From: Corynebacterium sp.
Lineage (GTDB): Bacteria; Actinomycetota; Actinomycetes; Mycobacteriales; Mycobacteriaceae
Reading direction: 5' to 3'
Assembly: GCF_030538285.1 (NCBI RefSeq)
Contig: NZ_JAUNUG010000029.1
Span: 1 to 37,955 of the forward strand
Length of the DNA: 37,955 bases
Part shown: positions 1 through 37,955 of the stretch, in pieces
Position numbering within the stretch: position 1 is the first letter of the stretch
Layout: the number at the start of each line of letters is the position of its first letter
Position numbers and translations under genes: made by a program
Notes under the pieces: model-generated
What the model was told of the DNA's origin: nothing
The model's input: only the letters and a program-made list of their open reading frames with translations
Databases searched by the model: none

Positions 1-279
1 AACGCCGACATGATGGCCATGCAGATGGGCATGATGAACAAGATGATGCTGTGGGTCATGCCCGCCACCATCCTGTTCACCGGTTTCCTGTGGCACATCG
101 GCCTGCTGTTCTACATGATGTCCAACAACGTGTGGACCTTCTTCCAGCAGCGCGTCCTTTTCGCCCAGATGGACCGCGAGGAAGAGGCCGAGGAAGAGGC
201 CCGCAAGGCCCTCAAGCGCACCACCGCCCCCGCCCCGGGTGCCCGCGCCGGCGCGAAGAAGAAGCGCAAGAAGAAATAG
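1..279 (+). CDS. yidC: Membrane protein insertase YidC, C-terminal end (5' truncated by window)
   Basis: The reading frame is open from base 1 to the stop at 277-279, so only the last 92 residues are present. They contain a methionine-rich stretch, the final hydrophobic segments (around ATILFTGFLWHIGLLFYMM), and an acidic then very basic tail ending in KKKRKKK. YidC/Oxa1 proteins insert and fold inner-membrane proteins, alone or with SecYEG, and the basic tail typically contacts ribosomes. Position supports the call, because yidC precedes rsmG-parA-parB next to oriC in actinobacteria. The upstream part lies outside the window. The identification rests mainly on context plus the tail. Confidence 0.85.
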   Translation, partial: NADMMAMQMGMMNKMMLWVMPATILFTGFLWHIGLLFYMMSNNVWTFFQQRVLFAQMDREEEAEEEARKALKRTTAPAPGARAGAKKKRKKK

Positions 280-296
280 CTTTTCGACGCCGCCTA

Positions 297-330
297 CAGC
301 CACCGTGAACCTTCCCGTTCACGGTGGCTG
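297..330 (+). terminator. Rho-independent terminator after yidC
   Basis: A perfect 14-bp inverted repeat (arms 297-310 and 317-330, left arm CAGCCACCGTGAAC) encloses a 6-nt loop and is followed by TTATCGTTT. It lies 18 bp after the yidC stop and directly upstream of rsmG. It should end the yidC transcript and separate it from rsmG-parA-parB. Confidence 0.85.
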
Positions 331-331
331 T

Positions 332-337
332 TATCGT
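332..337 (+). promoter_or_regulatory. -10 box (TATCGT) for a leaderless rsmG transcript
   Basis: TATCGT ends 7 nt before the ATG at 345, the distance expected if transcription begins at the A of the start codon. It abuts the terminator hairpin, which would insulate rsmG-parAB from yidC. No clear -35 box is visible. Confidence 0.45.
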
Positions 338-344
338 TTGGGGC

Positions 345-968
345 ATGAGCATCACCCCTGCGCAGGCCCAGGCTGTCTTCGGCGAACGTCTCCCCCTGGC
401 CGAGGCCTATCACGACTCTTTGGCCACCGACGGCTCCACCCGCGGCTTCATCGGACCCCGCGAGGTGGAACGCCTGTGGGAGCGCCACATCCTCAACTGT
501 GCTGTCATCGGCGAGGTGATGGAACACGGCGCACGGGTCGCCGATGTCGGCTCCGGCGCCGGGCTGCCCGGCATTCCGCTGGCCATTGCCCGCCCTGACC
601 TCGACATCACCCTGATCGAACCGCTGCTCAAGCGCTCGGTGTACCTGCAGGAGGTCGTCGATGAGCTGGGTCTGCCTAACGTCACCGTCATTCGGGCCCG
701 CGCCGAGGACTCGCCCCTGCCGGAACCCGTCGACATCGTCACCTCCCGGGCGGTGGCCCCGCTGGGCAAGCTGGCCGGCTGGTCGCTGCCGCTGGTGCGC
801 AAGGGCGGGGAGATGATCGCCATGAAGGGATCCTCCGTGGGTGAGGAACTGGAACGCGACGCCGCGCTGATCAAGAAAGCGGGGGGCGGGCGGGCGTCGA
901 TAAGCACCGTCGGGGATGCGCACCTGGCGGAACCCACGACGATCATCCGTGTCCCCCGCGTGCACTAA
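345..968 (+). CDS. rsmG: 16S rRNA (guanine-N7)-methyltransferase RsmG (GidB)
   Basis: The 207-residue product matches the usual RsmG length. RsmG methylates the N7 position of the conserved guanine in the 530 loop of 16S rRNA (G527 in E. coli) using SAM. The SAM-binding region is visible as VADVGSGAGLPGIPLAI, followed by the acidic LIEP strand end. The Rossmann core continues through VTSRAVAPLGKL. ATG 345 is chosen because an in-frame GTG at 324 lies inside the right arm of the terminator hairpin, and a TATCGT -10 box ends 7 nt before 345. Loss of rsmG gives low-level streptomycin resistance in many bacteria. parA follows after 45 bp. Confidence 0.93.
   Translation: MSITPAQAQAVFGERLPLAEAYHDSLATDGSTRGFIGPREVERLWERHILNCAVIGEVMEHGARVADVGSGAGLPGIPLAIARPDLDITLIEPLLKRSVYLQEVVDELGLPNVTVIRARAEDSPLPEPVDIVTSRAVAPLGKLAGWSLPLVRKGGEMIAMKGSSVGEELERDAALIKKAGGGRASISTVGDAHLAEPTTIIRVPRVH
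894..905 (+). repeat. GCGTCGATAAGC element (in rsmG)
   Basis: An exact copy of the recurrent 12-mer, on the plus strand. It is one of ten exact copies in the window. Confidence 0.85.
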
Positions 969-1013
969 GGTGGGGAAGGCTAGACAGTCATACACATCTG
1001 AGAAAGAGGGGCT

Positions 1014-1892
1014 ATGGTCGAGCAGTTGCCGAAGCCGGATGAGCCGCGCCTGATCACGGTCGCCAACCAGAAAGGTGGCGTCGGCAAAACCACCAGCTCC
1101 GTCAACCTGGCTGCCGGGCTGGCGATGCTCGGGGCGAAGGTTCTGGTCGTCGATCTCGACCCGCAGGGCAACGCCTCCACCGCACTGGGCGCGGAGCACA
1201 CCTCCGGGACGCTGTCCAGCTATGAACTGCTCATCGGCGATGCCACCGCTGAGCAGGCTCTGCAGCCGTCTACCGCGCACGAGAACCTCTACTGCATCCC
1301 CGCCACCATTGACCTGGCCGGCGCGGAAATTGAGCTGGTGTCCTTGGTGCGCCGCGAATACCGCCTCCATGACGCCTTGCGCGGCTCCGGTTTCCTCAGC
1401 GAGAACGGCTTCGATTACGTCATCATTGACTGCCCGCCCTCGCTCGGCCTGCTCACCATCAACGCGATGACCGCCGTCGATGAAATCCTCATCCCCATCC
1501 AGTGCGAGTACTACGCGCTGGAAGGTGTGGGCCAGCTGCTCAACAACATCTCCATGATCCGGCAGCACCTCAACACCAACCTCCACATCTCCGCCATCCT
1601 GCTCACCATGTACGACGCCCGCACCAAGCTCTCCGAGCAGGTCGCCAGCGAGGTGCGCTCTCACTTCGGCGACGTCGTCCTCGGTCATGTCATTCCCCGC
1701 TCCGTGAAGGTCTCGGAAGCACCCGGCTACGGCCAGACAGTGCTCAACTACGACCCGACCTCCCGCGGCGCGGAGGCCTACCTCGATGCGGCCCGCGAGT
1801 TCGCCAGCCGCGGTGACTACCAGCCCGCCGCCTCCACCGGCCCCATCGGCGTCAGCCCCGAAACGGCCCAGCAGCTCGAAGAAGAAAGTTAA
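1014..1892 (+). CDS. parA: Chromosome partitioning ATPase ParA (Soj family)
   Basis: A 292-residue deviant-Walker ATPase. The P-loop KGGVGKTT is at residues 20-27 with the signature first lysine, followed by VVDLDPQGN (Walker A') and [10 protein letters not shown] (Walker B). ParA dimers bind DNA non-specifically with ATP and move ParB-parS origin complexes towards the cell poles. In corynebacteria they work with polar DivIVA. A purine-rich AGAAAGAGGGG precedes the ATG at 1014. parB starts 5 bp after the parA stop, so the two are co-transcribed. Four intact parS sites for the partner ParB lie between 16 and 27 kb in this window. Confidence 0.97.
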
Positions 1893-1897
1893 GTGCC

Positions 1898-2869
1898 ATG
1901 AACCAGGAGACCCGCAAGGGAGGGCTCGGCCGCGGACTCGCCGCCCTTATCCCCTCCGGACCCACCCCCTCGTCCCCGCGCCTGGGCGACGGTGCCGCCG
2001 ACGTCATCCTCGGCGGCACCAAGGGCGCGAAGAAGGCACAGACCGACAAGCAGGTCAAGGGCGCCCCGAAGCCCGGGCTGGGGGGTGCTACCTACCGTGA
2101 GATCCCCATCGGAGAGATCACGCCCAACCCGCACCAGCCGCGCACCGTCTTCGACGAGGAAGCGCTCAACGAGCTGGTCCACTCCATCCGTGAGTTCGGG
2201 CTCATGCAGCCCATTGTCGTCCGCGCCGTCGACGATGGTTATGAGCTGGTCATGGGTGAGCGCCGCTGGCGGGCCGCCGGACGCGCCGGCCTCAAGCTCA
2301 TCCCCGCGATCATCCGCAGCACTGACGACGGTGACATGCTCCGCGACGCGCTCCTGGAGAACATCCACCGCGTGCAGCTCAACCCGCTGGAAGAAGCGGC
2401 CGCCTACCAGCAGCTTCTCGAGGAATTCAACGTCACCCAATCCGAGCTCGCCGACCGCCTCGGCCGCTCCCGCCCCGTCATCAGCAACACGCTGCGCCTG
2501 CTGGCCCTGCCCGTTCCGGTGCAGCGCCGCGTTGCCGCTGGAGTCTTGTCCGCCGGCCATGCCCGCGCCCTGCTGGGACTCAAAGTCGACGGGATGGAGC
2601 AGCTCGCCGACCGGGTCATCGCGGAAGGCCTGTCAGTGCGCGCCACGGAGGAGGCCGTCACCCTGCTCAACCGTGCCGATGCCCCCGATCGGAAGAAGCC
2701 GGAGCCGGTGGAGCAGCCGGAGATGTTCACCCGCGCCGCCAGCCGTCTCGGAGACACCTGGGACACCAAGGTCACCGTCACCATGGGCCGCGGCAAAGGC
2801 CGGATGGTCGTCGAGTTCGGCGACCGGGAGGACTTCGAACGCATCCTCGGACTGATCGAAGGCCGGTAA
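1898..2869 (+). CDS. parB: Chromosome partitioning protein ParB (Spo0J family, CTP clamp)
   Basis: A 323-residue ParB. The N-terminal basic segment ([13 protein letters not shown]) is the usual ParA-activating peptide. The ParB/Srx domain contains PNPHQPR and the box GERRWRAAG, which bind CTP and allow sliding-clamp formation. A helix-turn-helix follows ([24 protein letters not shown]) that reads parS. The C-terminal dimerisation part ends ILGLIEGR. ParB loads at parS, spreads, recruits SMC/condensin and positions the origin. The gene follows parA by 5 bp and is followed after 3 bp by the GNAT-like gene. Confidence 0.97.
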
Positions 2870-2872
2870 CCG

Positions 2873-3526
2873 GTGTTCGCGCGTCTGGTCCCCCTCAGCC
2901 AGGAGACGCTGGGCTGTATCCACCCCCAAGCGGCGCGCTCCATCTTCTGGGAACTCGACGCCGACGCCGTGACTCAGGTGGCAGCGTCCGGGGATCCTGC
3001 CTTCGAGAAAGAGGCCTGGCTGACCACCACTCTCCTCGACTACGGTTGCTGCGGCCTTTCCCTGGAGCGCAGCACGGCCCAACGCGCCGTCGCCACCGTG
3101 TTGTGGTGCGCGCGCGACGCCGCCCCCGGTTGCGCGGCGCTGCCCACCGGCCCGGTGTCCGAGGACGCGGAAATCCTCACCTCACTGTTCATCGACCCCG
3201 GTTTCGCCGGGGTGGGCCTGGAGGCCGTGCTTATCGACGCCGCCATCATGCGCCTGGTAGACAACGATGTTCCCGCCGTCGAAGCCTTCGGCTGGCGCCA
3301 GGATTTCTTCTCCCGCGCCGACGTCGACGAGCTCCTCGAGGGGCCCGTCGGGGAGGTGCTGCGCTCCGCCTCCGAGATCGGCCTCATGCCCGTGTCCGTG
3401 TTGGAGTCCGCAGGCTTCCGCGTCGTCGCCGACCACCCGGTGCTCCCGCGCCTGCGCCTCGATCTGCCGCCCCAGCACGGGCTGCTGTCGGTGGCGGCAG
3501 TAGAGGAGCTGCTGGCGCGGGTGTGA
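2873..3526 (+). CDS. GNAT-like acetyltransferase-family protein downstream of parB (Rv3916c-type)
   Basis: A 217-residue protein starting with GTG 3 bp after the parB stop, so it is probably in the parAB operon. The central segment FIDPGFAGVGLEAVLIDAA resembles the acetyl-CoA-binding motif A of GNAT enzymes. The end, ESAGFRVVADHPVLPRLRLDLP, resembles the closing strand of actinobacterial GNAT proteins. A gene in this position is conserved in mycobacteria (Rv3916c) and corynebacteria, but no substrate is known to me. Membership of the GNAT fold is inferred from these short matches, and an inactive homologue is possible. The end is only 5 bp from the convergent cwlM stop. Confidence 0.6.
   Translation: MFARLVPLSQETLGCIHPQAARSIFWELDADAVTQVAASGDPAFEKEAWLTTTLLDYGCCGLSLERSTAQRAVATVLWCARDAAPGCAALPTGPVSEDAEILTSLFIDPGFAGVGLEAVLIDAAIMRLVDNDVPAVEAFGWRQDFFSRADVDELLEGPVGEVLRSASEIGLMPVSVLESAGFRVVADHPVLPRLRLDLPPQHGLLSVAAVEELLARV
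3229..3240 (-). repeat. GCGTCGATAAGC element (in GNAT-like gene)
   Basis: An exact copy on the minus strand. In the gene it is read as LIDA. Confidence 0.85.
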
Positions 3527-3531
3527 GCACG

Positions 3532-4701
3532 CTATTCCTGCTCGGCGCGCAGTAGCTCGGCGAACTTGAAGGTGCCGGTCGGGGTGTCATCCTGGTCGAG
3601 GAGATAGAGGCGCTTGACGGCCACGACCACGGCCTCGGCGATGGAGTCCCGGACGTTCGGGTCAGTCAGCCGGGCGACGTCATCGGGATTGGTGAGGTAG
3701 CCCGCGACAAGCTCGACGGTGGGGGCCTGTGTGAAACGCAGGATCTCCCAGGTACGACCGTGGGTGCCGCAATTCTGGAAATCGGTGCGCGCGCAGATCT
3801 CGCGCTGGATGTAGCCGGAGAGGGTCTCCCCGGTGAGCGAACTGTTACCGGTTTCGGACCCGAAGTAGAAGGTGGCCACACCGTGGGCCTTGTCATTCGG
3901 GTAATGGTCGCACTGCAGGGAGATGACCAGGTCAGCGCCGAAGGCGTTGGCGATCTCTGCCCGGGAGGTGTGGTTCGGGTCATCCATGCGGGGGCGGGAC
4001 ATGATGGTCTCCATCCCGGCGGAGATCATGCGTCCCTTGATGCGGGCGGCCAGGTCCCAGATGATCTCCTCCTCAGAGATCTGCCCATGCAGGCCACGCA
4101 CGGAGATGCCCTTGTTGGCGCCGCCGAGAGCGGGGTCGATGACGACGCGCTTACCCGCCAGCCGGGGGCCGGCCGTGCGGACCTGCTCGCGTTCGCGGAT
4201 GGCGTGGGGGCTGCCACCGGTGATGCGGCGGCCCAGCAGCTTAAGGGCGGCGAGGGTCTCAGGGCCGCAGACCCCGTCGTCCTGCAGGCCGGAGTTGAGC
4301 TGGAAGTTGGCCAACGCCTCGTAGGTGTCGGAGCCGAAGTGACCGTCCACGCGCTGGGAGTAAAATCCCAGCTCCTGGAGCTGTTCCTGCAGCTTGGCCA
4401 CATCATCGCCCACCAGCTCATTGTTCGGCTGGTACGACAGGACACGGGATCCGAGACGGTAGGAGGCGTGCCGCAGCTCGCGCAGGGTCATGTCATCGAT
4501 GACGCCGGAAGGTACGATGCCGCGGGACTGCTGGAAGGCTTTGAGGATGGGGGAGAGTGCTTCGTCGAAAAGCTTGTCTTCCTCGGCGTACTTGTCCGAG
4601 AGATCCCCACCGTAACCGGGCAGGAGCCCGAGCCGGGCGAGCGTGGAGCGGGCCTCCGCCACGCGGGGGCTGCGATCGCCGACGCGGAAAGTCTGGGTCA
4701 C
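3532..4701 (-). CDS. cwlM: CwlM-type pseudo-amidase regulating peptidoglycan precursor synthesis
   Basis: A 389-residue protein with two peptidoglycan-binding repeats (about residues 5-80 and 95-155) and an amidase_3-fold domain (about 184-368). The zinc-site histidines of active amidases are missing. The DPGHGG motif reads DPALGG (189-194), the SxHxN histidine is glutamine in SLQCDH (261-266), and the late catalytic glutamate is gone in PTVELVAGYLTN (327-338). This fits mycobacterial CwlM (Rv3915), a cytoplasmic non-enzymatic protein that activates MurA after PknB phosphorylation. The C-terminal block PTGTFKFAELL (374-384) is also shared and holds candidate phosphothreonines. No signal peptide is visible. 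GGAAGGAG precedes the ATG. Confidence 0.88.
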   Translation of the reverse strand: MTQTFRVGDRSPRVAEARSTLARLGLLPGYGGDLSDKYAEEDKLFDEALSPILKAFQQSRGIVPSGVIDDMTLRELRHASYRLGSRVLSYQPNNELVGDDVAKLQEQLQELGFYSQRVDGHFGSDTYEALANFQLNSGLQDDGVCGPETLAALKLLGRRITGGSPHAIREREQVRTAGPRLAGKRVVIDPALGGANKGISVRGLHGQISEEEIIWDLAARIKGRMISAGMETIMSRPRMDDPNHTSRAEIANAFGADLVISLQCDHYPNDKAHGVATFYFGSETGNSSLTGETLSGYIQREICARTDFQNCGTHGRTWEILRFTQAPTVELVAGYLTNPDDVARLTDPNVRDSIAEAVVVAVKRLYLLDQDDTPTGTFKFAELLRAEQE

Positions 4702-4789
4702 GGCACTCCTTCCAGGGTCAGATGCCTTAGATCTTATCCGAGCCGTCAGGAGTCGGCCGGTGCTGCTGCTAGGTCCCTAACGCTACCAG

Positions 4790-5113
4790 TTACATCAGCG
4801 GTTCCAGCTTCGCCATGATGTGGGAACGCGGGCGGACGCCGATGAACTCGTCGACCTTCTCGCCGTCCTTGAAGAACATCACGGCCGGGATAGACATGAC
4901 CTGGAACATGGCGCCCAGGGTGCGCTCCTCATCGACATTGACCTTGGCGATCGTGACGGAATCGCCCAGCTCCGCGGATAATTCGTCGAGGACGGGGCTG
5001 AGCTTTTTGCAAGGGCCGCACCATTCGGCCCAGAAGTCGACGATGACCGGCTTATCGGCCTCGATGACCACCTCGCGGAAGTTGGACTGGGTGACCTCGA
5101 TGACGTTGCTCAT
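4790..5113 (-). CDS. trxA: Thioredoxin
   Basis: A 107-residue classical thioredoxin with the active site WCGPCK (Cys32/Cys35) and the cis-proline loop at SIPAVMFF. It reduces cytosolic protein disulfides and is recycled by the adjacent thioredoxin reductase. AAGGAG lies 7 nt before the ATG. It follows trxB by 21 bp on the same strand, in a sigM-trxB-trxA order. The mycobacterial counterpart in this position is called trxC. Confidence 0.96.
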   Translation of the reverse strand: MSNVIEVTQSNFREVVIEADKPVIVDFWAEWCGPCKKLSPVLDELSAELGDSVTIAKVNVDEERTLGAMFQVMSIPAVMFFKDGEKVDEFIGVRPRSHIMAKLEPLM

Positions 5114-5134
5114 GTGATTCTCCTTACAGGGGGC

Positions 5135-6055
5135 TTAGAGGGCGGCGAGGTAGTGCTCGGCGTCGATGGCGGCGCGGCAGCCGGAACCGGCGGCGGTGAC
5201 GGCCTGCTGGTAGTGATCATCGACCAGATCGCCGCAGGCGAAGACACCCGGGACAGAGGTCGCGGTGGACGGCTCGGTGACCTGCACGTAGCCGCCCTCC
5301 TTCAGCTGCACCTGGCCGTCGAGGAAACCGGAGCGCGGGTCGTGGCCGATGGCGACGAACATCGCGGCCACCGGCAGCTCAGAAAGCTCACCGGTGATCG
5401 TGTCACGCAGCATGATGCCACCGACCTTGCCCTCGGACTCGATGACGTGGTCGACGGTCTTGGACGTGGCCCACTCGATCTTCTCGTTGGCCTTGGCGCG
5501 CTCCAGCATGATGGCAGACGCCCGGAACTCCTCGCGGCGGTGCACAATTGTGACCTTGTCGGCGAACTTGGTCAGGAACGTGGCCTCCTCCATCGCGGAG
5601 TCACCGCCGCCGATGACGGCAATCTCCTGGCCCTTGAAGAAGAACCCGTCGCAGGTGGCACAGGAGGACACGCCGCGGCCCATGAGCTCATCCTCACCCG
5701 GCACGCCCAGCAGGCGCGGGGCGGCGCCGGTGGCGAGGATGACGGTGCGGGCCTCATGCACCTCGTCGCCGACGTGGATCTTCTTCACCGGCCCCTCGAG
5801 CTCGACCTTGTCCACCAGTTCCATGCGCATGTCAGTGCCGAAACGCTCGGCCTGGCCGCGCATCTGCATCATGAGGTCCGGGCCCATGATGCCGTCCTGG
5901 AAGCCGGGGAAATTCTCCACGTCGGTGGTGTTCATCAGCGAACCGCCGTACTCGTAACCCTCGAACATGAGGGGCTTGAGCTCCGCGCGGGCGGCGTAGA
6001 TGGCGGCGGTGTAGCCGGCGGGGCCGGAGCCGATGATGGCGACGTCGTGAATCAT
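5135..6055 (-). CDS. trxB: Thioredoxin reductase (NADPH)
   Basis: A 306-residue low-molecular-weight flavoprotein that transfers electrons from NADPH through FAD to thioredoxin. The FAD dinucleotide motif [18 protein letters not shown] is at residues 9-26, the redox-active CATC at 132-135, and the NADPH-binding motif [15 protein letters not shown] follows. The end [21 protein letters not shown] is the second FAD-binding motif. AGGAG precedes the ATG. It lies 45 bp after sigM and 21 bp before trxA, and ECF sigma factor SigM is known to control thiol-stress genes, including trx genes, in C. glutamicum. Confidence 0.97.
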
Positions 6056-6100
6056 GAATTCTCCTGCTCGGGGTCAACTAAAGCATCAGTCTAGGTGATC

Positions 6101-6652
6101 TCAACGTCCGATCAGCGTCGAGTATTCCGCACGCAACGCCTCACGCGCCCGGTTGCGGCGCGACTTGATGGTTCCGGGCTTGACGCCCTCCTGTTTCGCG
6201 ACGTGGACAATGCTGTAGCCCTCAATGTCGATCAGCCACAAAGCCTTGCGTTGGTTCGGGTGGAGGCGGGCGAGGGAGTCGTGGAGGTGCCAGATGTCCT
6301 CGGTACGGCCGATCGGGTCGGAGGCGAGGAGCGGGTTGATGTCGTGGGGCAGGGTGTCATCATCCAGCGTGGAGGATTCGACCTGGGGGCGGCGGTTGCG
6401 GAAGTCCCACCCCGAGTTCATGACCAAGCGGTGCAGCCACGTCGACAGGGAGGAGTCGTGGCGCCAGGTGTGCAGGCTGTAACTGGCGCGGAACAGGGCC
6501 TCCTGGAGAATGTCCTGTGCGTCGTCCTCGTTGTGCCCGTAGCGGCGGGCCACCCACAGCAGACGGGTGCGGTGGCGTTCCACGATGGTGGTGAAGGCCT
6601 TGAGATCCCCGTCGATGTAGTCGGCCACCAGTCGGCCATCACTTAACGCCAC
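6101..6652 (-). CDS. sigM: ECF RNA polymerase sigma factor SigM
   Basis: A 183-residue ECF sigma factor. Region 2 contains the core-binding and -10-reading helices (NEDDAQDILQEALFRASYSL). A short linker leads to region 4 with the helix-turn-helix HVAKQEGVKPGTIKSRRNRAREAL. The GTG at 6652 is the first start in frame with good region-2 spacing. Synteny with Rv3911 and corynebacterial sigM supports the name. In mycobacteria an anti-sigma gene follows sigM. Here the next gene is trxB after only 45 bp, so no linked anti-sigma factor is seen. Confidence 0.9.
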   Translation of the reverse strand: MALSDGRLVADYIDGDLKAFTTIVERHRTRLLWVARRYGHNEDDAQDILQEALFRASYSLHTWRHDSSLSTWLHRLVMNSGWDFRNRRPQVESSTLDDDTLPHDINPLLASDPIGRTEDIWHLHDSLARLHPNQRKALWLIDIEGYSIVHVAKQEGVKPGTIKSRRNRAREALRAEYSTLIGR

Positions 6653-6734
6653 GTTGTTTCCCCCCGGAAAAAGTCATGCGGACGTCCCCATTGGACCCCA
6701 TGACCCCCCGCCCCGCCCGGCGAGGGCGCCCACT

Positions 6735-9700
6735 CTAGTGGACGCCGACCACCTGCACCTCCGCGACCTCGCTGAACGCCGGGAACCACAGCAGCACGCC
6801 ACCGGCCGTCATGGGGCGGTCCAGCGTGAGCGTCGTGCGGCCATCGCGCAGCTCACCACCGCCCAGCTGCGGCAGGCCCTCCCGCGTCGGGGCGGACTCG
6901 CCCTCGAGCAACCCGTAGACCTCGACGGATGCTCCTCCACCGGAACGGATGACAATGGTCTGGAGCTCGACGGCGTCGTCAAGTAGCAGCGTGACCCCGC
7001 CCTCACCGGACCACACGGTGGAATCATCACCGTCGGCGATCTCCGGGGCCGAGGCCGTGACATTCTGCACCCGCGGCAGCGGACGCGGGGTGGTCTCCGT
7101 GGCGGAACCCTGGATGGACTCCTGGGTGACGGGGGCGGTATCGCGGTCACCACCGACGACACTGACCAGGTAAGTTGTCAGCGCCGCCACCAGCACCACC
7201 GCACCGATGGACAGCGCGCCGATGAGCGCCACCGAGCCACCGGAGTAGGACTTGTCGCCGAAGCCGGGCTGGGCATCCGGAACCGGCCCCACCTCATCGG
7301 CGACCACGAGCTGCTCGTCCGGCTCGACCTCATCCGGCAGGTCCTCGCGCTCGACGCCGAGTAAAGAGAGCATGGAGCTGACGGAGGAATGATCGCGGTC
7401 GACGGTGGCGTCGGGAAGCACGGCCGGGAACGCCAGCACCGCCACACCCTCGGTGGAGATACGGATGCGGGCGTGGTTGTCCAGGCCCAGCGGCAGGTTC
7501 TGCTCCGCGGATTCGAGCAGCGGCACCAGGGCGGCGGCGACGGCCTGCGGATCCAGATCCCCACCCTCGGCGACGGTGCGCAGCGGCGAACCGGGCACCC
7601 AGTCAGCGACGATGAGACAACCATTGCGGTAGGACAGCACCTGAATGTTGCCCGCCACGCCCGGCACCCCGTCCAAACGGCGCGTACGGCGCGCCACCTC
7701 GGAGGCGGCCCCGGCGGCGGCGGCCGGGCTGGCCGGGGCCAGGGGCGCGTTGCCGGAGGTGTCGACGAAGGTCAGGGCGACCTCCCGGCCGCTGCCGCGT
7801 TCCTTGGCGTGCCAGAAGCGGGCGCCGGGCACGGAACCGTGGTCGGCCAGCAGACGGAAACGGCCGTCGGAAACCGGGGCGCCCGGCACCAGGCGCGGGC
7901 CGCGGACGATGCCGGCGGACATCGGCGCCGGCGGCAGAGAGGCGGCGAAGGGGTCGAGGGCGCTGAGCTGTGCGGAGACCTCCTGCGGATCGCTACGGCC
8001 GACCTCGATGGCCTTATCGGCGTCGGGTCGCACGAAGCGCGACAGGCCCGGGATGCGGGCGAAGGCCCGGCCCAGGTTCTGCACCTCGGGCAACCCTGAG
8101 AAACTCAGCGCAATGCCGGTGACGATGAGGAAGACCACGCCCTCAATGGCCAGGGTGATCAGCACACCGAAGGATCCCAACCCACTCAGCGAAGGCAGGA
8201 GCCAGTCAACGAACACCGCCGCCGCGACACCCGCCATAGACGCCGCGAAAGCCCACGCCGTGGTGTGGATCTGGGAACGGGTGCCCAGGTGGCCGAGCTT
8301 GCGGCGCAGCAGCAACGCACCGATCACCGCGCCGGCGACGAAGCCGAAACCATTGGCCGCACCGAGCAGCACGACCACGCGCGAAGGGGACGTCGCCACC
8401 ATCGGGGCCAGCAGGGAGAGCACGATCTTCGTCGCGGTGATGCCGACGATGATGTAGGTGGGGGTCCAGGCTTCCTCGCGCGCGTAAAATACGCGCAGGT
8501 GCAACAGCACCAGTGCGTAGGGCAGCAGCGTGAATGCGGAGAACGACAACGTCAGGCCCAGCAGCGCGCCGGACTCGGTGTCGAAGTTGCGGTAGGCGAA
8601 CAGGGCCACGCCGATGTCGGGGCCGAACACGGTGAAGAACACCACGATCGGGATGAGCGCGATGAACGTCAGCTTCGTCGCCAGATTGAGGTCGCCCACC
8701 ACGGCGCGGTCATCGCCGTCGGCAGCGTTGCGCGACAGGCGCGGCATGATCGCGGTGAGCAGGGTGACGCCGATGATGCCGTAAGGCACCTGCAGCAGCA
8801 GCCAGTGCTGCTGGTAGATGAGCGGGGCGGCGGCGTCGTGAAGCGAGGCGATCTGGGTGGTGACGGCGTAGCCGACCTGCGAGACCGCCACGTAGGCGAT
8901 GATGGCCAGGGCCATGCCGCCGAACTGCTTGAGGCGGGCGTCGATGCCCCACAGCGGGCGCAGGTCGACGCCCGCCTTGCGCAGGTAGGGCACCATGATC
9001 GCGGCCTGCACCACGACACCGAGGGTGGTGCCCAGGCCCAGCAGCAGCACGTGCGGGTCGTTCACCGGCGAGGGGTCGGTCTCCCCCAGGTCCTCCGGCA
9101 GCAGCGTATACAGCAGCAGCACCGCGATGGAGACGACGTTGTTGGCCACCGGCGCCCACGCGCCCGGTTTGAAGATGCCGCGCGTGTTCAACACCGCCAT
9201 GAACAGCGCGAAGATGCCGTAGAAGAAGATCTGCGGTAGCAGCAGATAAGCAAAGGACGAGGACTGGACGATATTGACTTCGCCGTCGGCGCTGAGCAGC
9301 AGCCTGGTCAGCAGCGGCGCGGCGATGACAGACAGCACCGTCACCACGATGAGCAGCGACGCCGAGAGCGTGAACAGGCGCCGGAAGAAGGCCGTGCCGC
9401 GGTCGGTGTCCTCCTTCTCCGCGCGCACCAGCACCGGCACCACCAGGGAGGTGAGCACCGCGCCGAGCACGATCTCAGTGATCAGGTTGGGCAGCGTGTT
9501 CGCCGTGTTGAACGCCGAACCCACCGCGCCACCGAGGGTGACCACGATGAGCAGGTTGCGGACAAACCCGGTGATACGCGAGAACAGCGTGGCAATGGCC
9601 ATGGAGCCACCCGCCCGCACGACATCCGCATCGGAGGCGACCCCGTTGTCGACCGGCTCCGGGGCACGCAGCCGGGAGCGGTCCTCCACGGGGGCGGGCG

Positions 9701-9776
9701 GGGCGCTGCGCTGCTTCGGCACGGGGGCCGGCGGGCTGGAGGCGATGAAGCGGGATCGGAGATTATCGCTGGACAT
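6735..9776 (-). CDS. murJ: Lipid II flippase MurJ (MviN) fused to a pseudokinase-like and extracellular domain
   Basis: A 1013-residue protein. Residues of about 50-570 form the polytopic MurJ/MviN core that flips lipid II across the membrane (first helices near SRITGFVRNLLIVVTLGGAVGSAFNTANTLPNLI). A cytoplasmic segment of about 625-800 resembles a kinase fold (RFRLLADHGSVPGARFWHAKERGSGREVALTFVD) but shows no HRD or DFG motif, so it is a pseudokinase. A single membrane helix follows (about 845-870), and then an extracellular domain with a discoidin-like look (DDSTVWSGEGGVTLLLDD). This is the arrangement of mycobacterial Rv3910, whose phosphorylated pseudokinase recruits FhaA. The ATG lies 14 bp after the DUF6049 gene, so they are probably co-transcribed. 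Confidence 0.93.
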   Translation of the reverse strand: MSSDNLRSRFIASSPPAPVPKQRSAPPAPVEDRSRLRAPEPVDNGVASDADVVRAGGSMAIATLFSRITGFVRNLLIVVTLGGAVGSAFNTANTLPNLITEIVLGAVLTSLVVPVLVRAEKEDTDRGTAFFRRLFTLSASLLIVVTVLSVIAAPLLTRLLLSADGEVNIVQSSSFAYLLLPQIFFYGIFALFMAVLNTRGIFKPGAWAPVANNVVSIAVLLLYTLLPEDLGETDPSPVNDPHVLLLGLGTTLGVVVQAAIMVPYLRKAGVDLRPLWGIDARLKQFGGMALAIIAYVAVSQVGYAVTTQIASLHDAAAPLIYQQHWLLLQVPYGIIGVTLLTAIMPRLSRNAADGDDRAVVGDLNLATKLTFIALIPIVVFFTVFGPDIGVALFAYRNFDTESGALLGLTLSFSAFTLLPYALVLLHLRVFYAREEAWTPTYIIVGITATKIVLSLLAPMVATSPSRVVVLLGAANGFGFVAGAVIGALLLRRKLGHLGTRSQIHTTAWAFAASMAGVAAAVFVDWLLPSLSGLGSFGVLITLAIEGVVFLIVTGIALSFSGLPEVQNLGRAFARIPGLSRFVRPDADKAIEVGRSDPQEVSAQLSALDPFAASLPPAPMSAGIVRGPRLVPGAPVSDGRFRLLADHGSVPGARFWHAKERGSGREVALTFVDTSGNAPLAPASPAAAAGAASEVARRTRRLDGVPGVAGNIQVLSYRNGCLIVADWVPGSPLRTVAEGGDLDPQAVAAALVPLLESAEQNLPLGLDNHARIRISTEGVAVLAFPAVLPDATVDRDHSSVSSMLSLLGVEREDLPDEVEPDEQLVVADEVGPVPDAQPGFGDKSYSGGSVALIGALSIGAVVLVAALTTYLVSVVGGDRDTAPVTQESIQGSATETTPRPLPRVQNVTASAPEIADGDDSTVWSGEGGVTLLLDDAVELQTIVIRSGGGASVEVYGLLEGESAPTREGLPQLGGGELRDGRTTLTLDRPMTAGGVLLWFPAFSEVAEVQVVGVH

Positions 9777-9790
9777 AGGCCATTTCTAAG

Positions 9791-12112
9791 CTAGGGGCGC
9801 TGGTGTCGGCGGTGGCGGCCGACGCGGAACAACAGCGCCAGAGAAAGCCCCACGACGACGAGCAGGGCAATACCGTAGGTGCCGACGATACCGGCTCTGG
9901 TCTGCACTGTAATCTCCACCGGCGTGGAAATCGGGGAGCCGTCACGCGTGGCCAGCCACAGCGACAGCTGCGTCTGATCATCGTCGGGCAGGTCGGCGGT
10001 GATCGGCACGGTGATGGAACCGTGCGCGGGAATATGCACGGAGCCTTGCACATCCAGGCGCGCGCCCGCGGGCCCGGAGTAGGCGAGGTCGGCGTCGACG
10101 GGCAGCGGCAGGCCGTTCTCGGCGACGACCAGCAACGGCGAGCTTTCCGACGCCCGCGTGTACACGTTCCCCGGCGGAAGAAGCGCCACCGAGCCGCGCA
10201 ACGCCTGCAGCGTCTGCCGGTTGGCGTCGAGGCGGGTGTTCGTGGCGGCTACCGCCGCCTCATGCGTGGCCAGGGAGCTTCTCGACGTCGCGCTCAACGC
10301 CATAAGCATGTCGCGGCGCAGCGGCAGCGTGAATCCGTAGCGGCTGAGGCTGATGACGGGATCGTTGACCATCATGCGGGTCAGGTCATCGGTGTAGCGG
10401 GTCTGCTGCGCGGCGCGGAGGATCTCGGTGTCGGCGTAGGCGGCCGGGTTGGTCCAGGGGCTGCCGAAGCGGGTCACGCCGATGGCCCCGGGGCCGGCAG
10501 CGTCCAGGGGCGGGGCGCTCAGCGCCTCCTCGAGGGGGATGGGGCGGGCGGCGCGGGCGTCGATAAGCGAGGTGGCGGCTGCGAGCAGCTGGCGGGCGGT
10601 GGTGGCGTCGAGGTGCGCGGCGGGGGCTGCGAACACCGGCATCGGGGACTGCGCCCAATCGCCGGGCAGCGTCTGTTCCGCGACGGCCAGGCGCAGCGCG
10701 GAGGCGGCGGTGACAGCGCGGGCGGTGACCGAATCCAGGCGATAGTCCAGGCGCCAGTCGGGGTTGGAGTAGCCGGTGGTCTGCGGCGCGGGGCCCGTGG
10801 CCGCTAGCAGGGAACCAAGGGGCGCGGAGAAAGTCCGCGCGGTGATGCCCGGCGCCAGGTTCGCATGGACACCCGCCTGCGGCACACCCCACACCGTGTT
10901 ATCGGCGACGAGCACCCGCACCGGCTGCGACGGCGCGGGCGCGCCGGAACGGTCCGGGATGATCGGGGATTCCAGGGCACTGTCCCCCGTGGGTTGCGGG
11001 GCGCGCGCGGCGACGGAGGCCTCCCACGCCTGGTCCACCGGCACAGACTGATCCGCCCAACCGAAAGAGGGCACGGCCTGCTCGGTGACATAACCGGAGG
11101 GCGGGAGGATGACATTCGGGACCGGTTCCACGTCGAGCACCGAACGCAGCACCTCGGTGCCGCGTTGGGTGGCCTCGCGGAACAGCCACTCATCCTCGGT
11201 GCGGGTCACGGCGTTGACATCCGCGTTCGCCCACGGCAGGGACACCACGCAGGAGGCTGCACGGAGCTGCTCGAGCCAGGCAGCGGCATCGGCCGCGCCG
11301 GTACCCGGTTGACCGGGATCGGGATCATCATCGCTGAACCAGCTGTCGCGCAGACGCTGCTTCGAGCTGATCAACGACGGCCGCTCCGGTGCCACCGTGT
11401 AACCCCGCGACATCCGCGCCACCGTGTCCACCAGCGCCGGATCAACAGCCAGGCAGGTGCCGCGCTGTTCGGTGGCGTAGATGTCGAGCAGCTCGCTCAA
11501 GCGCCCACCCGGGGTGAGCTGCCCGGCGAGCTGCTCGGAGGCGAGGATCAGGGGCGCCTCCTGCGGAGCCTCACCCGTCTCCCCAGGGATGATGTCCACC
11601 TCGGCGCTCAACGGCAGCAGCATCGTCAGACCGGGGATCTGCGCCTCGGGATCCCCCTCCACCGGCGTGGTCAACAGCAGCCGCTCAGTATTATCCCCCA
11701 CCGCAAACATCACCGGGGTGGTACCGGCGGGCAGGAAACCCTCCGGCAGGTCGACGGTGATCTCCCGCCGCTCCCCCGGCCCCAGGTCCCCCACCTCCAC
11801 GGTGGGCCCGGCATAAGGGTAGGCCCCGGCATCGAGCGCCAGGGCGCGCCGGGCGGAGGCCACATCCCAGGTCTGCTCCGCGCGGCGGGTCGTCAGGACG
11901 AGGTCGCGGGCGGTGTCGGCCCCGGAGTTTCCCACACTGAGCACGACCGACTCCCCCACCGACAACACATCAACGGCGACGTCCTGGTCCTCCGCGCCGC
12001 GGGCCATGGGGTTGACCCACTGCTCGGCGATCTCCGGATCATAGGGGGTGGGGGCGGCGTAGGCGGGCGTCGATAAGCACAAAACGGCGAGACCTGCGAT
12101 GATGCGCCTCAC
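9791..12112 (-). CDS. DUF6049 family secreted, membrane-anchored protein (Rv3909-type)
   Basis: A 773-residue protein with a Sec signal peptide (MRRIIAGLAVLCLSTPAYA, cleavage before APTPYD) and a C-terminal membrane helix (GTYGIALLVVVGLSLALLF) followed by a basic RVGRHRRHQRP tail. Most of the chain should therefore face the cell-envelope space. Its place between mutT4 and murJ matches Rv3909 of mycobacteria. The function is unknown, though co-location with the lipid II flippase suggests envelope biogenesis. The GTG start overlaps the mutT4 stop (GTGA), indicating translational coupling. One GCGTCGATAAGC element (12067-12078) lies across the signal-peptide codons and another at 10557-10568. 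Confidence 0.85.
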   Translation of the reverse strand: MRRIIAGLAVLCLSTPAYAAPTPYDPEIAEQWVNPMARGAEDQDVAVDVLSVGESVVLSVGNSGADTARDLVLTTRRAEQTWDVASARRALALDAGAYPYAGPTVEVGDLGPGERREITVDLPEGFLPAGTTPVMFAVGDNTERLLLTTPVEGDPEAQIPGLTMLLPLSAEVDIIPGETGEAPQEAPLILASEQLAGQLTPGGRLSELLDIYATEQRGTCLAVDPALVDTVARMSRGYTVAPERPSLISSKQRLRDSWFSDDDPDPGQPGTGAADAAAWLEQLRAASCVVSLPWANADVNAVTRTEDEWLFREATQRGTEVLRSVLDVEPVPNVILPPSGYVTEQAVPSFGWADQSVPVDQAWEASVAARAPQPTGDSALESPIIPDRSGAPAPSQPVRVLVADNTVWGVPQAGVHANLAPGITARTFSAPLGSLLAATGPAPQTTGYSNPDWRLDYRLDSVTARAVTAASALRLAVAEQTLPGDWAQSPMPVFAAPAAHLDATTARQLLAAATSLIDARAARPIPLEEALSAPPLDAAGPGAIGVTRFGSPWTNPAAYADTEILRAAQQTRYTDDLTRMMVNDPVISLSRYGFTLPLRRDMLMALSATSRSSLATHEAAVAATNTRLDANRQTLQALRGSVALLPPGNVYTRASESSPLLVVAENGLPLPVDADLAYSGPAGARLDVQGSVHIPAHGSITVPITADLPDDDQTQLSLWLATRDGSPISTPVEITVQTRAGIVGTYGIALLVVVGLSLALLFRVGRHRRHQRP
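10557..10568 (+). repeat. GCGTCGATAAGC element (in DUF6049 gene)
   Basis: An exact copy on the plus strand. In the antisense gene it is read as LIDA. Confidence 0.85.
12067..12078 (+). repeat. GCGTCGATAAGC element (in DUF6049 signal peptide codons)
   Basis: An exact copy on the plus strand. Here the gene frame differs and gives CLSTP, so the DNA word is not explained by a protein motif. Confidence 0.85.
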
Positions 12113-12735
12113 CGCGGAGTCGCCCTTCCCGCGGCCTTCTCCTCCCGCGCCAGGCCCGGCAGCAGATCATGCGCCGTGCGAGCCAGTTTGCGTTCATCCG
12201 CGTACGCGAGGTGCTCGATGAGCTCGGAGACGGGGATCCAGGCGACCTCGGTGACCTCCGGGTCATCATCGTTGAGGTCACCATCCACAAAGCGCAGCAG
12301 GTGGTGGTGCACCGTCTTGTGGATACGCACCCCATCAGAGACAAACCAGTAGTCGATGACGCCGAGGTCCGCGAAAGTCTCGCCGTGCACGCCGGTCTCC
12401 TCCCACACCTCCCGCTCTGCGGTGGAACGATGATCCTCCCCCGGCTCGACATGCCCCTTCGGCATGGACCACAGGAGGCGGCCGCGGCGATCCAGGCGCC
12501 CGATGAGCGCGACATAGATACGGCCGAGATCCACCTCGCCTGCCTCGTTGACGGCCTCGGCGAGCCCGGAGACGACCAGACCGCCAGCGGACGTTTCATC
12601 ACGGGTGGTCATCCGGTTCTGTGCGGGACGCTGATTTCGCTTGCGGCCGCGCTGCTGCGTCTGATTTCCGGAACCACGACGACGCGAACGGCGGCGACGC
12701 CGACGCTTGGGTCCCTGGGAATCATTCTCAGTCAT
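12109..12735 (-). CDS. mutT4: Nudix hydrolase MutT4-type
   Basis: A 208-residue protein. The first 45 or so residues are very basic (RRRRRRSRRRG), as in Rv3908, and may bind nucleic acid. The Nudix domain follows with a full signature: GHVEPGE, then seven residues, then REVWEETGV, matching Gx5Ex7REUxEExGU. These enzymes hydrolyse nucleoside diphosphates linked to another moiety, and the exact substrate is not evident. I chose ATG 12735 over 12741 because a TACGAT -10 box (12743-12748) ends 7 nt before 12735 but only 1 nt before 12741. The stop overlaps the next gene start. Confidence 0.9.
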   Translation of the reverse strand: MTENDSQGPKRRRRRRSRRRGSGNQTQQRGRKRNQRPAQNRMTTRDETSAGGLVVSGLAEAVNEAGEVDLGRIYVALIGRLDRRGRLLWSMPKGHVEPGEDHRSTAEREVWEETGVHGETFADLGVIDYWFVSDGVRIHKTVHHHLLRFVDGDLNDDDPEVTEVAWIPVSELIEHLAYADERKLARTAHDLLPGLAREEKAAGRATPR

Positions 12736-12742
12736 CCCCATG

Positions 12743-12748
12743 ATCGTA
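12743..12748 (-). promoter_or_regulatory. -10 box (TACGAT) for leaderless mutT4 operon transcript
   Basis: Read on the minus strand, TACGAT is followed by 7 nt and then ATG 12735. It would drive mutT4-DUF6049-murJ. The pcnA promoter lies about 50 bp away on the opposite strand. Confidence 0.5.
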
Positions 12749-12796
12749 TCCGTTAGGGGGGCCTTTAGAAATTCCCGGGCCGCGGTGTGTCACCGG

Positions 12797-12802
12797 TAGA
12801 CT
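12797..12802 (+). promoter_or_regulatory. -10 box (TAGACT) for leaderless pcnA transcript
   Basis: TAGACT is followed by 8 nt and then GTG 12811. The same hexamer stands before sdpI and the MOSC gene in this window. It favours GTG 12811 over GTG 12787, which lies upstream of the box. Confidence 0.45.
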
Positions 12803-12810
12803 CCCGGGGT

Positions 12811-14256
12811 GTGGATGAAGCACTGAACCCCCTGGCCCAGGCCGAGCGCACCATCGCCGGTCTGGACATCGCTGACCTCGTCGCCGCCTTCCACGAGCGG
12901 GGGTTCCCGCTGTATCTGGTCGGCGGCTCCGTGCGCGACGCCATTCTCGGCCGCCTGGGCAATGACCTCGACTTCACCACCCCCGCCCGCCCCGACGTCA
13001 TCGCCGCGATCCTCGAGGGCTGGGCCGGAACCGTGTGGGACACCGGCATTGAATTCGGCACCGTCTCCGCCGCCCACCGCGGCCAGCAGATCGAGATCAC
13101 CACCTTCCGCTCCGACACCTACGACGGTGTCTCCCGCAACCCCGAGGTCATGTTCGGCGACACGTTGGAGGGCGATCTGATCCGCCGCGATTTCAAGGTC
13201 AACGCCATGGCCGTGGAATTGCTTATCGACGCCGGCTCCCTCACCGCCGTCTTTCATGATCCGGTGGGCGGTTTGTCCGATCTGGTGGAGCGCCGCCTGG
13301 ACACCCCGGATGCACCCGAGATCTCCTTCCACGATGATCCACTGCGTATGTTGCGCGCTGCCCGTTTCGTGTCCCAGCTGGGCTTCGGGGTGGCCGATCG
13401 AGTTAAGTCCGCGATGACGGACATGGCCGGGGAAATCGAGAGGATCACCGTCGAACGTATCCAGGTGGAACTGGACAAGCTGATGCTGGGTACCGCCCCA
13501 TGGACCGGGATTAACCTGCTGGTCAACACCGGAATCGCCGGCTATGTTTTCCCCGAGATCCCCGCCATGCGCGACATGAAGGACGAACACAACCAGCACA
13601 AGGACGTCTACGCCCACTCCATGCAAGTGCTGCGCCAGGCCATGGACCAGGAGGAGGACGGACCCGATCTGGTGCTGCGGTGGGCGGCTCTGCTGCACGA
13701 TTCGGGCAAACCGGACACCCGCGCCTACAACGAGGACGGGCGCGTGACCTTCCACCACCATGAGGTGGTGGGAGCGAAGAAGATCCGTCGCCGCATGCGC
13801 GCGCTGAAGTACTCCAAGCAGATGGTCGGTGACGTCTCCCAGCTCATCTACCTGCACATGCGCTTCTACGGTTTCGGTGAGGGCCAGTGGACGGACTCCG
13901 CCGTGCGCCGCTACGTCGCCGACGCCGGGGAGCTGCTGCCCCGCCTGCACAAGCTGGTCCGCGCCGACTCCACCACCCGCAACCAGCGCAAGGCCGCCCG
14001 CCTGCAGCGCACCTACGATCACCTCGAGGAACGCATCGCGGATATCGCCGCGCGCGAGGACCTGGCGCGCGTGCGGCCCGACCTCGACGGCAATGAGATC
14101 ATGGAAATCCTCGGCGTGCCCGCCGGTCCCGTCGTCGGCCGCGCGTGGGCGTTCCTCAAGGAGCTGCGCCTGGAACACGGCCCACTGGAGCGCGATGCTG
14201 CGATTGCGGAACTTCGTGCATGGTGGGAAGCTGAACAATCAACGGAACAACGCTGA
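12811..14256 (+). CDS. pcnA: CCA tRNA nucleotidyltransferase
   Basis: A 481-residue class II nucleotidyltransferase that builds or repairs the 3' CCA end of tRNAs. The head motif GGSVRDAILGRLGNDLDFTT carries the metal-binding DxD. RRDFKVNAMAVEL and the RMLRAARFVSQLGF motif follow. A C-terminal HD domain begins at LRWAALLHDSGKPDTR and includes HHHEVVGAKK. The family is named pcnA or cca in actinobacteria, and its position after mutT4 matches Rv3907c. The start at GTG 12811 is preferred for the leaderless -10 box. An in-frame GTG at 12787 would add 8 residues. Confidence 0.93.
   Translation: MDEALNPLAQAERTIAGLDIADLVAAFHERGFPLYLVGGSVRDAILGRLGNDLDFTTPARPDVIAAILEGWAGTVWDTGIEFGTVSAAHRGQQIEITTFRSDTYDGVSRNPEVMFGDTLEGDLIRRDFKVNAMAVELLIDAGSLTAVFHDPVGGLSDLVERRLDTPDAPEISFHDDPLRMLRAARFVSQLGFGVADRVKSAMTDMAGEIERITVERIQVELDKLMLGTAPWTGINLLVNTGIAGYVFPEIPAMRDMKDEHNQHKDVYAHSMQVLRQAMDQEEDGPDLVLRWAALLHDSGKPDTRAYNEDGRVTFHHHEVVGAKKIRRRMRALKYSKQMVGDVSQLIYLHMRFYGFGEGQWTDSAVRRYVADAGELLPRLHKLVRADSTTRNQRKAARLQRTYDHLEERIADIAAREDLARVRPDLDGNEIMEILGVPAGPVVGRAWAFLKELRLEHGPLERDAAIAELRAWWEAEQSTEQR
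13221..13232 (-). repeat. GCGTCGATAAGC element (in pcnA)
   Basis: An exact copy on the minus strand, read as LIDA in pcnA. Confidence 0.85.
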
Positions 14257-14270
14257 AGGAGATAGGCGCC

Positions 14271-14876
14271 ATGACAGATTTCTTCGCCGACCGTCTCTTC
14301 AACGCCCTCGAGCGCAATGAGCCGGAGCCGGGCATGCTCCTCGTCGCCGCCCCCGGCATGCTCTCCGATGAGTTCAACCGCTCCGTGGTGCTGGTCATCG
14401 AGCACAATGAACATCTGACCTTCGGCGTGAACCTGGCCTCCCGCAGTGACCTGGCGGTGTTTAACGTGATGCCGGACTGGCTGCCCGCCGTCGCCAAGCC
14501 GCAGGCGCTCTACATCGGTGGCCCACTCAACCAGCAGTCCGTGGTTGGCTTGGCCATGACGAAGGCTGGCGTGGACATGGAGGCTGCCCCCCAGCTCAGC
14601 CGCCTGGCCAACCGCCTGGCGCACGTCGATCTGCGCGCCGAACCCGGTGACATCGTCGACCTCGTCGAGGGGATGCGCCTGTTCGCCGGCTACGCCGAGT
14701 GGGCGCCGGGCCAGCTGGATGAGGAGATCGAGCGGGGCGACTGGTTTGTCACCCCGGCGCTGCCGACCGACGTCATCGTCCCAGGGCGGACCGATTTGTG
14801 GGGCGATGTCATGCGCCGCCAGCAGCCGCCGCTGCCACTCTTCTCGACGTTCCCCGGCGACCTGGTGGACAATTGA
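14271..14876 (+). CDS. YqgE/AlgH family protein (UPF0301)
   Basis: A 201-residue protein with the family's features: GMLLVAAPGMLSDEFNRSVVLVIEHNE near the start, the FGVNLASRSD block, YIGGPLNQQSVVGL in the middle, and RLFAGYAEWAPGQLDEEIERGDWFV towards the end. The family is widespread but its biochemical role is unsettled. AAGGAGATAGG lies upstream of the ATG, 14 bp after pcnA, so it is probably in the same operon. The stop TGA (14874-14876) overlaps the TTG start of azlC. Confidence 0.93.
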   Translation: MTDFFADRLFNALERNEPEPGMLLVAAPGMLSDEFNRSVVLVIEHNEHLTFGVNLASRSDLAVFNVMPDWLPAVAKPQALYIGGPLNQQSVVGLAMTKAGVDMEAAPQLSRLANRLAHVDLRAEPGDIVDLVEGMRLFAGYAEWAPGQLDEEIERGDWFVTPALPTDVIVPGRTDLWGDVMRRQQPPLPLFSTFPGDLVDN

Positions 14877-15544
14877 TCGCTGAGGTACGGGCGGGCATCC
14901 GGGACTCGTGGGCGGTCGCCCTGGGTCTGATCCCGCTGGGCCTGGCATTCGGCTTATTGATGAGCCAGGTCGGTTTCGCCTGGTGGTGGACCCCCATCTT
15001 CTCTGTGCTCATCTACGCCGGGTCGATGGAGTTTCTGGCGATCAACCTCGTCACAGCCGGTGTGGGGCCGGTGTCTGCGGCGGTGACCGGCCTCATGGTC
15101 AACTTTCGCCACATCTTCTACGGTCTGACGTTCCCGCGGGATCTGGTCCGCGGCGGTGTCGGCAAGGCCTACTCCACGTATGCGCTTACCGACGAGTCCT
15201 ACGCCATTGCCTCCGCCCGACACCCGCGAAGTGGTGTGCAGGTCCTGACGATCCAGGCGTTCTGCCAGTCGATGTGGGTGTTGCCCGGCATCGCGGGGGC
15301 ACTGGTCGGCGAGGTCATCCCGGCGGGCGTGCAAGGCATGGAGTTCGCTCTGGTCGCGCTGTTCGTGGTCCTGGCGTGGGAGACGTTCCGCGGGAGCCGG
15401 GATGTGTCCCTGGTGCTCATCGCGGCCGGGCTGGCAGTGGTGTCCGGCGGCGTGCTCATGATCGCGCTGAGCGCCTACTTCCTCCTGCTGCTGGCACGTT
15501 TCCTCTCCCCCACCCTCGACCGGGCGCTGGAGTGGCGGATCTGA
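14873..15544 (+). CDS. azlC: AzlC family branched-chain amino acid exporter, large subunit (BrnF-like)
   Basis: A 223-residue membrane protein. Hydrophobic stretches include VALGLIPLGLAFGLLM, FSVLIYAGSMEFLAI and MVNFRHIFYGLTFP, the last being highly characteristic of AzlC/BrnF. With AzlD it forms a two-component secondary exporter for branched-chain amino acids, and also methionine in C. glutamicum BrnFE. TTG 14873 is used because the frame upstream runs inside yqgE and TTG overlaps the yqgE stop (TTGA). No Lrp-type regulator gene, which often accompanies brnFE, is adjacent. Confidence 0.88.
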   Translation: MIAEVRAGIRDSWAVALGLIPLGLAFGLLMSQVGFAWWWTPIFSVLIYAGSMEFLAINLVTAGVGPVSAAVTGLMVNFRHIFYGLTFPRDLVRGGVGKAYSTYALTDESYAIASARHPRSGVQVLTIQAFCQSMWVLPGIAGALVGEVIPAGVQGMEFALVALFVVLAWETFRGSRDVSLVLIAAGLAVVSGGVLMIALSAYFLLLLARFLSPTLDRALEWRI

Positions 15545-15885
15545 TGTACGGGCTTCCGGAGGGGGTCACCCTCACCCAGGTCTTCGCGGTACTCATTCCG
15601 ATCGCGGTGATTACCGTGGCGTTGCGCTGGCTGCCCTTCGCCTTTGTCTCCGCGCTGAAGGGGAATCAGTTCTTCGGGTTGCTCGGGCGCATGATGCCGG
15701 TGGGTGTCATGGTGGTTCTGGTGGTGTACACGCTGTTCGGCCAGCAGTCAGCGCCGGGTGGGGTGCCAGCGGCGCTGGCCGGGGTGGCCGTGACCCTGGG
15801 CCTGCATGCCTGGAAGCGGGACTCGGGCTTATCCATCCTCGGCGGGACCCTGGCCTATATGGGCCTGGTCAATCTCGTCTTCTAG
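15544..15885 (+). CDS. azlD: AzlD family branched-chain amino acid exporter, small subunit (BrnE-like)
   Basis: A 113-residue membrane protein with about four hydrophobic segments (VFAVLIPIAVITVALRWLPFAF, MMPVGVMVVLVVYTLFG, VPAALAGVAVTLGLHAW, ILGGTLAYMGLVNLVF). The size and the LRWLPFAF...GRMMPVG pattern fit AzlD/BrnE, the small partner of AzlC. Its ATG overlaps the azlC stop by one base (TGATG), a coupled junction. Its 3' end overlaps the convergent DUF6881-like gene by 4 nt. Confidence 0.88.
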   Translation: MYGLPEGVTLTQVFAVLIPIAVITVALRWLPFAFVSALKGNQFFGLLGRMMPVGVMVVLVVYTLFGQQSAPGGVPAALAGVAVTLGLHAWKRDSGLSILGGTLAYMGLVNLVF

Positions 15886-16190
15886 AGCTCCGGGAAAGCG
15901 GCCACGGCCTCGGCCCACAGGCCCTCAAACTCCTCGGGGCTCAGCTGAGAGTGCTCGATATCCGGGAAGTCAGCGTAGGTATCCGGGTGTGGAACGACCG
16001 GGATCGGGGCTTGGGCCATGCCGGCGGAGGTGTCCTGGGTGGCCGCGCCGCGGATGGTCTCGGAGGGATCGAGTTCGATGATGCGGATCATGGCGCAGGT
16101 CTCATCGTCGAGAGGCGCGAGCTCCGCCACATGAATCACGGAACCCGCCCCCGGGACTGTCATCTCGATGCGTACGTGTATTTGTTTCAC
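15882..16190 (-). CDS. Small DUF6881-like protein starting inside a parS site
   Basis: A 102-residue acidic protein. IHVRIEMT near the start, PIPVVPHPDTYADFP, and the end SPEEFEGLWAEAVAAFPEL resemble the DUF6881 family, whose function is unknown. Three in-frame starts exist: ATG 16199, GTG 16190 and ATG 16163. GTG 16190 is preferred because a TACGAT box (16198-16203) ends 7 nt before it. ATG 16163 would cut into the conserved IHVR segment. With start 16190, the first codons lie in the left half of parS 16183-16198. Convergent with azlD (4-nt overlap). Confidence 0.7.
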   Translation of the reverse strand: MKQIHVRIEMTVPGAGSVIHVAELAPLDDETCAMIRIIELDPSETIRGAATQDTSAGMAQAPIPVVPHPDTYADFPDIEHSQLSPEEFEGLWAEAVAAFPEL

Positions 16191-16198
16191 GTGAAACA
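16183..16198. promoter_or_regulatory. parS: parS site 1 (perfect TGTTTCACGTGAAACA)
   Basis: A perfect 16-bp palindrome identical to the consensus ParB loading site known from B. subtilis and corynebacteria. It overlaps the predicted transcription start of the DUF6881-like gene. Confidence 0.96.
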
Positions 16199-16203
16199 TC
16201 GTA
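16198..16203 (-). promoter_or_regulatory. -10 box (TACGAT) adjoining parS 1
   Basis: On the minus strand TACGAT runs into the parS palindrome and shares its last base, with GTG 16190 following after 7 nt. RNA polymerase and ParB could not both occupy this site. Confidence 0.4.
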
Positions 16204-16225
16204 GGGGGCGGGCGTCGAAAAGCAA

Positions 16226-17185
16226 TCAGGACTTGGCCTGGCGGGCGTAACGTGCGGCGAGCCAGGAGCACATCATGAGCTGCACCTGGTGGAAGATCAT
16301 GAGCGGCAGGATGAGCAGGCCGATGCTGGCGCCGCCGAAGATGACCGAGGCCATGGGCAGGCCCGTGGCGAGCGACTTCTTCGTGCCGCAGAACTGGATG
16401 GCCTTCATGTCCTTGTCGTTGAAACCGAGGCGCTCGGAGGTGAAGCGGGTGAGCCACAGCATGACGGCCACGAGCACGATGGAAAAGACGATGAGGAAGA
16501 TGATCTGCCCCACCGAGACCTCGGACCACACGCCGGCGACCATGCCGGCGGAAAACGCCGAGTACACGACCATGGTGATCGAGCCGCGGTCCACGATCTT
16601 CGTCGCCTTGTTCGCCGCAAAATCCTTTACCCACCGGCGCAGGATCTGGCCGAGGACGAAGGGCAGGAGCAGCAGGATGGCGATGTCGATGAACACCTGC
16701 GAATCGACGTGGATAGAGCCCCCCGCGGACATGAGCAGCATGACCAGCAGCGGAGTGAGGAACACTCCCGCCAGGTTGGAGGCGCTCGCCGCGACGATCG
16801 CACCGGCGTAATTGCCCTTCGCGATGGACGTGAACGCCACCGAGGACTGCACGGTGGACGGCACGAGCGTCATGAAGAGGATGCCCATGTACATCCCTTC
16901 CCCGATGAGACCGCTCAACGGACGCATAGCGACGCCGACGATCGGGAACACGAGGAACGTGAAGGCGAGGATGAGCAGATGCAGCCGCCAGTGCAGCAGA
17001 CCCTTCACGGCCTCCTGCGTGGACAGCCGGGCGCCGTAGAGGAAGAAGAGGAAGGCGATCGCGATGTTGGTCGCCGTGGCGAACCACTCCGCGAAGTCGC
17101 CGCGCGCCGGAAGCACGATCGCCACCACCACCGCGGCAATGATCAGGAGAATGAGCGGGTCAGTCCGCTTGAGAAGGGACAACAT
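16226..17185 (-). CDS. Bile acid:sodium symporter family transporter (SBF-like)
   Basis: A 319-residue membrane protein with nine to ten hydrophobic segments, for example ILLIIAAVVVAIVLPARGDF, IAIAFLFFLYGARLS and LLILAFTFLVFPIVGV. The FFLYGARLS, LVPSTVQSSVAFTSIAKGNYAGAIVAASASNLAGVFLTPLL and FCGTKKSLATGLPMA blocks are typical of the SBF-like (PF13593) branch of the BASS superfamily, the YfeH type. The natural substrate is unknown, and bile acid is only the family label. It is divergent from the OYE gene with 24 bp between start codons. Confidence 0.88.
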   Translation of the reverse strand: MLSLLKRTDPLILLIIAAVVVAIVLPARGDFAEWFATATNIAIAFLFFLYGARLSTQEAVKGLLHWRLHLLILAFTFLVFPIVGVAMRPLSGLIGEGMYMGILFMTLVPSTVQSSVAFTSIAKGNYAGAIVAASASNLAGVFLTPLLVMLLMSAGGSIHVDSQVFIDIAILLLLPFVLGQILRRWVKDFAANKATKIVDRGSITMVVYSAFSAGMVAGVWSEVSVGQIIFLIVFSIVLVAVMLWLTRFTSERLGFNDKDMKAIQFCGTKKSLATGLPMASVIFGGASIGLLILPLMIFHQVQLMMCSWLAARYARQAKS

Positions 17186-17196
17186 GCCCTGAAGTC

Positions 17197-17202
17197 TACG
17201 AT
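17197..17202 (+). promoter_or_regulatory. -10 box (TACGAT) for the OYE gene
   Basis: TACGAT is followed by 7 nt and ATG 17210, fitting a leaderless start. On the minus strand the overlapping TATCGT lies 12 nt from the symporter ATG, so the two divergent promoters would share this box. Confidence 0.45.
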
Positions 17203-17209
17203 AGGGGCC

Positions 17210-18283
17210 ATGAACTCACTCTTCACGCCCATCCGGCTGCGCGACCTCGAGATCCGCAACCGAGTCTGGATGCCACCCATGTGCCAGTACCACGCCACGG
17301 ACGGGATGCCCGAGGACTGGCACCTCGTGCATTATGGTGCCCGCGCGGCCGGGGGCTACGGGCTCATCATCGCCGAAGCCACCGGCATCGTCCCCGAGGG
17401 TCGCATCTCCCCCGCCTGCACGGGGCTATGGAACGACGAGCAGGAGGCCGCCTGGGCGCGGATCGTCTCGTTCGTGCACACGCAGGGCGCGCGAATGGGC
17501 ATCCAGCTCAATCACGCGGGGCGGAAGGCATCGACGGTCCCGTGGTTGCCGGGTCAGGGCGATGGTTCCGTCCGGGACGGCGGGTGGGAGACGGTTGGGC
17601 CTTCTGCCGTGGCGCAGGAGGGTATTGACGCACCCCGTGAAATGACAGTCGAGGAAATCGAGGCGTTGCCCGGCCAGTTTGCCGCTGGTGCACTCCGCGC
17701 GGTCCGGGCAGGTTTCGACACCGTGGAGCTCCATGGCGCCCACGGATACCTGCTCCACCAGTTCCTCACTCCCCTGGCGAACCACCGCACCGACGAATGG
17801 GGCGGTTCCTTCGACAACCGCACCCGTCTCTTTCGGGCCGTTGCGCGTGCCGTGCGCGAGGTACTCCCCGAGGGAATGCCGCTGCTTGTCCGTCTGTCGG
17901 CCACCGACTGGATCGACGGCGCGTGGGATTTGGAGCAATCGGTTGCTCTCGCATCTTCGCTTATCGACGACGGCGTCGACCTCATCGACGTCTCCACCGG
18001 AGGCGCCGCGAATACCCGCATCCCGGTCGGTCCGGGTTTCCAGGTGGAGTTCGCCTCCGAGATCCGGCGCCGTTCCGGCCTGCCGACGGCCGCGGTCGGA
18101 ATGATCACCGAGCCAGAGCAGGCGTTGGCCATCGTCGACTCCGGCGACGCCGATGCCGTGCTCATCGGTCGGGCCGGGCTCCGGGACCCCGCGTGGCCCC
18201 TGCGCGCCGCCCACGAGACGGGGCTAGATCGTTCGGAGATCCCTTATCCCGACTCCTACTGGCGGGCTAGCTGGAGACGCTGA
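17210..18283 (+). CDS. NADH:flavin oxidoreductase, Old Yellow Enzyme family (YqjM-like)
   Basis: A 357-residue FMN-dependent TIM-barrel ene-reductase. Recognisable blocks in order are NRVWMPPMCQYHA, HYGARAAGGYGLIIAEATGI, GIQLNHAGRKA, ELHGAHGYLLHQFLTPLANHRTDEWGG, and the phosphate-binding end AVGMITEP...ADAVLIGRAGLRDPAW. Such enzymes reduce activated C=C bonds with NAD(P)H, and the physiological substrate cannot be told from sequence. The cysteine in MCQY is the residue that tunes FMN in the YqjM subclass. The open frame continues far upstream but is antisense to the symporter there, and ATG 17210 fits the family N-terminus. The 3' end overlaps the convergent Rieske gene by 17 nt. Confidence 0.93.
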   Translation: MNSLFTPIRLRDLEIRNRVWMPPMCQYHATDGMPEDWHLVHYGARAAGGYGLIIAEATGIVPEGRISPACTGLWNDEQEAAWARIVSFVHTQGARMGIQLNHAGRKASTVPWLPGQGDGSVRDGGWETVGPSAVAQEGIDAPREMTVEEIEALPGQFAAGALRAVRAGFDTVELHGAHGYLLHQFLTPLANHRTDEWGGSFDNRTRLFRAVARAVREVLPEGMPLLVRLSATDWIDGAWDLEQSVALASSLIDDGVDLIDVSTGGAANTRIPVGPGFQVEFASEIRRRSGLPTAAVGMITEPEQALAIVDSGDADAVLIGRAGLRDPAWPLRAAHETGLDRSEIPYPDSYWRASWRR

Positions 18284-18641
18284 GGGTCCCGCCCTCCTGT
18301 TCCACCGTCGCCGGGGTGAGCGGATCGCGGGCCACGCCCGAAACAACCGTTCCGTCCGCGATGTTGAACACGGAGTCGTGGTAGGTGCAGCGGACCGTGT
18401 CTCCCTCCACCTCGGTGATGGGGTTGCGCTGGTGCGGGCACGTCTGCGAGTATGCGACGTAGTTGCCCTCGGTGGGCTGCGCGATGATGAAGCCGTCATA
18501 GATGGTGGCGCTGCCGACCGGGACATCGGCGGCAGAGACCTCGACCGCGGGCTCGCTGCCACACGCGGCCAGGAAAGCACCGGCGAACGTGGTGGCGGTG
18601 CCGAGCAGGAACATACGACGGTTACACGAGAACTCAGACAT
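18267..18641 (-). CDS. Rieske (2Fe-2S) lipoprotein with Tat signal
   Basis: A 124-residue protein. The N-terminus (CNRRMFLLGTATTFAGAFLAACGS) combines a twin-arginine motif with a lipobox LAAC, predicting export of a folded protein and lipid anchoring at the cysteine. The mature part carries CPHQRN and CTYHDSVF, the CxH and CxxH ligand pairs of a Rieske [2Fe-2S] cluster. The partner and redox role are unknown. ATG 18641 is chosen because it places RR at the correct distance from the N-terminus, and upstream in-frame codons would extend it by 12 residues of non-signal sequence. A weak CATACT box ends 6 nt upstream. Confidence 0.88.
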   Translation of the reverse strand: MSEFSCNRRMFLLGTATTFAGAFLAACGSEPAVEVSAADVPVGSATIYDGFIIAQPTEGNYVAYSQTCPHQRNPITEVEGDTVRCTYHDSVFNIADGTVVSGVARDPLTPATVEQEGGTLSVSS

Positions 18642-18738
18642 ACATTCAGTATGCCAAAAATTGGGGGATTCCATCATTGATCGGAAGTGACGTAAAAGTG
18701 TCGAAAAGCTTGGCTCGGGGTCACCTCGGGAATATACG

Positions 18739-19257
18739 TCACTGTGACGGTAATGTCCCGGCGAACTCGCCCAACACCCCGCGCCACATCTCCTTCACCC
18801 GGTCGCGGTCCTCCATCGTCGGAAGCTTGTCGTGCTTCACGCTGAGACGGGTCTTCCCTTTCACATCGGAGCAGTCGACGGCCACTCGGGATCTGTCCGC
18901 CATCTCGCCCCGCCAGTAGCGCCACCTATCGGTGGCAGTGACGCGCGGGGCGTCGATAAGCTCCTTTCCCTCCATGAAAGTGACGAACCCGTCGAATACC
19001 GCCGTCCACTCCCCCGGGACCGTCCTGCTGACGCTGGCGTTGATGGATCCGATGACGCTCTGCCCGATTTGGCGGCGGCCGATGATGCGTTCGATCTCCA
19101 CGGCAATCCCCTGTGCCCACCAGTCCGAGGCACCCCCCTTCGATGCCAACGCGGCGAGCTCCTGATGGCTGAGTTCATGCGGATCCCCATGCTCCCGCAC
19201 GAACTCCATCCACCCGTCGATGTGGCGGCCGGTCGCCTTCTCGAACTTGTCGCTCAT
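18739..19257 (-). CDS. DUF4287 domain protein with SRPBCC-like C-terminus
   Basis: A 172-residue cytosolic protein. The first half (FEKATGRHIDGWMEFVREHG, SHQELAALASKGGASDWWAQGIAVEIERIIGRR) matches the DUF4287 pattern. The second half (SINASVSRTVPGEWTAVFDGF, ADRSRVAVDCSDVKGKTRLSVKHDKLP) looks like a small START/SRPBCC fold as in AHSA1-type proteins. No function is known to me. It has its own likely promoter (TAGTCT, 6 nt before the ATG), which overlaps the stop codon of the ABC permease. It carries one GCGTCGATAAGC element (18950-18961). Confidence 0.7.
   Translation of the reverse strand: MSDKFEKATGRHIDGWMEFVREHGDPHELSHQELAALASKGGASDWWAQGIAVEIERIIGRRQIGQSVIGSINASVSRTVPGEWTAVFDGFVTFMEGKELIDAPRVTATDRWRYWRGEMADRSRVAVDCSDVKGKTRLSVKHDKLPTMEDRDRVKEMWRGVLGEFAGTLPSQ
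18950..18961 (+). repeat. GCGTCGATAAGC element (in DUF4287 gene)
   Basis: An exact copy on the plus strand. The antisense gene reads it as LIDA. Confidence 0.85.
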
Positions 19258-19263
19258 GTTTCG

Positions 19264-19269
19264 AGACTA
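19264..19269 (-). promoter_or_regulatory. -10 box (TAGTCT) for leaderless DUF4287 gene
   Basis: TAGTCT on the minus strand is followed by 6 nt and ATG 19257. Its last three bases coincide with the stop codon of the upstream permease gene. Confidence 0.4.
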
Positions 19270-20841
19270 GCGGATCTCGCGGCGCTGCGACCCCCACCAC
19301 CCAAGGCCGATGAGCACGAGGGCCGTCGCGCCCATGAACAGGTGGGGCGTCCAGGAGCCACCGTTCGGGGTGACGACATACTCAAAGGGCGAGAGATCGA
19401 TGAGCCATTGCGGTGCGCTGAGCACCGGACCGAAAAGGGTGAGGACAGCAGCACCGACGACAGGGGCCCATGAAAGATGGGTGAACCGGGGCATCAGTCC
19501 GACGAGGGCGACGGAGATAGCAGTCAGCAGCAGGGCCGGTGCGAGCTGTGACCAGGTACTCGGGATGAGGGTGTCGTAGTCTCCGGAGATGGTGGAGTCC
19601 TGGGTCCACAGGCCGAGTGCTCCTCCTCCGAGCGCACCGACGGTGGCGAGAACCAGGCCTGCAACGCTGAGAATGCTGGCTGCACCGAGGGGGATCCAGC
19701 GTCGTACACTCGTGGACCGCTGCAGATCAACCGTCCGATCGACCTCCCCGCTGCGGTAGGTGACCACGATCTGCACACCCATCGTCGCAATGAGGATACC
19801 GGTGAGTTTCAGAATGTATCCGATGAACTCGGTCTTCATGTCCCCATCACCGAAGATATCCTCGAATATCCGCCCGATGTTGGCCTCCGCCTCCATCCAC
19901 TCGCTGAGAGAGCCGGTGAGCGCGATGAAGAAGCCGGTGAGGCCCGCGATCACGATGGTCCAGGTGAGGATGGTGGAGCGGCTGAGTACCGCGGAGAGGT
20001 GCAGCGGTCCACGGATATCGCGGGTTCGCCGGGGAGTTAACGAGGGTACGGCGACGAGGGCTGACCCGTACTCCCGCCACCTCTCCGCGATGAAAACGAC
20101 TCCTGCCGCGAGAATGCCAATGATCGCGATCTTGCCGAAGGCCATCCAGTCGTCGTTCACGTAGGGGTGGACGACGGTCTTCCATCCCAGGGGTGAGACC
20201 CAATTGAGCCACCCGATGTCTTCGGAGTCCGCCACTGATCTCACCACGAACGACCCCGCTATGGTCATGAGCCCGGTCCGGGTGAGGGCCGCCGGGTCAC
20301 TTACCAGCAGCAGGACCAATTGGGCCAGCAAGGCGGATCCGAGCATGGTCAATGCGATGACGGCACCCGAGGAGACGGCACCCTCGACGGGCATCTCTTC
20401 TACGTACAGGCCGGACAGAGCGAGGACCGCGGTACTGCCCGCTCCCACGATGGCCGCCACGATCGCGGTCGTAAGCACTGCTGTCGCCGCCGGTGCCATG
20501 CGGTTGATGCCGGTCGAGAGCTGTAGCTCTGTAAGGCCCAGCGTCTCGGATCTTCGGTGGAGACCCACGATGAGCAGCACCGCCATGACCGAGCCGAGTA
20601 TGATCATCATGCTGCCCGCCTCCCACATAACGATCTGCCCGAGTGTCGCCGGTGACTCCACTGGCCCCCACATGGCCGTCATGCCCGCGTTGCGTTGCAT
20701 TCCAAGGACAAAGGCCTCGCGGTCCTCGGCTGTCGGGTAATAGTTTTCGTAGGCGGGTGGAAAGACGGCCAGGAACGCCCACAGGGCCAGGCACCAGATA
20801 ATGATGAAGGAACGGCGTAGCCGGAGATTGAGGGCGATCAT
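19267..20841 (-). CDS. ABC transporter permease (ABC-2-type drug exporter)
   Basis: A 524-residue polytopic membrane protein with about twelve hydrophobic segments, beginning SFIIIWCLALWAFLAVFPPAY. The size and the extracytoplasmic loop after the first helix (YYPTAEDREAFVLGMQRNAGMTAMWGP) resemble the large exporter permeases found with MerR/TetR regulators in actinobacteria. Its ATG overlaps the stop of the ATPase gene (ATGA), so the two are translationally coupled and should form one exporter. The substrate is unknown, and an antibiotic or other toxic compound is plausible from the operon type. Confidence 0.85.
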   Translation of the reverse strand: MIALNLRLRRSFIIIWCLALWAFLAVFPPAYENYYPTAEDREAFVLGMQRNAGMTAMWGPVESPATLGQIVMWEAGSMMIILGSVMAVLLIVGLHRRSETLGLTELQLSTGINRMAPAATAVLTTAIVAAIVGAGSTAVLALSGLYVEEMPVEGAVSSGAVIALTMLGSALLAQLVLLLVSDPAALTRTGLMTIAGSFVVRSVADSEDIGWLNWVSPLGWKTVVHPYVNDDWMAFGKIAIIGILAAGVVFIAERWREYGSALVAVPSLTPRRTRDIRGPLHLSAVLSRSTILTWTIVIAGLTGFFIALTGSLSEWMEAEANIGRIFEDIFGDGDMKTEFIGYILKLTGILIATMGVQIVVTYRSGEVDRTVDLQRSTSVRRWIPLGAASILSVAGLVLATVGALGGGALGLWTQDSTISGDYDTLIPSTWSQLAPALLLTAISVALVGLMPRFTHLSWAPVVGAAVLTLFGPVLSAPQWLIDLSPFEYVVTPNGGSWTPHLFMGATALVLIGLGWWGSQRREIR

Positions 20842-21716
20842 CGCGCGTCTCCATAGTGTTGGAGGAACATCTCCTCGATGCTGGCTGGCGCAGAGGTGAT
20901 GTCCTCTCCGCCGGCATCAAGAACGCGGCGGAGGACGTCCGGGACCTGCTCCCGGCTCACCGTCACGTGAAACCTGCCATTGTCGAACGTCGATCCCTCA
21001 ATGTCCCGCAACCCAGGTGTTTCACGTGAAACACGCGCCGTGATTTCGTGGGCGGAGAGATGGCGTAGCTTCTCAACGCTCCCCGACTCCGCGGTCTGAC
21101 CATCACGGATGATCGTGACGTACTCGCAGAGCTTCTCCACTTCACTCATGATGTGGCTGGACAGCAGAACCGTGGCTCCCCTCGCCTTTTCTTTGCGGAT
21201 CTGCTCGACGAACACCTGCTCCATGAGCGGGTCGAGACCGGCGGTCGGTTCATCGAGAATGAGTACCTCCGCCCCGACTGAGAGGGCAGCCACCAGGCTG
21301 ACCTTCCGGCGGTTGCCAGTGGAGTACTCGCGGGTCTTCTTGTCAGGATCCAGTTTGAAGGCCTCGATGAGCTCCGCCTCGCGCTCCCGGTCCACGGGCA
21401 GTCCGCGGAGAGACTCCAGCGCTCGAAAGACCTCCCAGCCTGTCAGTGAAGGCCACAGGGATACGTCGCCAGCAATGTAGCCAATCCGCTTGAGCACGGC
21501 CGGGTTGCGTCGGGGGTCCTCCCCGAGCACAGTGGCCGTGCCCGATGTCGCGTGGAGGACGCCCAGCAAGATGCGGATGGTCGTCGACTTACCCGACCCG
21601 TTCGGGCCGAGGAAGCCGTGGATGGTTCCCTGGTCCACCCTGAGATTGAAGTTGTCGAGGGCGCGGAAGGCGCCGAACTTCTTCGTCAGGTCCCGCACGT
21701 CGATGACGGTGGTCAT
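20838..21716 (-). CDS. ABC transporter ATP-binding protein
   Basis: A 292-residue ATPase with Walker A GPNGSGKSTT, Q-loop region IGYIAGDVSLWPSLT, signature STGNRRKVSL (degenerate LSGGQ, as common in exporter ATPases), Walker B VLILDEPTAGLDP and switch histidine in LLSSHIMSEVE. A C-terminal extension of about 70 residues follows. It energises the adjacent permease. It overlaps both neighbours by ATGA junctions in the order merR-ATPase-permease. A perfect parS (21018-21033) is embedded in the C-terminal part and read as VSRET, and a degenerate parS-like site lies at 20960-20973. Confidence 0.95.
   Translation of the reverse strand: MTTVIDVRDLTKKFGAFRALDNFNLRVDQGTIHGFLGPNGSGKSTTIRILLGVLHATSGTATVLGEDPRRNPAVLKRIGYIAGDVSLWPSLTGWEVFRALESLRGLPVDREREAELIEAFKLDPDKKTREYSTGNRRKVSLVAALSVGAEVLILDEPTAGLDPLMEQVFVEQIRKEKARGATVLLSSHIMSEVEKLCEYVTIIRDGQTAESGSVEKLRHLSAHEITARVSRETPGLRDIEGSTFDNGRFHVTVSREQVPDVLRRVLDAGGEDITSAPASIEEMFLQHYGDAR
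20960..20973. promoter_or_regulatory. Degenerate parS-like sequence
   Basis: CCGTCACGTGAAAC matches the 14-bp core GTTTCACGTGAAAC at 11 of 14 positions: the right half is perfect and the left arm is decayed. It lies 45 bp from parS site 2. ParB binding is doubtful. Confidence 0.3.
21018..21033. promoter_or_regulatory. parS: parS site 2 (perfect TGTTTCACGTGAAACA)
   Basis: A perfect 16-bp parS palindrome inside the ABC ATPase gene. In that gene's frame it encodes VSRET. Confidence 0.96.
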
Positions 21717-22513
21717 GATGCCGCTCCCCTGGTTTCACGTGAAACATTGTTCTCGAAGAGCTCCACCGCCTGCTCAAGGAAGAGGCGGATGAACTCCTTC
21801 TGGTTGGGATGGTGGTACGCACTCGTCAGGAACGTCACGACGCCGGGGGCCATGAGCATTGGGCGGACGATTCCCCGCCAGTCCCGCTGGTGGATCCCCC
21901 AGTCCGGACCGAAGACCGAATGAAGGCGGGTCATGTGGTCGTCGAACTGGGCACGCGCCTCTTCCGGGCCCATGTGTGGGAGACGGGCGAAGAGGTGGTA
22001 GATCTCCACGGTCGCGTCGATACGTTCGGGTGTGATGCCCCTGAGCCAGTCGTCCACCAGCTGGCTGGCGAGCGGGATCCGGAGGGCCACCTCCGTTGCC
22101 TGCCGCTCCTTTTCGAAGTACGGCAACGCCTCCGCGTTGAGACGGCGACTGATTTGCCCGTAGAACGCCGCGAGCCTCTCGGGAACGGCGTACGGAAGGG
22201 GATCATCGTCAGAGGCCCGTTGTTCCAGGAGTTCGCTCAGGCGGGTCTTTTGCAGGTGGAGTTCCGCAATCTGCTCGTCGATGGCCTTCTCGGCCAGGCG
22301 TATCTCGTCCTCGAGGCTGAGATCAGGATCATGGACAAGTTCTCGGATGGTGGCCAGACTCAACCCGGATTCCGTCAAGTGACGTATTCGTACTAGGCGC
22401 ACAGCATGGTCGAGGGAGTAGTTTCTGTTGCCCGAACTATCGGGTACGTGAAGTAACCCCTCATGGTGATAATGGCGTATCGCCCTTGGGGCGGTGAGCT
22501 CTTTGATTCTCAT
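21713..22513 (-). CDS. MerR family transcriptional regulator (TipA-like)
   Basis: A 266-residue regulator. The N-terminal winged helix-turn-helix (IKELTAPRAIRHYHHEGLLHVPDSSGNRNYSLDHAVRLVRIRHLTESG) is typical MerR, followed by the dimerisation coiled coil (LEDEIRLAEKAIDEQIAELHLQKTRLSELLEQ). The C-terminal domain of about 150 residues is probably the ligand sensor. It should bind the palindrome in its own promoter and activate the whole merR-ATPase-permease operon when ligand is present. It overlaps the ATPase gene by an ATGA junction. parS site 3 lies near its 3' end (read NVSRET). Confidence 0.92.
   Translation of the reverse strand: MRIKELTAPRAIRHYHHEGLLHVPDSSGNRNYSLDHAVRLVRIRHLTESGLSLATIRELVHDPDLSLEDEIRLAEKAIDEQIAELHLQKTRLSELLEQRASDDDPLPYAVPERLAAFYGQISRRLNAEALPYFEKERQATEVALRIPLASQLVDDWLRGITPERIDATVEIYHLFARLPHMGPEEARAQFDDHMTRLHSVFGPDWGIHQRDWRGIVRPMLMAPGVVTFLTSAYHHPNQKEFIRLFLEQAVELFENNVSRETRGAAS
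21731..21746. promoter_or_regulatory. parS: parS site 3 (core perfect, one outer base differs)
   Basis: GGTTTCACGTGAAACA contains the perfect 14-bp core GTTTCACGTGAAAC (21732-21745). Only the first outer base deviates from the 16-bp palindrome. It lies in the last codons of the merR gene, 713 bp from site 2. Confidence 0.93.
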
Positions 22514-22519
22514 GCCCCC

Positions 22520-22550
22520 AGCATGCCCCGTGACGTAGCGTCACTGTCAA
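22520..22550 (-). promoter_or_regulatory. MerR-type promoter and operator of the merR-ABC operon
   Basis: On the minus strand, TTGACA (22545-22550) and CATGCT (22520-22525) are separated by 19 bp, the over-long spacer that MerR activators correct by DNA distortion. The spacer carries the inverted repeat GTGACG-TAG-CGTCAC (22530-22544). The ATG at 22513 follows the -10 by 6 nt, so the mRNA would be leaderless. Confidence 0.75.
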
Positions 22551-22554
22551 GGAT

Positions 22555-23844
22555 CTAGAACGGCGGGGGTTCATCGTCCGGCGGTGGTGGTGGCTGCGCC
22601 TGCCTTTCCTCTTCTCTTTTGGCCTGTGACTCGGCCCTTATTCTTTCCCGCCGGTTCTTGGTCCGCTGCCCCACCGTTTGTACCCAGTGGCGTTCCTTCG
22701 GAGTGAGCGGGCCCTTCGCCTCGACCACCACCCATCGACCGTCCTCGTAGAGGATGTACTTGTCACGGGTATGGGGATCGATGAGGTAGAAGGAGCGGCC
22801 ATCGGTCTTCACATTGTGATGAGTAGGGCACTTAGCGCTGAGGTTCGAGGCGGTGGTCTGGCCTCCCTCCTTGTAATCAATCCGGTGGTCCATCTGCGTG
22901 CGTTCCTCACGGCAGTCGCAGTATGGTTCCGAGCAGGTCCCATCCCAGCCGACTACCACCGCGCGAATATCATCCGGAGTCTCGTATTTGTCCGCCACCT
23001 TGTCGTACAGGTCGTCCATGTCTCTGACGGTGGTGGCCTTCGCAGCGAGGTCATCCGCTTGCTCGGCAGGGATGTAGCCCACGCCGGGGACCCAGCCTGG
23101 CGCCCCCTCCACATCATGCGCCTGGTAGATGTTCAGCGTGATGTCGGTGGACCCCTCTCCCCTGACAAGCGCCTTGAAGGCCTCTACCTCGGAGATCTTG
23201 TGCTTCTTCGCGTACTTACGCACCCGCATGTCAATCTCTTTGGCGTCGACCGGATCGAGGGCGACGTTGATGAAGGCTTCGTCTTCGCGGATGCTTACGT
23301 CAAACGACTCCTCCCGCGGGGGTTTGTCGTTGGTGGAGATCGAGTCGTCCAAAGACTGGATGATCGCGTTGAGCTTCTTCCGTATGTCATTCGTGCTGGG
23401 GAGGAGCTGATTGGCGCGGGTCGGGGTGAGATACTCACTCAACTCCGTATCAATGACGCGCAGCACCTCCGCATCGGAGACGTCGGCTTTGGACATCACA
23501 GCATCGATGGCCTTGAGGCGTTCCAGGTCAAGGTGGAACATCTTCTCCTGCAGTGCCTTCAGCCGTGGCATTTCGTTCAGCCGCAGGTGCGCGTATACCG
23601 CTGAGCTGAGGTAACCCTCCCCCTTACCCATAAGGCGCTTGAGGTTGGCGATAACCATCTGGTAGTCATCCTCTACGGCCGGGAGCAGGGATTGCCACAG
23701 CTCATGATCGGCCTTGCGCAGGCGACGGCCAGCCACGGACTCACGTTCGAACGGCGAGCTGACGGCATAGTACTTCTTCGGCCATAGCAGTTTCGCAACT
23801 TCCAGCTCAACCGCAGTCAACGTGGTGTAGTCGATGGTGTCCAT
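22555..23844 (-). CDS. HNH endonuclease domain protein (DUF222/REP13E12-like)
   Basis: A 429-residue protein. A mostly helical, charged N-terminal part of about 300 residues precedes an HNH nuclease module around residues 305-355 (CSEPYCDCREERTQMDHRIDYKEGGQ...NLSAKCPTHHNVKT). The core DH, Asn and HH residues and two cysteine pairs that could bind structural zinc are all present. The C-terminus is basic and then proline-rich (QPPPPPDDEPPPF). Such proteins are abundant and multi-copy in corynebacteria and mycobacteria, and are thought to be linked to mobile DNA, but their role is not established. GGGAAGGGGGG precedes the ATG. It stands alone between the MerR operon and the trp operon. Confidence 0.82.
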   Translation of the reverse strand: MDTIDYTTLTAVELEVAKLLWPKKYYAVSSPFERESVAGRRLRKADHELWQSLLPAVEDDYQMVIANLKRLMGKGEGYLSSAVYAHLRLNEMPRLKALQEKMFHLDLERLKAIDAVMSKADVSDAEVLRVIDTELSEYLTPTRANQLLPSTNDIRKKLNAIIQSLDDSISTNDKPPREESFDVSIREDEAFINVALDPVDAKEIDMRVRKYAKKHKISEVEAFKALVRGEGSTDITLNIYQAHDVEGAPGWVPGVGYIPAEQADDLAAKATTVRDMDDLYDKVADKYETPDDIRAVVVGWDGTCSEPYCDCREERTQMDHRIDYKEGGQTTASNLSAKCPTHHNVKTDGRSFYLIDPHTRDKYILYEDGRWVVVEAKGPLTPKERHWVQTVGQRTKNRRERIRAESQAKREEERQAQPPPPPDDEPPPF

Positions 23845-23913
23845 GAACCCCCCTTCCCCTCAGCCATATCGGTATTTGAACCCCACCATAGAACAGCCGT
23901 ACGAATAGCGCAA

Positions 23914-23943
23914 CCCCCTTCCGGAAAATTGTCCGGAAGGGGG
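23914..23943 (-). terminator. Terminator hairpin of the trp operon
   Basis: A perfect 12-bp inverted repeat (CCCCCTTCCGGA, loop of 6, TCCGGAAGGGGG) lies 16 bp after the trpA stop. On the minus strand it is followed by TTGCGCTATT, a weak U-tract. The last base of the hairpin is also the first base of a GCGTCGATAAGC element. Confidence 0.75.
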
Positions 23944-23954
23944 CGTCGATAAGC
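23943..23954 (+). repeat. GCGTCGATAAGC element (intergenic, after trpA terminator)
   Basis: An exact copy and the only non-coding one. It begins at the last base of the trp terminator hairpin. Confidence 0.85.
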
Positions 23955-23959
23955 GGGGC

Positions 23960-24781
23960 TTAGCGGGTCGCCGCCTTCATGGCGGATACGAACTCGCCGA
24001 GCTCAGCCTTGAGGCCGCGCATGTCGGTGACCGCGTTGCCCTCGATGTATTTGTCCATAATCTTGGTGATCGCCGAGCCGGAGATCGCCCCGGAGGCGCC
24101 GGCCGCGATCGCATCGGCGACGTGCTGCGGGGAGGAGATGCCGAAGCCGAGGAGGATGGGGGCACCCCCGAAACGTTTGACGTTCTCCACGACCTCGGCG
24201 AGGCCAGTGATCGAAGACTCACGCTCCGTTCCCGTCACGCCATCGCGGGAGATGGCGTAGATATAGCCGCGGGAATGCTCCGCCACACCTTCCAGCGTAG
24301 TTTCAGCGGCCTGAGCAGGGGCGATGAAGATGGGATCAACGCCGGCGCGCTCAGCAGCGGCGATGAAGGGCGCACCCTCGCGGACGGGGACGTCGGGAAG
24401 CAGGATGGAGTCGGCGCCGGCCTCACCGAACTCGGAGTAGAAGTAGTCCAGACCCCGGGTGAAGGGCACATTGCCGTAGATGAGCATGCCGATCGGCAGA
24501 TCAGGGAACTCGGCGCGGATGGTGCGGACCTGCTCGAGGGCGTCGTCGACGGTCACACCCCCCTCCAACGCGCGGATGTGGGACTTCTGGATCGTCGGGC
24601 CATCAGCGACGGGATCGGAGAAGGGGACGCCGATCTCGAGGGCGTCGGCACCCGCCTCCACGACGGTGCGCACGATCTCCAGGGCATCGGCCGGGGAGGG
24701 GTCGCCGAGCATGAGGAAGGGGACGAAGGCACCCTCGCCACGCTCCTGCAAAGCGGTGAACAGTGCTTCATAACGAGACAT
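23960..24781 (-). CDS. trpA: Tryptophan synthase alpha subunit
   Basis: A 273-residue TIM barrel that cleaves indole-3-glycerol phosphate to indole and glyceraldehyde-3-phosphate. FVPFLMLGDPSP and ADALEIGVPFSDPVADGPTIQKSH carry the catalytic acids, and the later DVPVREGAPF and GFGISSPQHVADAIAAGASGAISGSAI bind the phosphate. It works as an alpha2-beta2 complex with TrpB, which explains the ATGA overlap with trpB. It is the last gene of the operon, followed by a hairpin terminator. Confidence 0.97.
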   Translation of the reverse strand: MSRYEALFTALQERGEGAFVPFLMLGDPSPADALEIVRTVVEAGADALEIGVPFSDPVADGPTIQKSHIRALEGGVTVDDALEQVRTIRAEFPDLPIGMLIYGNVPFTRGLDYFYSEFGEAGADSILLPDVPVREGAPFIAAAERAGVDPIFIAPAQAAETTLEGVAEHSRGYIYAISRDGVTGTERESSITGLAEVVENVKRFGGAPILLGFGISSPQHVADAIAAGASGAISGSAITKIMDKYIEGNAVTDMRGLKAELGEFVSAMKAATR

Positions 24782-25992
24782 CAGGACTCCTTGTTGAGGA
24801 CGAGATCGGGGTTCTCCTCCAGGGTGCGGCGGACGTGCGCGACGTCCTTGTCACCGCGACCCGACAGGGAGACGAGGATGGTCATCGGCTCGGTAGCCGT
24901 CTTCGCACGCTTGAGGGCATAAGCCATGGCGTGGGAGGACTCGAGCGCCGGGATGATGCCCTCGTGCAGGGAGAGCAGCTGGAAGGCCTCCAGGGCCTCG
25001 GCGTCGGTGATGCCGACATAGGTGGCGCGGCCGGTCTGATGCAGGTGGGCGTGCTGCGGGCCGACGCCCGGATAATCCAGGCCAGCGGAGATGGAATAGG
25101 ACTCCTCCACCTGGCCATCGGAGTTGCGCATGAGGTAGCTGCGCGCGCCGTGCAGAATGCCGATGGATCCGTTGTTGATGGTAGCGCCGTGCTTGCCACT
25201 GTCCAGGCCGAGGCCACCGGGTTCGGCGCCGACGAGTTCCACGCCCTCGTCGTCGATGAAGTCGGCGAACATGCCGATCGCGTTGGATCCGCCACCCACG
25301 CAGGCGACGACGAGGTCCGGCAGACCGCCGGTGCGCTCAATCATCTGGGCCTTCGCCTCGGTGGAGATGATGCGGTGGAATTCGCGCACGATCGTCGGGA
25401 ACGGGTGAGGGCCGGCCGCGGTGCCCAGCAGGTAGTGGGATTCGTGGAAGGTGGCGGTCCAGTCACGCAGTGCTTCGTTGACGGCGTCCTTGAGGGTGCC
25501 GGAGCCGGCATCGACGGGAATGACCTCCGCGCCCATGAGCTTCATGCGGAAGACGTTCGGCTGCTGCCTCTCGACGTCCTTGGCGCCCATGTAGACGACA
25601 CATTTGAGGCCCAGAAGGGAGCAGGCCAGAGCCGTTGCGGTGCCGTGCTGGCCCGCGCCCGTCTCGGCGATAATACGCTTTTTGCCCATCCGCTTGGCCA
25701 GCAGCGCCTGGCCGATGACCTGGTTGGTCTTGTGCGCGCCGCCATGGACGAGGTCTTCACGCTTGAGGAAGATGCGGGCGGGGCCGTCGAGCGGCAGGTT
25801 GGAGCATTCGGTCAGCGGGGTCGGGCGGCCGAGGTAATCGCGTAGGTAGGTGGCCAGCTCCTCGCGGAAGGAGGGATCATTCTGGGCGTCGACGAAGGCC
25901 TTCTCCAGCTGGTCGAGCGCCGGGATGAGCGACTCGGGGACGAACTGTCCACCGAACTCGCCGAAATAGGCGGGCAGGAGTGTGTTGGTCAT
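24781..25992 (-). CDS. trpB: Tryptophan synthase beta subunit
   Basis: A 403-residue PLP enzyme that joins indole and serine to form tryptophan. [13 protein letters not shown] opens the protein, [28 protein letters not shown] carries the PLP lysine, [13 protein letters not shown] follows, and [12 protein letters not shown] binds the cofactor phosphate. ATG 25992 is chosen since it gives the family N-terminus [11 protein letters not shown]. It overlaps the trpCF stop (ATGA), and its own stop overlaps the trpA start. Confidence 0.97.
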
Positions 25993-27383
25993 GAGCGGTC
26001 CTGATGGTGGTAGGTGCGGATGGTGGCGAAGGCGCGGCGCAGCGCGCCGGAGTCCTTGCGTCCGGGCTGGCCGGGGTACTCCACGCCGGAGTTGAGGTCG
26101 AGGCCGAGGCACCCCACGGCGAGTGCGTCGGTGATATTGGCGGGGTTGAGGCCTCCGGCGAGCAGGGATTTCTGCTTCACGACGTCCGGGATCCCCGACC
26201 AGTCGAAGGTGGTTCCGGTGCCGCCGTCCCCGGCGTCGAGAACAAGCTTATCGACGTCCCCGAGCAGTTCTTGCGCCAGTTCTGCGCCGTTGTCGCTGGT
26301 CATGGAGATGGCGCGCCAGACCTCGACACCTTCCGGCACGGAGGCGATGAGCTCGCGCTCGGCCTCCAGGGAGCCCTGGTAGGGGGCGTGGAGCTGTATG
26401 GCGGAGATGCCGTCGAAGGAGAGGTCGGTGGTGCGGCGCGTAACGGCGACATAGCGTAGGCCCGGCTCTGCGGCCATGATCTCCGCGGCTGTTTCACGTG
26501 AAACATTGCGCGGGGAGGCCTCTTCGAAGATGAGCCCGCCGTAGACGGCACCGGCGGCCGCAGCCGCCTGCGCGGCGTTGCCGGAGGTCAGTCCGCACAC
26601 CTTGTTCGGTCCGTAGACGAGTTCGCGGGCGGCGAGGTCGATGTCCGGCTGCGAGGTGAGCTGGGAACCGACGAGGAAGCCATTCGAGTGCCCGCCGAGG
26701 CGACGCACGGTGGCGGCGTCGCGGATGCCGGACTCGGAGACAACCACCGCGTCCTCGGGAACCAGGGCTGCGAGGCGGGCGGAACGGTCCAGGTCAATGG
26801 ACAGATCGTGCAGGTTACGGTGGTTGACACCGATGATCTTCGCGCCGAGACGCAGGGCCCGATCGGTCTCCTCCTCATCGATGACTTCGGTGAGGATGTC
26901 CAGGCCGTATCCCTCGGCGACGGCAGCCAGGGCGGCGTACTCGGCGTCGGAAAGCACGGAGAGCATGAGCAGGATGGCGTCGGCACCGAAATAGCGGGCG
27001 GCGTGGATCTGCACCTCGTCGATGATGAAGTCCTTGCACAGCACCGGCAGGTGGGTGGTGGAGGCGACGGTGGCCAGGTGGTCGTAGTCGCCACCGAAGC
27101 GGTCCGGCTCGCAGAGCACGGAGATGCCGGAGGCGTACTTGGAGTACACGCGGGCGATCGCGGCGGGCTCATAGTGCTCGCGGATCATGCCGAGCGAGGG
27201 CGAGGCCGACTTACACTCCATGATGAAGCGGTTGCCGCCGCGCTGGCGCAGGGCGTCGTAGAGCGAGCGGGTCGAGCGGGTCAGCGTGGAGAGGTCGACG
27301 TGGGCGATGCGCTCGCGGATCTCCGGCAGGTGGCCGCGACGCCCCTCGACGATCGATTCCAGGACGGTGGGCAGCTTAGACAC
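25989..27383 (-). CDS. trpCF: Bifunctional indole-3-glycerol phosphate synthase / phosphoribosylanthranilate isomerase
   Basis: A 464-residue fusion of two TIM barrels. The N-terminal IGPS half has [29 protein letters not shown] and [10 protein letters not shown]. The C-terminal PRAI half begins near [27 protein letters not shown] and ends with [14 protein letters not shown] and [16 protein letters not shown]. It carries out two consecutive steps of tryptophan synthesis. The same fusion occurs in enterobacteria and corynebacteria. GTG 27383 overlaps the trpD stop by 8 nt. A perfect parS (26490-26505) lies in the PRAI half and is read as VSRET. Confidence 0.96.
26490..26505. promoter_or_regulatory. 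parS: parS site 4 (perfect TGTTTCACGTGAAACA)
   Basis: A perfect 16-bp parS palindrome within trpCF. It is read as VSRET, as in sites 2 and 3. Confidence 0.96.
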
Positions 27384-28404
27384 TGTAATCAGTCCCCTCG
27401 TGAGTGGTGATCCAATTCTGGACTGTGCCGTCCTCCAGGAGGCGCAGCGCCAGCTCCGTGCCCTCGCGGAGGCTGTCGGCACGGGAGTTGAGGTAGAACA
27501 TCGCGCCGGCGTTGACCGCCACGGCGTTGCGGTGCGCGGCCGGGCCCGTGCCGTCGAAGATGGCGCGCATGTGCTGCGCATTCTCCACTCCATCGCCGCC
27601 GACGAGGTCCTCCAGGGAGCACTTATCGACGCCGAGTTCCTCCGGCGTCACCTCGTACTCCACGATGTCCCCTCCCTCCTTCAGCTCCCACACGGTGGTG
27701 GTGCCGTGGACGGCGATCTCATCGGTGCCAGCGCCGTGGACCACGAGGGCACGGGAGCGTCCCAGCTCACGGAACACCTCCGCCAACATTTGGCCATGCC
27801 CAGGATTGGCTACACCCATAATTTGAAACTGCGGGCGAACCGGGGAAAGCAGAGGTCCGAGCACGTTGAACAGCGTCGGAATCTTCAGCGCCTTGCGCAC
27901 CGGCTGCGCGTGGGCGATCGCCGGGTTGTACGCCGGAGCGAAGAGGAAGGTGAAGTTGGAGGCCTCGAACTGGCGGACCGCGCGGTCTGGGTCGAGGTCG
28001 AGCGGGATGTTGAGGGCCTCGAGCACGTCCGCCGAGCCGGACTTCGAGGAGACGGAACGGTTGCCGTGCTTGACCACCTTGAGGCCGCCAGCGGCCGCCA
28101 GCAGGGAGGCACCAGTGGTGATGTTGATGGTGTTGGCTCCATCGCCACCCGTGCCGGCCGTGTCGAGCACACCCTCACCGGTCACAGGGAAGGGGCGTCC
28201 GGCGTTGAGGAAGGCCTTGGCAGCGCCGGCGATGTCCTCGAAGGTCTCGCCGCGGGTGCGGATGGTCGCGAGCAGCGCGGCGATGTGGACATCGTCGTAC
28301 TCACCGATGGTCATCGGGGTGAAAACCTCCACGGCCTCCTCCACGGTGGGGGCCGGATTGTCCAGGAAGCGCAGCAGCGTCTGCAGGGTGTCAGGATTGG
28401 TCAT
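27376..28404 (-). CDS. trpD: Anthranilate phosphoribosyltransferase
   Basis: A 342-residue enzyme transferring phosphoribose from PRPP to anthranilate. The PRPP-binding loop DTAGTGGDGANTINIT, KHGNRSVSSKSGSADVLEAL and FNVLGPLLSPVRPQFQIMGV are diagnostic. It starts 3 bp after trpG and overlaps trpCF by 8 nt, so it is separate from trpG, unlike the TrpGD fusions of enterobacteria. Confidence 0.97.
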   Translation of the reverse strand: MTNPDTLQTLLRFLDNPAPTVEEAVEVFTPMTIGEYDDVHIAALLATIRTRGETFEDIAGAAKAFLNAGRPFPVTGEGVLDTAGTGGDGANTINITTGASLLAAAGGLKVVKHGNRSVSSKSGSADVLEALNIPLDLDPDRAVRQFEASNFTFLFAPAYNPAIAHAQPVRKALKIPTLFNVLGPLLSPVRPQFQIMGVANPGHGQMLAEVFRELGRSRALVVHGAGTDEIAVHGTTTVWELKEGGDIVEYEVTPEELGVDKCSLEDLVGGDGVENAQHMRAIFDGTGPAAHRNAVAVNAGAMFYLNSRADSLREGTELALRLLEDGTVQNWITTHEGTDYSV

Positions 28405-28407
28405 CGT

Positions 28408-29016
28408 CTAATTCCTTTCGGTGAGCAGCTGCTCCACGCAGCGGTTGAGGATGATGGGCCCGGAGGGGCTGAGTACGCTCTCGGGGTGGAACTGCAGCCC
28501 GAGCGCCAGGTCCATGGCGGCGGCCATGATGACGTCGCCGATCTCGGTCTCCGTCGTGGCCAGCGTCGTCACACCTGGCGGCGCCTCGACGCAGCCCAGC
28601 GAGTGGTAGCGGGCGACGGGCACGAGACGGCCGACCTCGCCGGGGATCTCAGCGTCGACAGCCAGACCCTCGAAGACGGGGTGCACGTCCCCCACCAGCG
28701 TCATCGGCACGGACACGCCGTGCACCGGACCGCAGGGTTCGACGGTTCCGCCGTGGTGCTCGATGAGCGCCTGGAAGCCGAGGCAGATGCCGAGGAGCGG
28801 GACGCGGCCGAGCGCGGCGTCGATAAGCGCCATCATGTGACCGGCATCGGCGGGATAACCGGGGCCGGGTGACAGGACGATGAGATCCGGCTCGGCGGCG
28901 AGGATCTCCTCGACGGCCACGGTGTTGCGGAAGACGGTGCAGCGGTACCCGGCGAGGGCGTCGACGAGGTTGTAGACGAAGCTGTCGTGGTTGTCCACGA
29001 GCACGATGTGTGTCAT
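28408..29016 (-). CDS. trpG: Anthranilate synthase glutamine amidotransferase subunit
   Basis: A 202-residue class I glutamine amidotransferase that supplies ammonia to TrpE. The catalytic cysteine lies in LLGICLGFQAL, and the His/Glu pair in LGLQFHPESVLSP. SPGPGYPADAG forms the oxyanion loop region. Its ATG overlaps the trpE stop (ATGA), as expected for equimolar subunits. One GCGTCGATAAGC element (28817-28828) is read in frame as LIDA. Confidence 0.96.
   Translation of the reverse strand: MTHIVLVDNHDSFVYNLVDALAGYRCTVFRNTVAVEEILAAEPDLIVLSPGPGYPADAGHMMALIDAALGRVPLLGICLGFQALIEHHGGTVEPCGPVHGVSVPMTLVGDVHPVFEGLAVDAEIPGEVGRLVPVARYHSLGCVEAPPGVTTLATTETEIGDVIMAAAMDLALGLQFHPESVLSPSGPIILNRCVEQLLTERN
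28817..28828 (+). repeat. GCGTCGATAAGC element (in trpG)
   Basis: An exact copy on the plus strand, read as LIDA in the antisense trpG gene. Confidence 0.85.
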
Positions 29017-30533
29017 CGGATGACCTCCAGGGTGGAATCCGCGGCGAGCGCGATGGCGTTGAGCACGGCGTAGGCCTTGTGCAGGGTCTCATCGGCCTCG
29101 GACTGGGGGCTGGAATCCCGCACCACACCCGCGCCGGCCTGCACCAGTGCCACCCCGTCCTGCACGAAGGCGGAGCGGATGACGATGCAGTTGTCCATGG
29201 TGCCGTCGCCCTTGAGATAACCCACGGCGCCGCCGTAGGACCCGCGACGCTGCTTCTCGACGCCCCGCAGCAACTCCATCGCCCGGATCTTCGGCGCGCC
29301 GGACAAAGTGCCCATGTTCATGCACGCCCGGTAGGCGTCGAGGGCATCGAGGGAGGGGTCGAGGGTGGCGGTCACCCGGGAGACCAGGTGCATGACGCGG
29401 GAGTAGCGGTCCACCTGCAGCAGGTCGGCGACCCGCCGGGTAGCGGGGACGGCGACGCGGGCGAGGTCGTTGCGGGCCAGGTCGACGAGCATGGTGTGCT
29501 CGGCGATCTCCTTGGCATCGGTACGCAACTGCAGCTCCATGCGGATATCGAGTTCATCGTTGATGGTGCCGTCGGCGTTGAGACCGCGCGGGCGGGTGCC
29601 GGCGATGGGATACAGCTGCACCTCACGGGAATCCGGATCGAACTTCAGGTTCGATTCCGGGGAGGCGCCGAAGAGCTCGAAGGGACGGCCGTTGGTCCCG
29701 ATCCCCCGCTGGTAGAACATGTACGGGCTGGGGTTCGTCTCACGCAGCTGGCGGTAGGCGGCGAAGGCGTCCGGGCAGGGAGCGGAGAAGGTGCGCGCCG
29801 GCACCACCTGGTAGATGTCGCCGTTGTGGATGTGCGACTTGAGGTCCTCGACGTGGGCGCGGAACGTCCCGTCATCGATGTCAGCTTCCACGCGGAGCAC
29901 GTCCTCCGGGTGATGCTCGGGCTCGAAGGTGGGGACGGCGGCGTCGATAATGGCGGCGAGCTCGTCGATACGCGGGGCGAGGTCGCCGGCGAAGGAGACG
30001 CCCGTGAGCTGGGCCGTCTGCTCCTCATGGTTGATGCTGAGCACGATCTCGGCCAGCTCGAACTGGTAGTCCGGGTAGGTGTTGGGCCCCTCCCCCACCG
30101 CTGGGAGATCCTCGAAGGTCTCCAGGAAATCGAAGGCGATGCCGCCGGCCAGCATCGGCAGGGTGTCGGTGCTGTACCCGGCGTCACGGGTGAGCGCCCG
30201 CAGCGGCTCCACCGGGCTGACCGCGGTGAGGCGCTCCCGCTCATCGGCGGCCGTGGTGCGCGGGAACGTGAAAGTATCACGCCCGTACTCGGCCAGCTGC
30301 TCATTGAGCTTATCGACGATCACCTCCCCCGAATCACTCACCGCCTCCGCGATGACGTTGTGGCCGGTGCAGGTCAAGCGCACCGAGGAGGCCAGCACGG
30401 CGAGAGAGGAGATACCGGACTTGGTCGTGATGTCCGCTGACTCCAGCAGCAGGGAACCACCCAAGTGGGCAAACAGCCCGGAGGCGTCCGCGTGGTAGCG
30501 GACATCCCGGGTGTGGATGATCGGAGAGCTCAT
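29013..30533 (-). CDS. trpE: Anthranilate synthase component I
   Basis: A 506-residue chorismate-utilising enzyme converting chorismate to anthranilate. The LLESADI motif near residue 30 is the usual tryptophan feedback site. The catalytic domain shows IYQVVPARTFSAPC, FGASPESNLKF, IAGTRPRGLN, LVDLARNDLARV and GTLSGAPKIRAMELL. An AAAGG lies before the ATG, after the attenuator region. It is the first structural gene of the trp operon. Confidence 0.97.
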   Translation of the reverse strand: MSSPIIHTRDVRYHADASGLFAHLGGSLLLESADITTKSGISSLAVLASSVRLTCTGHNVIAEAVSDSGEVIVDKLNEQLAEYGRDTFTFPRTTAADERERLTAVSPVEPLRALTRDAGYSTDTLPMLAGGIAFDFLETFEDLPAVGEGPNTYPDYQFELAEIVLSINHEEQTAQLTGVSFAGDLAPRIDELAAIIDAAVPTFEPEHHPEDVLRVEADIDDGTFRAHVEDLKSHIHNGDIYQVVPARTFSAPCPDAFAAYRQLRETNPSPYMFYQRGIGTNGRPFELFGASPESNLKFDPDSREVQLYPIAGTRPRGLNADGTINDELDIRMELQLRTDAKEIAEHTMLVDLARNDLARVAVPATRRVADLLQVDRYSRVMHLVSRVTATLDPSLDALDAYRACMNMGTLSGAPKIRAMELLRGVEKQRRGSYGGAVGYLKGDGTMDNCIVIRSAFVQDGVALVQAGAGVVRDSSPQSEADETLHKAYAVLNAIALAADSTLEVIR

Positions 30534-30570
30534 ACGGGCCTTTCGGTTGTGCGCCGCTGGCTCGTCAATG

Positions 30571-30611
30571 AGAAAAGGCCCGCGGCGCTTCGGGAGGGAA
30601 GCAGGCGGGCC
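30571..30611 (-). terminator. Transcription attenuator of the trp operon
   Basis: On the minus strand the RNA can form GGCCCGC...GCGGGCC (7 bp, arms at 30605-30611 and 30577-30583) with an inner GCTTC/GAAGC stem, followed directly by TTTTCTC. It lies between trpL and trpE. A second hairpin, GTGGC-CGC/GCG-GCCAC (30625-30648), overlaps the trpL stop codon and is the likely pause structure. The competing antiterminator pairing was not resolved by eye. Confidence 0.85.
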
Positions 30612-30635
30612 GGGAGATACAGACGTGGCACGCCG

Positions 30636-30668
30636 TTACGCGCGCCACCACCACTGGGTGTTCGTCAT
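30636..30668 (-). CDS. trpL: trp operon leader peptide with three tandem tryptophans
   Basis: A 10-residue frame, MTNTQWWWRA, with TGG TGG TGG in tandem. It is preceded by GTGAAGAAC and located between the promoter and the attenuator. Ribosome stalling at the Trp codons when tryptophanyl-tRNA is scarce would prevent terminator formation and allow trpEGDCFBA transcription. Confidence 0.92.
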   Translation of the reverse strand: MTNTQWWWRA

Positions 30669-30685
30669 GTTCTTCACAAGCAGAA

Positions 30686-30714
30686 ACGTTAACCCCGCGG
30701 AGAGGTCATGTCAA
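30686..30714 (-). promoter_or_regulatory. trp operon promoter
   Basis: On the minus strand, consensus TTGACA (30709-30714), a 17-bp spacer, and TAACGT (30686-30691). Transcription would start near 30679, about 11 nt before trpL. The -35 box overlaps the stop codon of the upstream SdpI-like gene. Confidence 0.85.
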
Positions 30715-31142
30715 TTTTTGTCGGCCTCACTGGCGGCCTTGCGCAGCGCGGCGACATCCACCTCGGCGGGGGCACCGCAGTTGCAGTCCTGGCCGCAGCC
30801 GCCCTGCTCGTCGTCTGCGGGGGCGTCGATAAGCGAAGCAGTACGGGCGCCGACGTTGGCGCCGAGGGACACGGCGACCAGCGCGATGACCACGGTGACC
30901 ACAGTGAACACCCACATCCACCCGCCCGCGACAACAGCACCGAAGAGCAGCGCCACGCCACCGAAAGTCCAGATCGGGCCGGCGGCGGCGTGCGCGGCCT
31001 CCCATGCCTCCTGGGATTTGCGCACCTCCGGCACCCGCAGACCGAACACCGAGTTGCCCGGCAGCTTCCGTGTCCACGCCAGCACACCGAAGAGGATGAG
31101 CGCTACGGCGATAACCAAGAGGGCGATGGCGAGGAAAGTCAT
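30711..31142 (-). CDS. SdpI-family membrane protein with cysteine-rich tail
   Basis: A 143-residue protein with an N-terminal helix (FLAIALLVIAVALILFGVLAW), the SdpI-like block NSVFGLRVPEVRKSQEAWEAAHAAAGP, and two further helices (IWTFGGVALLFGAVVAG, VFTVVTVVIALVAVSLG). The cytosolic tail holds GGCGQDCNCG, four clustered cysteines that might bind a metal. B. subtilis SdpI gives immunity to the SdpC toxin, but most actinobacterial homologues have no known role. The gene is divergent from the symporter gene. The TAGACT box lies 7 nt before its ATG. Confidence 0.8.
   Translation of the reverse strand: MTFLAIALLVIAVALILFGVLAWTRKLPGNSVFGLRVPEVRKSQEAWEAAHAAAGPIWTFGGVALLFGAVVAGGWMWVFTVVTVVIALVAVSLGANVGARTASLIDAPADDEQGGCGQDCNCGAPAEVDVAALRKAASEADKN
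30823..30834 (+). repeat. GCGTCGATAAGC element (in sdpI-like gene)
   Basis: An exact copy on the plus strand, read as SLIDA in the sdpI-like gene. Confidence 0.85.
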
Positions 31143-31149
31143 GAGGGTG

Positions 31150-31155
31150 AGTCTA
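31150..31155 (-). promoter_or_regulatory. -10 box (TAGACT) for leaderless sdpI-like gene
   Basis: TAGACT on the minus strand is followed by 7 nt and ATG 31142. Confidence 0.45.
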
Positions 31156-31175
31156 ACCCCTGCCCCAGTAGACGG

Positions 31176-31181
31176 TACATT
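31176..31181 (+). promoter_or_regulatory. -10 box (TACATT) for the dicarboxylate symporter
   Basis: TACATT is followed by 6 nt and ATG 31188, consistent with a leaderless mRNA. The divergent sdpI box is about 20 bp away. Confidence 0.4.
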
Positions 31182-31187
31182 TCGATC

Positions 31188-32420
31188 ATGGACCTCAAGC
31201 GCCTTTCCTCATCACTGCTATTCCGGGTGGTCATCGCGATCATCCTCGGCATCATCTGCAGCTTCTTCTTCCCCGAGTGGCTAGCCCGCGTCTTCGTCAC
31301 CTTCAACGGGCTGTTCGGCGGCTTCCTCGGCTTCTTCGTCCCCGTCCTCATCTTCGCGCTCATCACCCCGGCGATTGCCGGGTTGGGGCGCGGCGCCGGC
31401 AAATGGTTGGGTATCACCACCGGCATCGCCTACTTGTCGACGATCCTCTCCGGCCTCCTCGCCTACCTCGTCTCGGTGGCGGTCTACCCCTGGCTGCTGG
31501 CCGACCAGGGCGCGGTGGCCGTCTCCGACATCGACGAGGGTGGCCTGGCCCCCTACTTCGCCATCGAGATCACCCCGCCCTTCGCGGTCATGACCGCCCT
31601 GCTGCTCGCCTTCGCCGTCGGCCTGGCCATGACCACCGTGAAATCCGACACCCTGTACAAGGGCTCCCGCGACCTGGAGCGCGTGGTCATGAAGGTGATC
31701 ACGGCGTTCATCATCCCGCTGCTACCGGTGTTCATCTTCGGCATGTTCCTCTCCCTGGGCATGAACGGCAACCTCATGGACACCATGATCGCCTTCGGCA
31801 AGGTGCTCGCCCTGTCCGTCGGCATGACCTTCGTCTTCCTCGCCTTCCAGTACGGGGTCGCCGGTGCGGTCACCGGGCGCAACCCCTTCGTGGCGTTCAA
31901 GAACATGCTGCCCGCCTACGCCACCGCGCTGGGCACCTCTTCTTCCGCCGCGACCATCCCGGTCACCTACGCCTCCGCACTGAAGAACAAGGTGGAGGTC
32001 AACGTCGCCGGCTTCGTCATCCCACTGTGCGCCACCATCCACCTGGCCGGTTCGATGATGAAGATCGGTCTCTACGCCTTCGCCATCGTCTTCATGTCCG
32101 GTCTGGACGTCTCCCCCGCCCTGGCCATCGGCTTCCTCCTCATGCTGGGTGTGACCATGATCGCCGCGCCGGGTGTGCCGGGAGGTGCGATCATGGCGGC
32201 CGTCGGCCTTCTGTCCTCCATGCTCGGCTTCTCGGATGACCAGGTGGCGCTCATGATCGCCGCCTACATCGCCGTCGACTCCTTCGGCACGGCCGCGAAC
32301 GTGACCGGTGATGGTGCGATCGCGATGATCGTCAACAAGTTCGCCAAGGGCAAGATCCCGCCGCGCGGCACCGAAGAAGAGACCGAGGGCCTCGAGGCTG
32401 CGGTGTCCGGCGAGAAATAA
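31188..32420 (+). CDS. Dicarboxylate/amino acid:cation symporter (DAACS family)
   Basis: A 410-residue membrane transporter with eight helices plus re-entrant loops expected. The serine-rich loop GTSSSAATIPVTYA and the late NVTGDGAIAMIV (NxxGD) are the substrate- and cation-binding signatures of the glutamate transporter superfamily. The overall look (FFVPVLIFALITPAIAGLG) is closest to the SstT/DctA-like group that moves serine, threonine or dicarboxylates with sodium or protons. The exact substrate is unresolved. It is followed by the first 45-bp palindrome. Confidence 0.92.
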   Translation: MDLKRLSSSLLFRVVIAIILGIICSFFFPEWLARVFVTFNGLFGGFLGFFVPVLIFALITPAIAGLGRGAGKWLGITTGIAYLSTILSGLLAYLVSVAVYPWLLADQGAVAVSDIDEGGLAPYFAIEITPPFAVMTALLLAFAVGLAMTTVKSDTLYKGSRDLERVVMKVITAFIIPLLPVFIFGMFLSLGMNGNLMDTMIAFGKVLALSVGMTFVFLAFQYGVAGAVTGRNPFVAFKNMLPAYATALGTSSSAATIPVTYASALKNKVEVNVAGFVIPLCATIHLAGSMMKIGLYAFAIVFMSGLDVSPALAIGFLLMLGVTMIAAPGVPGGAIMAAVGLLSSMLGFSDDQVALMIAAYIAVDSFGTAANVTGDGAIAMIVNKFAKGKIPPRGTEEETEGLEAAVSGEK

Positions 32421-32428
32421 GGCCGCGC

Positions 32429-32473
32429 CTTTATAGTTCTTTATAATTCGGCAATTTATAAAGAGGTATAAAG
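32429..32473. repeat. 45-bp nested palindrome, copy 1
   Basis: The unit reads CTTTATA, 3 nt, CTTTATAA, 9-nt centre, TTATAAAG, 3 nt, TATAAAG, and is exactly symmetrical in lengths (7-3-8-9-8-3-7). It is identical over all 45 bp to copy 2 at 33634-33678, and identity stops exactly at the outer arms. It contains a consensus TATAAT (32442-32447) on the plus strand. The final AAAG becomes part of the ATPase ribosome-binding site AAAGGAG. Confidence 0.95.
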
Positions 32474-32478
32474 GAGCC

Positions 32479-33633
32479 ATGCAGCCCAGCCCTTATACCC
32501 CGGGAACCGTGGCGACTGATGTGCCCGGTCGTCAGACGCTTCTGCAGGACGTCGACCGTCGCCTGGAGTTCATCCGCCAATTCCCGCGTATCGACGGCCG
32601 CATCTCCGTCTACGTCGGGCCCCGCGGGGTCGGGAAAACCAGTTTCCTGCGGGCCGCGCAGAAGCAGGCTGATATCGCAGGCTACGCCACCCTGTGGGTG
32701 ACAGCCGGGGACGGTTCATTCGTGGATTCCCTGGTGGCGGAGTTCCATGGGCTGACCCAGAGCTGGCGGGGCGATGCGAAGGCCGTTTTCCTCGGATTGC
32801 TCAGCTCTCTGAGTGTGTCCGCCGGAGGGGTGTCTGTCACCTTTGAGGGGCAGGCTGGTGAACGTGCCCAGAAGGCCAGCCTGGGGCGCGCACTGCAGAG
32901 CGTGGTGGAGGCGGCGACTCGACAAGTTGTGGAGAGCGGACACCACGGCCTAGTGATCTTCGTGGATGAAATCCAGGCTGCTGACGACGACGGTCTGCGG
33001 GCTTTAGCTTATGCCTGGCAGCACATGCAGTCCGAGGCTGCAGATCTTCCGGTGATGGCTCTGACTGCGGGGCTGGGCCACAGCCAGGATGTGATCACCG
33101 AGGCAGTCAGTTTTGCCGAGCGTTTCAAGTATGAGCATCTGGGAAATCTCGATGAGGATGCTGCCCGGTCGGCGCTTGCGGATGCTGCGGAGGATGCGGG
33201 GGTCTCTTGGGCCCCTGCCGCGTTGGCGGAGGCGATGGACTTGGCCACTGGTTACCCCTATTTTCTGCAGTTAGTCGGGGATTTCACGTGGCAGGCTGCT
33301 GGGTATCCTGCCACGGGCGCCGTATTGGAACTGCCGCATGTTGCGCAGGCGCGCCGTGATTTTGCGGAGTCACGAGAGGACTTTTTCCGCTCCAGGTGGA
33401 TGAAGGCCACAGATGCGGAATCTGAGGTGCTGCAGGCTATGGCGCAGCTCCCTCCAGGGCCGAAGCGCCGGGGAGATATCGCGGCTGCACTCGCTAAACC
33501 GACGACTGCGATCAGCATGGTCCGCCGTTCCCTGTTGGACAAGGGGTTGGTGGAGGCCTCGGGGTGGGGGATGTTGGACTTCACCGCGCCCGGTTTCGCG
33601 GAGTTCTTGAAAACAGAGCTGGGGCTCGACTGA
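32479..33633 (+). CDS. AAA/STAND-like ATPase with C-terminal winged helix, bounded by repeats
   Basis: A 384-residue protein. The start NPF-like segment SPYTPGTVATDVPGRQTLLQ is followed by Walker A GPRGVGKTS (47-55), Walker B LVIFVDE (158-164), and a sensor region VMALTAGLGHS. The late segment GDIAAALAKPTTAISMVRRSLLDKGLVEAS (about 325-360) looks like a winged helix that may bind DNA. This resembles the PF13191-type ATP-binding proteins scattered through actinobacterial genomes, for which no function is established. AAAGGAG lies 2 nt before the ATG, an unusually tight spacing. Identical 45-bp palindromes lie immediately before and after the gene. No integrase or transposase gene accompanies it. 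Confidence 0.82.
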   Translation: MQPSPYTPGTVATDVPGRQTLLQDVDRRLEFIRQFPRIDGRISVYVGPRGVGKTSFLRAAQKQADIAGYATLWVTAGDGSFVDSLVAEFHGLTQSWRGDAKAVFLGLLSSLSVSAGGVSVTFEGQAGERAQKASLGRALQSVVEAATRQVVESGHHGLVIFVDEIQAADDDGLRALAYAWQHMQSEAADLPVMALTAGLGHSQDVITEAVSFAERFKYEHLGNLDEDAARSALADAAEDAGVSWAPAALAEAMDLATGYPYFLQLVGDFTWQAAGYPATGAVLELPHVAQARRDFAESREDFFRSRWMKATDAESEVLQAMAQLPPGPKRRGDIAAALAKPTTAISMVRRSLLDKGLVEASGWGMLDFTAPGFAEFLKTELGLD

Positions 33634-33678
33634 CTTTATAGTTCTTTATAATTCGGCAATTTATAAAGAGGTATAAAG
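33634..33678. repeat. 45-bp nested palindrome, copy 2
   Basis: An exact copy of the 32429-32473 unit in the same orientation, beginning at the base after the ATPase stop codon (33631-33633) and ending 7 bp before the convergent MFS stop. The spacing between copies is 1205 bp. Confidence 0.95.
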
Positions 33679-33685
33679 AGGTCGC

Positions 33686-34996
33686 CTACCTGCTCAGCGC
33701 GAAGTGGCGTTCCGCCTGCTCCGCCTCGTGCTCCGGGCCCAGCGGGATGCCGGTGCGGTCGCGCAGTGAGGCTGCCGCCAGCAGCCCGATGAACGTGGCG
33801 ACGAGCAGGTAGGCGGTGACACCCAGGGTCGAACCGGTCGCCTGCACCACGGCCGCCGCGATGGTCGGTGCAAAGGCGCCACCCAGGATGGAGCCCAGCG
33901 CGTAGGTGATCGAGGCGCCGGAGCCGCGTACCGACGCCGGGAACAACTCCGCATACAGCGCCGCCTGCTGGCCGTAGGTGACCCCCAGGCCCACGCCGAG
34001 CAGCAGCATCGCAGGCCAGATCATCCCGTTTTGCACGAGCGGGAACAGCGCCGCCGCGGCTACTGCCTGAATGACGAAGCCCACCAGGTAGGTGTTGCGG
34101 CGGCCGATCCGGTCGGAGATCCCGCCCGCCAGCACGCCCGAGATCAGCCAGGTGATGGCCGCGCCGGTGACGGCCCACAGCACTGCGCCGCGTTCCATCC
34201 CGAGGTCATTGACGGCCCAGCTCTGCACGTAGCCACCGGCGATCATGTAGCCCACGACGCCGTTGCCGGCGAAGACCAGCGCGCCGACGAACACCACCGG
34301 GAAGTAGTTACGCAGCAGCTCTCCCAGTGGGTTGGCCTGCTTCTTCTTCTGGGCAATCTCCTCGAACACGGGTGATTCGTCGACGCCGGAGCGGATCCAA
34401 AAGCCCAGGACCATGAGGCCGATGGACAACAGGAAGGGCACGCGCCAGCCCCATTCGATGAACGCATCGCCCGGCGCGATCATGCTCATCAGCGCCAACA
34501 TGCCGGAAGACAGCAGCAGCCCGGCAGGCGCGCCAGCCTGCGGCCCCGCCCCGAACAGGCCCCGCTTCTCGACGGGCGCGTGTTCCACCGCCAGCAGCAC
34601 CGCCGAACCCCATTCACCTCCGGCGGAAATGCCCTGGATGATGCGGAAGAGGATAAGCAGCAGCGGGGCGGCGATGCCGATCGTTTCGTAGGTGGGTACC
34701 AGGCCGATGAGGGTTGTCGCTCCGCCCATGGCCAGCAGCGTCACCATGAGGACCACGCGCCTGCCGAAAACGTCGGAGAAGTGCCCCGCCAGTACCGCGC
34801 CGAGGGGCCGGAAAAGGAAGGACAGGCCGACGGAGAGGAAGCTGACGATGGTCGCCATTCCCGGATCGAGGTCGCCGAACATCACCTTGTTGAACACCAG
34901 ACCAGCGACCGCGGCGTACAAGAAAAAGTCGTACCACTCGATGGCGGTGCCGATGGTCGTCGCCGCCACAACCCGGCGATCATCTCGTCTCTGCAT
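33686..34996 (-). CDS. MFS transporter, metabolite:H+ symporter (MHS) family
   Basis: A 436-residue, 12-helix transporter. ATTIGTAIEWYDFFLYAAVAGLVFNKVMF at the start and GHFSDVFGRRVVLM in the loop between helices 2 and 3 are hallmarks of the MHS group (ProP, ShiA, KgtP, citrate and others). QGISAGGEWGSAVLLAVEHAP follows. The substrate is not decidable from sequence. ATG 34996 fits the family N-terminus, and a TAGTGT box ends 8 nt upstream. An ATG at 35023 would cross the divergent Rieske start. It is convergent with the ATPase gene. Confidence 0.92.
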   Translation of the reverse strand: MQRRDDRRVVAATTIGTAIEWYDFFLYAAVAGLVFNKVMFGDLDPGMATIVSFLSVGLSFLFRPLGAVLAGHFSDVFGRRVVLMVTLLAMGGATTLIGLVPTYETIGIAAPLLLILFRIIQGISAGGEWGSAVLLAVEHAPVEKRGLFGAGPQAGAPAGLLLSSGMLALMSMIAPGDAFIEWGWRVPFLLSIGLMVLGFWIRSGVDESPVFEEIAQKKKQANPLGELLRNYFPVVFVGALVFAGNGVVGYMIAGGYVQSWAVNDLGMERGAVLWAVTGAAITWLISGVLAGGISDRIGRRNTYLVGFVIQAVAAAALFPLVQNGMIWPAMLLLGVGLGVTYGQQAALYAELFPASVRGSGASITYALGSILGGAFAPTIAAAVVQATGSTLGVTAYLLVATFIGLLAAASLRDRTGIPLGPEHEAEQAERHFALSR

Positions 34997-35004
34997 GAGC
35001 AAGC

Positions 35005-35014
35005 ACACTACCGT
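35005..35014. promoter_or_regulatory. Overlapping divergent -10 boxes for the MFS and Rieske genes
   Basis: The minus-strand TAGTGT (35005-35010) lies 8 nt before the MFS ATG 34996. The plus-strand TACCGT (35009-35014) lies 7 nt before the Rieske ATG 35022. The boxes share two bases, so the two leaderless promoters should exclude each other. Confidence 0.45.
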
Positions 35015-35021
35015 GGCCAGC

Positions 35022-35327
35022 ATGAAAGAACTTGCTCATCTGGACCAGATTGCCCCCGGGTCCACCCTGCTTCTCGACGACGGCCTCCTCCTCGTCCGCG
35101 ACCTCGCCGGCGAGGTTCACCTCACCAATAACCGGTGCCCCCACGTCGGCTGGTCACTGGCAAAAGGCACGCTGCACGAGGACGCAGTTATCGAGTGTCC
35201 CCTGCACAAGGGCCTGTGGAATCTGCGCTCCGGTGATCCGGTGCGCTATCCGGCGCGGGTGCCGATGACGGTGTATCCCGTGGAGGTGCGGGATGGTCGG
35301 GTCTACCGTCTTCCCGACGCAGAGTAG
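35022..35327 (+). CDS. Rieske (2Fe-2S) ferredoxin-like protein
   Basis: A 101-residue soluble protein without a signal peptide. The cluster ligands are in CPHVGW and CPLHKGLW (CxH and CxxH), spaced as in stand-alone Rieske ferredoxins and the small subunits of nitrite reductase or dioxygenase systems. No oxygenase partner is adjacent, so the redox partner is unknown. It is divergent from the MFS gene with a shared promoter region. Its last 140 bases overlap the 3' end of the convergent ybaN-like gene. Confidence 0.88.
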   Translation: MKELAHLDQIAPGSTLLLDDGLLLVRDLAGEVHLTNNRCPHVGWSLAKGTLHEDAVIECPLHKGLWNLRSGDPVRYPARVPMTVYPVEVRDGRVYRLPDAE

Positions 35328-35670
35328 CGATGTGGATGCTCACGCCCAGGGCGATGAACGGGAGGATTACGGCCGGAATGGTGTACCCCGACCACGCCAG
35401 GTAGCTCGCTGACAACCCGATGGAGATCCACAGCAAAACGATGGTGCGCGTCTTATGCGCACGCGTCATCGTGTGGTTGTTGTAGTTGTTGATGTAGGTC
35501 CCCAGCACCCGATGATTGACCAGGTAGTTATGCAACCGGGTCGAACTGCGGGCGAAGCAGAAGGCGCTGAGCAGGAGGAACGGGGTCGTCGGTAAGAGCG
35601 GCAGGAAGATGCCCAGCACGCCGAGCCCCAGGCTGAGGACACCGACCACCAGGAGGAGCGGGCGCAGCAT
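35188..35670 (-). CDS. YbaN/DUF454 family inner-membrane protein with C-terminal extension
   Basis: A 160-residue protein. The conserved N-terminal part (LRPLLLVVGVLSLGLGVLGIFLPLLPTTPFLLLSAFCFARSSTRLHNYLVNHRVLGTYINNY) is diagnostic of DUF454/YbaN. Two further helices follow (TIVLLWISIGLSASYLAW, TIPAVILPFIALGVSIHI). After about residue 115 comes a hydrophilic proline-rich tail (REDGRPDHPAPPRDTPSSAPAPDSAP) encoded entirely opposite the Rieske gene. The family is usually near 120-130 residues, so the tail is extra. ATG 35670 overlaps the MOSC stop (TGATG). Function unknown. Confidence 0.85.
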   Translation of the reverse strand: MLRPLLLVVGVLSLGLGVLGIFLPLLPTTPFLLLSAFCFARSSTRLHNYLVNHRVLGTYINNYNNHTMTRAHKTRTIVLLWISIGLSASYLAWSGYTIPAVILPFIALGVSIHIATLRREDGRPDHPAPPRDTPSSAPAPDSAPDHRSADSTGPCAGDTR

Positions 35671-36317
35671 CAAGACACCAACCGCACCATTCGTTCGTGG
35701 TACATCGGCGGCAGGCAGCCGGCCTCCACGATGCGGGCCGCGGCCTCCTTGTCGCCCTGCGCGCCGCGGAAGGCAGTGAGCATGGTGATGTCGTGGGCTG
35801 GGGTGCCGATAAGCACGATCTCATCGTCGGCCTGGATCCGGCCGGGAACCACGACGCGGAAGTAAGCACCGCACTGACCGCGCTGCGAGAACGTGCGCAT
35901 CCACCCCTTCTCCTGCAGCCAGCCGGCGAAAGTGCGGCATGGCTGCCGCGGAATCGACACCTCGAGCTCTGCGGTGCCGATCCGTACCCGCTGGTTGATG
36001 AGCATCCCCGCGAGGTCCAGCCCCTGCGTGGTGAGGTTCTCCCCGAAGCTGCCGTCCGGCAGGCCCCGGCCGAGGAGCTCCTCCCAGTGGTCGAGTTCCT
36101 CACGCGCGAAGGCGTACACAGCCTTCTGCGCACCACCGTGATGCTGGGTGTCCCCCACGGTATCGCCGACCACGCCCGGGCCATCGCCGTAGGAGGGGCC
36201 CGGAGTGAACACGTCGATGAAAGGCTCCGGCTGCTTGTCAATGCCACTCACCCGCGGTGCCCCACCCGGGTCCGGGCGCGGCACGGCGACGTTGGTCGAG
36301 ACGACGATCGGGGTCAT
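35670..36317 (-). CDS. MOSC domain-containing protein (YiiM-like)
   Basis: A 215-residue protein with a MOSC core: GGAQKAVYAFAREELDHWEELLGR, FGENLTTQGLD, a cysteine in IPRQPCRTFAGW, and a GQCGAYFRVVVPGRIQADDEIVL strand pair. YiiM-type MOSC proteins handle molybdenum cofactor and take part in N-hydroxylated base or adduct reduction, with the conserved cysteine as the likely molybdenum ligand. Rieske and MOSC genes being neighbours is suggestive of a redox role, but this is inference. The TAGACT box lies 6 nt before the ATG. Confidence 0.9.
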   Translation of the reverse strand: MTPIVVSTNVAVPRPDPGGAPRVSGIDKQPEPFIDVFTPGPSYGDGPGVVGDTVGDTQHHGGAQKAVYAFAREELDHWEELLGRGLPDGSFGENLTTQGLDLAGMLINQRVRIGTAELEVSIPRQPCRTFAGWLQEKGWMRTFSQRGQCGAYFRVVVPGRIQADDEIVLIGTPAHDITMLTAFRGAQGDKEAAARIVEAGCLPPMYHERMVRLVS

Positions 36318-36323
36318 GGGGCC

Positions 36324-36329
36324 AGTCTA
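36324..36329 (-). promoter_or_regulatory. -10 box (TAGACT) for leaderless MOSC-ybaN transcript
   Basis: TAGACT on the minus strand is followed by 6 nt and ATG 36317. Confidence 0.45.
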
Positions 36330-36386
36330 GGCTGAGATCCCGGAAGGCCCCCATATCCCGAACCATGTGATCCGCGCGGGGCCTAC

Positions 36387-36392
36387 TACACT
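36387..36392 (+). promoter_or_regulatory. -10 box (TACACT) for leuS
   Basis: TACACT is followed by 8 nt and ATG 36401, and no Shine-Dalgarno sequence is visible, fitting a leaderless leuS mRNA. Confidence 0.45.
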
Positions 36393-36400
36393 GCTTAACC

Positions 36401-37955
36401 ATGACGAACCCGAGCGATTCCACCCCCGCGTTCCGCTACACCCCTGCCCTGGCCAACCAGATTGAGCGCAGCTGGCAGCAGTACTGGGTGGACAACGGCA
36501 CCTTCAATGCCCCGAACCCGGTCGGCGACCTGGCCACCGATCAGCAGCTGCCGAAGGACAAGCTCTTCGTCCAGGACATGTTCCCCTATCCCTCGGGCGC
36601 GGGTCTGCACGTCGGTCACCCGCTGGGCTACATCGCCACGGATGTCTACGCCCGTTTCCACCGCATGATGGGCAAGAACGTCCTGCACACGCTCGGTTAT
36701 GACGCTTTCGGTCTGCCCGCCGAGCAGTACGCCATCCAGACCGGCACGCATCCACGCACCACGACGATGGCCAACATCGAGAACATGCGTCGCCAGCTCG
36801 ATGCCCTGGGCCTGGGCCATGATCGTCGCCGCTCCATCGCCACTACCGACCCGGAGTACTACCGCTGGACCCAGTGGATCTTCCTCAAGATCTACAACTC
36901 CTGGTTCGATGAGGCGAAGCAGAAGGCCCGCCCGATCGAGGAGCTGTACCCGCTGCTCGAGTCCGGTGAACTGTCCACGAAGGACGGACGGGTCTACGGG
37001 GAGCTGAGTGACGTCGAGAAGCGCGCGGCCGTCGACGATTTCCGCCTCGTCTACCGTTCGAACTCCATGGTCAACTGGTGCCCCGGTCTGGGCACCGTGC
37101 TGGCGAACGAGGAGGTCACTGCCGACGGCAAGTCCGAGCGCGGCAACTTCCCCGTCTTCCGCAAGAACCTCTCCCAGTGGATGATGCGCATCACCGCGTA
37201 CTCCGACCGCCTCATCGACGATCTCGAGCTGCTTGACTGGCCCGAGAAGGTCAAGTCCATGCAGCGCAACTGGATCGGCCGTTCCCGCGGCGCGGAGGTC
37301 GATTTCGACGCGTCCGGCCACACCATCCGGGTGTTCACCACCCGCCCGGACACGCTCTTCGGTGCCTCCTACATGGTGCTCGCCCCCGAACACGAGCTTG
37401 TCGACGTCCTGACGGCCGAGGTGTACGAGGACGACGTCGATAAGCGGTGGACTTTCGATTCCATCTCGCCGCGCGAGGCCGTGGAAGCTTATCGACGCGC
37501 CATCGCCGCCAAATCCGACGTCGAGCGCCAGGAGAACAAGGACAAGACCGGTGTCTTCCTGGGCGCCTACGCCACGAACCCGGTCAACGGCGCGCAGATC
37601 CCCGTGTTCATCGCCGACTACGTGCTCACCGGCTACGGTACCGGCGCCATCATGGCCGTCCCCGCCCACGATGACCGCGACTACGAGTTCGCCACCGTCT
37701 TCGGCCTGCCCATCCTCGAGGTGGTCGCCGGCGGCGATGTCAGCGAGGCCGCCTGGACCGGCGACGGCACCCTGGTCAACTCCGCGAACCTCGAAGGTCT
37801 GGACATCAATGGCCTGAACAAGGCCGATGCTATCGAGCGCACCATCGCGTGGCTTGTGGCTGAGGAGCGCGGCGTCGAGAAGATCCAGTACAAGCTGCGC
37901 GACTGGCTGTTCGCCCGCCAGCGCTACTGGGGCGAGCCCTTCCCCATCGTCTACT
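36401..37955 (+). CDS. leuS: Leucyl-tRNA synthetase, N-terminal part (3' truncated by window)
   Basis: The first 518 codons of a class I aminoacyl-tRNA synthetase that charges tRNA-Leu. The HIGH signature is HVGH in [32 protein letters not shown], followed by [25 protein letters not shown]. The editing (CP1) domain begins near [13 protein letters not shown], with the [19 protein letters not shown] and [19 protein letters not shown] motifs that remove mischarged residues. The window ends just after [16 protein letters not shown]. The KMSKS region lies beyond the edge. Two GCGTCGATAAGC-type elements (37434, 37487) lie 53 bp apart in opposite orientation. Confidence 0.97.
37487..37498 (-). repeat. 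GCGTCGATAAGC element (in leuS)
   Basis: An exact copy on the minus strand, read in leuS as AYRR, another frame again. A one-mismatch copy (ACGTCGATAAGC, 37434-37445) on the plus strand faces it. Confidence 0.85.

Follow-up and report, generated by a model that had tools for sequence, protein, structure and literature searches.

In Corynebacterium sp., a single gene for a predicted P-loop ATPase is bounded by two identical palindromic repeats and stands between two transporter genes. Is it a mobile cassette, an ATPase gene framed by sites that its own product would bind, or both? We examined this locus in a window of 37,955 nucleotides, the whole stretch of DNA that was analysed, and compared it with related genomes. 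The features of the locus are collected in Table 1.

Table 1 Features of the ATPase locus and its borders in the window
Feature	Position	Strand	Remarks
SDF-family symporter gene (sstT-like), left neighbour	30708..32420	+	also borders the empty site in G075
Copy 1 of the 45-bp repeat	32429..32473	.	CTTTATA twice and TATAAAG twice, 9-nt loop; putative operator; TATAAT at 32442-32447
AAAGGAG, putative ribosome-binding site	32470..32476	+	first four bases belong to copy 1; read directly
Gene for a 384-aa AAA_16-type P-loop ATPase with a C-terminal winged helix	32479..33633	+	Pfam, AlphaFold model, fold comparison
Copy 2 of the 45-bp repeat	33634..33678	.	directly after the stop codon
MFS metabolite:H+ symporter gene, right neighbour	33686..35023	-	also borders the empty site in G075

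Architecture of the repeat and its setting

The two copies of the repeat agree at 45 of 45 positions, with the arm layout 7-3-8-9-8-3-7, and their identity ends exactly at the outer arms on both sides, as the flanking bases confirm (CCGCGC before and GAGCCA after one copy, GACTGA and AGGTCG around the other). Because one and the same 7-mer recurs in the inner and the outer arms (CTTTATA at repeat positions 1 and 11, TATAAAG at positions 29 and 39), the repeat is better described as four half-sites in dyad order, two direct and two inverted copies of one 7-mer 10 bp apart, than as nested palindromes. It is the longest exact direct repeat of the window (the next longest has 19 bp), its G+C content is 24% as against 66% for the window, and as RNA it is predicted to fold at -14.6 kcal/mol, none of 200 shuffled sequences being as stable. 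The gene starts 5 bp past copy 1, in which a TATAAT and the beginning of the ribosome-binding site can be read directly; in a scan for consensus promoters this TATAAT was the only element, without a complete sigma-70 pair. The preliminary description of the locus proved accurate in its coordinates, in the identity of the copies and its limits at the outer arms, in the arm layout, in what copy 1 supplies to the gene, and in having copy 2 begin immediately past the stop codon.

In the host genome, the core 28-mer of the repeat (at most 3 mismatches) was found at just the two known places, and the 17-mer half-operator (at most 3 mismatches) occurred inside the two copies only, the reversed control pattern also matching 2+2 times. 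The exact 45-mer was absent from the wider genome contig collection, and an Rfam search gave matches below the gathering scores only. A dispersed or REP-like repeat was also considered and rejected, with two copies in the host genome and a degenerate form of the palindrome in just 19 of 242 genomes.

To characterize the setting, 34 chosen ORFs of the window were scanned against Pfam, 30 of them at E ≤ 1e-8; 14 of these 30 had no Pfam match at this threshold, and further mechanical ORFs lay outside the scan. None of the 34 matched a transposase or integrase family, the integron integrase included, which agrees with the initial claim that no such gene is present, and no transposase gene was found inside the unit formed by the ATPase gene and its palindromes. 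Among the other genes of the window (1014-2869 and 23960-30533) are parA/parB-like genes together with murJ and genes for an amidase and a poly(A) polymerase-like protein, as well as minus-strand genes of trp biosynthesis. This is an ordinary chromosomal setting, probably close to the replication origin.

A predicted ATPase of the Orc/Cdc6-STAND kind

The protein scores 39.4 bits with Pfam AAA_16 (PF13191), above the curated threshold of 32.6, and a match to the same family at E ≤ 0.01 was found in all 26 aligned relatives. With ATPase_2 (PF01637) it reaches 26.3 bits, under the cut-off of 33.2, though its fold matches 2qen and 2fna. The AlphaFold model (mean pLDDT 89.5) places a winged helix at the C-terminus and, by fold comparison, resembles these archaeal structures and Orc1/Cdc6; archaeal ATPases, Orc and STAND proteins all rank above TnsC. 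The archaeal Walker-type ATPases PABY2304 (2qen) and SSO1545 (2fna), of the ATPase_2 kind, are alike in fold at 15 and 12% identity, and the Orc1/Cdc6 initiators are alike in having an AAA+ module followed by a winged helix, here a predicted one, at 12-14% identity. A search of the PDB by sequence returned nothing convincing. The protein is probably a DNA-binding ATPase.

Membership in a defence system was considered and found no support (best PADLOC E-value 0.0048). PHROGs gave one family of unknown function (E 3e-6), one phage record stands among the relatives at 31% identity, and a search of viral contigs with two short patterns confirmed none carrying a relative. As for plasmids, relatives lie near parA in pTpau01 and pTC1 (L332, L334), a position that may point to a function in maintaining plasmids; the nine plasmid neighbourhoods read had no common gene layout.

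These plasmid relatives, the iterated sites and a fold close to that of Orc1/Cdc6 bound to origin DNA bring to mind an integrated mini-replicon, with the ATPase as initiator, the iterated palindrome as origin and the two copies marking a circle integrated by one crossover. We consider this very improbable: ParA is nearby in only two of the nine plasmid neighbourhoods, pCPRO01 has a separate replication initiation gene near the relative, no free circle was seen, and the unit of G017 (below) has no second copy.

The upstream site is common, the downstream copy is rare

Close relatives (E ≤ 1e-40) were found in 21 of 242 Corynebacterium genomes, at 23 places that include several unrelated loci. 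When the flanks of close relatives from Corynebacterium and some dozen other genera were read by eye, most had an iterated site, nested or tandem, immediately before the gene, with letters that vary between subfamilies; G182 and G031 have none upstream. The family extends to remote relatives, from which 40 (about 30% identical) were picked by rank among the matches listed, incomplete ones being skipped. In the 39 whose start could be placed, an exact tandem 8-mer with a spacing of 9-12 bp occurs upstream in 15 and downstream in 3, where 0.2 would be expected from mononucleotide shuffles. The host genome of the window itself has one such remote member, on contig 37.

Since relatives so commonly carry an iterated site just upstream, copy 1 can be read as a putative operator of the ATPase gene. 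It overlaps the gene's own putative promoter region (TATAAT only), and an operator role is the cheapest reason for an upstream copy. The early suggestion that the winged helix of the ATPase binds both repeats as operators gains from the winged helix in the model and from the sites upstream of relatives; the operator role itself is one that we infer.

A second copy downstream was present at 7 of the 23 close-family places (G000, G142, G106, G038, G189, G003 and G009), the G211, G221 and second G177 places being among those read, and at 2 of 10 more distant ones (L023-L032), namely G125 and G050, as well as in G222. It was found at none of 29 loci from other genera (300 bp upstream and 400 bp downstream; L068 was set aside as a contig artefact). 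The two palindromes of a pair are identical in G000, G142 and G106 and about one base apart in G038, G189 and G009, while in G003 and G125 one of the two has its loop in the opposite orientation; in G142 and G050 the repeat extends at least 13 bp beyond the palindrome. Such a second copy could be a by-product of how the unit entered, or it could have a part in looping. The remote relatives of the NPFRP/NPFTP type in the same genus belong to the same wider protein family and many of them have upstream tandem half-sites, but they differ from the window unit in that none of the 40 remote loci has a downstream copy or other flanking repeat.

This last count, the fold ranking above and the lack of transposases and integrases in the unit and in the window ORFs scanned all argue against an active element, in which the ATPase together with a host nuclease or recombinase would steer insertion to palindromes or to hairpins of the terminator kind, in the way that TnsC, MuB and IstB direct transposases. 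We regard such an element as quite improbable. A plainer alternative is an ordinary autoregulated gene without mobility, whose operator was duplicated locally, as a repression loop or insulation could favour, and whose one-copy sites arose by deletion between the repeats. That the upstream site is common and the downstream copy is not accords with it, yet the doubling would have had to occur separately in about eight lineages with differing loops. We take this alternative to be possible but doubtful, and return to it below.

Single palindromes at empty sites

A scan of the 242 genomes with a degenerate form of the window's palindrome matched 19, of which 13 have a close gene, one (G219) has a gene remnant, and five (G075, G176, G049, G215 and G217) have no close gene. 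All five gene-less palindromes stand at a site that is filled in another species. At six two-sided sites, gene-less relatives hold exactly one palindrome in 11 of 14 site-genome pairs and none in the other 3.

At the window locus, the contigs of G075 that carry the sstT-like and the MFS gene end in the same 55 bp, made up of ten flank bases from the sstT side and the 45-bp palindrome. If the two contigs are neighbours, as this common overlap implies, the two transporter genes of G075 would be joined by one palindrome. At positions 25 and 27 the palindrome of G075 has other bases than the two window copies, which are alike there. This suggests a recent or homogenised doubling in the window. At the site of the diphosphatase gene ppa, G003 has a palindrome, an interrupted ATPase gene and a palindrome, and G176 has one palindrome between flanks that are 95% and 84% identical to those of G003. 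The menB/menC site is filled in G038 and G189 and holds one palindrome in G049, G215 and G217, where the empty site is less than clean, the menB side having 1.8-2.5 kb of other DNA.

Two further sites belong to a subfamily other than the window's. One is filled in G125 and has one copy in G095, G176, G030 and G003, each the sole one found in its genome, with correspondence of the left flank only in G003 and G030, whose right flanks differ; the other is filled in G050 and G222 and has one copy in G022 and G193. The palindrome of the G125 site varies in its 4-nt loop, AAAA in some species and TTTT in others, with little change in the arms, a pattern that looks like loop inversion by template switching or hairpin processing. 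No gene-less relatives were found for the G142 and G106 sites.

At three of the six sites a gene-less relative has no palindrome: G220 at the window locus, G030 at ppa, and G237 at the G009 site, where it was the only one of the matched genomes examined further. In G220 (L134 956-1501), about 480 bp of other DNA without a palindrome lies between the sstT-like and MFS genes, and this gap may be an insertion-prone place. On the ppa side, no palindrome match was found in any of the 10 other genomes aligned (G030 among them), so the palindrome there is not an old feature of the locus.

The empty site predicted by the preliminary description, a single palindrome between the same two transporter genes, was found in G075, and its like at four other two-sided sites. 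By comparison of genomes, what is repeat-gene-repeat in one species appears as one repeat at the same locus in relatives. The cassette idea had been expected to fail if relatives all carried both palindromes without the gene, or if the 45-mer were widespread as an ordinary repeat unrelated to such ATPases; for the window's palindrome we found neither pattern. The empty sites are explained equally well by gene loss through deletion between the repeats.

Could the palindrome be a bidirectional transcription terminator or a hairpin kept for itself, with the gene as a secondary guest? The gene-less palindromes at the G125 site stay close to that of G125 (37 of 48 columns invariant among six sequences, with a paired change from A-T to C-G), and the window site and the ppa site of G003 and G176 are convergent, as a terminator would have it. 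G024 also has a single G125-type palindrome (L341 2608-2660), whose surroundings show no similarity to the flanks of G125 and lack an ATPase gene over about 2.6 kb; not every single copy therefore marks a known cassette site. However, the repeat of the window is rich in A+T but has no T tract, and a scan placed no terminator inside it. The menB/menC site is divergent, and the gene-less palindromes of the window type are without exception at sites filled elsewhere. We give this reading hardly any credence.

A likely insertion, decay and signs of horizontal acquisition

A different state of the unit was seen in G017, where eight bases, one palindrome and the gene lie between two copies of a 17-20-bp direct repeat. 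The same 17-20-bp sequence occurs once, without palindrome or gene, in G107, G108 and G146, which are 94-95% identical to G017 over the joined flanks. The comparison with these three sisters indicates that the unit can arrive with nothing but its putative operator and that the palindrome did not serve as target; exact loss in the sisters instead of insertion in G017 could also account for the pattern, as far as the sequence alone can tell. The putative target duplication of G017 is a 17-20-bp stretch that is single in relatives, whereas the repeated stretch of the window is the palindrome itself. The initial proposal of a cassette inserted by recombination at a palindromic site stands in part: the one-copy empty sites speak for a cassette, and the palindrome-free target of G017 does not speak for recombination at a palindrome. 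In G008 (L084), a palindrome-plus-gene unit lies between largely identical direct repeats of about 245 bp, which may be another element or a long duplication.

Loss has left its traces as well. Of the genomes compared at the G221 site, G110 retains the palindrome plus the final codons of the gene, and G031 only the palindrome; at the G026 site, the initial codons survive in G136. These remnants indicate that gene loss is common and not always clean, with ragged decay. In two of the two-sided cassettes, those of G189 (L087 8296-9156) and G003 (L086 7977-8708), the ATPase gene is interrupted and a transposase-type ORF lies inside (rve; DDE_Tnp_1), and both palindromes remain despite the interruption.

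The G038 cassette and the G189 cassette have 93-94% DNA identity. Their fourfold sites are identical at 158 of 187 positions, against 91 of 171 in the adjacent menC (p=1e-10) and 120 of 162 in menB, which the cassette exceeds only mildly (p=0.017); identity drops past the right-hand palindrome, with no sharp drop on the left, menB side. G038 and G070, with RpoB 98% identical, have cassettes that are 48% identical and lie at two different places of the menaquinone gene cluster. In addition, the GC3 of the gene lies under the mean of its neighbours (mechanical ORFs) in 13 of 15 loci (p=0.003). Together, these three observations fit horizontal acquisition. The menaquinone gene cluster holds members of the family at different positions across species, and in G177 (L074), and also in G211, it holds two of them, 56% identical and 5 kb apart; one neighbour gene, which might be taken for menD, encodes a DASS symporter. 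No transfer history was drawn from the ATPase tree because only 2 of its 15 inner branches were well supported.

These data also bear on the immobile gene with a locally duplicated operator. Palindromes and direct repeats promote deletion, gene losses with remnants were observed, and G038 and G189 have one common site, as that alternative would have it. Nevertheless, the presence of the family at several unrelated loci and the insertion-like state of G017 with its flanking repeat are at odds with it, and the patchiness, low GC3 and high synonymous identity between G038 and G189 would require horizontal acquisition in addition.

A proposed one-gene cassette bounded by its own putative operator

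The explanation that we favour, with moderate confidence, is that an autoregulated ATPase gene of the Orc/Cdc6-STAND superfamily forms, with a copy of its own operator at either end, a one-gene cassette. In this cassette, the winged helices of an ATP-dependent oligomer would bind the four phased half-sites of copy 1, and this binding, overlapping the -10 region and the ribosome-binding site, would keep expression low; copy 2 would bind the same protein. Host recombination between copies 1 and 2, or slippage from one to the other, would remove the cassette and leave a single copy behind. Entry would be by way of DNA acquired horizontally, at a single repeat already in place or, as in G017, at a new target where a short stretch is directly duplicated. 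Host functions, or something not encoded in the unit, would carry out the recombination step.

The genome comparisons support the cassette as gain and loss bounded by repeats, for which deletion between the repeats and horizontal acquisition would suffice without active transposition. No recombinase was found nearby, and leaving is most cheaply explained by host recombination at the repeats. The operator and cassette readings each find partial support and are not mutually exclusive. A bolder version, a one-gene mobile unit of an Orc/Cdc6-like ATPase and its iterated palindrome that uses host enzymes only and enters and leaves at cognate palindromes, the single palindrome being its attachment site, seems to us rather unlikely.

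Known systems resemble the unit in part. An integron gene cassette consists of an ORF and a palindromic attC site with the core GTTRRRY. The window unit is like it in having one compact gene per palindromic site and in leaving one site when empty, but no integrase was found among the 34 window ORFs scanned, the unit has its own putative promoter and operator, and the attC core is absent from the 45-mer and its reverse complement. REP/RAYT units are single genes flanked by palindromes that encode an HUH transposase. The window unit shares the single gene between palindromes; unlike them, it has no HUH transposase, and its palindrome is not dispersed, with 2 copies in the genome. No description of such a unit was found among the papers listed from the open PMC library.

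Overall, this locus brings together subjects that are usually studied apart: an ATPase of the Orc/STAND type whose role is not known, the putative operator of its gene, and the clean gain and loss of a gene. Because full and empty sites can be compared across many species, both the function of the ATPase and its spread become testable in laboratory strains that are harmless.
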